The notes below the pieces were generated by a model. That model ran no database searches. It saw only the letters and a list, made by a program, of their open reading frames with translations, and was not told the origin of the DNA. Positions 1 to 44,497 of a stretch of 44,497 bases of DNA are shown piece by piece. The translations under genes and the position numbers were made by a program. The stretch spans positions 1 through 44,497 of the forward strand of contig CAKZQO010000239.1 in assembly GCA_937140905.1 (NCBI GenBank). The letters are read 5' to 3'. This stretch comes from an uncultured Spirochaeta sp. Lineage in GTDB: Bacteria > Spirochaetota > Spirochaetia > DTKZ01. Every line of letters starts with the position of its first letter. Positions within the stretch are counted from its first letter, which is position 1.

Positions 1-1168
1 CGAGGATTTCCTCTTGGAGTCCTTTTTGGGAAAGATCCCTTAGAACAGAAAAGATCAATTCTTCGATCTCTTTCTCTTTCCTGGGAGAGGTGCCCCGTAG
101 ACCAACGGAGAAGGCCAACTCCAGGGTTTCTGTTTCAAGCCCTGTTGCCGGAGAAAGATCCTCCCCTAACCCCGATTCGATCAATGCCTTTTCTAGAGGA
201 GCTCCCGCATGTCCGAGAAGAGCCTCTGTTAACACTTCGAAAGAAACCACGTGGAAGGGGTCCGTTACCCTCCCCAACAACCAGTTCACCGTGATGGAGG
301 ATCCCCTATCCACGGATTCGGCCTCTCCCGCTGGGTACGCCTTCACCACTCGCCGAGGAGCTTGCCACTTAGACGCGGGGGTAAGAACGGACAATTCACC
401 CCCCTGTACCGTAGAATTTTCCGTAAATCGGGACAGGAAATGGGTTTCCAGAAACTCCAGGTGCCGTTCCGTGGGAAGATTCCCAAAGAAAAACACATAG
501 CAGTTGGAAGGATGGTAGTAGGTTCGATGAAACGCCACGAACTCCTCGTACGTCAGGTTGAGGATCTCTTCAGGTTCGCCCCCGGAATCAAAGGCATAGG
601 GGGAGTTCTCGAATAGGGAACGGTAGGCCCATTCAGTCACGATGGAATCATGGCTGGAATAGTTCCCCTTCATCTCGTTGAACACGATCCCCGTAGGTTC
701 CAGTTTCCCCTCCGGGGTCAGTTCCCTTCTGTGTCCTTCCTGGAGGAAGGTTTCTTTCCGAAGAAGAGGGAAGAACACCGCATCCCCATACACGAGGAAG
801 AGATTGTAAAAATCCTGCTCCACCTGACTACTGGCGGGGTAAACGGTTTTGTCAGGGAAGGTGAGGGCATTCATGTAGGTCTGCATACTACCCTTTAGTA
901 AGAGAAGAAAAGGATCCTTCACGGGAAACCGCTCCGATCCGCAAAGGACAGTATGCTCCAGGATGTGAGCTACTCCCGTACTGTTTTTCGGAGGAGTCTT
1001 GAACGCAAAAGCAAATAGATTGTCCGCTTCTGCTGTCCTTAGATGGTACACCTGGCAGCCCGTACGAAGATGCCGAGCCCAGATTCCTTCCGCCTGGAAT
1101 TCCTCGAGGGTTCGCACAGAAAGAATTTGGAATCCATGAAGCTGAGTACCGGGAGTTAAGGTATTCAT
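1..1168 (-). CDS. M16C zinc metallopeptidase, PreP-like (N-terminal part; runs off the left edge)
   Basis: The reading frame from the ATG at 1168 stays open to base 1, giving the first ~389 residues of a protein whose family is usually ~970-1000 residues. It is an M16C (presequence protease/Cym1-type) peptidase: the inverted zinc motif HILEH lies at residues 68-72, where the two His bind zinc and Glu71 is the general base. The downstream NEMKGNYSS block matches the family's third zinc-ligand region. Such enzymes degrade short unstructured peptides inside a closed chamber. I see no signal peptide in the N-terminus (MNTLTPGTQLHGF), so a cytoplasmic location is likely. It lies 18 bases downstream of the rhodanese gene on the same strand and may be cotranscribed. 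The C-terminal M16C half is not in the window. Confidence 0.88.
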   Translation of the reverse strand, partial: MNTLTPGTQLHGFQILSVRTLEEFQAEGIWARHLRTGCQVYHLRTAEADNLFAFAFKTPPKNSTGVAHILEHTVLCGSERFPVKDPFLLLLKGSMQTYMNALTFPDKTVYPASSQVEQDFYNLFLVYGDAVFFPLLRKETFLQEGHRRELTPEGKLEPTGIVFNEMKGNYSSHDSIVTEWAYRSLFENSPYAFDSGGEPEEILNLTYEEFVAFHRTYYHPSNCYVFFFGNLPTERHLEFLETHFLSRFTENSTVQGGELSVLTPASKWQAPRRVVKAYPAGEAESVDRGSSITVNWLLGRVTDPFHVVSFEVLTEALLGHAGAPLEKALIESGLGEDLSPATGLETETLELAFSVGLRGTSPRKEKEIEELIFSVLRDLSQKGLQEEIL

Positions 1169-1186
1169 ATGCAGAACTACTCTAGA

Positions 1187-1594
1187 TTACTCAGGATTTG
1201 TGCCCGTAATTAAACTCTTGGGCCATTTGGAAACCGCTCCAAAGTTCACGAGCCGAGTGTAACCGAGTTGTTCTAGGATTTTTTTAGCCGCACCGGAACG
1301 ATTCCCACTTCTGCAGTACAGGATGATCAACGCATCCTTCTGCGGCGTAGGGGGTTTTGAACCTATTGTATCAACCGGGATATTGATTGCACCCGGAATA
1401 TGGCCAGATCGGTACTCTTCCGGTGTGCGCACATCCACAAGGATAAAGGGTTCGGTCTTTTTTTCTACCAGTTCCACCAGTTTGGAAGGCACTCCATAGA
1501 CTCGTTCCAGTTCCGTGGGACGGTTCGACTGCGCGAAGAGTGCGAAAGCCCCCAAGAGAAACAGAACAAGGATAGTTATGATAAAAACGTTCAT
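1187..1594 (-). CDS. Exported or membrane-anchored rhodanese-domain protein
   Basis: 135 residues from the ATG at 1594. I chose this start over an upstream in-frame start at 1648 because an AGGTG Shine-Dalgarno lies 7-8 bases before it and because it puts a hydrophobic segment (residues 2-21, ending AFALFAQ) at the N-terminus, which reads as a signal peptide or anchor. A single rhodanese domain follows, with the DVRTPEEYRSGHIPGA signature and the active-site loop CRSGNRS (Cys94). Single-domain rhodaneses of this sort transfer sulfane sulfur or act as redox sensors in the envelope; the substrate cannot be read from the sequence. It sits between mtnN and the M16 protease on the same strand. Confidence 0.85.
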   Translation of the reverse strand: MNVFIITILVLFLLGAFALFAQSNRPTELERVYGVPSKLVELVEKKTEPFILVDVRTPEEYRSGHIPGAINIPVDTIGSKPPTPQKDALIILYCRSGNRSGAAKKILEQLGYTRLVNFGAVSKWPKSLITGTNPE

Positions 1595-1640
1595 GTTTTT
1601 CACCTTGAGATTAAATATACCTAGTACAACGCCTATCCGT

Positions 1641-2336
1641 CTATGCAAACGCTCTCCGAAGAATATGGCGCACGAAATGCAGGGAATTTTTCGATGCTTT
1701 GGGCAGGAAGGTGTGAAAGTCCACCTTCGCGTTCGAATCAGCCTTATCCGAAATCGTACGGATCAATAGAAAAGGTACTTTGTTCACCGTGGCTACCAAC
1801 CCCACACTGGCTCCTTCCATTTCCACCGCGTCCCCCTTCAACTCATCCAACAAATACCGGTGGGATTCGAAGTCCTTCTGGGTAATAAACTGATCCCCCG
1901 TAAGGACCCTTCCCCGTACCATTTTCCCTTCCATAGGGATACAGAAGGATGCAGCTTCCACCAAGGATCGATCGCAGGGAATGATCCGATGAGTTGTGAA
2001 GGGAACCTCTCCCCGTTTAAATCCCAACGCAGTGGCATCGAGGTCATGCTGGATACAGTCCTCCGCGATCAAGGTATCACCGATCTCGAGTCTAGGTGAA
2101 ATTCCCCCCGCCAATCCCGTGAATAGGATGGCTCGGGGCGCAAACTCGTCGATGATCCTTTGGGTAACCATGGCGGAGAGGGTCTTTCCCACCCCCGATT
2201 TCGCCACTACCACTTCCTTTGATTCCAACAGTCCCCGATAGAACACAAACTCGGTCCATCGGACTTCCGACTTACGTTCCAACCCTCCGAGGAACTCTTG
2301 GATTTCCCCGTCCATCGCACCCAGTATTGCTATCAT
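1641..2336 (-). CDS. mtnN: 5'-methylthioadenosine/S-adenosylhomocysteine nucleosidase
   Basis: 231 residues, the normal length for MtnN/Pfs. The enzyme hydrolyses MTA and SAH to adenine plus methylthioribose or S-ribosylhomocysteine, recycling methionine and relieving methyltransferase inhibition in the cytoplasm. The catalytic layout of the family is intact: Glu11 (MDGE), Glu174 in the EMEGA ribose-binding motif and Asp197 in ISDKAD, nearly the E. coli numbering. The FTGLAGGI glycine-rich loop is also present. No Shine-Dalgarno at normal spacing is seen; instead a TATAGT -10 box ends 7 bases before the ATG, so the mRNA is probably leaderless. It follows the MFS gene with a 66-base gap. Confidence 0.95.
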   Translation of the reverse strand: MIAILGAMDGEIQEFLGGLERKSEVRWTEFVFYRGLLESKEVVVAKSGVGKTLSAMVTQRIIDEFAPRAILFTGLAGGISPRLEIGDTLIAEDCIQHDLDATALGFKRGEVPFTTHRIIPCDRSLVEAASFCIPMEGKMVRGRVLTGDQFITQKDFESHRYLLDELKGDAVEMEGASVGLVATVNKVPFLLIRTISDKADSNAKVDFHTFLPKASKNSLHFVRHILRRAFA

Positions 2337-2343
2337 ACCCTTA

Positions 2344-2372
2344 ACTATACCGTAGGTTCGAAAGATTATCGA
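2344..2372 (-). promoter_or_regulatory. mtnN promoter, leaderless type
   Basis: On the minus strand a -35-like TCGATA (2372-2367) lies 17 bases from TATAGT (2349-2344). Only 7 bases separate the -10 box from the mtnN ATG at 2336, so the start point would fall on or next to the A of the start codon. The -35 is weak. Confidence 0.5.
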
Positions 2373-2402
2373 GAGAAAAGTGTACCCTCTGGCTCCTCTT
2401 TG

Positions 2403-3785
2403 CTATTCCCGTTTGAATAACTGGGAAACCTTTTTCAGCCGTAAGCTACCTCTCCGAAACCTGGTCATTAGGTAGGTTCGGGGTTTGTCCACATAGAAGT
2501 ATCGGATGGGGGGAGAGGTTTCCGCGGGACGAACTTCCTTGAAGGTTCCCCGCAGGATCAAAAATAACCCTAACCGAATGAGGAAGGAGAGGAAGAACAC
2601 GATTCGAATAGGCCCTAGACCTCCTATACGAACATTCCAGAGAATCAATAGATCTGCCAGTGCCCCTCCCACAAGGGTTCCTGCGAACACGCTAAAAGTA
2701 TTGAGGGTATTGAAATAAGCATAGATCTTGGGGAGATTAACGGGTCGAACGGCATCGTAAATGTAGTTGGACAAGCAGAGGTTGAAACCAGCCCAGACGA
2801 ATCCACTGAAGACCTGTATGGCTAAAAGGGCCCACAGGGAGGAAAAAAGGGCCCACCCTAACGCTAGGAAGGGAATCACCAACCCCGTAGCGATCAACAC
2901 CCTGCGATTCCCATACCGATCGGCCAACGGTCCCCAATAGGGCATGAACACAAGGGTAAGAATGGCGGATGTCATGGTGATGAGAGAATATTCCAGATAC
3001 CCTACCTTTAGTACCTTTAGAAGGTACGCTGGTATGAGGGAAGCGGACACATACACGGAAAAATTGATCCCCATCACGAACAGGGTGAACCTTCCGAAAT
3101 TGGTGGTGAATAGTTTTCCTAGGAATACATAGAAATGGAACTCAGATTCCCGATCCGGTTTATGGAACTCCGGCTCGTACTGACGAGAAAGAGGCAAAAG
3201 ACAACTAATCCGCGCTACGGCGGCCAAAAGGAACAGAAACCCAAAGGCGGTGAGTTCATGCCCAGCTCGTTTCCCTAGAAAAAGAACTACTCCGCCTGTC
3301 AAAATAGAAATGAACTGAGCCAATCCAATGATCCTGTTTCGCTTACCCCAGAATACTCCCCTCTGCCGGGGAGGAACTAGATCGTTCATCCAGGAAGCCC
3401 ACGCAGGGCTACCTAGGTTGGATGCAAAGATCCCCAAAGAAAACAAAACCATACCCATCCAGGGATTCCCTGTTTTCCACGTGAGAAAAAAGATCAAGAC
3501 CCAGGAAAATCCATGAAGGAACACCATCCCCCTCACCAAGTTTTTTCGCCGTTTCAGGAAGAGGAGTATTTTCGCCCCTGTCAGTTGTCCCAAACCCAAG
3601 GAAAACTGGGAAACCCCCTGCACCAAACTGGATAGGAACACCGACGCTTGGAAATAGAAGAGAAATGGCACGATGTAGTTCTCTGCAAAGCCGAACATGA
3701 TAGCCCAGAGAACCCCATCCCGTACTGAGTTAAGAAGAGAGTTTCGGACCTTTGAATCTTCGATTGAGCTCAGGAGCTTTTCCAT
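2403..3785 (-). CDS. MFS-family transporter of unknown substrate
   Basis: 460 residues with about twelve hydrophobic segments and the MFS inter-helix motif (PLADRYGNRRVLI) near the middle of the protein, which identifies the second-half loop 8-9 signature. A long polar stretch and a basic C-terminal tail (RFRRGSLRLKKVSQLFKRE) end the protein in the cytoplasm. The family moves small solutes across the inner membrane by proton or substrate exchange; nothing in the sequence reveals the solute. It starts 16 bases after the uvrB stop and is probably the third gene of an htrA-uvrB-MFS operon. Confidence 0.8.
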   Translation of the reverse strand: MEKLLSSIEDSKVRNSLLNSVRDGVLWAIMFGFAENYIVPFLFYFQASVFLSSLVQGVSQFSLGLGQLTGAKILLFLKRRKNLVRGMVFLHGFSWVLIFFLTWKTGNPWMGMVLFSLGIFASNLGSPAWASWMNDLVPPRQRGVFWGKRNRIIGLAQFISILTGGVVLFLGKRAGHELTAFGFLFLLAAVARISCLLPLSRQYEPEFHKPDRESEFHFYVFLGKLFTTNFGRFTLFVMGINFSVYVSASLIPAYLLKVLKVGYLEYSLITMTSAILTLVFMPYWGPLADRYGNRRVLIATGLVIPFLALGWALFSSLWALLAIQVFSGFVWAGFNLCLSNYIYDAVRPVNLPKIYAYFNTLNTFSVFAGTLVGGALADLLILWNVRIGGLGPIRIVFFLSFLIRLGLFLILRGTFKEVRPAETSPPIRYFYVDKPRTYLMTRFRRGSLRLKKVSQLFKRE

Positions 3786-3801
3786 ACTTCTTGCGCTTGG
3801 T

Positions 3802-5793
3802 TCAGGAACTCAGGTTTTGAATCCGATGAATCTCGTCCCGAAGGAGGGCTGCCTGTTCAAACTCGAGATTCTTGGCGTGCTCCACCATCTGGGCTTCCAG
3901 AGCTCGAACTAAGGCTACCCTCTCCTTTGGGATCAAGAGGTTGTAACTTCTTTCCAACACCTCGATGGTGATTCGTTCAGTTTTCCGCTTCTCTTCAAGT
4001 TTCCTCTCGAGGATATCTTTCACCGCTTTCTTGATGGTTTGTGGAGTGATACCGTGGGTTTGGTTGTACTCCATCTGCAACTTTCGCCGCCGTTCCGTCT
4101 CTGCAATCGCCTCTCGCATGGCATCGGACACCTTGTCCGCATACATGATCACCGTACCGTTCACGTTCCGAGCAGCCCGGCCAATGATCTGGATTAAACT
4201 GGTAGCCGATCGAAGAAATCCAATCTTATCCGCATCTAGAATAGCGATGAAGGAAACTTCCGGTAAATCCAACCCTTCCCGTAGGAGATTTATCCCCACC
4301 AGCACATCGAACTTGCCCGCTCGTAGGTCGGTTAGGAGTTCCACCCTCTCAATCGTTTCGATCTCCGAGTGCAGGTACCGAACTGCCAACCCCATCCCCT
4401 GGAAAAAGCTCGCCAGGTCTTCAGCCATCTTTTTCGTGAGAGTCGTCACCAGGGTCCGTTCTCCTGCCTCGATTCGTTTACGAATCTCGGCGTAGAGGTC
4501 TTCGATTTGCCCTTCCGTAGGCCGGACGACCACTAGGGGATCCACCAACCCTGTGGGGCGGATAATCTGTTCCACTACCTGTTCCGATTTCTCCAGTTCC
4601 TCGGGCCCTGGCGTGGCAGAGACGAAGATCGTTCGATCTAAAAGGGCTTCGAACTCCCCATAGTACAGGGGGCGATTGTCCAAGGCAGAAGGGAGACGGA
4701 ATCCATACTCCACGAGGGAAAGCTTCCGGGCTCGGTCCCCATTGTACATGCCCCGAATTTGGGGAACCGTTACGTGGGACTCATCGATGAAGCAGAGAAA
4801 CTCGTCGGGAAAGTAATCCAGAAGCACAGCCGGTCGCTCTCCCTCCGCACGACCCGAAAGATGACGGGAATAATTCTCGATACCGGGGCAGTACCCCATC
4901 TCCTGCAGCATTTCCAGATCATACTCCGTGCGGGCTCGTAACCGTTGCGCTTCCACCAGTTTTCCCTTGGAGATCAGTTCAGCGTACCGTTCCTCCAATT
5001 CCATCCGAATAGCCTCTAGGGCATTGCGAATCTGATCCTGAGGCATCACGAAGTGTTTGGCTGGGTAGATAAAGAGAGTTTCCAGTTCTGCCAGCACTTC
5101 GCCTGTTAGAGGGTGGAACTTCTTTAACGAGGCAACTCGATCCCAGTCGAATTCCACCCTATAGGCCTCCTCCATGTAGGCGGGTTGGATTTCCATCACA
5201 TCCCCCCGGATGCGGAAAGCCCCCCGCTTCAGGACCGCATCGTTTCGTTCATACTGGAGAGCCACCAATCGGTTCCGGATCTTGGTGGGATCCAAAGCCA
5301 CACCCCGATCGATCCGAATCCGCATGTCCCGGTACATCTCGGGGCTACCCAACCCATAGATACAAGAAACAGTGGCCACCACGATCACATCCCTCCGCTC
5401 GCTCAAAGCGGTGGTGGCCGCCAGACGGAGTCGATCAATTTCGTCATTGATGGAAGCGTCCTTCTCGATGTACAGGTCTTTCGAAGGGACATACGCTTCA
5501 GGCTGGTAGTAGTCATAGTAAGAAACGAAGTACTCCACCGCGTTCTTGGGAAAGAACTCCTTGAACTCCCGATATAGTTGGGCAGCAAGGGTCTTATTGT
5601 GGCTAATTACCAGGGTCGGAAGCTGGACCTCCTCGATGATCTTTGCCATGGTAAAGGTCTTCCCCGAACCCGTAACTCCCTTGAGAGTTTGGAACCGGAA
5701 TCCCTTCCGGACCCCTTCGGAGAGTCTTCGTATGGCTTCTGGCTGATCTCCCCTGGGCTCGTAGGACGCGAAAACCTCGAACCGTTGCTGCAT
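3802..5793 (-). CDS. uvrB: Excinuclease ABC subunit B
   Basis: 663 residues, full length for UvrB, the damage-verifying helicase-like subunit of nucleotide excision repair. Walker A GVTGSGKT lies at residues 39-46. The damage-probing beta-hairpin region ([15 protein letters not shown]), the DESH motif II, the SATPG motif III-like block, helicase motifs V and VI ([22 protein letters not shown]), and a C-terminal UVR domain for UvrC contact (roughly the last 40 residues, [16 protein letters not shown]) are all present. It starts 7 bases after the htrA stop and is followed after 16 bases by the MFS gene. I see no SOS box next to its start; expression may depend on the htrA promoter. Confidence 0.98.
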
Positions 5794-5800
5794 GGTTAGT

Positions 5801-7099
5801 TCATTCCCATTGGAACTTTTCCGGGCGTTGGGATAAGGTTACTTTGAACTCCCGCTTTGTTTTTCCCCTGTACGCTACCACCACTACCGTCTCACCTGGT
5901 TTGTTGTCTTCCAACGCTGCGTAGAGATCCGCCAAAGACCCCACTTTGGTTCCATCCACCTCTACAATAATGTCCCCTCCGAGGTAGATGATGGAATTGC
6001 CGTACCGGACCGCCTCGCTTCGGGATCCCCCCTTGATCCCCGCCTTTTCCGCGTTTCCCCCTGGAATAACACGGGATACCAAAAGCCCTCGATCCACCGG
6101 CAGCTTGGCATATTCCACCAAAGCGGGAAAGAGCTGCACCGGCACGATATCGATCCATCCCCTCATTACTTTCCCATACTTGATGATTTCAGGCACCACC
6201 CGTTTGGCCGTGTCTATGGGAACGGCAAACCCGATTCCTATCGAACCTCCTGACGGGGAATAGATCATCGTATTGATCCCCACCATGTTCCCCTGCGTAT
6301 CGAGAAGCGGTCCACCCGAGTTTCCTGGATTGATGGAAGCGTCGGTCTGGATCATGTTCTGGATTACTAACCCTTTGTCCGTGCGGATCGGCCGGCCCAA
6401 CCCGGAGATGATTCCTGTGGTAAGGGTACGATCGAAGGCAAAGGGATTCCCGATGGCAAGAACCCGTTGCCCTACCTTCAAATTGGAAGAAGACCCCATG
6501 GGAATGGTCGTGAGTTTCCTGCCCTTGGGGTCGAACTTGATCACGGCTAGATCGTTCTCCGGATCCGCTCCCACCACTTCTCCCTCCACTTGGGTTCCAT
6601 CTGCCAGGGCTACCTGTACCTTGTACGCTTTTTCTACCACGTGGTGGTTGGTCAGCACGTATCCCCTCGGATCGATAATGGAACCCGAACCGGTAGACCC
6701 TTCCCGGGGTACGGGTTCGAGGAACCAGTTGAAAGCAAGGACTTCGGTGGTTATGTTCACCACTCCTTCGTTCCTCTGTTCATACACCCGAATGTTTACC
6801 TGCTCATCCTCGGTGTAGCGGGCGCCATTGTTCACCGGTAGAAAGGTTCCCCCCATAGAGGAACGGTCCCCTTCGGGACTCTGAAATTGCAGAGCTTTTC
6901 CAGAAGAGGAGGACTCGTCTCCTCTGGTAGATACTGGGTTCGTCTGCTTACCATCGTTGGTATTGCTTGATATCTGGTTTCCCACTGCCCCATCCTGTAA
7001 GGGAAGACGAATCCATCCAAAGCCTAGGGCGAAAAGAAAAATCAGCACCGTACAGAGCGCAGCGAACAAGAGAGTCTGCAGGCTGGAGTATCGTCTCAT
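5801..7099 (-). CDS. HtrA/Deg-family serine protease with one PDZ domain
   Basis: 432 residues. A hydrophobic segment at ~9-31 anchors or exports the protein to the periplasm; a low-complexity Ser/Asn-rich linker (~38-80) follows. The trypsin-like domain has an intact triad: His153 (TNHHVV), Asp183 (NDLAVIK) and Ser261 (NPGNSGGPL). One C-terminal PDZ domain (~320-420) is present, as in DegS-type and bacterial short HtrA proteins rather than two-PDZ DegP. The role is envelope protein quality control or regulated proteolysis. An AGGAGGAACG ribosome-binding site precedes the ATG at 7099, and a promoter diverging from birA lies upstream. First gene of the probable htrA-uvrB-MFS operon. Confidence 0.93.
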
Positions 7100-7127
7100 A
7101 CGCGTTCCTCCTATACTCGTTTATCCT

Positions 7128-7156
7128 ATTGTATCGATGGAGAAACGGATAGACAA
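7128..7156 (-). promoter_or_regulatory. htrA promoter
   Basis: On the minus strand TTGTCT (7156-7151), a 17-base spacer and TACAAT (7133-7128) form a sigma-70-type promoter about 28 bases before the htrA ATG, leaving room for the AGGAGG ribosome-binding site. It diverges from the birA promoter 15 bases away. Confidence 0.65.
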
Positions 7157-7170
7157 TCGGTATCCCGAGC

Positions 7171-7199
7171 TTGACAATAGGAAAGAAACCTCCTATTGT
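7171..7199 (+). promoter_or_regulatory. birA operon promoter
   Basis: A consensus TTGACA -35 (7171-7176), a 17-base spacer and TATTGT (7194-7199) predict a transcription start near 7206. This argues against the in-frame TTG at 7171 as a birA start codon, because that TTG is part of the -35 box. The -10 box lies inside the left arm of the biotin operator, so repressor binding would block RNA polymerase. Confidence 0.75.
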
Positions 7200-7230
7200 T
7201 AACCATCAATTTTTTATGGTTAACAATAGG
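7192..7230. promoter_or_regulatory. BirA (biotin repressor) operator
   Basis: A perfect 15-base inverted repeat: arm CCTATTGTTAACCAT at 7192-7206 and its reverse complement at 7216-7230, separated by 9 bases. The core TTGTTAACC-N13-GGTTAACAA matches the known BirA operator consensus (TTGTTAACC/GGTTAACAA half-sites, usual spacer 14-16 bases), here with a slightly shorter spacer. It covers the -10 box, the predicted start point and the birA start codon at 7216. Confidence 0.85.
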
Positions 7231-8253
7231 CTGGTCATTCGACATCGAGCCAAAGCACTGGATATTCTTCGCTCCTCTTCTAAACCTGTTCCCATCAAAA
7301 CCCTTGCCGGAGAATTGGGAATTACGCGGGTAGCGTTATGGAAGTTGATACGGAAGCTGGAAGAACTGGGTTACCCGATCCAGGCGAATAGAGAAGGATA
7401 CCATCTTCCAAAGGAACAGGACCCGGACCTTCTTTATCCGTGGGAGTTAGAACCCTATGGATCGAGAATCGAATGGTTCTTCAACACTTCTTCCACGATG
7501 GAGGAGGCGAAGAAGTTATTCCGATCGAATACCCCGTCCCTCCAAAAAAACGGGATGTACGGACCTGATTCAAAGCCCTTCTATACCATTGCCGAAACTC
7601 AGACTGTGGGTAGAGGGAGGTATCAGCGTACCTGGGAGTCTCCGTTGGGTGGAATTTACTTGACCCTTTCCCTCCATCGGACCGTTCCCTTAACCATTGT
7701 AGGGCGTTACCCTCTACTGGCTGGAGCAGTCCTGGTGGAAACCTTACAAGCGCTATTCCCCGGATTGTCCAGGGTTCCCTCTTTCCATGCTCCCAATGCG
7801 AAGGGGATTAGCCTCAAGTGGCCCAACGACATCCTGGTGGGAAAACGGAAACTGGGAGGTATCCTCCTAGATATAGAGGTCGAAGGCGATATGGTTACCG
7901 ATATCCATTTAGGGATCGGTCTTAACGTTCGAAATCGTGCCCGAGATCCTAACGCGGTTTCTCTGATCGAATTATTCGGTCATTCTGTACCTCCTAGAAG
8001 GGAGATCCTTCTCCAGTATTTGACACGTTTAGAGCGGGCCTTGTCAGAACCGTATCTGAAAACCGCCATTCCCCTGTGGAAACGGTTCACCTCTACCTTG
8101 GGAAAACCTGTTCGAATCCGTTTTCCCGAAGGACGCCGTGCAGGTCTAGCCGGCTACACCGGAATTGCCGTAGATCTAGGACCAGGAGGAGAACTGGTAG
8201 TTCAGACTGCCGACGGATCACTCCGGGTAGTGAGTCATGGAGATTGTTACTAA
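7216..8253 (+). CDS. birA: Bifunctional biotin operon repressor / biotin-[carboxyl-carrier] ligase
   Basis: 345 residues from the ATG at 7216. I preferred this start because the upstream in-frame TTG (7171) is the -35 box of the promoter. An N-terminal winged-helix domain (~10-65: IKTLAGELGITRVALWKLIRKLEELGYPI) gives DNA binding, so this is a group II BirA. The ligase domain follows, with the biotinyl-AMP loop GRGRYQRTWESP, the KWPNDILV substrate motif and the GGILLD segment, then a C-terminal SH3-like domain (~290-345). It activates biotin to biotinyl-AMP and transfers it to carrier lysines such as that of OadA in this window. No Shine-Dalgarno precedes the ATG; the predicted leader is only ~10 bases. 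First gene of birA-bioY-bioM-bioN and probably self-repressed. Confidence 0.93.
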   Translation: MVNNRLVIRHRAKALDILRSSSKPVPIKTLAGELGITRVALWKLIRKLEELGYPIQANREGYHLPKEQDPDLLYPWELEPYGSRIEWFFNTSSTMEEAKKLFRSNTPSLQKNGMYGPDSKPFYTIAETQTVGRGRYQRTWESPLGGIYLTLSLHRTVPLTIVGRYPLLAGAVLVETLQALFPGLSRVPSFHAPNAKGISLKWPNDILVGKRKLGGILLDIEVEGDMVTDIHLGIGLNVRNRARDPNAVSLIELFGHSVPPRREILLQYLTRLERALSEPYLKTAIPLWKRFTSTLGKPVRIRFPEGRRAGLAGYTGIAVDLGPGGELVVQTADGSLRVVSHGDCY

Positions 8254-8267
8254 TGGAGGACCCATCC

Positions 8268-8924
8268 ATGTCATCGAATGTAGATTCAACATCTATCCGC
8301 ACCTTAAGCCCCTTGCATCGTACGGTGCTCATTTCTTTGGGAGCTGCCTCTACAGCCGTAGGGGCTTTCATCGCGATACCCCTTCCTTTAAGTCCCGTGC
8401 CCATCGTTCTACAGAATTTTTTCATCCTGTTGATGGCTCTTGTCTTGGGCCCCAAAATGGGAACCGCCTCGGTAGCCTTGTACCTGTTGATCGGAGCCCT
8501 GGGGTTACCTGTGTTTGCCGGTGGGAAAGGAGGACTTGCTCATTTTTTTGGCCCCACCGGAGGGTACCTCGTAGGATTTCTTTTTTCCGCTTGGATTACG
8601 GGAACTCTTTCTATACTAGGGGCTCCACATGAGTCAGGGGATCGACAACGATCGGCGATGAACTGGAAAGTTCCACAAAAAGGGCAAGAGCAGGCAAAGG
8701 TTCGTGTTCAGGACGCGGCGGCGGCCGCAGCGGGACTTTTGGCCGTGTACCTTTTAGGGGTGCCCTGGCTATCCTATAAACTGGGGATCGAGGTGAGGAA
8801 AGCCATATTCGTGGGATTCCTGCCTTTTCTGCCCGGAGATCTTTTAAAAGCTGCGGCCGCCGCCGCCCTAGCCCCCCATGTCCGAAAGCTGTTTAAAAAA
8901 GAGTTCGTCCCTTATGAAGAATGA
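8268..8924 (+). CDS. bioY: Biotin transporter substrate-binding component BioY
   Basis: 218 residues from the ATG at 8268, chosen because GGAGGA sits 7 bases before it; an alternative ATG at 8253 overlaps the birA stop (TAATG) but has no ribosome-binding site. The protein is an S-component of an energy-coupling factor (ECF) transporter: hydrophobic helices, the LSPVPIVLQNF segment, GALGLPVFAGGKGGL and FGPTGGYLVGF signatures of the BioY family, and the C-terminal GFLPFLPGDLLKA helix. A hydrophilic insertion of about 30 residues around ~123-150 lengthens a loop relative to ordinary BioY (~190 residues). It captures biotin in the membrane and works with the ATPase and T-component encoded next. 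Confidence 0.92.
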   Translation: MSSNVDSTSIRTLSPLHRTVLISLGAASTAVGAFIAIPLPLSPVPIVLQNFFILLMALVLGPKMGTASVALYLLIGALGLPVFAGGKGGLAHFFGPTGGYLVGFLFSAWITGTLSILGAPHESGDRQRSAMNWKVPQKGQEQAKVRVQDAAAAAAGLLAVYLLGVPWLSYKLGIEVRKAIFVGFLPFLPGDLLKAAAAAALAPHVRKLFKKEFVPYEE

Positions 8925-9756
8925 ACACGGTAAGGATCAGCCCAGACAGTCTAGTGAAAACTCAGAGAGGCACACTCCCAAGCGGGAGAATATAGCTACC
9001 CTTTGTCCCGATTTGGAGACTAGAAACCTCACGTACCATTTCCCCAATGGGATGAAGGGTCTCTGCCAAGTGAACGTTTCGTTCTATAAAGGCGAGTTCG
9101 TCCTACTAGCGGGGAGAAACGGATCCGGTAAGACCCTATTAGCCCGTCACTTAGTCGGTCTCCTCCGCCCAACGGAAGGAGCGGTTTTCTTCAGGGGAGC
9201 GCCCCTTCCTTCTTGTCTCGATAAAGCCCGGCAGAAAGTAGGCCTAGTGTTCCAGGACGCGGACAGTCAGATCATCGGCCAAACCATCGAGGAAGAATTG
9301 AGGTTCGGACCGGAAAATCTGGGTTTACCGGAAGGAGAAATACAAAGTCGGGTAGAATCCGTCATCCACCTGTTAGGCCTAGAGCACAACCTCCTTACCC
9401 CTCCGGCTCGTCTCTCTGGTGGGGAGAAACGTCGTCTAGCCATTGGCGGAATCCTTACCCTCCAACCGGAACTCTTGATCTTGGATGAACCCTTTGCCAA
9501 TCTAGATTATCCCGGTATCGTTTCGGTTCTACGACTCCTACTCCATTTGAAGGACAAAGGGATTGGAATCGTATTGATTACCCACGAACTGGAAAAAGCT
9601 TTGGCCCATGCCGATCGCCTCGTTATCCTGGAAAAAGGAAGGATCGTGGAGGATGGTCCGACCCAAGCGATAGCTCCCAAAGCTGGTCAGTATGGTCTTC
9701 ATCCTCTCGATTTCTCCCGGACCCCGTTGGAAACCTGCACATGGCTTCCTCGGTGA
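8914..9756 (+). CDS. bioM: ECF transporter ATPase for biotin uptake
   Basis: 280 residues from the ATG at 8914; an upstream in-frame ATG at 8878 would add 12 residues and a larger overlap with bioY, and neither start has a strong ribosome-binding site. Walker A GRNGSGKT (~67-74), Q-loop region VFQDADSQ, ABC signature LSGGEKRRL, Walker B LLILDEPFA and the switch His in LITHELEKA are all intact. It is a CbiO/EcfA-type ATPase. A single ATPase gene next to one T-component and BioY fits a dedicated BioMNY transporter rather than a shared group II ECF module. The polar N-terminal ~30 residues are not part of the ABC fold. Confidence 0.9.
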   Translation: MKNEHGKDQPRQSSENSERHTPKRENIATLCPDLETRNLTYHFPNGMKGLCQVNVSFYKGEFVLLAGRNGSGKTLLARHLVGLLRPTEGAVFFRGAPLPSCLDKARQKVGLVFQDADSQIIGQTIEEELRFGPENLGLPEGEIQSRVESVIHLLGLEHNLLTPPARLSGGEKRRLAIGGILTLQPELLILDEPFANLDYPGIVSVLRLLLHLKDKGIGIVLITHELEKALAHADRLVILEKGRIVEDGPTQAIAPKAGQYGLHPLDFSRTPLETCTWLPR

Positions 9757-10355
9757 TCTTTCACCACGTACCAGGCACCTCCTTTCTCCATCGAATAGAT
9801 CCTCGATGGAAACTCGCTGCTTACCTATCCGTATCCTTCCTTACCATGGTAGGCCCTAGCCTCTATCTTGTGATTTTGGCTCTCTTGATCATCGCCCTGC
9901 ACGTCGGGATCCGATTGAATCCCCTTTCTATTCTAAAAGAAGCTCGGCCTCTCTGGGTTCTGGCTTTTTTCCTGCTGATCTCTCGTACCCTTTTTATCGG
10001 GTTTGAAAGTGGAGCACTGGAAACGGCACGGTTCACGTGTTTGATATTCTGGACTCATTTATTTCTAGCGGTGACTTCCAATGGAGAAATTCGAAAAGCC
10101 ATTGAGTTCCTCTTACGAAGGCTTCCTAAGAAAAAAGGGAAGCGGATTGGATTAGCCCTGAGCATTACCCTCCTTCTCTTTCCCCTTTTTCTCGATATCT
10201 CCAGGGAGATCCTCGATGCCATGGCTCTGCGACGCTTCGGCTCCAGGCGATCCTTCCAGTTCCTTACCCAGAGGTTCCTTTTGACCTTTCTTCGCAAAGC
10301 CCTTCGAATGGCCAGCAGTCTATCCCAAGCGTTGGAAATTCGGGGATTCCAATAG
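9741..10355 (+). CDS. bioN: ECF transporter transmembrane T-component for biotin uptake
   Basis: 204 residues, overlapping the end of the ATPase gene by 16 bases, which indicates translational coupling. The N-terminal block HHVPGTSFLHRIDPRWKL is characteristic of EcfT/CbiQ proteins, followed by about four to five membrane helices. Two Ala-x-x-Arg-type coupling motifs are visible: DAMALRRFGSR and, near the C-terminus, SQALEIRGF; these arginine motifs contact the ATPases. It links BioY to the ATPase in the inner membrane. Last gene of the biotin operon; the next gene converges from the other strand 10 bases downstream. Confidence 0.9.
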   Translation: MASSVIFHHVPGTSFLHRIDPRWKLAAYLSVSFLTMVGPSLYLVILALLIIALHVGIRLNPLSILKEARPLWVLAFFLLISRTLFIGFESGALETARFTCLIFWTHLFLAVTSNGEIRKAIEFLLRRLPKKKGKRIGLALSITLLLFPLFLDISREILDAMALRRFGSRRSFQFLTQRFLLTFLRKALRMASSLSQALEIRGFQ

Positions 10356-10365
10356 GGAAATCCTG

Positions 10366-11019
10366 CTAGACAAGGGAACCTGTAGGGATGAACGATCCTG
10401 ATTTTAGATGTGTCCCTTGTCGAACTCGCACCCCCGGACAAACGAAACTCCCTAGACGACGACATCCCGTAGGGTGAAACACCCCATGGGGATACTCTAC
10501 GGATAGAGGGATAGGAGTTTCGCCTTGGGTAAGGGTAGTCACTTGATCCTCCAGAACGACCCCCTTTCCCAAGATCGAATCCAGTACAGTACACGATGAA
10601 CCAATCCTAACCCCTTCACAGAGGATGGATGACCGAATATCCGCCCCGTGTTCCACCCTAGTCCTTCTTCCCAGGTACGACGGACCTTGTAAAAACACTT
10701 CTTGACCGATCTCTACCCCTTCATTGAGCACAAGAGGCCCCACTAAGGTAGCTGTCCCGTGAATCCGTACTCTTCTAGCCACCCAAACCGAGGATAGGAC
10801 TTCTTCGTACTCGGTCTCCAGGTAGGGGATACCAAATTCAAAGAGAATTGAAAGATGTTGGATCAATTCCCAGGGAGTTCGGATCGTTGGCAGAAGGACT
10901 CGTTTTCGCGTTTCTTTTTCCTGACGAAAAATCCAACGGAAGAAAGGTTCGTTGAGTACCTCAAGCAGGGAAAGTAAAGAATCTATAAAGGAGGATTCAT
11001 TGGGGAAGTTTTTGTTCAT
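10366..11019 (-). CDS. Left-handed beta-helix protein (GlmU/LpxA-like hexapeptide fold), function unknown
   Basis: 217 residues. After a helical N-terminal ~85 residues come hexapeptide-type repeats (VRIHGTATLVGPLVLNEGVEIG, GRRTRVEHGADIRSSI, GVRIGSSCTVLDSI, GKGVVLEDQV, then VCPGVRVRQGTHLKSGSF), which build a left-handed beta-helix as in sugar-nucleotide acetyltransferases and pyrophosphorylases. No nucleotidyltransferase N-terminal domain is present, and the helix is interrupted by an insertion (~170-190). Acyl- or acetyl-transfer to a sugar nucleotide is the usual activity of this fold, but the substrate cannot be deduced. Its start overlaps the end of the LysR gene by 23 bases, and it is the last gene of the SDR-SPT-LysR run. 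Confidence 0.7.
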   Translation of the reverse strand: MNKNFPNESSFIDSLLSLLEVLNEPFFRWIFRQEKETRKRVLLPTIRTPWELIQHLSILFEFGIPYLETEYEEVLSSVWVARRVRIHGTATLVGPLVLNEGVEIGQEVFLQGPSYLGRRTRVEHGADIRSSILCEGVRIGSSCTVLDSILGKGVVLEDQVTTLTQGETPIPLSVEYPHGVFHPTGCRRLGSFVCPGVRVRQGTHLKSGSFIPTGSLV

Positions 11020-11902
11020 TCCCTAATGTCACTGTTTCCCAGAAAGCTCGTACTACGGGATGCTGGAGCCTCCGCTTCATCGCTGCCAGCCCATAGTTGT
11101 ATCCCACGATCTTTGGGTGCACCTCGAGGATCTGAATGTTAGGTTTTATCGCTTCCGTGCGAAGAATCAATTCGGGCACCACCCCTACCCCACTTCCCAA
11201 GGACACAAGGGCAAGTACCTCCTCGAAGGAATCCACTTCGGCCGTTATCCGTGGCCTGATATCTTTTCCCCGAAACCAGGCTTCCACCCTTCTCCTACAA
11301 AGGTCTGATCGAGTCAGCACCAAGGGCACCTCCCCCCATTCGATAGGAGTTTTCGAGGTAAGGTTTTTGGTTTTGCACTCCAGAATAGGACGAATGAACA
11401 CCAATGGAGTTTCTCCCAACCGGTGAAGCAAAGCCCCCTTGGGTACATAGTCGGGAAGAGAGAGGAGAACCGCACAATCCGCTTCATTCTCCGTTACTTC
11501 GATCATCGGTGCCTGTTCATCCAGTAGCCGAATATTCAGCGTGACATTGGGATACAAGAGACGAAACTTCTTCACCAATGAAGGAAGGATCGCATAGGCG
11601 GCAGATAGGGAAGAAACGATCGAAACTTCTCCTCCCATTTGTGTCGGTTCTTCCTCGAGACTCTCCTGTAGTTCTTGATACTCTTGCAGAGCCTTTTTTG
11701 CGTACGCATAGAACAGCTCTCCCGCTCGGGTTAGGGAAACGGATCGATTGTCCCGTATAAAGAGGGGTTTCCCTACCTCGTCTTCGATCCGCTTGATGGT
11801 TCGAGACAGAGCCGAGGGACTCAGGTTACTTAGTTCCCCCGCTTTCCCAAAATGAAGGGTGCGAGCGAGATTCACGAAGCATTTCAGGGCAAATAAATCC
11901 AT
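10997..11902 (-). CDS. LysR-family transcriptional regulator, IlvY-like
   Basis: 301 residues with an N-terminal winged helix-turn-helix (~1-60: LHFGKAGELSNLSPSALSRTIKRIEDEVGKPLF) and a periplasmic-binding-protein-like effector domain. Blocks such as RDNRSVSLTRAGELFYAYAKK, GGEVSIVSSLSAAYAILP and LVSLGSGVGVVPE resemble IlvY, the activator of ketol-acid reductoisomerase, more than a generic LysR protein. No ilvC is seen next to it, so the target is uncertain; candidates are the upstream SPT/SDR genes, the downstream beta-helix gene, or ilvC elsewhere. It has its own promoter in the 64-base gap after the SPT-like gene, flanked by an inverted repeat that suggests autoregulation. Confidence 0.85.
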   Translation of the reverse strand: MDLFALKCFVNLARTLHFGKAGELSNLSPSALSRTIKRIEDEVGKPLFIRDNRSVSLTRAGELFYAYAKKALQEYQELQESLEEEPTQMGGEVSIVSSLSAAYAILPSLVKKFRLLYPNVTLNIRLLDEQAPMIEVTENEADCAVLLSLPDYVPKGALLHRLGETPLVFIRPILECKTKNLTSKTPIEWGEVPLVLTRSDLCRRRVEAWFRGKDIRPRITAEVDSFEEVLALVSLGSGVGVVPELILRTEAIKPNIQILEVHPKIVGYNYGLAAMKRRLQHPVVRAFWETVTLGNEQKLPQ

Positions 11903-11908
11903 AGTTTT

Positions 11909-11955
11909 GTTGCGTCTTTTGCATCAGTATAGAGCATACAACGCAACTTGTGCAA
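11909..11955 (-). promoter_or_regulatory. lysR promoter with inverted-repeat operator
   Basis: On the minus strand TTGCAC (11955-11950), an 18-base spacer and TATACT (11931-11926) form a promoter for the LysR gene. An inverted repeat GTTGCGT (11909-11915) / ACGCAAC (11941-11947) flanks the -10 box, with a further CTTG-TG-CAAG dyad at 11947-11956. This is the placement expected for an autorepressing LysR protein. Confidence 0.55.
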
Positions 11956-11966
11956 GCTAAATCGTT

Positions 11967-13172
11967 TTATATGATCCCTAGTTTCTTCCCCTCATCCTCG
12001 GCGATATTGAGGATCATGTCTAGTTCCTCATCCGTATGGATGGCCATGTAAGAGGTACGAAGGAGGGACCGGTTGGGGGGAACCGCTGGGGATACTACCG
12101 GGTTCACATACACTCCCCGGTTGTATAGGGCCTGCCAGAGGAGAAAGGTTTTTTCATCGTTTCCAATGATTAGAGGAACAATGGGGGTCTGGGCCGTTCC
12201 AATGTCGTATCCCATACTTTTGAACCCTTCGATCATCTTCCGAGCGATTTGCTGGAGACGTTGTACCCGTTCAGGTTCCTGTTCGATAATTTCCAGAGTC
12301 TTCAGTACTGCTGCCAGATTGGCGGGAGGCATACTAGCGGAGAAGATCAAGGGCCGGGCCGTGTGTTTTATGTACTCGATGATATCCGCATCCCCTGCAA
12401 GGAAGCCCCCTATGGAGCCAAAGGATTTCGAGAAGGTACACATGATGATGTCTGCCAAATCGCTAGAACCGAAATGTTCGGTGGTACCCCTTCCCGTGGG
12501 TCCGATCGTACCGATGGCATGAGCTTCATCTAGGTAGACGCCTGCACCGTACTTATCGGCAATCCGTTTCAAAGTGGGCAGGTCAACAATATCCCCTTCC
12601 ATGCTGAACACACCATCCGTAACCACCAATTTCGGTTCATCCTCTGGGATCGCTTGCAGTCGTTCTTCCATCTCTTGCAGGTTTCCATGGGGATACCTAT
12701 GCACTTTCACATCCCCATAGAGGCCTTTGGCGAGGAAGATCCCGTCCATAATGGAAGCATGGTTATACTTATCCGTGACGATGTGCTCCCCCCTCCCCAA
12801 CAAGGCCGATATTCCACCCAAATTCGTTTGGTAGCCTGTAGTAAAACAGATAGCTGCTTCCTTACCCGTGAATCGAGCCAATCTTCGTTCCAGTTCTTCA
12901 TGTAGATCCAACGTGCCGTTCATGAACCGAGAGCCAGAGCAACTGGTACCGTAGATCCGTACCGCTTCTTCCGCAGCTGCTTTCACGCGAGGATCGTGAG
13001 AAAGTCCTAGGTAATTGTTGGAACCGGCCATGATGAATTCCCGCCCTTCGATGATCACCCGAGAACCGTGATACGCTTCAATGGGTCGGAAATAAGGATA
13101 CCATCCTTCTGCTTTTGCTTTCCGTACTTCACTTAATCTACCATCCTTACGAAAAATCGCCTTCTTTACCAT
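11967..13172 (-). CDS. spt: Serine palmitoyltransferase-like alpha-oxoamine synthase (PLP-dependent)
   Basis: 401 residues from the ATG at 13172 (GAGAGG 8 bases upstream); a longer open frame to 13472 overlaps the SDR gene and is not coding. The fold-type I alpha-oxoamine synthase core is complete: His138 (NHAS) stacks on PLP, Asp215 and His218 (DEAHAIG) hold it, and Lys249 (TFSKSFG) forms the Schiff base. The family condenses an amino acid with an acyl-CoA or acyl-ACP (SPT, BioF, KBL). The segments GSRFMNGTLDLHEELE, TDGVFSMEGDIVDLP and ARPLIFSASMPPANLAAV, and the N-terminal GWYPYFRPIE, resemble Bacteroides-type serine palmitoyltransferase as I remember it. The KDSR-like reductase gene 29 bases upstream supports SPT over KBL or BioF. 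Cytoplasmic, soluble type. Confidence 0.72.
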   Translation of the reverse strand: MVKKAIFRKDGRLSEVRKAKAEGWYPYFRPIEAYHGSRVIIEGREFIMAGSNNYLGLSHDPRVKAAAEEAVRIYGTSCSGSRFMNGTLDLHEELERRLARFTGKEAAICFTTGYQTNLGGISALLGRGEHIVTDKYNHASIMDGIFLAKGLYGDVKVHRYPHGNLQEMEERLQAIPEDEPKLVVTDGVFSMEGDIVDLPTLKRIADKYGAGVYLDEAHAIGTIGPTGRGTTEHFGSSDLADIIMCTFSKSFGSIGGFLAGDADIIEYIKHTARPLIFSASMPPANLAAVLKTLEIIEQEPERVQRLQQIARKMIEGFKSMGYDIGTAQTPIVPLIIGNDEKTFLLWQALYNRGVYVNPVVSPAVPPNRSLLRTSYMAIHTDEELDMILNIAEDEGKKLGII

Positions 13173-13201
13173 GTTGTTGCCTCTCTCGTTTCTCAGTCGT
13201 A

Positions 13202-14047
13202 TTATACGGACTGTATTTGTCTTCGACAGTTCCGAATGGTTCGATCCATCACCCATCGTACCACAACCGGCATGTGCCGGGCTACCCATGCTGTGAACCG
13301 AGCCTCGAAACCGGGTATGATGAGGAATTTCCCTTTCGACAACCCTCGGAACAGCTCCTGTGCTACCGTTTCTGGTTTCAATACTCCCGCACTGGCGGAA
13401 ATTGCTTTCGTCTCCCGAGGTTTCATTCGATTCTCCTTTTCGAAACCAGGGGTATCGGTATCGGGAGGGCACAGTACGGCTATCCGTATCCCTTCATCAA
13501 CGAGTTCGCTCCGTAGAGCTTCGGAAAAGCCGATTACTCCTGCCTTCGCCGCACTGTAAGCTGTATACCCGAACACTCCCACAAGACCTGCTAAGGAGGA
13601 TACATTGACGATGATTCCTTGATTCTTCTTCAGATAGGGAAGAAGAGTCTTGGTAACATACCATGTGCCTTTCAGGTGCACATTGATGGTTTGCTCGAAC
13701 AGAGCGTCGGGGATTCGATCGAAATAATCCGGAAAAGCTTCACCCGCACAGTTGAGAAGAAAGTCGGGCTCTCCAAACTCCTGTACCGCACGAAGCAATA
13801 GGTTCTTGACCTGTTCTGGATTCCCTACATCGAGGGCAAGGGTAGCGACTCGAGGTTTGGGTTCGATTCTACCAGAAGCGTCAACCCTTCCCGATATCAG
13901 GGATCCCGCTGCTTGCTCCAATCGATTCTTGTCCCTGGCAATGAGTAAGACATCTGCTTTTCTTCGAACCAGCTCTTTTGCAACGGCCAGGCCAATACCA
14001 CTGGAACCTCCCGTAATAAAAGCACAACGAACCGTCGCTTCCGGCAT
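13202..14047 (-). CDS. SDR oxidoreductase similar to 3-ketodihydrosphingosine reductase
   Basis: 281 residues. The N-terminal Rossmann motif TGGSSGIG, the NCAG motif and the catalytic set Ser (NVSSLAG), Tyr-x3-Lys (YSAAK) identify a classical short-chain dehydrogenase. The block after the active site, PPDTDTPGFEKENRMKPRET, closely matches the corresponding block of eukaryotic 3-ketodihydrosphingosine reductase (KDSR/FVT1), and the C-terminal extension (~60 residues) is also KDSR-like; the N-terminal membrane helix of the human enzyme is absent. The expected reaction is NADPH reduction of 3-ketosphinganine, the product of the SPT-like enzyme encoded 29 bases downstream. First gene of the minus-strand operon; its promoter is leaderless type. 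Confidence 0.75.
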   Translation of the reverse strand: MPEATVRCAFITGGSSGIGLAVAKELVRRKADVLLIARDKNRLEQAAGSLISGRVDASGRIEPKPRVATLALDVGNPEQVKNLLLRAVQEFGEPDFLLNCAGEAFPDYFDRIPDALFEQTINVHLKGTWYVTKTLLPYLKKNQGIIVNVSSLAGLVGVFGYTAYSAAKAGVIGFSEALRSELVDEGIRIAVLCPPDTDTPGFEKENRMKPRETKAISASAGVLKPETVAQELFRGLSKGKFLIIPGFEARFTAWVARHMPVVVRWVMDRTIRNCRRQIQSV

Positions 14048-14055
14048 GTCCCCTT

Positions 14056-14083
14056 TTTATACACTTTTTTTACTGGCTGTCAA
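14056..14083 (-). promoter_or_regulatory. Promoter of the KDSR/SPT-like operon, leaderless type
   Basis: A consensus TTGACA (14083-14078), a 16-base spacer and TATAAA (14061-14056) lie on the minus strand. Only 8 bases (including AGGGGAC) separate the -10 box from the ATG at 14047, so the transcript would begin within a few bases of the start codon. Confidence 0.65.
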
Positions 14084-14122
14084 CGGTGTAGAATATATTA
14101 AAAATACTATACTCAACCATGC

Positions 14123-14151
14123 TTGCCCTAACTGTCCCCAATGCGTATACT
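14123..14151 (+). promoter_or_regulatory. yqgE promoter, leaderless type
   Basis: TTGCCC (14123-14128), a 17-base spacer and TATACT (14146-14151). The ATG at 14163 is 11 bases beyond the -10 box and has no Shine-Dalgarno, so a leader of about 5 bases is predicted. Confidence 0.55.
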
Positions 14152-14162
14152 CCAACTAACCT

Positions 14163-14771
14163 ATGAGTAGTGAATCGAACATGACAGAGCCTCGATACCT
14201 TTCAGGATACTTTCTCATAGCCAGTGTAAACCTCCTGGATCCAAACTTTGTTCGTACCGTCGTACTCCTTATTCAGCACAACGACGAAGGGGCTTTTGGC
14301 CTAGTGTTGAATCGCCCTTCAGGAAAAGAACTCAACGACGTGCTTCCAGAAAGTCTGGAGGGAGCCGTTCTCCATGTGCCTGTCTATATAGGAGGGCCGG
14401 TACAACAGGACTATCTATTTGTATTACACTCGGGTTTAGAGAATAAACTACTCAACCCCAACGCAACATCCCCCATTCCTGGAGTGTTCTTCGAACCGGC
14501 CACAAAACAGTTGATCAGTTATCTGATCGACGAATGGAATATTACCCCTCTAGAAGACAGACCCAAACTCCGCTTATATGCAGGGTATTCCGGTTGGGGG
14601 CCCGGACAGTTGGAACGGGAATTGCGGGAAAACTCCTGGTTCGTAGTCCCCGGCCATCAGAGTATCGTATTCCACCCCGAACCAGAAAACGCCTGGAAAG
14701 ATGCGTTGAGCCGAAAAGGAAAATATTACCGTTTCGTAGCGGAAACAGGTTATATGCCCTCGATTAACTGA
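14163..14771 (+). CDS. YqgE/AlgH family protein
   Basis: 202 residues, close to the family's ~190. The DUF179 signatures are clear: GYFLIASVNLLDPNFVRTVVLL at the N-terminus (positions ~15-36), GAFGLVLNRPSG, the VYIGGPVQQD block, and AGYSGWGPGQLERE with the conserved Trp-Gly-Pro. The biochemical role of YqgE/AlgH is not established; it has been linked to regulation in some bacteria. An alternative in-frame ATG at 14181 would shorten it by six residues; neither start has a ribosome-binding site. The last 22 bases overlap the end of aroDE on the opposite strand. Confidence 0.9.
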   Translation: MSSESNMTEPRYLSGYFLIASVNLLDPNFVRTVVLLIQHNDEGAFGLVLNRPSGKELNDVLPESLEGAVLHVPVYIGGPVQQDYLFVLHSGLENKLLNPNATSPIPGVFFEPATKQLISYLIDEWNITPLEDRPKLRLYAGYSGWGPGQLERELRENSWFVVPGHQSIVFHPEPENAWKDALSRKGKYYRFVAETGYMPSIN

Positions 14772-16261
14772 CGAGGGTACTCTTTGCCTGTGAAGAGCAG
14801 GAACTGTCGAAAAGCTTGGTGAATCAGCATAGCATCCCCGTAGATTACGGGACAGCCTGCTGCCTTAGCTCGCTTGAGAAAGAGGGTCTCCTTTGGTGCG
14901 TACACCAGATCGTACACCACTTCCTGCCCTCTGAAGGATAGGTCTGGAAAGGGGTCTTCCTCTTCCTTGGGATGCATTCCGCAGGAGGTCGTCTGCACAA
15001 CCAAGTCTGGCTTTAACTGCTTTACCAACGCAATTCCCTCTCGATCTAGAGGGCCTGCTGAGATGGTCCCCTCCGAAAGAGAGAGGGTTCTCTCCGTCTC
15101 CGCTGCCAGAGTCTCGGCCCTGCTAGCGGTCCGATTCAGGATCAACACTCTCGCTCCCTCCCGGACCAATCCATACACAACGGATCTGGACGCTCCCCCA
15201 GCCCCGATAACGAGGGCGTTCACCCCTCTTATCGTTGGGAAGACTCTTTTTAATGGTTCCAAGAACCCTTCCACGTCCGTGTTGTATCCTTTGATCGATT
15301 TCTCCGATAAGACCAAGGTATTGCAGGCTCCCACGGCACGAACTGCATCTTCGCACCAGTCACAAAATTTTAACACGGATTCTTTGTGGGGTATCGTTAC
15401 AGAAAGCCCTTTGATCTTGAGCTTTCGGGCTACGGAGAAAAAGGATTCCAGATCGTCTACAGGAAACGGAACATACACCGCATCGATTCCCAGTGCTTCG
15501 TACCCCCGATTGTGTAGGTGAGGAGACCTGCTATGGAGTACAGGGTTCCCAATGATCCCAAAGAGAGCCGTTTGAGGCCCGAAGGAAGGGTATCGGTACA
15601 CGGTATGGAGGGTGATAGGATCCACCAGGGGACCGTTCGATTGGGGAGAAGTGAAGGTAAAACATGATCCTAGACGACTCGCTAGTACTTGAAAGGGGAA
15701 TCCATACGGGCCTTCCAAGGTAAAACTTTTTCTAATCCCCACATCTTCTTTTCTTCTATCCAGAATTACCCGTTCCACAAAGGGGCCTAGTTCCCTCCAT
15801 CCCGAAGGATTGAGGGTTAAATGGAGAACGTCCTTTTCCTTAACAAGACCTTGCGTTAGCTTAGGAGGATAGGTATCTACCTCATTCTCACCGTGGATAT
15901 TTTGCATATCAATAGATCGAATCACCCCTACCCCGTCTGCATGAGCTTCCTCTTCTAAAACGTCTTGGATTGTTCCTCTGCTCTGATTCTTCTCGTACGG
16001 TACCCGAACCATATCAAAAAGCCTTCGTTTAATGAGGGTACGAGACAATTCGATCAAAGGCCCTGCATGGTGTACCAGCGTTCTGGGTATGGAAAGAATA
16101 CGCAACCCTTTAGCCTGCAGAAAAAAGGATCCCCAATCTTCCCTTTCCGGATGTTCCAAGGATTCGAATTCGATTTCGAATCCATCGTAGAACCCTTCAT
16201 GGATTTTCAACCTCTGGGACACCTCATCCAATGTTCTCTCGGAAACCCTTAATATCACCAT
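14750..16261 (-). CDS. aroDE: AroDE fusion: degenerate type I dehydroquinate dehydratase domain plus shikimate dehydrogenase
   Basis: 503 residues. The C-terminal ~265 residues are an intact shikimate dehydrogenase: substrate loop HSRSPHLHN, catalytic Lys in SVTIPHKES, Asn in GACNTLV, Asp in YNTDVEGF, and NADP loop VIGAGGASRS. The N-terminal ~230 residues align with type I 3-dehydroquinate dehydratase, but its key residues look replaced: the Schiff-base Lys region reads DVLHLTLNP (His where Lys is expected), the SxHD motif reads RSIDMQN, the E-x-R-x-D substrate motif reads EIEFE, and the late SR motif before LGSCFTF is missing. So the second enzyme probably works while the first domain may be inactive or structural. 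Third gene after manC and a BamE-like gene; the ATG at 16261 has no Shine-Dalgarno. Confidence 0.85.
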   Translation of the reverse strand: MVILRVSERTLDEVSQRLKIHEGFYDGFEIEFESLEHPEREDWGSFFLQAKGLRILSIPRTLVHHAGPLIELSRTLIKRRLFDMVRVPYEKNQSRGTIQDVLEEEAHADGVGVIRSIDMQNIHGENEVDTYPPKLTQGLVKEKDVLHLTLNPSGWRELGPFVERVILDRRKEDVGIRKSFTLEGPYGFPFQVLASRLGSCFTFTSPQSNGPLVDPITLHTVYRYPSFGPQTALFGIIGNPVLHSRSPHLHNRGYEALGIDAVYVPFPVDDLESFFSVARKLKIKGLSVTIPHKESVLKFCDWCEDAVRAVGACNTLVLSEKSIKGYNTDVEGFLEPLKRVFPTIRGVNALVIGAGGASRSVVYGLVREGARVLILNRTASRAETLAAETERTLSLSEGTISAGPLDREGIALVKQLKPDLVVQTTSCGMHPKEEEDPFPDLSFRGQEVVYDLVYAPKETLFLKRAKAAGCPVIYGDAMLIHQAFRQFLLFTGKEYPRQLIEGI

Positions 16262-16272
16262 AGGGGCTCGGT

Positions 16273-16755
16273 TCAGAAATCTCCCCGATAGAGGTACATA
16301 TCTTCTACCAATCCTTCCCGAAAGAATATCCGTAAACGAATCGGATAGGCGGGGCCCTCGAAATGGTAAAGGACCCAGTCCTTCTCAGTATAGTAGGGGG
16401 GGCCCAGAACCCCTATTACCTGATCGCGGGAATCTCCGATCTGGATTCCTCTCACCTTTCCTGGAAAGGGAGCAGACAAACGGATCTGCCAAACCCTATC
16501 CTGGAACCAGAACAGGCTCACCCCTAGGGGGTATATGAACAGTACATCATCTTGCCAGGGCTCTGAACCACGCACTGTCCCAACCTGGTGGGGAGGACCA
16601 AGCCTCTGGAACCCTTCCTCCAGGGTCATACCAAGGAGAGTTTCCGGCTCTAGGGTGTTTGGATCCATCCTGCCCACTTGGGCTGGGTTCGCCAGAAGGG
16701 GCAACTGTTCCAACGCTATCAACCCCACACCCCATAGAATCAATTTCCAGATCAT
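16273..16755 (-). CDS. Exported protein with two BamE/SmpA-like modules, function unknown
   Basis: 160 residues. The N-terminus (MIWKLILWGVGLIALEQLPLLA) reads as a signal peptide; no lipobox Cys is visible. Two similar halves follow: LLGMTLEEGFQRLGPP...DDVLFIYPLGVSLFWFQDRVWQIRL and VRGIQIGDSRDQVIGVLGPP...WVLYHFEGPAYPIRLRIFFREGLVEDMYLY. Each has the (G-x-S/T-xx-E-V-xx-x-L-G-P-P ... aromatic strand) pattern of BamE/SmpA-type envelope domains, so I read it as a duplicated BamE-like fold. It lies between manC (8-base gap) and aroDE (11-base gap) on the same strand. Function is not recognisable. Confidence 0.6.
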   Translation of the reverse strand: MIWKLILWGVGLIALEQLPLLANPAQVGRMDPNTLEPETLLGMTLEEGFQRLGPPHQVGTVRGSEPWQDDVLFIYPLGVSLFWFQDRVWQIRLSAPFPGKVRGIQIGDSRDQVIGVLGPPYYTEKDWVLYHFEGPAYPIRLRIFFREGLVEDMYLYRGDF

Positions 16756-16763
16756 ATACCCCC

Positions 16764-17801
16764 CTACACGGAGTTGAATCTAGACACCACGTCCCTAACC
16801 AACTGGCTAGAACCCTTCTTCAGAACGAGGGCCTTTCCATCTCTGATGACCACGATCAGATCCTCCACTCCGCAGAGGGCAACGGGGATTTCCGAATACA
16901 CATAATTCCCCTTACCTTCCAGTTCTATGATTTGGGGAGCCTCTCTTGGCAAAAGTCGTGCCACTTCATCCCAGCTTCCCACGTCGTTCCAAGAAAAAGT
17001 GGCGGGTACCATTGCCACGCGATGGGACCGTTCAAGGATCGCATAATCGACAGAGATGGAAGGCAAGGATTCATAAACTCGTGGTAGGCGAGAGGAGTAT
17101 TGCTCAATTGAGGATCCTTCCAGGAATCCTGCCGCTTGGAAGGGTTTCACGATATCGGAAGCATTCTGATCAAACTCTTCGAACAAGGTTTGCATCGAAA
17201 AGAGGAACATTCCCGAGTTCCAGTAGAACCGACCTGAACGCAAGTATCTTTCCGCAGTAGCTCGATCCGGTTTTTCCTTAAAGGCGTGGACGCGATACCC
17301 CTCTCCTTCTTCCTCTCCCCTCTCTATGTACCCGTATCCCGTGTGGGGTGAACTGGGGGGAATCCCGAACACCGTGATCCACCCAGAGGCCCCCAAGTTA
17401 GCTGCCTTTCGTACGTCCCGCACGAAGGAATCTAGGGGAGAAATCAGATGATCGGCTGAAAGAATCAGAATACGCCCTTCCCCGGGGATCCTGCGTTTCA
17501 GGTACAAAGCACCCAGAAATATCGCGGGAGCCGTATTCCTGCCCATTGGTTCCCCTAGGACCGTTATCCGGGCTCCTCGTTCCAAGTAGGAGGATACTTG
17601 GGCTAACGTTTCTTCCCTGTAGATCTCGGCGGTTACGATCACGACTTCCGCTTGAGGATTCACCGACAATCCTCGTTCCACCGCATTCTGTAAAAAACTT
17701 CTTTCTAACCCAAAGGATAAAAACTGTTTTGGATGGTTGGAAGAAGAGGCCGGCCACAATCGAGTTCCCGAGCCCCCCGCCAGAATAAGAATAGCTTCCA
17801 T
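16764..17801 (-). CDS. manC: Mannose-1-phosphate guanylyltransferase
   Basis: 345 residues from the ATG at 17801, chosen because the sugar-nucleotide pyrophosphorylase signature begins immediately (MEAILILAGGSGTRLWPASS...HPKQF); an upstream in-frame start at 17852 would add unrelated residues over the promoter. GGSGTRLWP binds GTP and the PKQ Lys contacts phosphate; ILSADHLI, the GYGYIERG loop, FKEKPD and FYWNSGMFLF are typical of the GMP family. It lacks the C-terminal isomerase domain of long ManC proteins. The product GDP-mannose feeds glycan or lipid-linked sugar synthesis. Predicted leaderless promoter; followed by the BamE-like and aroDE genes. Confidence 0.92.
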   Translation of the reverse strand: MEAILILAGGSGTRLWPASSSNHPKQFLSFGLERSFLQNAVERGLSVNPQAEVVIVTAEIYREETLAQVSSYLERGARITVLGEPMGRNTAPAIFLGALYLKRRIPGEGRILILSADHLISPLDSFVRDVRKAANLGASGWITVFGIPPSSPHTGYGYIERGEEEGEGYRVHAFKEKPDRATAERYLRSGRFYWNSGMFLFSMQTLFEEFDQNASDIVKPFQAAGFLEGSSIEQYSSRLPRVYESLPSISVDYAILERSHRVAMVPATFSWNDVGSWDEVARLLPREAPQIIELEGKGNYVYSEIPVALCGVEDLIVVIRDGKALVLKKGSSQLVRDVVSRFNSV

Positions 17802-17811
17802 AGGTGGTCTA

Positions 17812-17840
17812 ACTGTAGATGCCCAGGAAGGAAAAATCAA
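17812..17840 (-). promoter_or_regulatory. manC promoter, leaderless type
   Basis: TTGATT (17840-17835), a 17-base spacer and TACAGT (17817-17812) on the minus strand. The -10 box ends 10 bases before the ATG at 17801 and no Shine-Dalgarno is present (ACCACCT precedes the ATG). Confidence 0.5.
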
Positions 17841-17867
17841 GAGAAATTCCACGGAAGGGCAGATCTA

Positions 17868-17896
17868 TTGACCAAGGATGCCTATCGCCCTAAAAT
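17868..17896 (+). promoter_or_regulatory. ilvE promoter
   Basis: TTGACC (17868-17873), a 17-base spacer and TAAAAT (17891-17896). The predicted start near 17903 leaves a ~25-base leader containing the GGGAG ribosome-binding site, in contrast to the leaderless promoters nearby. Confidence 0.7.
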
Positions 17897-17927
17897 TGTG
17901 AAAATCTTTATTATATGGGAGATTCCT

Positions 17928-19022
17928 ATGGCTAAGAGTTTTTCCCTGGCGATGTATCCCTGGGTCTACTACGCTCACTATGAAGAGGAGGGAAAGTGGA
18001 GTGAAACCTTTGTGGAAAAACCTCACACTACTCCTGAAGAGGAAGCAAAACTTCCTCCAGAGGCAATGCAGAAGCTATTGGCGCAGAGGAATTCTTTTCC
18101 TGAATTGCCCCTCGTGAACTATACGACCCAGTATGGCCTGGGAGTATTCGAGGGATTGAAAGCCTTTCCCCAAAAGAATGGAGAATTAAAGCTTTTTCGC
18201 CCGAATGAAAACGCGAAACGGATGCATCGATCGATGGAAGGGCTCCTGATGCCCCCGTTTCCCGAAAAGTTATTCGTTTCTGCCGTGATTGAATTGATTC
18301 GCCGAAACAAGAAACTTGGGTACGCTCCCAAGTACGATCCCACATGGGAAAAAGACAACTTTTCTTCGGGGCATTCCATCTATATTCGACCTTTCACCTA
18401 TTCGGAGCCTGGAATCGGGCTTGGACTTTCTTACAAACCATGGGTAGTGATCATTACCACCCCAGTGGGAGCGTACTTCGAGCCGGGAACTTCGAAGGCC
18501 ATCACCACCGACAGAGTGCGGGCCACTCCCAAAGGTACGGGATGGATAAAGTGTTGTTCCAATTACGTAATTCCCATCCTCGCCAAGAAAGAAGCAGAGA
18601 AGAACGGGTACATGGAAGTGATCTTCCTCGACGCGAAAGAGGGCAAGTACGTGGAAGAAGGCTCATCCTGTAACATCTTTTTTTACCTTTCCAATGGAAC
18701 CTTGGTAACTCCAGACTTGAAAGACACCATTCTTCCAGGAATCACTCGCATGAGCGCTATTACCCTGGCTCGGGACATGGGGATTAAAGTGGAAGAACGC
18801 CTCATCAGTATAGAAGAAGTACTAGACTCTGCGAAGGAATGTTTCGTAACGGGAACCGCCGCAGGAGTGACTTACATCGAGTCCATCACTCATGGAAAAC
18901 GAACCACGGTATTCAACAACGGAAAACCTGGAGAACTTACCACCACTCTCCAAAAGACCCTCAAAGGGATCCAGTACGGGGCCATTCCAGACAAATTCGG
19001 ATGGATGGTGCCGATCGGGTAA
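17928..19022 (+). CDS. ilvE: Branched-chain amino acid aminotransferase
   Basis: 364 residues from the ATG at 17928, with GGGAGA about 6 bases before it; the open frame extends upstream to 17733 but overlaps manC and is not coding. The length and layout match the longer, eukaryote-like BCAT group of fold-type IV PLP enzymes. The Schiff-base lysine is Lys208 in TGWIKCCSNYV; YGLGVFEGLKAF, IYIRPF, the EVIFLD block, EEGSSCNIFF and FVTGTAAGVTYI are family motifs. It interconverts Leu, Ile and Val with their 2-oxo acids using 2-oxoglutarate. It stands alone, with its own promoter divergent from manC, and converges with mscS. Confidence 0.95.
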   Translation: MAKSFSLAMYPWVYYAHYEEEGKWSETFVEKPHTTPEEEAKLPPEAMQKLLAQRNSFPELPLVNYTTQYGLGVFEGLKAFPQKNGELKLFRPNENAKRMHRSMEGLLMPPFPEKLFVSAVIELIRRNKKLGYAPKYDPTWEKDNFSSGHSIYIRPFTYSEPGIGLGLSYKPWVVIITTPVGAYFEPGTSKAITTDRVRATPKGTGWIKCCSNYVIPILAKKEAEKNGYMEVIFLDAKEGKYVEEGSSCNIFFYLSNGTLVTPDLKDTILPGITRMSAITLARDMGIKVEERLISIEEVLDSAKECFVTGTAAGVTYIESITHGKRTTVFNNGKPGELTTTLQKTLKGIQYGAIPDKFGWMVPIG

Positions 19023-19042
19023 GGTAACTCTCCCTATACACA

Positions 19043-19879
19043 CTATCGATCCTGTACGATTCGAATGGGAAGAGGTTCGGTAACTGAACCCGTATAGAGA
19101 GTTCTGTGGGGGAAGGGAATTTCGATGTGTTCCCGGTCGAATCTCTCCTTGATTTCCTGCAGGAGGGAGTTCTTCAGGTTCACGAAATCCTGCTTCTGAA
19201 ACCATACGCCCAATAGTACATTGATCCCCGATTCGCCGAACCCCTGCACGATCCACAGGGGTTCCGGTTCTCTCAACGCATAGGGATTGACTTCCACGAC
19301 TTCCATCAGCAGCTTTCGTACTCGTTCCAGATCTTCCTTGTAGGCTATCTGGAAACTGATATCCATCCGCCGAATAGGGAAGCGGGTAATATTTGTCACT
19401 TCTGTATTCAATACCATCTGGTTGGGAATTCGAATGAAGAGGTTATCGAAAGTGCGAATCTTGATGGACATAAGATCGATAGAGCTTACGATACCTGTTT
19501 TATCACCCACTTTGATCACGTCTCCCACTTCGAAAGGGCGTTCGGAAAGGAGAAAAATACCGCTAATCATATTGGACACGCTCGTCTGGGAGGCGAATCC
19601 AATGGCTACTCCAATGATTCCTGCCGCACCTAATAGGGTAGATACGTCCAAACCTACCTGGCGAAGCAGGGTAATTACTAGAACTGTGGAAGCAATGTAC
19701 AGGAGGACATTCCGCACAATCAGCTTGCTATGCTCGGAAAGGGGTTTTAAAAAAGTCTTTGCACTCAAATACAGGAGGAATCGTATGATTACTACTCCAA
19801 CAAGAAGGGTAATCCCTACGTTTAATCCTTTTTGAAATACTTCCGAAGGAATATATTTCAGCCAATCGAGGATTTTCAT
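19043..19879 (-). CDS. Small-conductance mechanosensitive channel, MscS family
   Basis: 278 residues, typical of MscS. Three hydrophobic segments at ~20-42, ~57-75 and ~80-105; the pore helix TM3 has the glycine/alanine-rich GAAGIIGVAIGFASQTSVSNMISG stretch that follows LSTLL-type sequence, then the beta-domain with FEVGDVIKVGDKTGIVSSIDL and the IPNQMV loop, and an alpha/beta C-terminal domain ending with PIRIVQDR. It opens on membrane tension to release solutes during osmotic downshock. It begins 9 bases after the DUF432-like gene and so is the last gene of the flcA-DUF432-mscS operon, whose only evident promoter is sigma-28 type. Confidence 0.93.
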   Translation of the reverse strand: MKILDWLKYIPSEVFQKGLNVGITLLVGVVIIRFLLYLSAKTFLKPLSEHSKLIVRNVLLYIASTVLVITLLRQVGLDVSTLLGAAGIIGVAIGFASQTSVSNMISGIFLLSERPFEVGDVIKVGDKTGIVSSIDLMSIKIRTFDNLFIRIPNQMVLNTEVTNITRFPIRRMDISFQIAYKEDLERVRKLLMEVVEVNPYALREPEPLWIVQGFGESGINVLLGVWFQKQDFVNLKNSLLQEIKERFDREHIEIPFPHRTLYTGSVTEPLPIRIVQDR

Positions 19880-19888
19880 CGTTTGCTC

Positions 19889-20737
19889 CTAGAAACCCGT
19901 TATGATCTTCAACAGACTGAAGGTACGTTTGAAATACCAAATATCGGAGACTTGTCTAGGGGATGCCAAAAGTCTAACCTTTGGTTCGAAGGATGGCGGA
20001 TGTTTCGAGGGTTCTACTACCGTTTCTTGTTCAGCACCTTTGAAGATCACCTCACTCGCATTGGTCCAGATCCTACTTTCTCCGCCATACAGACTTAACA
20101 CTTCCGTGTGGAGACAAATCTTGTCGAAAGGAAGTTCTATAGCGGACTCGTTTCGGATGCGAAGGGGACAAATGGCAAAGAGGGGATGTTCGGGGAGGGA
20201 ATGAAAATCGGTAAAAAGCCGGGTCTCTGTGGCATAACAAAGTTCCCCAGATACCGGATCGCCGAACCAGGTACTCTTCATCCGAAAGATGGGCATTTCG
20301 AATAGAAGTTTAGGAGTTACTTTTCTTCCTATGGGACCTACCATGAACCTCAACCATAACGGGAAGAAAATGAAGAACTGTGCGGTTTCTCCCGGTAGTA
20401 TCACAAGGAGACGATCGGGTTTTACCACCAGAGGCCGATCGGGTATTGCTGGCGTAGGATAGATACAGGGGGCATTCCGGACGAGGTAATGCTTCCACTC
20501 GGTCGTGATCGGTTTTTGCTCTTTCGATATGGACTCGATCCTGAAAATCGGATCGGAATTCCCCATGGGAACAGATTTATCTCGATATTCGGTGTGCACG
20601 TGCCATTCAATATCGTACCGTTCCACCCAAACATCGAGATCCCCTAGGGAGAAGCGAACACAGATCCCTGATTCCAATGGATACGGATTCCAGATAGCCA
20701 GTTTCTCGGAAAAAGAAACAGATTCCATGTTTTTCAT
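19889..20737 (-). CDS. DUF432-like protein, function unknown
   Basis: 282 residues with no signal peptide or membrane helix. The middle contains a hydrophobic beta-rich block (VKPDRLLVILPGETAQFFIFFPLWLRFMVG) followed by GELCYATETRLFTDF and a domain with ICPLRIRNESAIELPFDKICLHTEVLSLY. This arrangement resembles the DUF432 family, which from memory is often encoded next to MscS channels, as here; the family assignment is tentative. It lies 6 bases after the flcA-like gene and 9 bases before mscS, so the three are cotranscribed. An accessory or regulatory role for the channel is an inference from position only. Confidence 0.55.
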   Translation of the reverse strand: MKNMESVSFSEKLAIWNPYPLESGICVRFSLGDLDVWVERYDIEWHVHTEYRDKSVPMGNSDPIFRIESISKEQKPITTEWKHYLVRNAPCIYPTPAIPDRPLVVKPDRLLVILPGETAQFFIFFPLWLRFMVGPIGRKVTPKLLFEMPIFRMKSTWFGDPVSGELCYATETRLFTDFHSLPEHPLFAICPLRIRNESAIELPFDKICLHTEVLSLYGGESRIWTNASEVIFKGAEQETVVEPSKHPPSFEPKVRLLASPRQVSDIWYFKRTFSLLKIITGF

Positions 20738-20743
20738 ATCGGC

Positions 20744-23700
20744 TTAGAATTCTTGATTCCGAAGATCTATTGGAATGGAAGTGTAGACCTGCAGATCGTA
20801 CGGCAAGGAGGGGTTCAAGATCTTACGCATATTCAAATAGGCAAGATTCTTGGTTTCTCCCCTAACCTTTGTTTCCTGATCTCGAGAATAGTTCTCGTAT
20901 AGCTCTACGGCATCGGTAAGGAAAACGAGGGCCTCCGAATTCAAGTTAGGCCTTCGGGTACGATCGGAAAGCCGTTTCAACGTTACCCCTAAATTGTTGT
21001 AGGTTTTCATTAATTTCAACACTAACGCTCGATCCTCTGGTTTGATGTGGGGTTCCAGGAATCGAACCTTACCTCGATCCGTCGTCAATTTTTCTACTAA
21101 ATAGCGGTAGTAGCCAGAGGCGGCCGCATAATCGTTTCGTTGATACAGCGCAGTAGCCAAGGCGAATAGAACGTTCCGGTCTTCAGGAAATTTCGATTCA
21201 GTTTTTAGAAATTCGAAGATGGCCTGTTCATAGTTGCCAAAGAAATACTGGATGTACCCTTTTCGGAAGGACACCTCAGGGTCCTGCACGAAGGAGGCTT
21301 CCGCTTTCGTATATAGAGCCAACGCTTCCTGAAATCTTTGCCCCTCGTAGTAGTTCAGGTTCCCCAACCCCACATAGAGAAGTCCTAGCGTTGGATTCGG
21401 CTTCAACAGGCGAGTGGATAACGCTTCTTCGTATCGTCGGATACCTTCCTGATAGGATCGTTCCGCTTCCAGCACTTCCCGTCGTTCCAACCGATAATCC
21501 CCATCCCTCCTGTAGGTATCGATCAGCTTCCATACTTCCTTGCGGGTAAGAGCTTGTTGTTTCTCCTTTTCTTGATAGAGACTCAAGGTCCGATCCAGTG
21601 CAATTCGTTCATCCCGTGCTTTCCCCGTAGTTCGGAAGAGCCGAGCGAACTGATAGTGCACCTCAGCAACATTTGGATTTGCCTTCATGGCCCGTGTCAG
21701 GATGGGTTGCACATCCTCAGTCTTGCCTTTGTCGATAAGGTACCCTGCCAACATGGCGTACCGTTCGACATCTATTTCCAATTTTTCCTTCTTTTCGAAG
21801 TATTCCTTCAATCGATTCACTTCCGCGAACTCATCTGTCAGAATAAAGAGTTCAAGAAACCGAAAGAGGATGGTATCCTTGTCCCCGTATCGCTGTAAAA
21901 GAGTTCCATAGGTTTTTCTAGCTTCCTGGTATTTTTGCGGTTCCACATCCGCCCATCGAATGTAGTTGTCCCCCAAAGCGAGGAGCCCCTGCCAATGGTA
22001 CAAATCCACATTCAAGAGTTTTTTTAGGATCTTTTCCGCTTTCTCATAGTTTTCCAACACCCGGGATTCCAGATCCCCATAAGCGAGAACTCCCCGTTCG
22101 AAATAGGAGTCTTTCTTGCGTTCCGTCCAGATCTTTGTTCGAGGATGGATATAATCAGCGTAGTGAGCAAGGAGTTCTTCATACTTAGCTTGGGCAAGAG
22201 CGTACTGTTTCTTCCTCACGAAAAGATCCGCATACCGAAAGTACCATTCCTTGTCGTCCCAAATACGATAGGCTCGATCGAAGTAGCCGTTCCCTTCCCG
22301 ATATCGATCCGCTTCAATCAACGCATACCCTTGGCGAAAGAGGGATCGAGCATAGAGGGGTCTGTAAATATAAAGATACGCGCCATAGAATAGAACACCT
22401 GTAACGAACGCAGAAGCAAGAGCCAACCTGAGGATGGGAAGAACCTTTTCCCGGAGGATATATGATAGGGTTTCTTTTTCCGCTTCGTACGCATATCCCG
22501 TTCGTTTTTCGTACCCCTTGGGAACTTTTAACGGACGACCCAAAAGCTTCCCTGTGAAGGTAGCGATGGTGGATAAGCTTTCACCAGCCAAGATGTATCG
22601 GATCAACTTGATTTGGTCTTCATCGGAAGCTTTGTTTCCACCTACTACCTCCTCGATGGCTCGTCTAAGATTCAACGGGAGGTCGGAAAGGGCTTTCTTG
22701 AATCGTTCGAACTCCTCTTCCGAAAGCGAGAACTCCTCCTCTTCCGCAACCGCCGCAATGACCTCTGCAGCGCCGGCAGGGATATTGATGGCAGGCTCTT
22801 CTTCCTTTGCTTCTTCTGTTTCCAGTATGCCAAACTCTGCTCCAAAATCTCCTAAGCTAAACTCTTCACCGCCCAGTTCATCCACGGAGATTTCTTCCAA
22901 TTCCCCTTCTTCTTTTTCGCCTCCTTCCTCTATCGGGGTTGCCTTGGAAGGAAGAGGCTGGGCAGAAGGTTCTGCTTCAGTCTTTCCCTCTTCAAAGAAG
23001 AAACCCTCTTCGATCGAGGGCGTTTCCTCGATCTCTTCCTTGGGAGCGGCACCCTCCTCGAACGAGGGAATTTCCTCTATCTCTTCCTTAGGAGCTGTTT
23101 CCTCCTCGAATAGGTGTTCCGCCTGAATCTCCTCCTTTTCGGGAGCGCTTTTTTCTTCCAAGGTGAACTGTTCTTCTATACTTTCCATTCCTTCTGGAAA
23201 AGAAAACTCTTCCAATCCCTCTTCTTCAGGTTTGGGCAACCCTTCTTCTTGTGCAGGTGTTTCCTCTTCCCCTAAAGGCAACTCCGGCATCTCGAACTCT
23301 TCTAAGGTAGGTTCCTGTTCTTTGCCCCCTTCTTCTAGGCCCTCTTCCTCAAAACGGAGTTCCGAAGGTGTCGAAACCACTTCTTCAATTGGTGAAGGGG
23401 GTGCCTCTTGGGAGGGAACTTCTTCCTCCGATGGAAGCCCTTCTTCGAATTCGAACAGAGACTCTTCTTTCTCTACGGGTTGGGAAAGGGAAGCGCCTTC
23501 ACTTTCAAAAGGGGTTATTTCCTCTTGTGGCAATTGATCTAAGGGCAGTTCTTCAGGCGTTTCTTCTGCGGTAGGTCCCGCAGTCGATTCCTCTAATGGG
23601 ATCCCTTCGAACAATTCCGCCAAATCAGCAGATAGCCCTTCTTCCGGTCTGGGAACCGGTTCGAAGGTTTCTCCCCTTTCGGTCAACACTTCCGGCTCAT

Positions 23701-23755
23701 GTCCCGTTTCATAGAGTTTTGAAGCGAATTGTTCGATATCTTCTACTCGAGGCAT
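20744..23755 (-). CDS. flcA: TPR protein resembling the periplasmic flagellar collar protein FlcA
   Basis: 1003 residues in three parts: a highly acidic, Glu/Pro-rich low-complexity N-terminal region (~35-350), a conserved helical segment plus one membrane helix (~439-463, LPILRLALASAFVTGVLFYGAYLYIY), then a long array of TPR helices (~467-970) that would lie in the periplasm. This architecture matches the spirochaetal collar protein FlcA (BB0326 of Borrelia), which organises the stator and collar of the periplasmic flagellar motor. The assignment is from architecture and from a sigma-28-type promoter (TAAA-N15-GCCGAAAA) 18 bases upstream. AAAGGG precedes the ATG at 23755. First gene of an operon with the DUF432-like gene and mscS. 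Confidence 0.65.
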   Translation of the reverse strand: MPRVEDIEQFASKLYETGHEPEVLTERGETFEPVPRPEEGLSADLAELFEGIPLEESTAGPTAEETPEELPLDQLPQEEITPFESEGASLSQPVEKEESLFEFEEGLPSEEEVPSQEAPPSPIEEVVSTPSELRFEEEGLEEGGKEQEPTLEEFEMPELPLGEEETPAQEEGLPKPEEEGLEEFSFPEGMESIEEQFTLEEKSAPEKEEIQAEHLFEEETAPKEEIEEIPSFEEGAAPKEEIEETPSIEEGFFFEEGKTEAEPSAQPLPSKATPIEEGGEKEEGELEEISVDELGGEEFSLGDFGAEFGILETEEAKEEEPAINIPAGAAEVIAAVAEEEEFSLSEEEFERFKKALSDLPLNLRRAIEEVVGGNKASDEDQIKLIRYILAGESLSTIATFTGKLLGRPLKVPKGYEKRTGYAYEAEKETLSYILREKVLPILRLALASAFVTGVLFYGAYLYIYRPLYARSLFRQGYALIEADRYREGNGYFDRAYRIWDDKEWYFRYADLFVRKKQYALAQAKYEELLAHYADYIHPRTKIWTERKKDSYFERGVLAYGDLESRVLENYEKAEKILKKLLNVDLYHWQGLLALGDNYIRWADVEPQKYQEARKTYGTLLQRYGDKDTILFRFLELFILTDEFAEVNRLKEYFEKKEKLEIDVERYAMLAGYLIDKGKTEDVQPILTRAMKANPNVAEVHYQFARLFRTTGKARDERIALDRTLSLYQEKEKQQALTRKEVWKLIDTYRRDGDYRLERREVLEAERSYQEGIRRYEEALSTRLLKPNPTLGLLYVGLGNLNYYEGQRFQEALALYTKAEASFVQDPEVSFRKGYIQYFFGNYEQAIFEFLKTESKFPEDRNVLFALATALYQRNDYAAASGYYRYLVEKLTTDRGKVRFLEPHIKPEDRALVLKLMKTYNNLGVTLKRLSDRTRRPNLNSEALVFLTDAVELYENYSRDQETKVRGETKNLAYLNMRKILNPSLPYDLQVYTSIPIDLRNQEF
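23000..23095 (-). repeat. Two-copy 48-base tandem repeat in the acidic region of the flcA-like gene
   Basis: Residues ~221-236 and ~237-252 repeat the unit APKEEIEE(I/T)PS(F/I)EEG(A/F). The DNA copies are nearly identical, so the acidic linker probably changes length by slippage or unequal recombination. Confidence 0.75.
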
Positions 23756-23772
23756 TTGAACCCTTTACGTCA

Positions 23773-23799
23773 TTTTCGGCTATTGCTAAAGATGCTTTA
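23773..23799 (-). promoter_or_regulatory. Sigma-28 (FliA) promoter of the flcA-DUF432-mscS operon
   Basis: On the minus strand TAAA (23799-23796), exactly 15 bases, then GCCGAAAA (23780-23773). The sigma-28 consensus is TAAA-N15-GCCGATAA, so there is one mismatch. The predicted start leaves a ~12-base leader with AAAGGG before the ATG at 23755. Confidence 0.75.
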
Positions 23800-23854
23800 C
23801 CTGTACATCCTTTCTTCCGAAATTCTATGGTAATAGGATATCAGGAAACAAACA

Positions 23855-24559
23855 ATGCGCAAGTACTCTCTACTCATAATCCTACTTTCAATCATCACCG
23901 CTCTTGCAGCTGCGTCAGATTCGGAGGGGGATCTTCATATAAAAGTGATGCGAACCTCGAAAGCGGCCCCTCCCCAGATTCACAATGGACATGTTTTTTT
24001 CACTTTCCAAACCAAAACCCCAGTTCGGTATGTGGGGATCGCCTTCCTCCATGAACAGTTCCGAAAAGTCCATCTATTCCAACGGAATGATAAAGGAGTG
24101 CTATTCTTTGCCTACCCAATTCCGGAAGGCATGACGCACCTCGATTACCGCCTTATCGTGGATGGTCTATGGACCACGGATCCTCTGAATCCGTATACGT
24201 ATTTAGATTCCCAGGGTATCTCCCTATCCAGGTTCGAGTTTCCCAAAGAGCAGCTAATGATAACCTCCCGAAGCCCCATTATTAGAGAAGAGGAACAACA
24301 AGTAGTATTCGTGTTTCAAGCGGAACCAGGAAAGGATATCTATCTTACCGGATCCTTTGCCCGATGGGATCCGTATCTCTACCGGATGGAAGAGGTCCGG
24401 CCAGGGCTGTATACCCTAACCCTCCGTTTACTTCCGGGTACCCACTACTACGCGTTCTATAAGGACGGTAAACGTATACGCGATCCATTAAACAAGGAAT
24501 GGAGAAGAAGCAAAGAGGGACAGGAAGCTTCTGTTCTGATCGTTCCTTCCCGATCCTAA
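23855..24559 (+). CDS. Secreted protein with glycogen-binding (AMPK/CBM48-like) domains
   Basis: 234 residues. A signal peptide (MRKYSLLIILLSIITALAAA) is followed by two beta-sandwich modules: the first (~30-130) has VRYVGIAFLHEQFRKVHLFQRNDKGVLFFAYPIPEGMTHLDYRLIVDGLWTTDPLNP, the second (~150-230) has KDIYLTGSFARWDPYLYRMEEVRPGLYTLTLRLLPGTHYYAFYKDGKRIRDP. Both show the F-x-G-x-F-x-W-D ... Y-x-Y-x-V-D-G ... D-P pattern of isoamylase-N/AMPK glycogen-binding folds. Being exported, it may bind surface or periplasmic glycans, or use the fold structurally. AGGAAAC lies ~9 bases before the ATG. It is divergent from flcA with a 99-base gap. Confidence 0.7.
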   Translation: MRKYSLLIILLSIITALAAASDSEGDLHIKVMRTSKAAPPQIHNGHVFFTFQTKTPVRYVGIAFLHEQFRKVHLFQRNDKGVLFFAYPIPEGMTHLDYRLIVDGLWTTDPLNPYTYLDSQGISLSRFEFPKEQLMITSRSPIIREEEQQVVFVFQAEPGKDIYLTGSFARWDPYLYRMEEVRPGLYTLTLRLLPGTHYYAFYKDGKRIRDPLNKEWRRSKEGQEASVLIVPSRS

Positions 24560-24599
24560 CACCTTGAGCTTGTTCCGAACTTCATGATTAAATGGACGA

Positions 24600-25241
24600 G
24601 TGATTCGGGCTATACTATTCGATCTAGATAACACTCTTTACCCTGCATCCTCTGGTTTGGACCGAGAAATCGATCGAAGAATGACAATCTTCACCTCTCG
24701 GTATTTAGGGATATCTGAAAAAGAGGCCCATATTCTGCGAAAAACGGACGCTCGGGCGTATGGAACCACCCTGCAGTGGCTTCGGGAAGCGTATGGATTT
24801 CACGACATAGAAGAATACATGATGGAAGTCCATCCCACGAATGTATCTTCCTTTCTATCTTACAACCCAACGTTAGTGGAGATGTTGAGTTCTCTATCTT
24901 ATCCAAAGGTAATCCTTACCAATTCCCCCTTGGAACATGCGGAACGGGTACTGGAATGTCTTAAGATACGATCCTACTTCGATGCTGTCTTGGATATCCG
25001 GTTCAATCAGTTTCGAGGCAAACCATATCCTGAAGCTTACTACCGGGCGGTAGACCTACTCGGAACCCAGATCGAGGAAGTCTTATTCGTGGACGATCTT
25101 CCCCCCTACCTCACTGCCTTTAAAGCCCTGGGAGGACATCCCCTACTGGTAGATGAAGAGGGGAACCATACGGATATAGGGATCCCTACCATTCCTACCG
25201 TGCTAGATTTACCATCCTACCTAAACAGGATCGCGTCGTAA
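24600..25241 (+). CDS. HAD-family pyrimidine 5'-nucleotidase (SDT1-like)
   Basis: 213 residues starting with GTG at 24600, which places the HAD motif I at the very N-terminus (MIRAILFDLDNTLYP, nucleophile Asp8, acid Asp10). Motif II is Thr in ILTNSPLEHA, motif III the Lys in RGKPYPEAY, motif IV VDDLPPYL. The DLDNTLYP variant is typical of the pyrimidine 5'-nucleotidase (SDT1/YjjG-like) branch that dephosphorylates UMP and CMP, though other small phosphates cannot be excluded. A helical cap lies between motifs I and II. Only a weak GGA ribosome-binding site precedes the GTG. It follows the CBM-like gene by 40 bases. Confidence 0.85.
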   Translation: MIRAILFDLDNTLYPASSGLDREIDRRMTIFTSRYLGISEKEAHILRKTDARAYGTTLQWLREAYGFHDIEEYMMEVHPTNVSSFLSYNPTLVEMLSSLSYPKVILTNSPLEHAERVLECLKIRSYFDAVLDIRFNQFRGKPYPEAYYRAVDLLGTQIEEVLFVDDLPPYLTAFKALGGHPLLVDEEGNHTDIGIPTIPTVLDLPSYLNRIAS

Positions 25242-25271
25242 AAAATACCAATACCTTCTAGGATTCGGTAT

Positions 25272-26213
25272 TCAAGTAGGAACTATTGGATTGGAGGCTT
25301 CTGATTCTTCTTTCAGACGTTTTTGCTTCGAATGGAGAATCCAAGCCCGTATGGCTCCCCATACCGCATACCCACAGAAACCTACCACTGCTGCAAGTTG
25401 TAAGTTCCATACCGCAAACAGGATAGCTACAGAAGCCCAGATGAAACTGGAAAAGGGTTTTTTACCCTTGAAATACACATTCACCACATGGGGATAACGG
25501 ACTCGAGTAACCATCAAGACTGCGGCTGCTATCGTTGCTATGGGGAGAATCCAGTAGATGGCTCCATCTACCCATGCATAGAGAGTTTCATACCGGTTAA
25601 GGAATTTAGGTAAAAAATCCTGTTGAAAAACCACTAGGCTTACGATGATTCCAGCAGCCGCAGGGGATGGGAGGCCTGAAAATGTCATATGAGCACTTTC
25701 ATCCTCTTCGTTCTCAACATTGAATCGGGCTAAGCGAATAATGGTACCGCATACATACACCACCGCACAGAAACCGATCGTCTTCAATACCAACCCTTGG
25801 AAGAATAGGGAAGAAAACGAGATACTCCTGACTTTCAATTCCATCACCTTCAGCATGAGAAACGCAGGGGCTACACCGAAACTGATGGCATCTGATAGAC
25901 TATCCAGCTGACCGCCAAAACTAGTGGTAGATTTGCTTAACCGGGCAACTCGACCATCTAGCATATCCGCCACCATGGCCAGGAACACCATGTACCCTGC
26001 CATGGCAAAGAAGGTAAGCCCGAACCGTTGATTCAACGGCCTTTCGAAGCTTGCCGCTCGACTGGTATAGCTGATCGCAATGAACCCAGCGATCCCGTTC
26101 ATAAGAGTTATGAGGGAGGGAAGAATCGCTATGTAGCGCAACCGTTGTCTGGGTGGCTTGCCTTCGGTTTCACTCTTCTCCCTTCGCCGTAGAAAATGTC
26201 GTAATTTCCCCAT
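25272..26213 (-). CDS. pssA: CDP-diacylglycerol--serine O-phosphatidyltransferase
   Basis: 313 residues. The CDP-alcohol phosphotransferase motif D-G-x2-A-R-x8-G-x3-D-x3-D is complete (DGRVARLSKSTTSFGGQLDS, then LSD). About eight hydrophobic segments follow and precede it, so it is the integral-membrane, B. subtilis-type PssA. It makes phosphatidylserine from CDP-diacylglycerol and serine. The polar N-terminal ~25 residues and C-terminal ~25 residues are cytoplasmic. It begins 33 bases after psd, so the two steps to phosphatidylethanolamine are encoded together. Confidence 0.93.
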   Translation of the reverse strand: MGKLRHFLRRREKSETEGKPPRQRLRYIAILPSLITLMNGIAGFIAISYTSRAASFERPLNQRFGLTFFAMAGYMVFLAMVADMLDGRVARLSKSTTSFGGQLDSLSDAISFGVAPAFLMLKVMELKVRSISFSSLFFQGLVLKTIGFCAVVYVCGTIIRLARFNVENEEDESAHMTFSGLPSPAAAGIIVSLVVFQQDFLPKFLNRYETLYAWVDGAIYWILPIATIAAAVLMVTRVRYPHVVNVYFKGKKPFSSFIWASVAILFAVWNLQLAAVVGFCGYAVWGAIRAWILHSKQKRLKEESEASNPIVPT

Positions 26214-26246
26214 TCATTTCCCGCCTAATTCTTTTCCATGCCTGGA

Positions 26247-26918
26247 TTATTGATACCGGACAAGACTCGATAGTCCTGCTTTCACTTTGTCCCCTACCTT
26301 TACTTCCAACATTGCTTTGTCATCCTTAGGCAGGTAGAGTTCGGTTCTAGAACCGAACTTGATCATCCCAAACCGTTCACCCTGCTGTAAGGAATCTCCT
26401 GGCCCAACTGCACACACGATTCGTCGTGCAATGGCTCCACTGATTTGACGCACCAGAAGGGGAGAGATAGGTTCTGCCAATCGCTCCATGTACACATCAT
26501 TGGACTCGTTCACCCTCCCTGAATCCGGAGACATGGCATTCTTGAAAGCCCCTTTCCGGTATTCGATCCGCGTTATCCGAACCGCACAGGGGGCTCGATT
26601 GATGTGAACGTTGAAGACACTGAGAAAAATTCCAATCCGCAGAGCAGGAGCTCCCAGCGGAGAATCGGAGACCTCCGTGATATCCGTTACCGTTCCATCG
26701 GCAGGGGAAAGCAGAACTTTTTCATCCTTTGGAACTTGCCGTTCTGGATCTCGAAAGAAGGCAAGGCAAAAGATGAACAACACTCCTAGAATCCCTTCCA
26801 GAATAAGAAGGGCACCCGAAGGTTTTACCCAGAAAAGGAGAAGAATCATGACTGTTAGAAGAATCCCTGGGTAGATGATTACCTGCGGAATTCCATACTT
26901 TGTAATGGGAAGTTTCAT
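26247..26918 (-). CDS. psd: Phosphatidylserine decarboxylase proenzyme, short (PsdA-like) type
   Basis: 223 residues from the ATG at 26918; an in-frame TTG at 26954 lies inside the trpB terminator and doubles as a -35 box. Two N-terminal membrane helices (~10-50) precede the catalytic domain (LSPADGTV, FLSVFNVHINRAP, and the self-cleavage motif FGSR, where the Ser becomes the pyruvoyl group). This FGSR variant and the short length are typical of the PsdA/archaetidylserine-decarboxylase-like branch rather than the LGST E. coli form. It converts phosphatidylserine to phosphatidylethanolamine in the inner membrane. pssA follows. A leaderless-type promoter lies immediately upstream. Confidence 0.93.
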   Translation of the reverse strand: MKLPITKYGIPQVIIYPGILLTVMILLLFWVKPSGALLILEGILGVLFIFCLAFFRDPERQVPKDEKVLLSPADGTVTDITEVSDSPLGAPALRIGIFLSVFNVHINRAPCAVRITRIEYRKGAFKNAMSPDSGRVNESNDVYMERLAEPISPLLVRQISGAIARRIVCAVGPGDSLQQGERFGMIKFGSRTELYLPKDDKAMLEVKVGDKVKAGLSSLVRYQ

Positions 26919-26925
26919 TGGCGGA

Positions 26926-26954
26926 ATTGTAAAGAAAATAGCCCCTCCGCTCAA
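26926..26954 (-). promoter_or_regulatory. psd-pssA promoter, leaderless type, overlapping the trpB terminator
   Basis: TTGAGC (26954-26949), 17 bases, TACAAT (26931-26926) on the minus strand; 7 bases separate the -10 box from the psd ATG at 26918. The -35 box falls in the loop and right stem of the preceding terminator hairpin. Confidence 0.6.
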
Positions 26955-26962
26955 GAGGGGCT
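26940..26962 (-). terminator. Rho-independent terminator after trpB
   Basis: On the minus strand the stem AGCCCCT / AGGGGCT (7 pairs) encloses a 9-base loop and is followed by ATTTTCTTT. It begins 18 bases after the trpB stop. Confidence 0.75.
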
Positions 26963-26980
26963 AAAAACAGTACTTTGGCT

Positions 26981-28363
26981 CTATTTTGTTCCTAACGGCT
27001 CAGGTTTGGGGAAATTCTTGATGGCTTCCAGATTTTTTTCGATTTCAGCCATGGGGAGTTCGAAATCGGACAACTCTCCCTTCATGAACATGTCATACCC
27101 TTTCAGATCGACCAATCCATGTCCCGAGAGATTAAAGACAATCACTTTCTCCTTTCCCTCTTCCCTGGCTTTCTCCGCTTCCCGAATGGCACTCGCTACA
27201 GCATGACTCGTCTCGGGCGCCACGATGATCCCCTCGGTACGGGCAAACGTAAGGGCAGCCCGAAAACATTCCAGTTGCTGGATCGCCACGGGCCGTATCA
27301 AACCCAAACGGGCAGCCTGCGATACCAGGGGTGCCATGCCATGGTACCTAAGGCCTCCTGCATGGATGGGAGCAGGAACGAAGGTATGTCCCAAAGTGTA
27401 CATAGGCAGGAGAGGAGTCATGCCAGAAAAATCCCCCAGGTCATAGAGGTACGGACCCTTCGTAAGGGTGGGACAGGAGGCAGGTTCCACGGGGATGATA
27501 TCGATCTGTGCGCCGTTGATCTTATCCGCCACGAAGGGGAAGGCTAATCCAGCGAAATTGCTCCCCCCTCCAGCGCATCCAATAACGACATCCACTTTCT
27601 TTTCGCCGGCTAAAGCCAGTTGCTTCTTGGTCTCCAGGCCAATGACAGTCTGATGCAACATCACGTGGTTCAACACACTACCCAACGCGTACTTAGTGGA
27701 ATGAGTCGGATCCGTTACCGCCATCTCCACCGCTTCACTGATGGCAATCCCCAGACTTCCAGGAGTATTAGGATCCTTTGCCAATACATCCCTTCCCGCT
27801 TGGGTACGGTCTGAAGGGCTCGGGATGCATTCCGCTCCCCAGGTTTGCATCATCATTTTCCGGTAGGGCTTTTGGTCATAGCTGATCCTCACCATGAACA
27901 CCTGACATTCCAACCCAACCTGCGCGCACGCGAAAGCGAGGGCGCTACCCCACTGCCCGGCGCCAGTTTCGGTAGTAAGCTTTTTAACCCCTTCCCGCTT
28001 GTTATACCAGGCTTGAGCTACGGCCGTGTTGGGCTTGTGACTTCCTGCGGGGGAGAGACTCTCGTTCTTGTAATAGATGCGGGCCGGGGTTTTCAGGTAT
28101 TTCTCCAAGGAGTAGGCTCGATGGAGAGGGGTGGGGCGCCATTTGGCTAAGATCTGGATCACCTCTTCCGGAATATCGATCCACCGTTTGGTGGAGACTT
28201 CTTGCTCGATCAGAGCGTTGGGGAAGATGGGTCTAAGCATCTCCGGAGTAATCGGTTTTCCATCGGGGGTCAACGGTGGTGGCATAGGTACAGGTAGATC
28301 AGCGTTCAAATTATACCATTGCCGGGGCAGATCACTTTCATGCAGAACGATTTTAGTTGTCAT
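26981..28363 (-). CDS. TrpB2-type tryptophan synthase beta chain-like PLP enzyme
   Basis: 460 residues, about 60 longer than TrpB1, with the long N-terminal region of the TrpB2 branch ([26 protein letters not shown]). The PLP lysine is Lys110 in AGSHKPNTA, and the glycine-rich phosphate loop is [24 protein letters not shown] and [10 protein letters not shown] are family motifs. TrpB2 enzymes can make tryptophan from indole and serine without TrpA, or act as serine-using salvage enzymes. No other trp gene is visible, which fits an indole-salvage role. AAGGAG lies before the ATG; a consensus promoter and an 18-base dyad lie upstream. A terminator separates it from psd. Confidence 0.92.
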
Positions 28364-28382
28364 GGTGACTCCTTATCCTAAT

Positions 28383-28400
28383 GTTTCTATTAGTAGAAAC
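28383..28400. promoter_or_regulatory. Candidate operator in the trpB2 leader
   Basis: Perfect dyad GTTTCTA-TTAG-TAGAAAC in the leader, just downstream of the predicted start point (~28406) and before the Shine-Dalgarno. Its place suggests a repressor site or a small RNA hairpin; it does not match the E. coli TrpR operator. Confidence 0.45.
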
Positions 28401-28412
28401 AGCGTGATGGTT

Positions 28413-28441
28413 AGCATAGTGGTTATACTACATTCTGTCAA
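28413..28441 (-). promoter_or_regulatory. trpB2 promoter
   Basis: A consensus TTGACA (28441-28436), 17 bases, and TATGCT (28418-28413) on the minus strand; the start near 28406 gives a ~43-base leader. Confidence 0.75.
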
Positions 28442-28501
28442 GCACCCCTTGATTTTTCTTCACTGAGAGTAGATCATTAGACCTAAACAGGAGGGGGCCG
28501 T

Positions 28502-28855
28502 ATGCATGCTTCAGAAGAACATCATCGGTTCGACAAATTAATCCGCAAGTACTACTGCGACCAACAGATGATCCGTGAACTCTTGAAAATCCTCATTCGA
28601 GATCTACCAAAATCCTTGCACGAGCTGGAAGATGGCTTGATGGAAACGAATGTCCTCAAAGTACGTAAAGCCGCTCATAGCCTTGCCAATATCAGTGGCA
28701 CCGTATTGGAAGCCGAGATTCTCGAGCTTGCCCGTAAAGTAGAGTATGCCTGTGCATCCCAAAACTTGAAAGATGTGGAATCGTACCTTCCCCCCCTCCG
28801 GCAGAGGGTTTCTGAACTCTGCGTCGATGCAGACAAATACCTCCATGTATCCTGA
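28502..28855 (+). CDS. Histidine phosphotransfer (HPt) domain protein
   Basis: 117 residues, essentially one HPt four-helix domain. The phosphoacceptor is His59 in KAAHSLANISG, which matches the AHsLKG-type HPt motif. It carries no kinase or receiver domain, so it must shuttle phosphate between a hybrid kinase and a response regulator encoded elsewhere. GGAGGGGG 5-6 bases upstream gives a strong ribosome-binding site. The transporter gene starts 9 bases downstream and is probably cotranscribed, but no functional link is evident. Confidence 0.88.
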   Translation: MHASEEHHRFDKLIRKYYCDQQMIRELLKILIRDLPKSLHELEDGLMETNVLKVRKAAHSLANISGTVLEAEILELARKVEYACASQNLKDVESYLPPLRQRVSELCVDADKYLHVS

Positions 28856-28864
28856 ACACGCCGT

Positions 28865-30079
28865 ATGATTCGCGACCTTATTGTACTTGTTTCCATTGCG
28901 GGAATCGCGATAGGAAGAATTCCCTATCTTCGAATGAACAGAGCCTCCATCGCGTTCGTCGGTGCAGTAGCCGTGGTTGCCTTTGGAGGCCTTCCCTTGG
29001 AAAAAGCGGCAAAAGCTTTGGATCTAGAGACTCTAGTGCTTCTTTTTTCCATGATGGTGATATCCGTAAACCTCCAACTATCGGGGTTTTTTCGCATTGC
29101 CGAAGACCGGATTACCCGGTTTGCTCGAACTCCCCGCCAGCTTCTATCCCTTATCCTCCTATCCTCGGGTATATTTTCCGCCTTTTTCCTGAACGATACA
29201 GTCGTACTGATGTTCACCCCTCTGGTAACCATCATCGTTCTGGAACTAAAACGCAACCCCATCCCTTACCTCATTGGTCTAGGGGTTTCGGCCAACATCG
29301 GATCTGCAATGACCATCATTGGTAACCCGCAGAACATGATGATCGGAGTTACCTCCCGAATCGATTTCTTTAAATTCCTCGGGATACTGAGCGTGCCTTC
29401 GTTACTTGGTTTAATCGTTGCCTATGGGGTGATTGTGTTCTTCTTTCGAGAGGAGTTTGCTCCCTATCGCTTCCCTCCCATTCCACAACACCGACGATTC
29501 GTGTATCCGCCATTATTGTGGAAGAGTCTTACGTCCTTGGGTATTTTCCTTCTAGGGATTCTATTACGAATTCCCCTGCCCTTTGCAGGACTTCTCGCTG
29601 CATCCTTCCTACTCGTTACCCGAAGGATCCATCCCGAAAAGGTTTTTAATGATGTGGACTGGTCTCTCCTCGTTCTATTTGCAGGGCTCTTCGTGTTGAT
29701 CGAAGCTCTCGATCAGGACCAATTCTTTCACCGCTTCATCGAGTACCTGACATCCTTTGCCGAGTCCAACACGTTTGTATTTTCCACTGTGGCAGCTGTG
29801 TTGAGTAACCTAGTTTCCAACGTTCCCGCAGTGATGCTATTGAAACCTGGCATCTCCCTACTAACTCATCCAGAAAAAGCCTGGATTACCCTGGCAATGG
29901 CCAGTACCTTTGCAGGGAACTTTACTCTTTTGGGATCCATCGCGAACTTAATCGTAGCAGAATCGGCTCGTAAACATGGAGTTCATCTCGGATTCTTCCA
30001 GTTCCTCAAGGTAGGGGTACCCCTAACGATTCTCACCATCCTTTTGGGAGCAGCCTGGATCGAGTTCCTGTATCCATGA
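28865..30079 (+). CDS. ArsB/SLC13-type anion permease
   Basis: 404 residues with about ten to eleven membrane helices. The ion-transporter superfamily halves are visible: FFLNDTVVLMFTPL with the following SANIGSAMTIIGNPQNMMIG loop in the first half, and NLVSNVPAVMLLKP with AGNFTLLGSIANLIVAE in the second. These paired N-D/N-V-P and G-N-P/G-S-x-A-N motifs are typical of the ArsB/NhaD/DASS (SLC13, YbiR-like) group. Substrates in the group include arsenite, dicarboxylates, sulfate and sodium/proton, so the substrate stays open. It lies 9 bases after the HPt gene and converges with fabF with a 4-base gap. Confidence 0.85.
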   Translation: MIRDLIVLVSIAGIAIGRIPYLRMNRASIAFVGAVAVVAFGGLPLEKAAKALDLETLVLLFSMMVISVNLQLSGFFRIAEDRITRFARTPRQLLSLILLSSGIFSAFFLNDTVVLMFTPLVTIIVLELKRNPIPYLIGLGVSANIGSAMTIIGNPQNMMIGVTSRIDFFKFLGILSVPSLLGLIVAYGVIVFFFREEFAPYRFPPIPQHRRFVYPPLLWKSLTSLGIFLLGILLRIPLPFAGLLAASFLLVTRRIHPEKVFNDVDWSLLVLFAGLFVLIEALDQDQFFHRFIEYLTSFAESNTFVFSTVAAVLSNLVSNVPAVMLLKPGISLLTHPEKAWITLAMASTFAGNFTLLGSIANLIVAESARKHGVHLGFFQFLKVGVPLTILTILLGAAWIEFLYP

Positions 30080-30083
30080 AGGG

Positions 30084-31334
30084 CTATTCTTCGTATTTCT
30101 TGAAGACCACGATTCCGTTATGCCCTCCAAACCCAAAGGTATTGGACATGGCGTAACGAATCTCGCCAGGAACTCCTTTGTTAGGCACATAGTCCAGGTC
30201 GCAGAGAGGATCGGGATTCTGCAGGTTGATGGTTGCCGGGAAGAATTGATCCTTGATCGCCAACACACAGATAAGTGCCTCGATCCCACCAGCGGCTCCT
30301 AGACAATGCCCCGTCATACTCTTGGTAGAGGAAACTTTTAGATTATAGGCATGATCCCCAAAGGCGGCTTTGATCGCAGCCGTTTCAATGGGGTCGTTCA
30401 TGGGTGTGGAAGTGCCGTGGGCATTGATGTAATCGATGTCCTCTGGTCGCAATCCCGCATCAGCCAACGCCATCCGCATAGCCGCAATGGCCCCCTTACC
30501 CTCAGGGTGAGGAGCCGTAAGGTGATTGGCGTCACATGTGGCTCCATACCCTCCATACTCGGCATAGATCTTCGCACCCCGTTTCTTCGCATGCTCTAGA
30601 CTCTCCAAGACAAGAATCCCCGCCCCTTCTCCCATGACAAATCCATCCCTATCCTTATCGAAAGGTCGGGACGCTTCCGTAGGTCGATCGTTGTATTTCG
30701 TGCTAAGAGCTTGAATCACATTGAAGCCCGCCACTCCAAAGGGAGTGATGGCCGATTCTACCCCGCCTGTGAGGACGAAATCACAAATTCCCTTTTCGAT
30801 CCAAAAAACTGCATTCCCGATAGCGTCAGTACCCGAGGCACACGCAGTGGTTACCGTAAAACAGGGCCCCTCCAATCCTAGCATAATCGCCACATTCCCA
30901 GGACCGATATTAGCAATGAGTTTAGGAATCGTCATAGGAGGAACACGGCTTGGACCCTTTTCCAATAAGGCGGTATGGGAAGTTTCCACGGTTTCGAATC
31001 CTCCAATTCCCACTCCCAGGATAACCCCTGCCCGAGTAGGATCAAAGGTACCTTCTAAAAGTCCAGCATCCCTCACCGCTTCCTTAGCTGCCGCCACTGC
31101 GAACTGGGAAAACATATCCATTTTTCGAGCATCTTTCCCGTCCATGTAATTCTTGGGATCAAAGCCTTTAACTTCCGCGGCAATCTTGGTTAGGAGTTGG
31201 GATGGATCGAATCGGGTGATGGGACCAACTCCGGATCTGTTCATTTTAATGCTTTCCCACGTGGAAGCTACGTCCAATCCCAGAGGTGTGATCGCTCCCA
31301 ATCCAGTTACTACAATACGCGTTCCTCTTCCCAT
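30084..31334 (-). CDS. fabF: 3-oxoacyl-[acyl-carrier-protein] synthase II
   Basis: 416 residues from the ATG at 31334, one base after the fabG stop and preceded by GGGGAT inside fabG; a longer open frame to 31352 overlaps fabG. The Cys-His-His triad is intact: Cys165 (TTACASGTD), His in INAHGTSTPMND, and His in STKSMTGHCLGAAG with its Lys. GFGGHNG near the C-terminus is the standard FabF ending. It condenses malonyl-ACP with acyl-ACP in the elongation cycle. Last gene of fabD-fabG-fabF; no acpP or fabH is present in the cluster, so ACP must be encoded elsewhere. Confidence 0.97.
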   Translation of the reverse strand: MGRGTRIVVTGLGAITPLGLDVASTWESIKMNRSGVGPITRFDPSQLLTKIAAEVKGFDPKNYMDGKDARKMDMFSQFAVAAAKEAVRDAGLLEGTFDPTRAGVILGVGIGGFETVETSHTALLEKGPSRVPPMTIPKLIANIGPGNVAIMLGLEGPCFTVTTACASGTDAIGNAVFWIEKGICDFVLTGGVESAITPFGVAGFNVIQALSTKYNDRPTEASRPFDKDRDGFVMGEGAGILVLESLEHAKKRGAKIYAEYGGYGATCDANHLTAPHPEGKGAIAAMRMALADAGLRPEDIDYINAHGTSTPMNDPIETAAIKAAFGDHAYNLKVSSTKSMTGHCLGAAGGIEALICVLAIKDQFFPATINLQNPDPLCDLDYVPNKGVPGEIRYAMSNTFGFGGHNGIVVFKKYEE

Positions 31335-31335
31335 G

Positions 31336-32082
31336 CTACATCCCCAATCCACCTGTCACGTGCAGTACATGCCCTGTAATGTAAGCAGATAGATCGCTCG
31401 CCAGGAACAAAGCCGCTTTTGCCACATCCTCTGGCAATCCCAGTCGTCCCATTGGGATTTGCACAAAGAGGGCTTTCCTCTGCTCGTCCGTCAACTTATC
31501 CGTCATCTTGGTTTGGATGAAACCCGGTGCAATGGCATTTACCCGGATATTCCGAGAGGCTACTTCCCGAGCTAGACTCTTGGTAAACCCAATCAATCCC
31601 GCTTTGGAAGCTGCGTAGTTTACCTGCCCGCCATTCCCTATGACCCCCACAATGGAGGCAATATTGATGACCGATCCAGGGCGCTTCTTCATGAACATAT
31701 CCTGGACTACTACTTTAGAAATATAGAACGCCGATGTGAGATTTATAGCCAATACATCGTTCCAATCCTTACTACTCATCCGAAAAGATAGATTATCCCG
31801 GGTAATACCTGCATTGTTCACCAGAACATCGATCCCTCCCGACTCTTTAAGGATTTCCTTGCATACCGCCGTAATTCCCGCTTCATCAGCCACGTTTCCT
31901 TCTTTAAAAGTGACAGTTACACCATTCGCTTTTGCCACTTCCTGGTACTCCGTAAAGGAATCACCCTGCTGAATATCGATGTACCATACCGAAGCTCCAT
32001 TCTTGAGAAACAGGAGAACCATTTCCCTTCCAATTCCCTGGGCACCCCCAGTGATCAACACATTCTTTCCCTTTACCAGCAT
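31336..32082 (-). CDS. fabG: 3-oxoacyl-[acyl-carrier-protein] reductase
   Basis: 248 residues from the ATG at 32082, preceded by GGAGGATA; the in-frame TTG at 32094 is part of that ribosome-binding site. NADPH loop TGGAQGIG, NNAG, the catalytic Ser in NIASIVG, and Tyr-x3-Lys in NYAASKAG are present, with the FabG-type C-terminus GHVLHVTGGLGM. It reduces 3-oxoacyl-ACP in the elongation cycle. It is separated from fabD and from fabF by a single base each, so translation is coupled. Confidence 0.95.
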   Translation of the reverse strand: MLVKGKNVLITGGAQGIGREMVLLFLKNGASVWYIDIQQGDSFTEYQEVAKANGVTVTFKEGNVADEAGITAVCKEILKESGGIDVLVNNAGITRDNLSFRMSSKDWNDVLAINLTSAFYISKVVVQDMFMKKRPGSVINIASIVGVIGNGGQVNYAASKAGLIGFTKSLAREVASRNIRVNAIAPGFIQTKMTDKLTDEQRKALFVQIPMGRLGLPEDVAKAALFLASDLSAYITGHVLHVTGGLGM

Positions 32083-32083
32083 T

Positions 32084-33016
32084 CTATCCTCCAATACCTA
32101 TCTTAATAATTTCTTCCCACTTACCTACCGGTACACAAACCGGATTCGCACAAAATGTTTTCCATAGACCCGTAAGAACTGTTCCAGGTCCGGTCTCCAA
32201 TAGTTCATCGTATCCTTCTAGTTTAATTTCCTCTTCTACCGTTGTCCATCTAACGGGCGATACGATCTGCTCACTAGCCAATCGTTTTGCTTCCTCTCCG
32301 CTAGCAATGCGATTCCCAGTGACATTCGAGTAAAGAGGAATGCGAGGATCCTGAAAAACAACCTCCCTCAGGACTGCTTCGAACCGTTCCTTCGCCTCTC
32401 TTAGGAGAGGACTGTGAAAGGGGCCAGATACTTTTAGACGGATCACCCTTTTTGCCCCGGATTGTTTCAGCTTCTCCTCGGCCTGGGATAGACCCCGAGC
32501 CGTGCCACTTATCACAGTCTGAAGAGGGCTGTTGTAATTGGCAGGATACACATCTTCGATTCCACTTAATATTTCCTCAATTCGGGAAGCTTCCAACCCA
32601 ATCACTGCCGCCATCCCTGCTTTCCCCTCGGCGCTATCCCACTTTCGGGAGGCCTGTTCCATCAGAGCCCCCCGTATTTGCACGAGTTTGAAAGTGTCTT
32701 CAATCGAAAGGACTCCTGCTTCTGCCAACGCTGCGTACTCTCCCAAACTAAAACCGGCTACGCCATTCGGATAAATACCCCGTTCTCGCAGAGCTTCCGA
32801 AACAGCTAGATTCACTAGAGTAATCACCACTTGAGCAATCTCGGTAGATTTCAACTCTTCTTCCGTTCCCTCGGACAGGATCTTGAAGAGATCCATCTGG
32901 GTTAGGGTTGAGGCCTTTTGAAACAACTCTTTCACCCGGTCGGAATGCTTAAAAAGATCCATCCCCATCCCTGGATACTGCGCACCCTGGCCAGGGAATA
33001 GGTATACGCGTTTCAT
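32084..33016 (-). CDS. fabD: Malonyl-CoA--[acyl-carrier-protein] transacylase
   Basis: 310 residues from the ATG at 33016, where the family N-terminus MKRVYLFPGQGAQYPGMG begins; the upstream in-frame stretch to 33118 is promoter DNA. The nucleophile is Ser90 in GFSLGEYAAL (GFSLG instead of the more usual GHSLG), the partner His is in SGPFHSPLL, and the GQGAQ oxyanion motif is intact. It loads malonyl groups onto ACP. First gene of fabDGF. No clear ribosome-binding site at the usual distance; a promoter ends 7 bases before the ATG, with a 17-base palindrome directly upstream of its -35 box. Confidence 0.95.
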   Translation of the reverse strand: MKRVYLFPGQGAQYPGMGMDLFKHSDRVKELFQKASTLTQMDLFKILSEGTEEELKSTEIAQVVITLVNLAVSEALRERGIYPNGVAGFSLGEYAALAEAGVLSIEDTFKLVQIRGALMEQASRKWDSAEGKAGMAAVIGLEASRIEEILSGIEDVYPANYNSPLQTVISGTARGLSQAEEKLKQSGAKRVIRLKVSGPFHSPLLREAKERFEAVLREVVFQDPRIPLYSNVTGNRIASGEEAKRLASEQIVSPVRWTTVEEEIKLEGYDELLETGPGTVLTGLWKTFCANPVCVPVGKWEEIIKIGIGG

Positions 33017-33023
33017 GGTGCCG

Positions 33024-33052
33024 ACCTTACCATAGGGGTCGATGGGTGTCAA
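33024..33052 (-). promoter_or_regulatory. fabDGF promoter
   Basis: A consensus TTGACA (33052-33047), 17 bases, and a weak TAAGGT (33029-33024) on the minus strand, 7 bases from the fabD ATG. The weak -10 box suggests either activator dependence or that the AAGG is instead a ribosome-binding site for a longer transcript. Confidence 0.5.
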
Positions 33053-33069
33053 GTCGGCCGACGGCCGAC
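33053..33069. promoter_or_regulatory. Palindromic operator candidate upstream of fabD
   Basis: A perfect 8-1-8 palindrome, GTCGGCCGACGGCCGAC, abutting the fabD -35 box. It is also ~52 bases upstream of the -35 box of the divergent cytidylate-kinase-like gene. The placement suits an activator or repressor of fatty acid synthesis. Confidence 0.5.
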
Positions 33070-33121
33070 AAAAATATGATTTCTCCTTTTTTCTTTGTTC
33101 GAAAGAATTACAGTACAAAGT

Positions 33122-33150
33122 TTGCCTGTATCGTTGGAAAGCATTATACT
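33122..33150 (+). promoter_or_regulatory. Promoter of the cytidylate-kinase-like/BON gene
   Basis: TTGCCT (33122-33127), 17 bases, TATACT (33145-33150). The start near 33157 leaves a ~27-base leader with GGGGAGGAGG before the ATG at 33184. Confidence 0.65.
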
Positions 33151-33183
33151 AGATCTAGACCCATTCAGGGGAGGAGGTGTCTT

Positions 33184-33996
33184 ATGAGTGTAGTAACCAT
33201 TTCAAGACAGCTCGGCAGCCTGGATTTGGAAATTGCGCAAGAACTAGCGAAGAATCAGCATCTTACCATCATCGACAAAGAAGAGATCGAAAAGAAACTG
33301 CAGGAGTACAAGGTGGAAAAAAAGAACATCGAACGGTTCGATGAACGGAAGCCTGGATTCTGGGATGCGTTTTCCACCGATCGAGACATCTATTTGAACT
33401 ATTTAAAACTAGCCATTCTCGAGTATGCCCGACAGGACAACTGCATCATCCTTGGTAGAGGAGCACAGGTGATCTTGGAGCACGTTCCGGGGGTACTAAG
33501 ACTTCGGTTCGTTTCAGCTCCAGAGATGCGAGCCAAACGACTCCAACAGGAACTGAATTGCAACGAAAACCATGCCTATAAACTGATGATGAAGAGCGAT
33601 CACGAACGGGCTGGATTTCATCGGTTCTTCTTCGATGTGGATTGGACGAGGGATGAACTATACGATATCGTGCTGAATACGGGAACTCTTCCAAAAGAGA
33701 CGATCCTCGATATTCTCACCCGATTCCTGGAAGATATTGGAAAGAATCTTAAAACGGAACGAAACCAGAAACTTGACGATCTTATCCTTTCCCAGCGAAT
33801 CGTCGTAAAGATCCTTTACGATTCCAAACTGCCTGTTCGATTCCTCGAGGTTCGGTGTGCAGGTGGAAAGATCGTACTCGAAGGGGTAACCGAATCTCAT
33901 GCGGTCGTTACTGCGGCAGAATCGGCAGCAAAGGAAGTACCGGGAGTCAAATCAATAGAGAATCATCTATCTGTAGTGGTACACATTGGAAGCTAA
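33184..33996 (+). CDS. Cytidylate-kinase-like domain fused to a BON domain
   Basis: 270 residues from the ATG at 33184, which has a strong GGGGAGGAGG site; the open frame upstream to 33046 crosses the promoter. Residues 1-~195 match the cytidylate kinase-like family (ISRQLGS at the N-terminus, NCIILGRGAQVILEHVPGVLRLRFV, ERAGFHRFFFDVDW, YDIVLNTGTL). The P-loop that usually reads GSGG reads GSLDLE, so nucleotide binding may be weak or lost. Residues ~200-268 form a BON domain (VKILYDSK...GGKIVLEGVTESHAVVTAAESAAKEVPGVKSIENHLSVV), usually a phospholipid- or ligand-binding module. The combination suggests a membrane-associated regulator rather than a CMP kinase. It is divergent from fabD. Confidence 0.75.
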   Translation: MSVVTISRQLGSLDLEIAQELAKNQHLTIIDKEEIEKKLQEYKVEKKNIERFDERKPGFWDAFSTDRDIYLNYLKLAILEYARQDNCIILGRGAQVILEHVPGVLRLRFVSAPEMRAKRLQQELNCNENHAYKLMMKSDHERAGFHRFFFDVDWTRDELYDIVLNTGTLPKETILDILTRFLEDIGKNLKTERNQKLDDLILSQRIVVKILYDSKLPVRFLEVRCAGGKIVLEGVTESHAVVTAAESAAKEVPGVKSIENHLSVVVHIGS

Positions 33997-34020
33997 GCTA
34001 TTATAAACAGCAAGTGCACC

Positions 34021-34049
34021 TTGCAAATAAAGGGCTCGCCTTGTATAAT
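34021..34049 (+). promoter_or_regulatory. oadGAB promoter
   Basis: TTGCAA (34021-34026), 17 bases, and a consensus TATAAT (34044-34049); the start near 34056 gives a ~49-base leader. Confidence 0.75.
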
Positions 34050-34104
34050 ACCCACCGCTAGAAATCTGTTCTCAGATACTATCCGTCATTACAAGGAGAC
34101 CGAC

Positions 34105-34317
34105 GTGCTAGAGAAAGGTTTATTTCTGATGATTATAGGTATGGGCATTACCTTCCTGTTTTTAGGCATCCTGATCCTCTCCATCATGGGTGCATCGAAA
34201 CTCATCTGGAAATTTTTCCCTGAGCCTGAAGAACCTACTGCCCCTTCGCGGGTAAGTCCAGCAGAGACTGAAATTGCCATAGCTGTTGCGGCCGTTACGG
34301 CTCGCACCCACAAATAA
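34105..34317 (+). CDS. oadG: Oxaloacetate decarboxylase-type sodium pump, gamma subunit
   Basis: 70 residues from the GTG at 34105, chosen because AAGGAG lies 6 bases before it; the open frame upstream to 34021 is the promoter. One membrane helix (~4-30, GLFLMIIGMGITFLFLGILILSIM) and a short charged/Ala-rich tail are the OadG pattern; the PEPEEPTAPSR segment is the proline-rich linker. It holds the alpha and beta subunits together at the inner membrane. It precedes oadA by 19 bases. Confidence 0.88.
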   Translation: MLEKGLFLMIIGMGITFLFLGILILSIMGASKLIWKFFPEPEEPTAPSRVSPAETEIAIAVAAVTARTHK

Positions 34318-34336
34318 AAATCCAAGGTAGGGTACT

Positions 34337-36238
34337 ATGAAAAAACGAGTTCATTTCATGTGCACCGCGTTTCGAGACGGTTTTCAGTCCGTCTATGGTG
34401 CCAGAGTCTTTTCAAAAGACTTTCTTCCTGTAGTTGAAATGGCTAGTGCGGCAGGGATCAAGCATTTCGAAGCAGGGGGAGGAGCCATGTTCCAATCCCC
34501 TTACTTCTATGCCAATGAAGACGCTTTCACCATGATGGACAACTTTCGTAAAGCCGCAGGGCCTGACGCAAACCTACAGACCCTTTCCCGAGGGGTAAAC
34601 GTGGTAGGGTTAGATTCCCAGCCTCGAGACATTATCAAATTACACGCGGAGCTTTTTAAAAAGCACGGAATAACTACCATCCGAAACTTTGATGCTTTGA
34701 ACGACGTAAACAACCTTATTTATCCAGCCCAGTGTATCCATGAAGCGGGTCTGAAACACGAGGTAGTAGTCACCATGATGGAACTTCCCCCGGGAACACC
34801 GGGAGCCGAGCGAGCCCATACGGCCGAGTTCTACATAAACACCCTGCGACAGATTCTAGACGCAGGAATCCCCTTCGATTCCGTCTGCTTCAAGGATGCT
34901 TCAGGAACTTCCGTACCGAGGAAAGTGTACGATACGATCAAAGGTGCCAGGAAACTTTTAGGTGATAAGGTTCATCTTGTCTTCCATAGCCATGAAACAG
35001 CAGATGTCTGTATTAGCCAGTACATGTTGGCTCTGGAAGCGGGGGCAGATCAGATCGATCTATCCTTAGCGCCTGTATCCGGAGGTACTTGTCAGCCAGA
35101 CATCCTTTCCATGTGGCATGCCCTAAGAGGCACGGAATTCGATCTTGGGATCGATATCAACAAGATCATGGAACTGGAGCAGTTCTTCAAGGACCAGATG
35201 GCTGAATACTTCCTGCCCCCTGAAGCAACGATGGTAGAACCCTTAATCCCCATGTTCCCCATGCCCGGCGGTGCCCTTACCACCAACACCCAGATGATGC
35301 GGGACAACAACCTAATGCATCGGTATCCGGAAGTGATTGCGGCCATGGGAGAAGCGGTACAAAAAGGAGGGTTCGGAACTTCCGTTACCCCGGTTTCCCA
35401 GTTCTACTTCCAGCAAGCTTTCAATAACGTAATGTTTGGCAAATGGAAGAAAATCGCCGAAGGGTACGGGAAAATGGTCCTCGGCTACTTTGGAAAGACT
35501 CCCGTAGAGCCGGATCCAGAAGTTGTTCGGATATCCAAAGAACAACTAGGTCTAGAACCAACTACCGAACTGGTAGTAGACATCAATGACCGGGACCCCA
35601 AGAAGGGGAGGAAAGCTGCCGAGGCAATGCTAAAAGAAGCAGGTCTTCCCATCACGGACGAAAATGTCTTCATCGCTGCCACCTGCCGGGAAAAGGGCAT
35701 CCTTTTCCTCCAAGGGAAAGCCACCATCGGAGTACGCAAAGAAGCCAAGAAGAAGGAAGGCGAGGCAAAAGAGGGAGAAGCGAAACCGAAAGCAGCCCCT
35801 GTGTATACAGTAACTGTAAATGGAAAACCCTACGTAGTCTCTTTAAAAGAGGATGCGGCTGTAGTAAATGGAGTCACCTACGCGATTTCCGTGAAAGAAG
35901 GATCTCCTTCCGCCACAACCGTTACTCCCACGCAGTCAGCTGCAAGTCCTTCTTCGTCAGCAACAGCCTCTCAACCTGCCACCGCTCAAGGACAAGCTCC
36001 TACAGCATCCGCCACAGGCGCACTTGTTGAGATCGATTCGCCTCTCCCAGGGATTATCCTGCGGGTCCCCAAGAAAGTTGGCGACCCTGTACAAGAGGGG
36101 GAACTGGTGCTAGTGCTAGAATCGATGAAGATGGAAACTCCCATCAAAGCTCCCGCAAGCGGCACGATTGTTGAAATCAAAGTGACCCAGGGTGCACAGG
36201 TCAAGACAGGTCAGATTCTGGCCGTGATTCGCCAGTAG
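34337..36238 (+). CDS. oadA: Oxaloacetate decarboxylase-type alpha subunit (biotin carboxyltransferase)
   Basis: 633 residues. The N-terminal HMGL-like TIM barrel (~1-300) contains the carboxylated lysine candidate Lys186 (VCFKDASG) and the metal ligands His217/His219 (FHSHETAD). A PYC/OadA conserved domain follows (~300-470), then a Ala/Pro/Thr/Ser-rich linker (~530-555) and a biotinyl domain with ESMKMET, the biotinyl lysine being Lys598. The usual R-D-A-H-Q-S motif reads RDGFQS (13-18), so oxaloacetate specificity is likely but not certain; other acyl-CoA decarboxylases use the same fold. It takes CO2 from the substrate onto biotin for the membrane subunit OadB. BirA in this window would biotinylate it. 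Confidence 0.9.
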
Positions 36239-36246
36239 GAGGGTGT

Positions 36247-37446
36247 ATGTCTCTACTTGATGTGTTCCATGAAATCTTACTGAGCACTGGTATCGTGGCT
36301 TTTGAGCCAGGCCAGATCATCATGATCCTCGTGTCCCTTGTGTTGATCTATTTGGCAATCAAGAAAGAATTCGAACCCCTTCTTCTTCTTCCCATCGGAT
36401 TCGGTGGGATCTTGGCAAATATTCCTCTGGCAGAGATCGCAAAATTACCCGAACTTATCTTCGATCCTAACACCCAGAAGATCGTTCGCCACGTGGGAGG
36501 TTTTGTAGGGCAGATTTACGATTTCGGGATCGAAGGGGGACTATTCCCCCTGTTCATCTTCATAGGAGTAGGCGCCCTGACGGATTTCGGCCCCCTCATC
36601 GCCAATCCCAAGACTGCTCTATTAGGCGCTGCCGCTCAGCTAGGTATTTTTACCTCCCTACTGGGCGCTCTAGCCATGACAAAGTACCTTGGGTTTGATT
36701 TCAATTTAGCCGACGCCGCTTCCATCGGGATCATTGGGGGAGCGGACGGTCCGACTGCTATCTTCCTGGCCTCCCGACTTTCCCCCCGTTTACTGGGAGC
36801 CATCGCGGTGTCCGCCTACTCCTATATGGCTCTGGTACCCATTATTCAGCCTCCCATCATGCGTCTCCTGACTACCAAGAAGGAGCGGGAAATAAAGATG
36901 GAACAGCTTCGGCACGTGACGAAGACTGAAAAGATCGTGTTTCCCCTTATCGTACTGGGGATTTGTATCCTCCTGCTTCCTACCGCTACACCCTTGATGG
37001 GAGCCCTCATGTTCGGAAACCTTATTCGGGAATGCGGGGTTACGGAACGGCTTTCCAAGGCCGCCCAGAATGAGTTGATCAATCTAGTCACGATCATGCT
37101 GGGACTTTCAGTAGGTTCTAAACTATCATCGGATAAGTTTCTCCGATGGGAAACGATCGGAGTGCTCCTCTTAGGGCTCTTTGCCTTTGCCGTAGGAACC
37201 GCCGGTGGGGTTCTTTTAGGGAAACTGATGAACAAACTATCGAAAAGCCCGATCAACCCGCTCATTGGTTCTGCGGGAGTCTCCGCGGTACCTATGGCTG
37301 CTCGGGTCTCCAACAAGGTAGGGCAGGAGGCTAATCCGAAGAACTATCTCTTAATGCACGCAATGGGTCCGAACGTGGCAGGAGTTATCGGTTCTGCCGT
37401 CGTCGCGGGGGTGCTCTTGTCTCTAGTTCCCAAACTGATGCGCTAG
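36247..37446 (+). CDS. oadB: Oxaloacetate decarboxylase-type beta subunit, sodium pump
   Basis: 399 residues with about nine to eleven membrane helices. The sodium-binding signature is intact: [18 protein letters not shown], with the Asp and GGADGPT that line the cation path, and the C-terminal [17 protein letters not shown] segment with the conserved MGPN. It decarboxylates carboxybiotin and exports sodium ions, so the complex stores decarboxylation energy as a sodium gradient, which can feed the flagellar motor or transport. GGAGGG before the ATG; gap to oadA of 8 bases; strong terminator downstream. Confidence 0.95.
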
Positions 37447-37482
37447 TCGCCTTACGCCTGTTGAGATTTCGATCGATTATGC

Positions 37483-37521
37483 AAACCGGCCTACATGCCA
37501 GGAGGCCGGTTTTTTATTTTT
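37483..37521 (+). terminator. Rho-independent terminator after oadB
   Basis: AAACCGGCCT / AGGCCGGTTT (10 pairs) with a 10-base loop followed by TTTTTTATTTTT. It closes the oadGAB operon. Confidence 0.9.
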
Positions 37522-37586
37522 ATGCAGGTTTTAAAAAAGGATTGAATGAATATGTATATTAATCGATTTAGTTATTTCCTCTACCC

Positions 37587-37615
37587 TTGACGTAGTAGTT
37601 TTCTTTTTGTATGGT
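37587..37615 (+). promoter_or_regulatory. pckG promoter
   Basis: TTGACG (37587-37592), 17 bases, TATGGT (37610-37615). The leader of ~75 bases ends with GAGGAG before the ATG. The rest of the 37522-37696 gap holds nothing else I recognise. Confidence 0.6.
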
Positions 37616-37696
37616 TAACCCTGCCGCCACCGTGGAGTGGCTGCCAATCTACAGCTTGCTGTGCGATAAGAACATAAATATCCAGAGGAGCGCTGC

Positions 37697-39679
37697 ATGA
37701 AACTGGAACTCAGGAAAGGTGTAGAAATCCTATCCGACCTTGGGGGTGTAAAGACCCTATCCGAAGCAAAGAAGATCTTTTCAAACAAAATGGACAAGGC
37801 AAACCTAGCCAAGATCGAAACGATCAAGAATGAGGAAGCCTTGTTGAAGATCGCCAACGCCATCGCATTGATGGGGCCAGATAATGTCTGGATTAATTCC
37901 AACTCACCCGAAGACATTCAATACGCCCGGGAAATGGCATTGAAGATGAACGAAGAGTTCAAACTGAAACTTCCAATGCATACCTGCCATTTCGATCTGC
38001 CCGAGGATCAGGGGCGAATGGTAGATAAAACGTACTATATCGCGAACGAAGACGAGGATGTTTCGGTACTAGCGAAGAAGATGCTTCGAAAAGAGGCTTA
38101 CGAATACATCAAGACACATTATCCGAACATCATGAAAGGAAAGACCATGACGGTCTCCTTCTGGAACCGGGGGCCCGTGGGAGCGAAGGCTGCCATCCCT
38201 GCCATCATGGTTACGGATTCCTGGTACGTGGTGCATTCCGGAAACATTCTGTACTATCCTGTGTTCAAATATTTCGATGCAGAAGTGAAACGGGCAGGGG
38301 TCTTTTTCATGAATACTCACAGTTACGGTCGCTTTAAGAGCGAAGACATCCCAAAGGCCCGAATCTTTATGGACCGGAGTTGGTTCACCACCTTCTCCAT
38401 GTTCTGCACCTATGCGGGGAACACCCTCATGTTGAAGAAGGGTAATCATCGGTTTGCCGTGGATATCTGCACCTATTATAGGCAGGAAGACCAGCTCTCC
38501 GAGCACATGTTCATCACGGGTCTAACGGGTCCGGGCGGCCGGAAGACTTTCTTCGCGGGTGCTGCTCCTTCCGGCTGCGGAAAGACCACAACCGCCATGG
38601 TTGGGACAGACTTCATCGGTGACGACCTTGCCCAGATCTGGATAGAAAAGGACGGCACCATGCGGGCCGTGAACCCAGAAATCGGCGTGTTCGGGATCGT
38701 GGAGGATGTGAACTGGGAAGGAGATCCCTACCTCATGAAAGCTCTCCGGGGGAAAATCCCAGCTGAAGTAATCTGGTCCAACGTTCTAATAGATGATGAC
38801 GGTGTACCCCACTGGACTGGTCATGGGGAACCCATACCCAAGCACGGGCGTAACTGGTTGGGAGAATGGTGGCCGGGTAAGACGGACGAGAATGGCAAAC
38901 CCATTCCTATGTCCAACCCCAATGCAAGGTTTACCCTTTCCTGTGAGGTTATTGAAAACTACAACAAAGCACTCGCTACCGATCCAAAAGGACTCCCCAT
39001 TAAAGTTATCACCTACTCGGGACGAGATTCCGACACAATGCCCCCCGTGTGGGTAGCCAAGAATCCTGATCACGGAGTTGCCATTGGTGCTTCGATCCTT
39101 TCCGCCGCTACCGCAACCGAAGTAGGCGCCAAAGGAGTGAACCGACAACCTTGGGCAAACGCTCCTTTTACTCCTGGTCCTCTGGCCGACTACATGGAGG
39201 CTCAGTTCAAATTCTTCAATTCGAAGAAGCTTACCCACAAACCTCTCATGGCTGGGTTGAACTACTTCCTTACCCATGGGGCTCGAGGAGGAGAGCCAGG
39301 AGATAAACGCCTGTTAGGTGAAAAGCGGGACGTGCGGCCTTGGCTTACTTGGTTGGAGCGTCGGGCTCACAACGAGGTAAAGGCTATTGTGACTCCCATT
39401 GGCTTCATTCCCCTGTACGAGGATCTCAAAAAGATCTTCAAAGAAACGATCAACAAAGAGTACACGAAGGAATTGTACGACAAGCAGTTCTCCTTCTATA
39501 TCGACAACATCGTGGCTCGAATCGATCTCCAAAAGGATGCCTACTCGAAAGAGAAGGACTGTCCCAAACGAATCTTCGAGATTTACGACGAACAGAAACA
39601 GGGGTTGCTTGCCCTGAAGGCTAAATATGGTTCCATCGTGAAACCTGAACAGTTGATCGAAGCCGGGGGATTGGGTTAA
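37697..39679 (+). CDS. pckG: Phosphoenolpyruvate carboxykinase (GTP)
   Basis: 660 residues. It is a GTP-type enzyme (longer than the ATP type, with FWNRGP and the hyper-reactive Cys in the P-loop PSGCGKTTTA: Cys294, Lys296). The metal and substrate residues lie in the block MNTHSYGRFKSEDIPKA and the GDDLAQI loop; the C-terminal MEAQFKFFNSKK and RDVRPWLTWLERR segments are family-specific. It interconverts oxaloacetate plus GTP with PEP plus CO2 and GDP. It follows the oad operon after a terminator and has its own promoter, so the C3/C4 node genes are neighbours but separately transcribed. GAGGAG precedes the ATG. Confidence 0.95.
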   Translation: MKLELRKGVEILSDLGGVKTLSEAKKIFSNKMDKANLAKIETIKNEEALLKIANAIALMGPDNVWINSNSPEDIQYAREMALKMNEEFKLKLPMHTCHFDLPEDQGRMVDKTYYIANEDEDVSVLAKKMLRKEAYEYIKTHYPNIMKGKTMTVSFWNRGPVGAKAAIPAIMVTDSWYVVHSGNILYYPVFKYFDAEVKRAGVFFMNTHSYGRFKSEDIPKARIFMDRSWFTTFSMFCTYAGNTLMLKKGNHRFAVDICTYYRQEDQLSEHMFITGLTGPGGRKTFFAGAAPSGCGKTTTAMVGTDFIGDDLAQIWIEKDGTMRAVNPEIGVFGIVEDVNWEGDPYLMKALRGKIPAEVIWSNVLIDDDGVPHWTGHGEPIPKHGRNWLGEWWPGKTDENGKPIPMSNPNARFTLSCEVIENYNKALATDPKGLPIKVITYSGRDSDTMPPVWVAKNPDHGVAIGASILSAATATEVGAKGVNRQPWANAPFTPGPLADYMEAQFKFFNSKKLTHKPLMAGLNYFLTHGARGGEPGDKRLLGEKRDVRPWLTWLERRAHNEVKAIVTPIGFIPLYEDLKKIFKETINKEYTKELYDKQFSFYIDNIVARIDLQKDAYSKEKDCPKRIFEIYDEQKQGLLALKAKYGSIVKPEQLIEAGGLG

Positions 39680-39712
39680 CGGTAAATCCTGGGAATTGGA
39701 TCATGAAAGATG

Positions 39713-39740
39713 GCCGCCCGAAAAACGGGCGGCTTTTTTA
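39713..39740 (+). terminator. Rho-independent terminator after pckG
   Basis: GCCGCCCG-AAAAA-CGGGCGGC, an 8-pair perfect stem, followed by TTTTTTA. Confidence 0.92.
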
Positions 39741-39767
39741 TTGTAACTTTTCAACAATGCAGAGGTT

Positions 39768-40208
39768 CTAAGACACTGGTTTCTTCCTCTGTTTCCTACA
39801 TTCCGTGCATCCTAACACGTGCACATGTTTCCTCCGTTTCCCCTTTCGAGTAAAAAAGCGGGCTATCAAGTATCCTTCAATGGGAAGGGTTGCTTCACAA
39901 ACAGGACATTTCCGGGGATTCTCCCGGTTCGGAGGAAAACAATAGGGGCATCCCAAGAGATGTGAAACTTGTTCTTTCACTCCCCCCGATTCTGTTCCCC
40001 CCTGGAATACGATGGATTTCACCCTCTGCCCTCTCTGAAGGACATGGCCACAGATGGGACAGGTGTGGCCTCCAGCTGAACTGCTTCGATCCGCTTTTCC
40101 TTCTTTCACGCGTCTTTCCCTGTAGAACCAGAACGGTCTACCTCCCAGAAGAGAAAGTAGCAGGTACGAGAGAAATATCGATAGAATGAACAACCCTACA
40201 TACACCAT
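39768..40208 (-). CDS. Membrane-anchored zinc-ribbon protein, function unknown
   Basis: 146 residues. An N-terminal hydrophobic helix (~1-21) is followed by a basic stretch and three to four Cys knuckles: CPICGHVL (~50), CPYC (~92), CPVC (~104) and the final CTEC (~135), which pair as two zinc ribbons. No enzymatic motif is visible. The ATG at 40208 has no ribosome-binding site, but TATTCT lies 7 bases upstream, so the mRNA is likely leaderless. It is divergent from rsmI. Metal-dependent folding is probable; a role in envelope or RNA-related processes cannot be told. Confidence 0.75.
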   Translation of the reverse strand: MVYVGLFILSIFLSYLLLSLLGGRPFWFYRERRVKEGKADRSSSAGGHTCPICGHVLQRGQRVKSIVFQGGTESGGVKEQVSHLLGCPYCFPPNRENPRKCPVCEATLPIEGYLIARFFTRKGKRRKHVHVLGCTECRKQRKKPVS

Positions 40209-40215
40209 ACAGGAT

Positions 40216-40221
40216 AGAATA
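40216..40221 (-). promoter_or_regulatory. -10 box of the zinc-ribbon gene, leaderless type
   Basis: TATTCT (40221-40216) on the minus strand, 7 bases before the ATG at 40208. The hexamer 17 bases further upstream is CTGCAA, a poor -35 match. Confidence 0.4.
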
Positions 40222-40256
40222 CATTACTATACATCCCCTTGCAGGAGGTACCCAAG

Positions 40257-40958
40257 ATCGATACTGTAGAAGTCGTGGGAACCCTATACATTATAGCTAC
40301 CCCTTTAGGGAACCTTCAGGATATTACTTACCGGGCTATCGAGACTCTCAGGCAGGTGGACGTAGTAGCTTGTGAGGATACCAGGCGAAGTATTAAACTC
40401 CTGAACGCGTACAATATCAAGAAACCTCTCATAAGCTGTCATGGACATAACGAAACAAAAAGCGCTCTTCGGATACGGGAACTCCTTTCAGAAGGGAAGG
40501 ATGTCGCTTATGTCAGTGATGCGGGCACTCCCGGTTTGAGTGATCCGGGGGCTAAATTAGTCCGAATGGCTCGGGAAGCAGGTTTCTCGGTTATTCCCAT
40601 ACCTGGCCCTTCCGCCTTTTCTACCCTTTTAAGTGTGGCGGGATTACAAGAAACCTCCGTCCATTTTGAAGGGTTTTTAGGAATCAAGCAGGGGAAACGA
40701 CGCTCGAGACTCAAAGAATTGTTGGATAGAAATGAACCCTTCGTTATCTATGAGTCGGTTCATCGAATTGAAAAACTTCTCCTGGAACTGAAAGACCTTG
40801 CTCCCGAGCGAAGGGTATTCATTGGGAGAGAGATGACAAAGGCATTCGAAGAATACTTGGAAGGACCTGCCGTGACACTCCTTGCTCGAGTACAGAATCA
40901 CCCAGATCGGAAAAAAGGTGAGTATACTGTACTTGTCTATAGCGGGAAAAAGAGTTAA
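40257..40958 (+). CDS. rsmI: 16S rRNA (cytidine-1402-2'-O)-methyltransferase
   Basis: About 233 residues. The tetrapyrrole-methylase-like fold is plain: GTLYIIATPLGNLQDIT, CEDTRRS, VSDAGTPGLSDPG, PIPGPSAFSTLL and ERRVFIGREMTKAFEE are RsmI signatures. It methylates C1402 in the 30S decoding centre. The start is uncertain. An AGGAGGT Shine-Dalgarno (40243-40249) is followed 7 bases later by ATC (40257), with no ATG, GTG or TTG at the right distance in frame; the alternatives are the TTG at 40239 that overlaps the Shine-Dalgarno and the GTG at 40275. I annotate from the ATC with low confidence in that point. The stop at 40958 overlaps the -35 box of the flgM promoter. Confidence 0.93.
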   Translation: MDTVEVVGTLYIIATPLGNLQDITYRAIETLRQVDVVACEDTRRSIKLLNAYNIKKPLISCHGHNETKSALRIRELLSEGKDVAYVSDAGTPGLSDPGAKLVRMAREAGFSVIPIPGPSAFSTLLSVAGLQETSVHFEGFLGIKQGKRRSRLKELLDRNEPFVIYESVHRIEKLLLELKDLAPERRVFIGREMTKAFEEYLEGPAVTLLARVQNHPDRKKGEYTVLVYSGKKS

Positions 40959-40982
40959 AATTGAACCTAGCAATGCCGATAC
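40956..40982 (+). promoter_or_regulatory. Sigma-28 (FliA) promoter of flgM
   Basis: TAAA (40956-40959, formed in part by the rsmI stop codon), exactly 15 bases, then GCCGATAC (40975-40982), one mismatch from TAAA-N15-GCCGATAA. The flgM ATG is 29 bases further on. Confidence 0.85.
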
Positions 40983-41011
40983 TAAGGTAGAGCTAAAGGA
41001 AGGGCTTTGGA

Positions 41012-41296
41012 ATGACCATCGAAAGACTTGGACCTACAGGACCTATTTCGAATTACAATAAGACGGGAAAGGTATCTAAATCCGATTCCATTCTAGGCAA
41101 AGATTCCATCGATGTGTCGGAAGAGGCAAAACAGAAAGCCGAGGTATTCAAAGCCCTCGAAAGCCTCCGTTCTGTTCCGGATATTCGAGAAGACCGGGTA
41201 GCAGAGGTAAAGAAAAAGCTGGAAGACCCCAATTACATCAATGAAAAAGTAATCGAATCTGTTGCAGAACGCATCATGGATCTATTCAAAATTTAA
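41012..41296 (+). CDS. flgM: Anti-sigma-28 factor FlgM
   Basis: 94 residues, the usual FlgM size. The N-terminal half is polar and probably disordered (MTIERLGPTGPISNYN...); the C-terminal half contains the sigma-28-binding helices (DSIDVSEEAKQKAEVFKALESLRSVPDIREDRVAEVKKKLEDPNYI). FlgM holds sigma-28 inactive until the flagellar hook is built and is then exported. The upstream sigma-28 promoter means sigma-28 makes its own inhibitor. A terminator follows 25 bases after the stop. Confidence 0.92.
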   Translation: MTIERLGPTGPISNYNKTGKVSKSDSILGKDSIDVSEEAKQKAEVFKALESLRSVPDIREDRVAEVKKKLEDPNYINEKVIESVAERIMDLFKI

Positions 41297-41320
41297 ATCC
41301 TATGGTATAACCATCTAGAA

Positions 41321-41350
41321 GCGGAGATGATAAATCTCTGCTTTTTTTTT
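41321..41350 (+). terminator. Rho-independent terminator after flgM
   Basis: GCGGAGAT / ATCTCTGC stem (one G-T pair) with a 5-base loop followed by nine T residues. Confidence 0.88.
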
Positions 41351-41368
41351 ATTTATACAGAGGGAACT

Positions 41369-42493
41369 ATGGCCGAGGTAATCCTTGATATTCCAGGAAG
41401 AGTGCACTTTGGAAGCGATGTTCTAAATCTAGTGGGAAGTATTGCCTCCGAGTTTGGAAACCGGGCTCTTCTCCTAGCGGATTACAATCTACACGAAGGC
41501 AGACACATCGAACGAGTGATCGATCTTTTACATAGCAAAGGAATTCAATGCATTCTCATCGATGACCTTGGTACCTATGGTTCTTCTCGCACCCTAAAAG
41601 ACACGGTAGAGTTTGCCAGGACTTCTCGGATCGAAATCATCCTAGCCATGGGGGGGAGCAGTACATTGAATGCGGGGTGGGCCCTAGCGTCTCGGTATCG
41701 AAATACCCCTAACCATCCGGAAGCAGAACGTTCAGCCTACATGGAAATCCTTACGGTATTTCGCTATCCCTTCTTGCTTCGTAATGCGTACATCGAGATG
41801 GATCCAAGGATCCAACGACTCAAAGTATTTTCCCTACCTTCGAATCTTCACAAGGGTACCTTGATAGATCCTGGAATCATGACAGGCATATCTACCAAAT
41901 ATACAGGGACACTCCTTATGGATACCCTTCTCCAAGCTTTGGAAGGATTCCTTTCTTCCGAAGGGAATTTTATGACTGAAACCCTCTTTAGAGGGGCTCT
42001 TTTACACGGAGGAGAAGGGCTGAACGAGGCCCTTCGCGGAGAGAAAAGTTTGAAACCCCGTGTGAAGGCCATCCAAAGTGGAGTTCTATCCGCCTTCGGA
42101 TACTCCATTCTCCGCATGGGACCTGCGGTAGCCTTGAGCTACACCCTCAATAAACAGTTTGATATTCCTAAATCTTGGATTGGAACAGTCTTATTACCTC
42201 ACCTCGCAGATATCTACGAGGAGAGCCATCCAGAATTGTTGGCAGAAGCAGCTAAATTGATCGGGGAGGATACCTTTGGGTTGTATCCGCAGGAAGCTGC
42301 TGCTTCCTTCTCGAGCCATATACGACGTTCTTTAGCTGTCCTTGGGCTTCCCACTCGATTGAGGGACTTCGATCTGAAACTCCCAAGACTCGTAGAAGCA
42401 GCTGAAGAAGCCGCCGGATTGGATAGTACCCTAGCGTTTCATGTGCCTCTCTCTGTTGATTCCCTCTATGATTTCCTCAAGCGTGCCTTCTAG
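41369..42493 (+). CDS. Iron-containing alcohol dehydrogenase-like protein lacking the metal ligands
   Basis: 374 residues from the ATG at 41369 (GAGGGA 5 bases upstream); the open frame upstream to 41327 covers the terminator. The fold resembles group III Fe-ADH/GldA: N-terminal VHFGSDVLNLV, a dinucleotide-like IEIILAMGGSSTLNAGWALASRY block in place of GGGSxxDxAK, and the IDPGIMTGISTKYTGTLLMDTLLQALEGFLSS block that aligns with the DPxL...GxDALxHAxEAYxS motif. The metal ligands appear lost: the second motif has Gln where His is expected, and the late H...H region reads MGPAVALSYTLNKQFDIPKSWIG. It is probably not an active oxidoreductase of this type. Role unknown; next to flgM and trmH-like genes. 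Confidence 0.65.
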   Translation: MAEVILDIPGRVHFGSDVLNLVGSIASEFGNRALLLADYNLHEGRHIERVIDLLHSKGIQCILIDDLGTYGSSRTLKDTVEFARTSRIEIILAMGGSSTLNAGWALASRYRNTPNHPEAERSAYMEILTVFRYPFLLRNAYIEMDPRIQRLKVFSLPSNLHKGTLIDPGIMTGISTKYTGTLLMDTLLQALEGFLSSEGNFMTETLFRGALLHGGEGLNEALRGEKSLKPRVKAIQSGVLSAFGYSILRMGPAVALSYTLNKQFDIPKSWIGTVLLPHLADIYEESHPELLAEAAKLIGEDTFGLYPQEAAASFSSHIRRSLAVLGLPTRLRDFDLKLPRLVEAAEEAAGLDSTLAFHVPLSVDSLYDFLKRAF

Positions 42494-42505
42494 AACCCGA
42501 TCCTT

Positions 42506-43327
42506 ATGATTTCAATCCGGAAACTGATCTCATTACCTGCGGGAACCCGTATCCGAAAACTGATACAGTTGATTGATCAATGGGAACAAACCTTAGACAC
42601 CCTACCAAACCAGATTCCAACTCTCCTACAATACCTTTCCACCATTACAGTATCTGATCTCTCTTCTTTGGAACGCTTCAGCCACTATACAAGTGCAATC
42701 AAGGAACTGGAGGGTCTAACAGATCGATCCGAAACTCTGGATGAGCTGTCTACTCTGTATCGTCGCCTCCTGCATCGAATTCGTTTCTTCCTATTGGAAG
42801 AAATAGGGGCTGAGCCAGCTGAATGGGATTTTTCCACGCCACAAATAGATCCTAATCATCGGAACGATCCTCCTCCATGGAAAGGAATCCGTTTGTACCT
42901 GGATGAAGTACGATCTCCCTATAACGTAGGATCGATCTTTCGAACTGCCGCTTGCTTTGGAGTGGAACGCATCCTATTAGCTCCTGGGACTGCCTCTCCT
43001 ATCCACCCAAGGGCAAAACGAAGCGCCATGGGCACGATCGATATGGTTTCCTGGGAACTAGCCTCCCCAGAGATGCTAGTTGAAGAACCGAATCTGTTTG
43101 CCCTTGAAACAGGTGGGACCGCTCTAGAATACTTCTCCTTCCCTACCCAGGGGATCTGCATCGTAGGTTCGGAAGAGTTAGGAGTGCATCCCCGATTGCT
43201 TTCTTTGGCGAAAAAAAAGAGGGGAATCGTTTCGATCCCCCTCTCTGGTACCAAAACCACGTTAAACGTTGCCGTAGCAGTAGGAATCCTTATGCAGCAC
43301 TGGGTCCGGCAGCTCGTTCCCCATTGA
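42506..43327 (+). CDS. TrmH/SpoU-family RNA 2'-O-methyltransferase
   Basis: 273 residues. The SPOUT trefoil-knot motifs are complete: motif 1 LDEVRSPYNVGSIFRTAACFGVERILL, motif 2 IVGSEELGVHPRLL, motif 3 SIPLSGTKTTLNVAVAVGILM. The N-terminal ~120 residues form a helical region not typical of TrmH or RlmB and may carry RNA specificity. It transfers methyl groups from SAM to ribose 2'-OH of tRNA or rRNA; the target cannot be told. It begins 12 bases after the Fe-ADH-like gene. Its last 38 bases overlap the end of the OsmC gene on the opposite strand. Confidence 0.9.
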   Translation: MISIRKLISLPAGTRIRKLIQLIDQWEQTLDTLPNQIPTLLQYLSTITVSDLSSLERFSHYTSAIKELEGLTDRSETLDELSTLYRRLLHRIRFFLLEEIGAEPAEWDFSTPQIDPNHRNDPPPWKGIRLYLDEVRSPYNVGSIFRTAACFGVERILLAPGTASPIHPRAKRSAMGTIDMVSWELASPEMLVEEPNLFALETGGTALEYFSFPTQGICIVGSEELGVHPRLLSLAKKKRGIVSIPLSGTKTTLNVAVAVGILMQHWVRQLVPH

Positions 43328-43730
43328 GGTACACCTCATAGGTAATCGAGGCTGTCTTCTTGAGCATTGCTGCCACCCCGCAGTACTTATCCAGGGAAAG
43401 CTTAATGGCTTTCTGGATCTTTTCCAGTTCCAACTTAGGGCCGGAAAACTGGTATTGGATCCGGATAGAATGGTACACTTTGGGATGTTCTGGAGTTAGT
43501 TCTCCATCCACGGCCACTTCAAACCCTTGAAAGGGCATCTGCATCTTGTTGAGAATGGCCACGACGTCCATCCCCGTGCACCCCGCTAGAGCGGAGAGCA
43601 CTAGGGGTTTAGGAACAGGTCCGTACCCCTTTCCTCCGAACTGTTCATCCGCATCGATCTTGAAGGGAAAACCTAAAAGATCCACATCGAAAGCCATCCC
43701 TTCTTTCCAGGTGATTTTTGTGATTGCCAT
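43290..43730 (-). CDS. OsmC/Ohr-family thiol peroxidase-like protein
   Basis: 146 residues from the ATG at 43730, with AAGGTGG 5-6 bases before it. The two conserved cysteines are present: Cys51 (LSALAGCTGMDV) and Cys117 (DKYCGVAAML), and the fold pattern (antiparallel sheet, two long helices) matches OsmC. The Gly-rich FGGKGYGPVPKP and the ASITYEVYLNGE C-terminus are family features. It reduces organic hydroperoxides or fatty-acid peroxides at the expense of thiols. It lies 10 bases after the glutaredoxin gene, so the pair forms a small redox operon. Confidence 0.92.
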   Translation of the reverse strand: MAITKITWKEGMAFDVDLLGFPFKIDADEQFGGKGYGPVPKPLVLSALAGCTGMDVVAILNKMQMPFQGFEVAVDGELTPEHPKVYHSIRIQYQFSGPKLELEKIQKAIKLSLDKYCGVAAMLKKTASITYEVYLNGERAAGPSAA

Positions 43731-43740
43731 CAATTCCACC

Positions 43741-43968
43741 TTATCGTAAGGCTCGTTCTATCTCTGGTAAGTTAAAACCTACAATGATCTTCCCATTGAT
43801 GTCGATCACAGGTACTCCCATTTGTCCCGACTTCCTGACCATTTCCTCTGCCCTTCGCATATCCTGGGCTACATTGAACTCGGTAAATGGAATCCTCTTC
43901 TCCTGAAAATATGCCTTTGCTTTTTTACAATAACTACACGAAGGTGTGGTATAAATCGTAACTGCCAT
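43741..43968 (-). CDS. Glutaredoxin (NrdH-like)
   Basis: 75 residues, a small glutaredoxin. The dithiol active site CSYC is at Cys11/Cys14, the cis-Pro motif is GVPV (Pro53), and the C-terminal G-F-N-x-x-E matches the Grx/NrdH binding surface. It probably delivers electrons to OsmC or to a ribonucleotide reductase. A GGAG ribosome-binding site lies immediately upstream of the ATG and a sigma-70-type promoter lies at 44012-44040. Confidence 0.92.
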   Translation of the reverse strand: MAVTIYTTPSCSYCKKAKAYFQEKRIPFTEFNVAQDMRRAEEMVRKSGQMGVPVIDINGKIIVGFNLPEIERALR

Positions 43969-44011
43969 GCTCCTATCTCCTATCCTTTTGGATTTGTTTT
44001 TCTATATATTG

Positions 44012-44040
44012 AATATCATATATTACCCTTAAAAAGTCAA
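44012..44040 (-). promoter_or_regulatory. Promoter of the glutaredoxin-osmC operon
   Basis: TTGACT (44040-44035), 17 bases, GATATT (44017-44012) on the minus strand in an AT-rich stretch; start near 44005, leader ~37 bases. Confidence 0.5.
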
Positions 44041-44043
44041 GCC

Positions 44044-44059
44044 CCCTCGTTTTCGAGGG
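44044..44059 (-). terminator. Possible terminator after the HDOD gene
   Basis: On the minus strand CCCTCG-AAAA-CGAGGG, a 6-pair stem with a 4-base loop, is followed after 7-8 bases by CTTTTTAA. The delayed T-tract makes termination uncertain. Confidence 0.45.
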
Positions 44060-44085
44060 ATCCGGGGGAAGTGTCGATATGGAAG

Positions 44086-44497
44086 TTACCCTTTCGCTTC
44101 TCGATCAAAGGCCTGGGAAAGACGTTCTAGGATCTTCTGGAATTGATCGTGAGTGGTGATCCGGTACGTGGAAAGAATCTCCGAATCGACTTGTTCAAAG
44201 GTAATCAAGCCATCCGCATAACTACAGAAGGAGTTGGCAATGTAAACGGTGTCGACCACCTCTCGATGGGCTTTGGGGGCCCGCTGCGGTTCGTGATGGA
44301 AACGGATAGCAGAAATGAGGGCTTCGGGGAAGTTCCATTTTTCCGCAATGAGCCCGCCAATCTCGGCATGGTTCAATCCTCCCGTCATGGCTTCGAAGAG
44401 CTCCTTGGGAATCCCCTTCTCTTTACATAGATTGGTAATTTTTTCAAGAAGCTCGGGATGCACGTTGGAGAAAACGATCTTCCCCATGTCATGGAGG
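44086..44497 (-). CDS. HDOD-domain protein, C-terminal part (runs off the right edge)
   Basis: The open frame enters from beyond 44497 and ends at 44086. The first complete codons give LHDMGKIVFS, the D-x-G-K-I/L element of HDOD (HD-related) domains, and the following GGLNHAEIGGLIAEKWNFPEALISAIRFHHEP is the typical HDOD helical block. HDOD proteins are regulators, often linked to chemotaxis, motility or cyclic-di-GMP signalling, without metal-dependent catalysis. The ATG at 44487 is internal, not the true start. The N-terminal portion lies outside the window. Confidence 0.85.
   Translation of the reverse strand, partial: LHDMGKIVFSNVHPELLEKITNLCKEKGIPKELFEAMTGGLNHAEIGGLIAEKWNFPEALISAIRFHHEPQRAPKAHREVVDTVYIANSFCSYADGLITFEQVDSEILSTYRITTHDQFQKILERLSQAFDREAKG

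Follow-up and report, generated by a model that had tools for sequence, protein, structure and literature searches.

Does the genome of an uncultured spirochaete code for the synthesis of a sphingoid base, and do two adjacent genes carry its first two steps? Sphingolipids are lipids thought to be typical of animals, plants, and fungi, and to our knowledge work on those of bacteria has been confined almost entirely to Bacteroidota and Proteobacteria. The window, by which we mean the whole stretch of 44,497 nucleotides that was analyzed, corresponds to contig C239 in a draft genome of 3.57 Mb that is 98% complete. An earlier note on this DNA had pointed to two adjacent minus-strand genes, one resembling that of serine palmitoyltransferase (SPT) and the other that of 3-ketodihydrosphingosine reductase (KDSR), and both open reading frames are indeed present, arranged as follows.

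13202..14047, minus strand: gene for an SDR of KDSR type (candidate 3-ketosphinganine reductase), 281 aa, first gene of the operon

13173..13201, minus strand: intergenic gap of 29 nt, with a ribosome-binding-like site, GAGAGG

11967..13172, minus strand: gene for an alpha-oxoamine synthase (putative SPT), 401 aa, ATG start, second gene of the operon

14048..14162, minus strand: region upstream of the SDR gene, a putative promoter (TTGACA-16-TATAAA) by sequence comparison only

We place the probability that this operon makes a sphingoid base, by an SPT step followed by a KDSR step, at roughly 0.82. The two genes are probably co-transcribed, because only 29 nt lie between them and the order, strand, and short gaps are the same in 16 genomes. 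The synthase start is the ATG at 13172, since relatives align from residues 1 to 9 of the 401-aa form; a GTG-started open reading frame of 501 aa (11967-13472), which overlaps the SDR gene, was rejected as the synthase gene. In the upstream region, only ~8 nt separate the −10 box of TTGACA-16-TATAAA from the start codon of the SDR gene; the SDR-SPT transcript may therefore be nearly leaderless, and the element is kept in two sister species (window positions 14048-14090). It is absent from the list given by a consensus promoter scan, the last base of its −10 box being A, and the counts of promoters and terminators in the window show no excess over shuffled sequence.

A sister genome (L055) has homologues of the flanking genes arranged around the operon in an unchanged order, and the operon is therefore not an accident of assembly. 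An Rfam search of the window gave no match, and there are no tRNAs in the window. The lipid genes that the earlier note had placed in the window and outside the operon were recovered as fabF, fabG, fabD, and the genes for a CDP-alcohol phosphatidyltransferase and a phosphatidylserine decarboxylase. Also in the window, the shikimate dehydrogenase gene (14750-16261, minus strand) has an N-terminal part of ~230 aa that occupies the position of a 3-dehydroquinase and for which a Pfam search at E 0.01 gave no match.

The best PDB sequence match of the synthase is the Sphingobacterium multivorum SPT (8guh/3a2b), with 413 bits and 49% identity over 379 residues, followed by the S. paucimobilis SPT (277 bits), the Thermus-type AOS (275 bits), KBL (at most 238 bits), and then BioF and ALAS. 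With this score against a solved SPT, and with an adjacency that is conserved in 16 genomes, the gene pair is far beyond chance. The top NCBIfam model is that for the Bacteroidota SPT (NF047600) at 496.6 bits, which is under the cut-off of 640, so the synthase is not an equivalog by the curated NCBIfam standard; this cut-off is a database threshold and not a functional trait. Phylogeny, which the earlier note had named as the check on the synthase, groups it with SPT: in a tree that comprises 37 alpha-oxoamine synthases, among them E. coli KBL, two rhodobacterial SPTs, and references labeled by NCBIfam cut-offs, it lies on the side of the proven SPTs and apart from KBL and BioF (support 100/100), and forcing the spirochaetal synthases to group with KBL is rejected (AU test, p=0.00018). 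The spirochaetal synthases form one clade in this tree (100/99), whose sister is a Myxococcota MAG, with the myxobacteria next. A larger quick tree recovered the same groups, although its deepest split is less well supported (88).

The PLP lysine of the synthase is K249, and it is accompanied by H138, D215, and H218. The residues around the serine aldimine are known from the S. multivorum SPT structures (PMC10196870), and relative to that enzyme N52, Y54, G80, S81, H138, S190, D215, H218, T246, S248, and K249 are kept; among the PLP and substrate residues that we checked, the changes are Ala79 to Ser, Ser53 to Asn, Met271 to Ile276, and two loop positions. G80, S81, and S248 are of SPT type and not of KBL type, as are the motifs GSRFMNGT, NPVVSPAVP, DGVFSMEG, and TFSKS. 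An AlphaFold model of the synthase, built with a spirochaetal alignment (pLDDT 89), has S. multivorum SPT as its top PDB folds (TM 0.91-0.95), followed by the SPTs of S. paucimobilis and S. wittichii, with the cysteate acyltransferases far lower.

These comparisons bear on two other identities for the synthase. It could be a housekeeping KBL or BioF that happens to lie beside an unrelated SDR, given that these enzymes belong to the same superfamily and that a gene for the biotin importer BioY (8184-8924) is 3 kb away; however, the tree, the AU test, and the SPT-type residues contradict this reading, to which we give very little chance. The partner SDR belongs to the KDSR clade and is not a threonine dehydrogenase, and a BioF would lack its pathway: the best candidate for a biotin synthase in the genome scores 93.6 bits, short of the cut-off of 225, which makes that role very unlikely. 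On the tree, the AU test, and the biotin synthase search together, we rejected KBL and BioF as identities of the synthase, which is the sole alpha-oxoamine synthase found in the genome. It is exceedingly improbable that the synthase joins a fatty acyl chain to cysteate in a sulfonolipid (capnine) route, with the SDR as 3-ketocapnine reductase: the solved cysteate acyltransferases match the synthase at 210-213 bits, against 413 for SPT, and fall far below the SPTs by fold, although 3-ketocapnine reductases are KDSR homologues (PMC11211663) and the SDR alone could thus serve either route.

The biotin importer genes are an observation in their own right. They comprise genes for BioY, an ECF ATPase, and a T component, lie near a birA-like gene, and share the window with a biotin-dependent oxaloacetate-decarboxylase-like pair (positions 8184-10355 and 34337-37446 for these features together). 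As the genome has the importer genes while no biotin synthase passes the cut-off, the organism is likely to rely on biotin taken up from outside.

The amino acid used by the synthase is a separate question. Residue 79 contacts the amino-acid side chain via water (PMC10196870), and since it is Ser and not Ala, the serine specificity of the synthase is not certain. An operon for 1-deoxysphingoid bases, with a synthase that prefers L-alanine or glycine and an SDR that gives 1-deoxysphinganine or 1-desoxymethylsphinganine, would be consistent with Ser at this position in all of the spirochaetal members examined, with the acceptance of Ala, Gly, and homoserine by the S. multivorum SPT (PMC10196870), and with the occurrence of 1-deoxysphingolipids in anoxic Black Sea water (PMC11334938). 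We nonetheless consider it unlikely, because the groups that hold the serine hydroxyl are kept (the N52 side chain and the backbone of G80 and S248), and because Ser79 is also present in Corallococcus, within a delta-proteobacterial/Bacteroidetes SPT subgroup that includes Myxococcus (PMC9386255).

The second enzyme has the SDR fold, with the GGSSGIG cofactor loop, S150/S151, and Y164-x-x-x-K168, and these motifs are invariant or nearly so in the alignment of its orthologues. It contains the KDSR block PPDTDTPGFEKENRMKPRETK, given as PPDTDTPGFEKENRMKPRET at residues 194-213. Across 16 spirochaetal orthologues, PP-x-T-x-TP ... KP-x-ET is invariant and the block as a whole, PPDTDTPxxxxExxxKPxET, is nearly so; the KDSR block of the earlier note is thus real. 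The C-terminal extension that it had described is present as two helices, which may be equivalent to the eukaryotic extension. The C-terminal 91 residues have one meaningful PDB match, by way of GFDAENRTKPAVTKK, and this is the fungal KDSR TSC10, the sole KDSR of known structure found in our PDB searches. In a tree with 24 other SDRs (the window FabG, SDRs of SPT-bearing genomes, SDRs adjoining other SPTs, and three solved SDRs), TSC10, the one eukaryotic reference and on a very long branch, joins the spirochaetal SDR clade at 100/100, apart from all 24. The SDR therefore lies with a KDSR, and not outside the KDSR clade, the placement that the earlier note had named as evidence against its reading.

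Other searches with the SDR were less informative. We found no KDSR model in NCBIfam or Pfam, where the SDR matches generic SDR models only, and a fold search with the SDR model is not discriminating, as classical SDRs all match it and HSD17B13 ranks at the top. CerR, the epimerase-type ceramide reductase, was rejected as an identity for the SDR, which has no similarity to epi of the E. coli BL21 cluster. The SDRs that adjoin SPT in Oceanirhabdus, in one Haloplasmataceae MAG, and in two Bacteroidota form a different SDR clade.

The SDR-SPT pair is a widespread spirochaetal trait. In a set of 60 genomes drawn from the organism's own genome, genus, family, and class, the SDR is present in 20 at E≤1e-40, and all 20 have an SPT homologue (Fisher p=2e-10, a guide only, as the genomes are related). 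The SDR gene is directly upstream of the SPT gene and on the same strand in 16 of these 20, with 20-126 nt between the matches. A broader sample of 197 Spirochaetota genomes has the SDR in 36 at E≤1e-42, a threshold at which some of the matches are paralogues. The earlier note had called such a pair unexpected in a spirochaete, which is too strong given its presence in many Spirochaetia; that SPT-like genes extend beyond Bacteroidota and Proteobacteria is already known, such genes having been reported in MAGs of 38 phyla from the Black Sea in a paper whose main text names no spirochaetes (PMC11334938). In other spirochaetes, the SPT gene is followed directly by one for a FabA/FabZ-like dehydratase, with no KDSR nearby (L068:7983-9622; L070:7977-9613; L071:126-1754), and this gene order hints that the 3-keto base is put to another use there.

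We propose that the SPT would catalyze the PLP-dependent condensation of a long-chain acyl thioester and an amino acid, L-serine being the most probable, to give 3-ketosphinganine and CO2, and that the KDSR-type SDR would then reduce the 3-keto group with NADPH to yield sphinganine. What the sequences provide is the family membership of both enzymes, the conserved active-site residues, and the conservation of the operon; we infer the activity itself, the use of serine over alanine or glycine, the acyl donor (acyl-CoA vs. acyl-ACP), the use of NADPH, and the chain length. Many related spirochaetes have a third gene, of the YghO/Aca family, whose product would convert sphinganine to dihydroceramide by N-acylation.

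This third family surfaced when we clustered the neighbors of the operon, as a double-GNAT protein of ~375 aa with GNAT matches in Pfam. Its gene lies directly before KDSR-SPT in the spirochaetes G030 (at L048:8276-9400) and L067, which thus have a complete acyltransferase-KDSR-SPT operon, and it adjoins SPT in G031 and G050. Homologues are located directly after SPT in Nitrospirota, Zixibacteria, Gemmatimonadota, Planctomycetota, Myxococcota, Elusimicrobiota, Pseudomonadota, Bacteroidota, and unclassified bacteria. Because the protein and E. coli BL21 YghO match from end to end (HHalign probability 100, E=2.4e-41), we read the family as a putative bacterial ceramide synthase family; YghO (aca, ECD_02850) is described as the acyl-CoA N-acyltransferase of the dihydroceramide cluster and a ceramide N-acyltransferase homologue (PMC9386255). 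Close members are encoded in 15 of the 60 genomes, all 15 of which have an SPT homologue.

Several further gene arrangements involve this family. In another Spirochaetota genome, a KDSR-like SDR gene adjoins that of a YghO-type acyltransferase on the same strand (G175:C31:3394-5340), which by gene order is a further link between the two families. Near the GNAT-(KDSR)-SPT genes of some spirochaetes are genes for a conserved protein of ~428 aa with no Pfam match and for an MMPL/RND-type exporter (L048:11446-15038; L067:6926-10112; L057:5939-9498), possibly with roles in lipid esterification or export. Within a large group of Bacteroidota SPT-like proteins (sampled as L187-L213), many have GSRY(M/L)TGT and DGVFSVSG where SPT has its own motifs, and the substrate of this group may be other than serine; the genes of several adjoin one for a YghO-type acyltransferase (e.g., L193, L199, and L204).

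Neither the four members of the window's genus (G000-G003) nor family f8 has a match to the YghO-type family at E≤1 or E≤10 in two profile searches, one with a spirochaetal profile and one with a broad profile that draws its 18 sequences from across many phyla, and the same profile search recovered members at E<1e-120 (1e-123 or better) in four control genomes. The absence rests on profile searches, and as the G000 draft is ~98% complete a gap is possible, but the four genus members agree with the complete genomes of f8, a family represented by three genomes of which two are single-contig assemblies. Some other Spirochaetota likewise have the SDR with no strong match to the YghO-type family. 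The search for a ceramide synthase that the earlier note had proposed thus turned up a family present in many spirochaetal relatives, sometimes in the same operon, but with no member in the window's genome or genus.

As the YghO-type family was not found there, sphinganine in the window's genus would be the end product, or would be acylated or given a head group by an unrelated enzyme. We suggest, tentatively and knowing that it may well prove wrong, that long-chain bases, free or with a head group, serve this genus and f8 as membrane lipids or as signals, or that these lineages have a ceramide synthase of a novel type of their own. The presence of SPT and KDSR with no YghO-type ceramide synthase, in the genus and in a second family, could also point to a secreted or signaling amino-alcohol and not a membrane lipid, namely a long-chain base left free or a product with a short chain. 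However, an unrelated N-acyltransferase is possible and the CqsA-type autoinducer synthases score much lower in the PDB search, at 132 bits, and we regard this as very improbable.

If the pair acts as an SPT and a KDSR in sphingoid-base synthesis, a bacterial SPT and a eukaryote-type KDSR in one operon would make the eukaryotic order of steps, reduction and then acylation, testable in a bacterium. The spirochaetal KDSR would also bear on the origin of the eukaryotic KDSR, and the lineages with no known ceramide synthase point to a novel acyltransferase or an unusual lipid. A literature search, with most subscription journals outside its reach, gave no relevant paper on spirochaetal sphingolipid synthesis, and within that reach we found no description of an SPT operon with a eukaryotic-type KDSR, of the hybrid with a YghO-type acyltransferase, or of the version that lacks it.

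Among known systems, the SPTs of S. multivorum and Bacteroidota are like the synthase in fold, in PLP residues, and in almost all substrate residues, but they have Ala79 and not Ser79, and the window synthase, unlike them, is in an operon with a KDSR-type SDR. The nearest non-spirochaetal relatives are SPT-like genes of Myxococcota (54-57% identity), with support of 100/98 for L073 and 96/91 for Corallococcus (L105); a YghO-type acyltransferase adjoins SPT in L073, L076, and L109, whereas no KDSR-type SDR does. That a bacterial SDR can act as a KDSR is known from Bacteroides BT_0972, compared here by its description, which reduces 3-ketosphinganine and, unlike the window SDR, is not clustered with SPT (PMC9278070). 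The best SDR matches in SPT-bearing Bacteroidota genomes lie outside the spirochaetal/TSC10 clade. The dihydroceramide cluster of Caulobacter and E. coli BL21 consists of aasR, epi/CerR, acpR, spt, and aca/bCerS (PMC9386255). It begins with the same step (the E. coli SPT and the synthase are 36% identical) and has an Aca/YghO family that is common to many spirochaetes, but its reductase is epimerase-type, with no similarity to the window SDR, and neither acpR nor aasR lies beside the window pair. By some proposals, among them one for Caulobacter, this epimerase-type reductase acts after N-acylation. The eukaryotic KDSR/Tsc10 (PDB 8jat), although of low overall identity to the SDR and lacking the PPDTDT half of the block, shares with it the block itself, GFDAENRTKPAVTKK vs. 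GFEKENRMKPRETKA, and the same clade of the SDR tree.

Follow-up and report, generated by a model that had tools for sequence, protein, structure and literature searches.

In the stretch of DNA analysed here (44,497 nucleotides, called the window below), the gene of the flagellar collar protein FlcA is directly preceded by a site that is very probably a functional promoter of sigma-28 (FliA), which would transcribe flcA and, probably, the next two genes as well. FlcA and sigma-28 promoters are both already known, and the open-licence papers searched contained no report of flcA being under sigma-28 control. Studies of the collar have used Borrelia, a lineage that lost sigma-28 (PMC11607428). The site is convincing because of its context (its rank in a sigma-28 matrix, its conservation and its absence in the FliA-less Borrelia) and not because of its letters. 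As a conserved site, it would make flcA a member of the sigma-28 regulon in most of the Spirochaetia examined, with the prediction that stator anchoring is switched on together with the filament. The parts of the site and the gene behind it are:

23796-23799, minus strand: -35 box TAAA of the candidate flcA sigma-28 promoter (from sequence; identical in four congeners)
23773-23780, minus strand: -10 box GCCGAAAA of the same promoter (from sequence; identical in four congeners, CCGA[ACT]A in orthologs)
23761-23766, minus strand: putative Shine-Dalgarno AAAGGG in the short leader, 5 bases before the ATG (from sequence)
20744-23755, minus strand: flcA, 1003-residue flagellar collar protein with an acidic disordered part, one membrane segment and a TPR solenoid (NCBIfam models; reciprocal best match with BB0326; structural model)

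Read on the minus strand from 23799 to 23773, the whole site is TAAAGCATCTTTAGCAATAGCCGAAAA, composed of TAAA, the spacer GCATCTTTAGCAATA (N15) and GCCGAAAA. Compared with the sigma-28 (FliA) consensus, TAAA-N15-GCCGATAA, it has a spacer of 15 and a single mismatch, base 6 of the -10 box being A where the consensus has T. An earlier note on this DNA had described the TAAA-N15 site with its strand, spacing, coordinates and one mismatch to the FliA consensus, and had seen it at a proper distance from the start codon with a Shine-Dalgarno sequence in a short leader; all of this was confirmed from the sequence, the end of the site lying 17 nt from the ATG (23755) and AAAGGG at 23766-23761. The start codon itself, as judged from the reading frame, is not in doubt, because the frame closes just upstream and the FlcA N-terminal model aligns from residue 1. 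If transcription starts 5-7 nt past the -10 box, the flcA leader would be about 11-13 nt long and would begin almost at the Shine-Dalgarno sequence. Leaders of 12-14 nt have been mapped in spirochetes, in front of Leptospira flgB (PMC5243855) and Treponema denticola TDE1716 (PMC9481697). In some other families (loci L035, L053, L056 and L128) the flcA -10 element lies just 6-7 nt before the ATG, which would mean a leaderless message.

The 1003-residue protein, which had been called flcA-like for its acidic, membrane-segment and TPR architecture, is FlcA according to its sequence matches. It exceeds the cut-offs of both NCBIfam models, FlcA_CTERM (NF047371; 614 bits, cut-off 300) and FlcA_NTERM (NF047372; 39.6 bits, cut-off 28), and it forms a reciprocal best match with Borreliella BB0326 (E=2e-50 in the pairwise comparison), the Borreliella protein matching flcA alone in this genome. 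That the Borreliella gene is BB0326 was established with published cloning primers (PMC8609358), which match at 24/24 and 21/21 bases in several species; in two of these species they lie at codons 360 and 931. In the predicted model, an alpha-solenoid accompanies a disordered acidic region (about residues 52-341) and a long helix (430-481) in which the membrane segment lies; TPR families were matched in the sequence, and the predicted topology places a periplasmic TPR domain after the membrane segment. Among the 60 genomes of the class, the 47 that have flagellin, and they alone, carry a homolog; the 13 lacking flagellin do not have one. Three genomes (G017, G019 and G044) carry FliA and FlhA with neither flagellin nor an FlcA homolog, and their flagellar systems are possibly decayed or altered. 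In B. burgdorferi, FlcA makes up the outer, turbine-like region of the collar and touches the stator, and its collar location and its need in stator assembly are known for Borrelia (PMC8609358, PMC11750108); by analogy, the same location and stator role would be expected of FlcA in this organism.

The following genes, and a second sigma-28 site used as positive control, also belong to the proposed circuit:

19889-20737, minus strand: unclassified 282-aa gene, 6 nt behind flcA (gap size)
19043-19879, minus strand: MscS-type channel, 9 nt past the 282-aa gene (Pfam MS_channel; gap size)
40956-40982, plus strand: sigma-28 site TAAA-N15-GCCGATAC before flgM, positive control (motif kept in 28/30 relatives)
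41012-41296, plus strand: flgM, anti-sigma-28 factor (Pfam FlgM, 39.2 bits, cut-off 25)

The genome also encodes FliA (G000:C184:11894-12571; 295 bits, cut-off 189.6). We infer that flcA is transcribed by FliA, with its start point, its late timing and the extent of its transcript as follows: FlgM would release FliA, FliA would direct RNA polymerase to the flcA site, and the polymerase would transcribe flcA, probably together with the 282-aa gene (whose homologs, among the loci compared, adjoin flcA in family f1 alone) and possibly with the MscS-type channel. FlcA would then be inserted in the inner membrane, its TPR domain would join the periplasmic flagellar collar, and the protein would build the outer, turbine-like collar part holding the stator units, being produced alongside other sigma-28 genes (flagellins, flgM). 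It is also conceivable, although we consider it unlikely, that the promoter is real and flcA has a constitutive start besides, sigma-28 merely boosting its expression. Such a mixed arrangement would agree with the division of the T. denticola filament genes between sigma-70 and sigma-28 (PMC9481697), and a stator scaffold might be required ahead of the filament; nonetheless, a scan of 23600-23980 revealed no sigma-70-like site, bearing in mind that such scans miss real promoters.

The assignment of the flcA site to sigma-28 is supported by a two-box matrix, trained on the upstream regions of flgM, flagellin and a second TPR gene across the class, flcA and its divergent neighbour being left out; the training set includes the flgM, flagellin and TPR sites of this genome but not its flcA site. 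The earlier note had proposed ranking the site with such a matrix against flagellin promoters. The flcA site scored 15.8, compared with 19.9 for flgM, 16.9 and 11.6 for the two flaB genes (on contigs C105 and C33, respectively), 16.2 for the TPR gene and 10.4 for the divergent CBM48 gene. Only 1 of 208 control upstream regions (0.5%) reached the flcA score, and the top two sites in the window, on both strands, were those of flgM and flcA. Across the class, the upstream regions of flcA orthologs scored higher than controls (p=1e-14, with independence assumed despite relatedness). With a matrix built from flgM alone the flcA site was moderate, 5.3% of controls scoring as high, since flgM has T at base 6; the addition of flagellin and the second TPR gene lowered this share to the 0.5% given above.

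The second TPR gene (L141:1135-4164; G000:C323:7637-10663, minus strand) encodes another exported TPR-like protein, of about 1000 residues. It is preceded by TACA-N15-GCCGATAA, with an element of the GCCGATAA type in many orthologs, and it is limited to flagellated relatives (38/47). The name FlcB was not adopted for it, because the protein has no NCBIfam or Pfam family match and no match in Borrelia-like genomes.

Conservation points in the same direction. Four congeners keep GTAAAGCATCT and GCCGAAAATGACGTAA, most of the intervening spacer being altered. More broadly, CCGA[ACT]A was found within 60 nt before the ATG in 30 of the 41 flcA orthologs with an intact start region, and was missing from the other 11, against 28 of 208 controls (Fisher p=4e-14). 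With one ortholog per family the element was present in 14/22, against 48/336 in a less strict control set used earlier (p=6e-7). These p-values treat related sequences as independent, which they are not; the controls contain regions near other flagellar genes, which biases the comparison in the opposite direction. It could be argued that the CCGAAA element is the site of another regulator or sigma factor and that TAAA is incidental, a reading that we hold to be very improbable. It finds some footing in base 6 of the -10 box, which across the class is T in 27/28 flgM sites and A in 23/33 flcA sites (23 A, 6 C, 4 T; A against T, p=2e-10; upstream regions L031-L137 and L091-L120), and in the flcA -35 box, weak or absent in many families outside the genus. 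On the other hand, TAAA stands at exactly N15 within the genus, and TAAA, TCAA, TGAA or TAAG is found at N15 in several distant orthologs; the matrix from known sigma-28 genes puts the flcA upstream regions far above controls; and the flagellin sites of the class also include CCGACA and CCGAAA. Furthermore, the element is missing from the lineage that lacks FliA: the Borrelia/Borreliella-lineage genomes G027 and G049 gave no above-cut-off match to FliA, and the flcA upstream regions of Borrelia and Borreliella, where the gene lies close behind another, carry no sigma-28-type element. The gene-specific base 6 may set promoter strength or order.

The frequency of the bare string has to be read separately from its frequency in promoter position. 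When the consensus string was searched in the genome (3.57 Mb), with the same pattern read backwards as control, no enrichment was seen at up to one mismatch (20 sites against 17) or at up to two (205 against 215). Four of the 20 one-mismatch sites unambiguously precede a correctly oriented gene, these being flgM, a flagellin, flcA and the flagella-linked TPR gene, a count that by itself gives little enrichment (binomial p about 0.1 when the promoter fraction is set generously). One further one-mismatch site, at G000:C151, was set aside; by eye, the surrounding DNA resembles coding sequence of the FlhB C-terminal type. A plasmid search returned nothing. Within the window, 0.004 sites would be expected at the control rate in the 60 nt before its approximately 30 genes and two were seen (flcA and flgM), a result with a probability of 9e-6 (about 30 genes assumed). 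The possibility raised earlier, that such sites occur at random frequency, is therefore borne out for the bare string genome-wide and not for sites in promoter position. That the flcA string is a chance match, one of some 20 expected in the genome, and that flcA uses a hard-to-recognise sigma-70 promoter, is the least probable reading of all: the reversed control and the 0.37 sites that shuffled windows yield anywhere at the flcA matrix score would allow it, but the site stands directly before the gene, is kept in congeners, shares in a class-wide enrichment and has no counterpart in the FliA-less lineage, and the scan of 23600-23980 offered no sigma-70-like replacement. The interpretation of the earlier note is supported, the protein being identified as FlcA, with the qualification that a lone one-mismatch site could not by itself lend independent support to a flagellar role, since its support derives from conservation.

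The flcA gene and its divergent neighbour are separated by an intergenic region of 99 bp, which carries a second candidate site:

23797-23823, plus strand: weaker candidate site for the divergent gene, TTAC-N15-TCCGAAAT (matrix 10.4, reached by 6.7% of controls; conserved in four congeners)
23855-24559, plus strand: divergent gene, encoding a membrane-anchored protein with two CBM48/E-set domains and linked to the flagellum by its occurrence (Pfam AMPK1_CBM; occurrence; structural model and fold search)

The model of the CBM48 protein (pLDDT 89.6) has a membrane helix at the N-terminus and a pair of CBM48/E-set domains, which in a fold search align singly with AMPK glycogen-binding domains (rmsd about 1.2-1.7); no named family was found for it in the NCBIfam libraries searched. 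The gene is present in 45/47 flagellated and 0/13 other genomes of the class (p=2e-11), and in 37 of the 43 genomes that can be judged it lies next to flcA in divergent orientation. Borrelia-like genomes retain it; in one of them, G027, it stands between oppF-like and enolase genes, which we take to be the position of BB0336; no mention of BB0336 was found in the open-licence papers searched. Upstream of the CBM48 gene, the CCGA core occurs in 31/37 regions against 48/208 controls, and the matrix scores exceed those of controls (p=2e-12). The function of its site in this genome appears less certain than that of the flcA site, because its matrix score is weak. The -35 box of this candidate overlaps that of flcA at 23797-23799, and the two promoters, sharing this DNA, may therefore compete for polymerase or exclude each other in this genus. 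We give about an even chance to the broader proposal that flcA and the CBM48 gene are an old flagellar pair on back-to-back sigma-28 promoters, and that the CBM48 protein is an unrecognised component of the periplasmic flagellum, perhaps a missing collar protein. The CBM48 protein is a concrete candidate for one of the collar components still missing according to the collar papers.

Among known systems, the mapped sigma-28 promoter of T. denticola flaB2, PflaB2 (-35 TTAA, -10 CCGATAA; PMC9481697), has -35 and -10 boxes like those of the flcA site. It differs in driving a flagellin gene from a start 124 bp from the ATG, whereas flcA is a collar gene with the short leader predicted above, and the flcA -10 box has A at base 6. 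Closer at hand, the flgM promoter of the same genome, TAAA-N15-GCCGATAC, is built like the flcA site; it outscores the latter (19.9 against 15.8), and its base 6 is T almost everywhere. As for the protein, FlcA resembles BB0326 of Borrelia burgdorferi in both curated domains and in how the acidic part, the membrane segment and the TPR domain are laid out, at an identity of about 25% over the aligned part. The two genes differ in their setting: Borreliella flcA lies close behind another gene with no sigma-28 site, whereas flcA here stands behind what appears to be its own sigma-28-type promoter.
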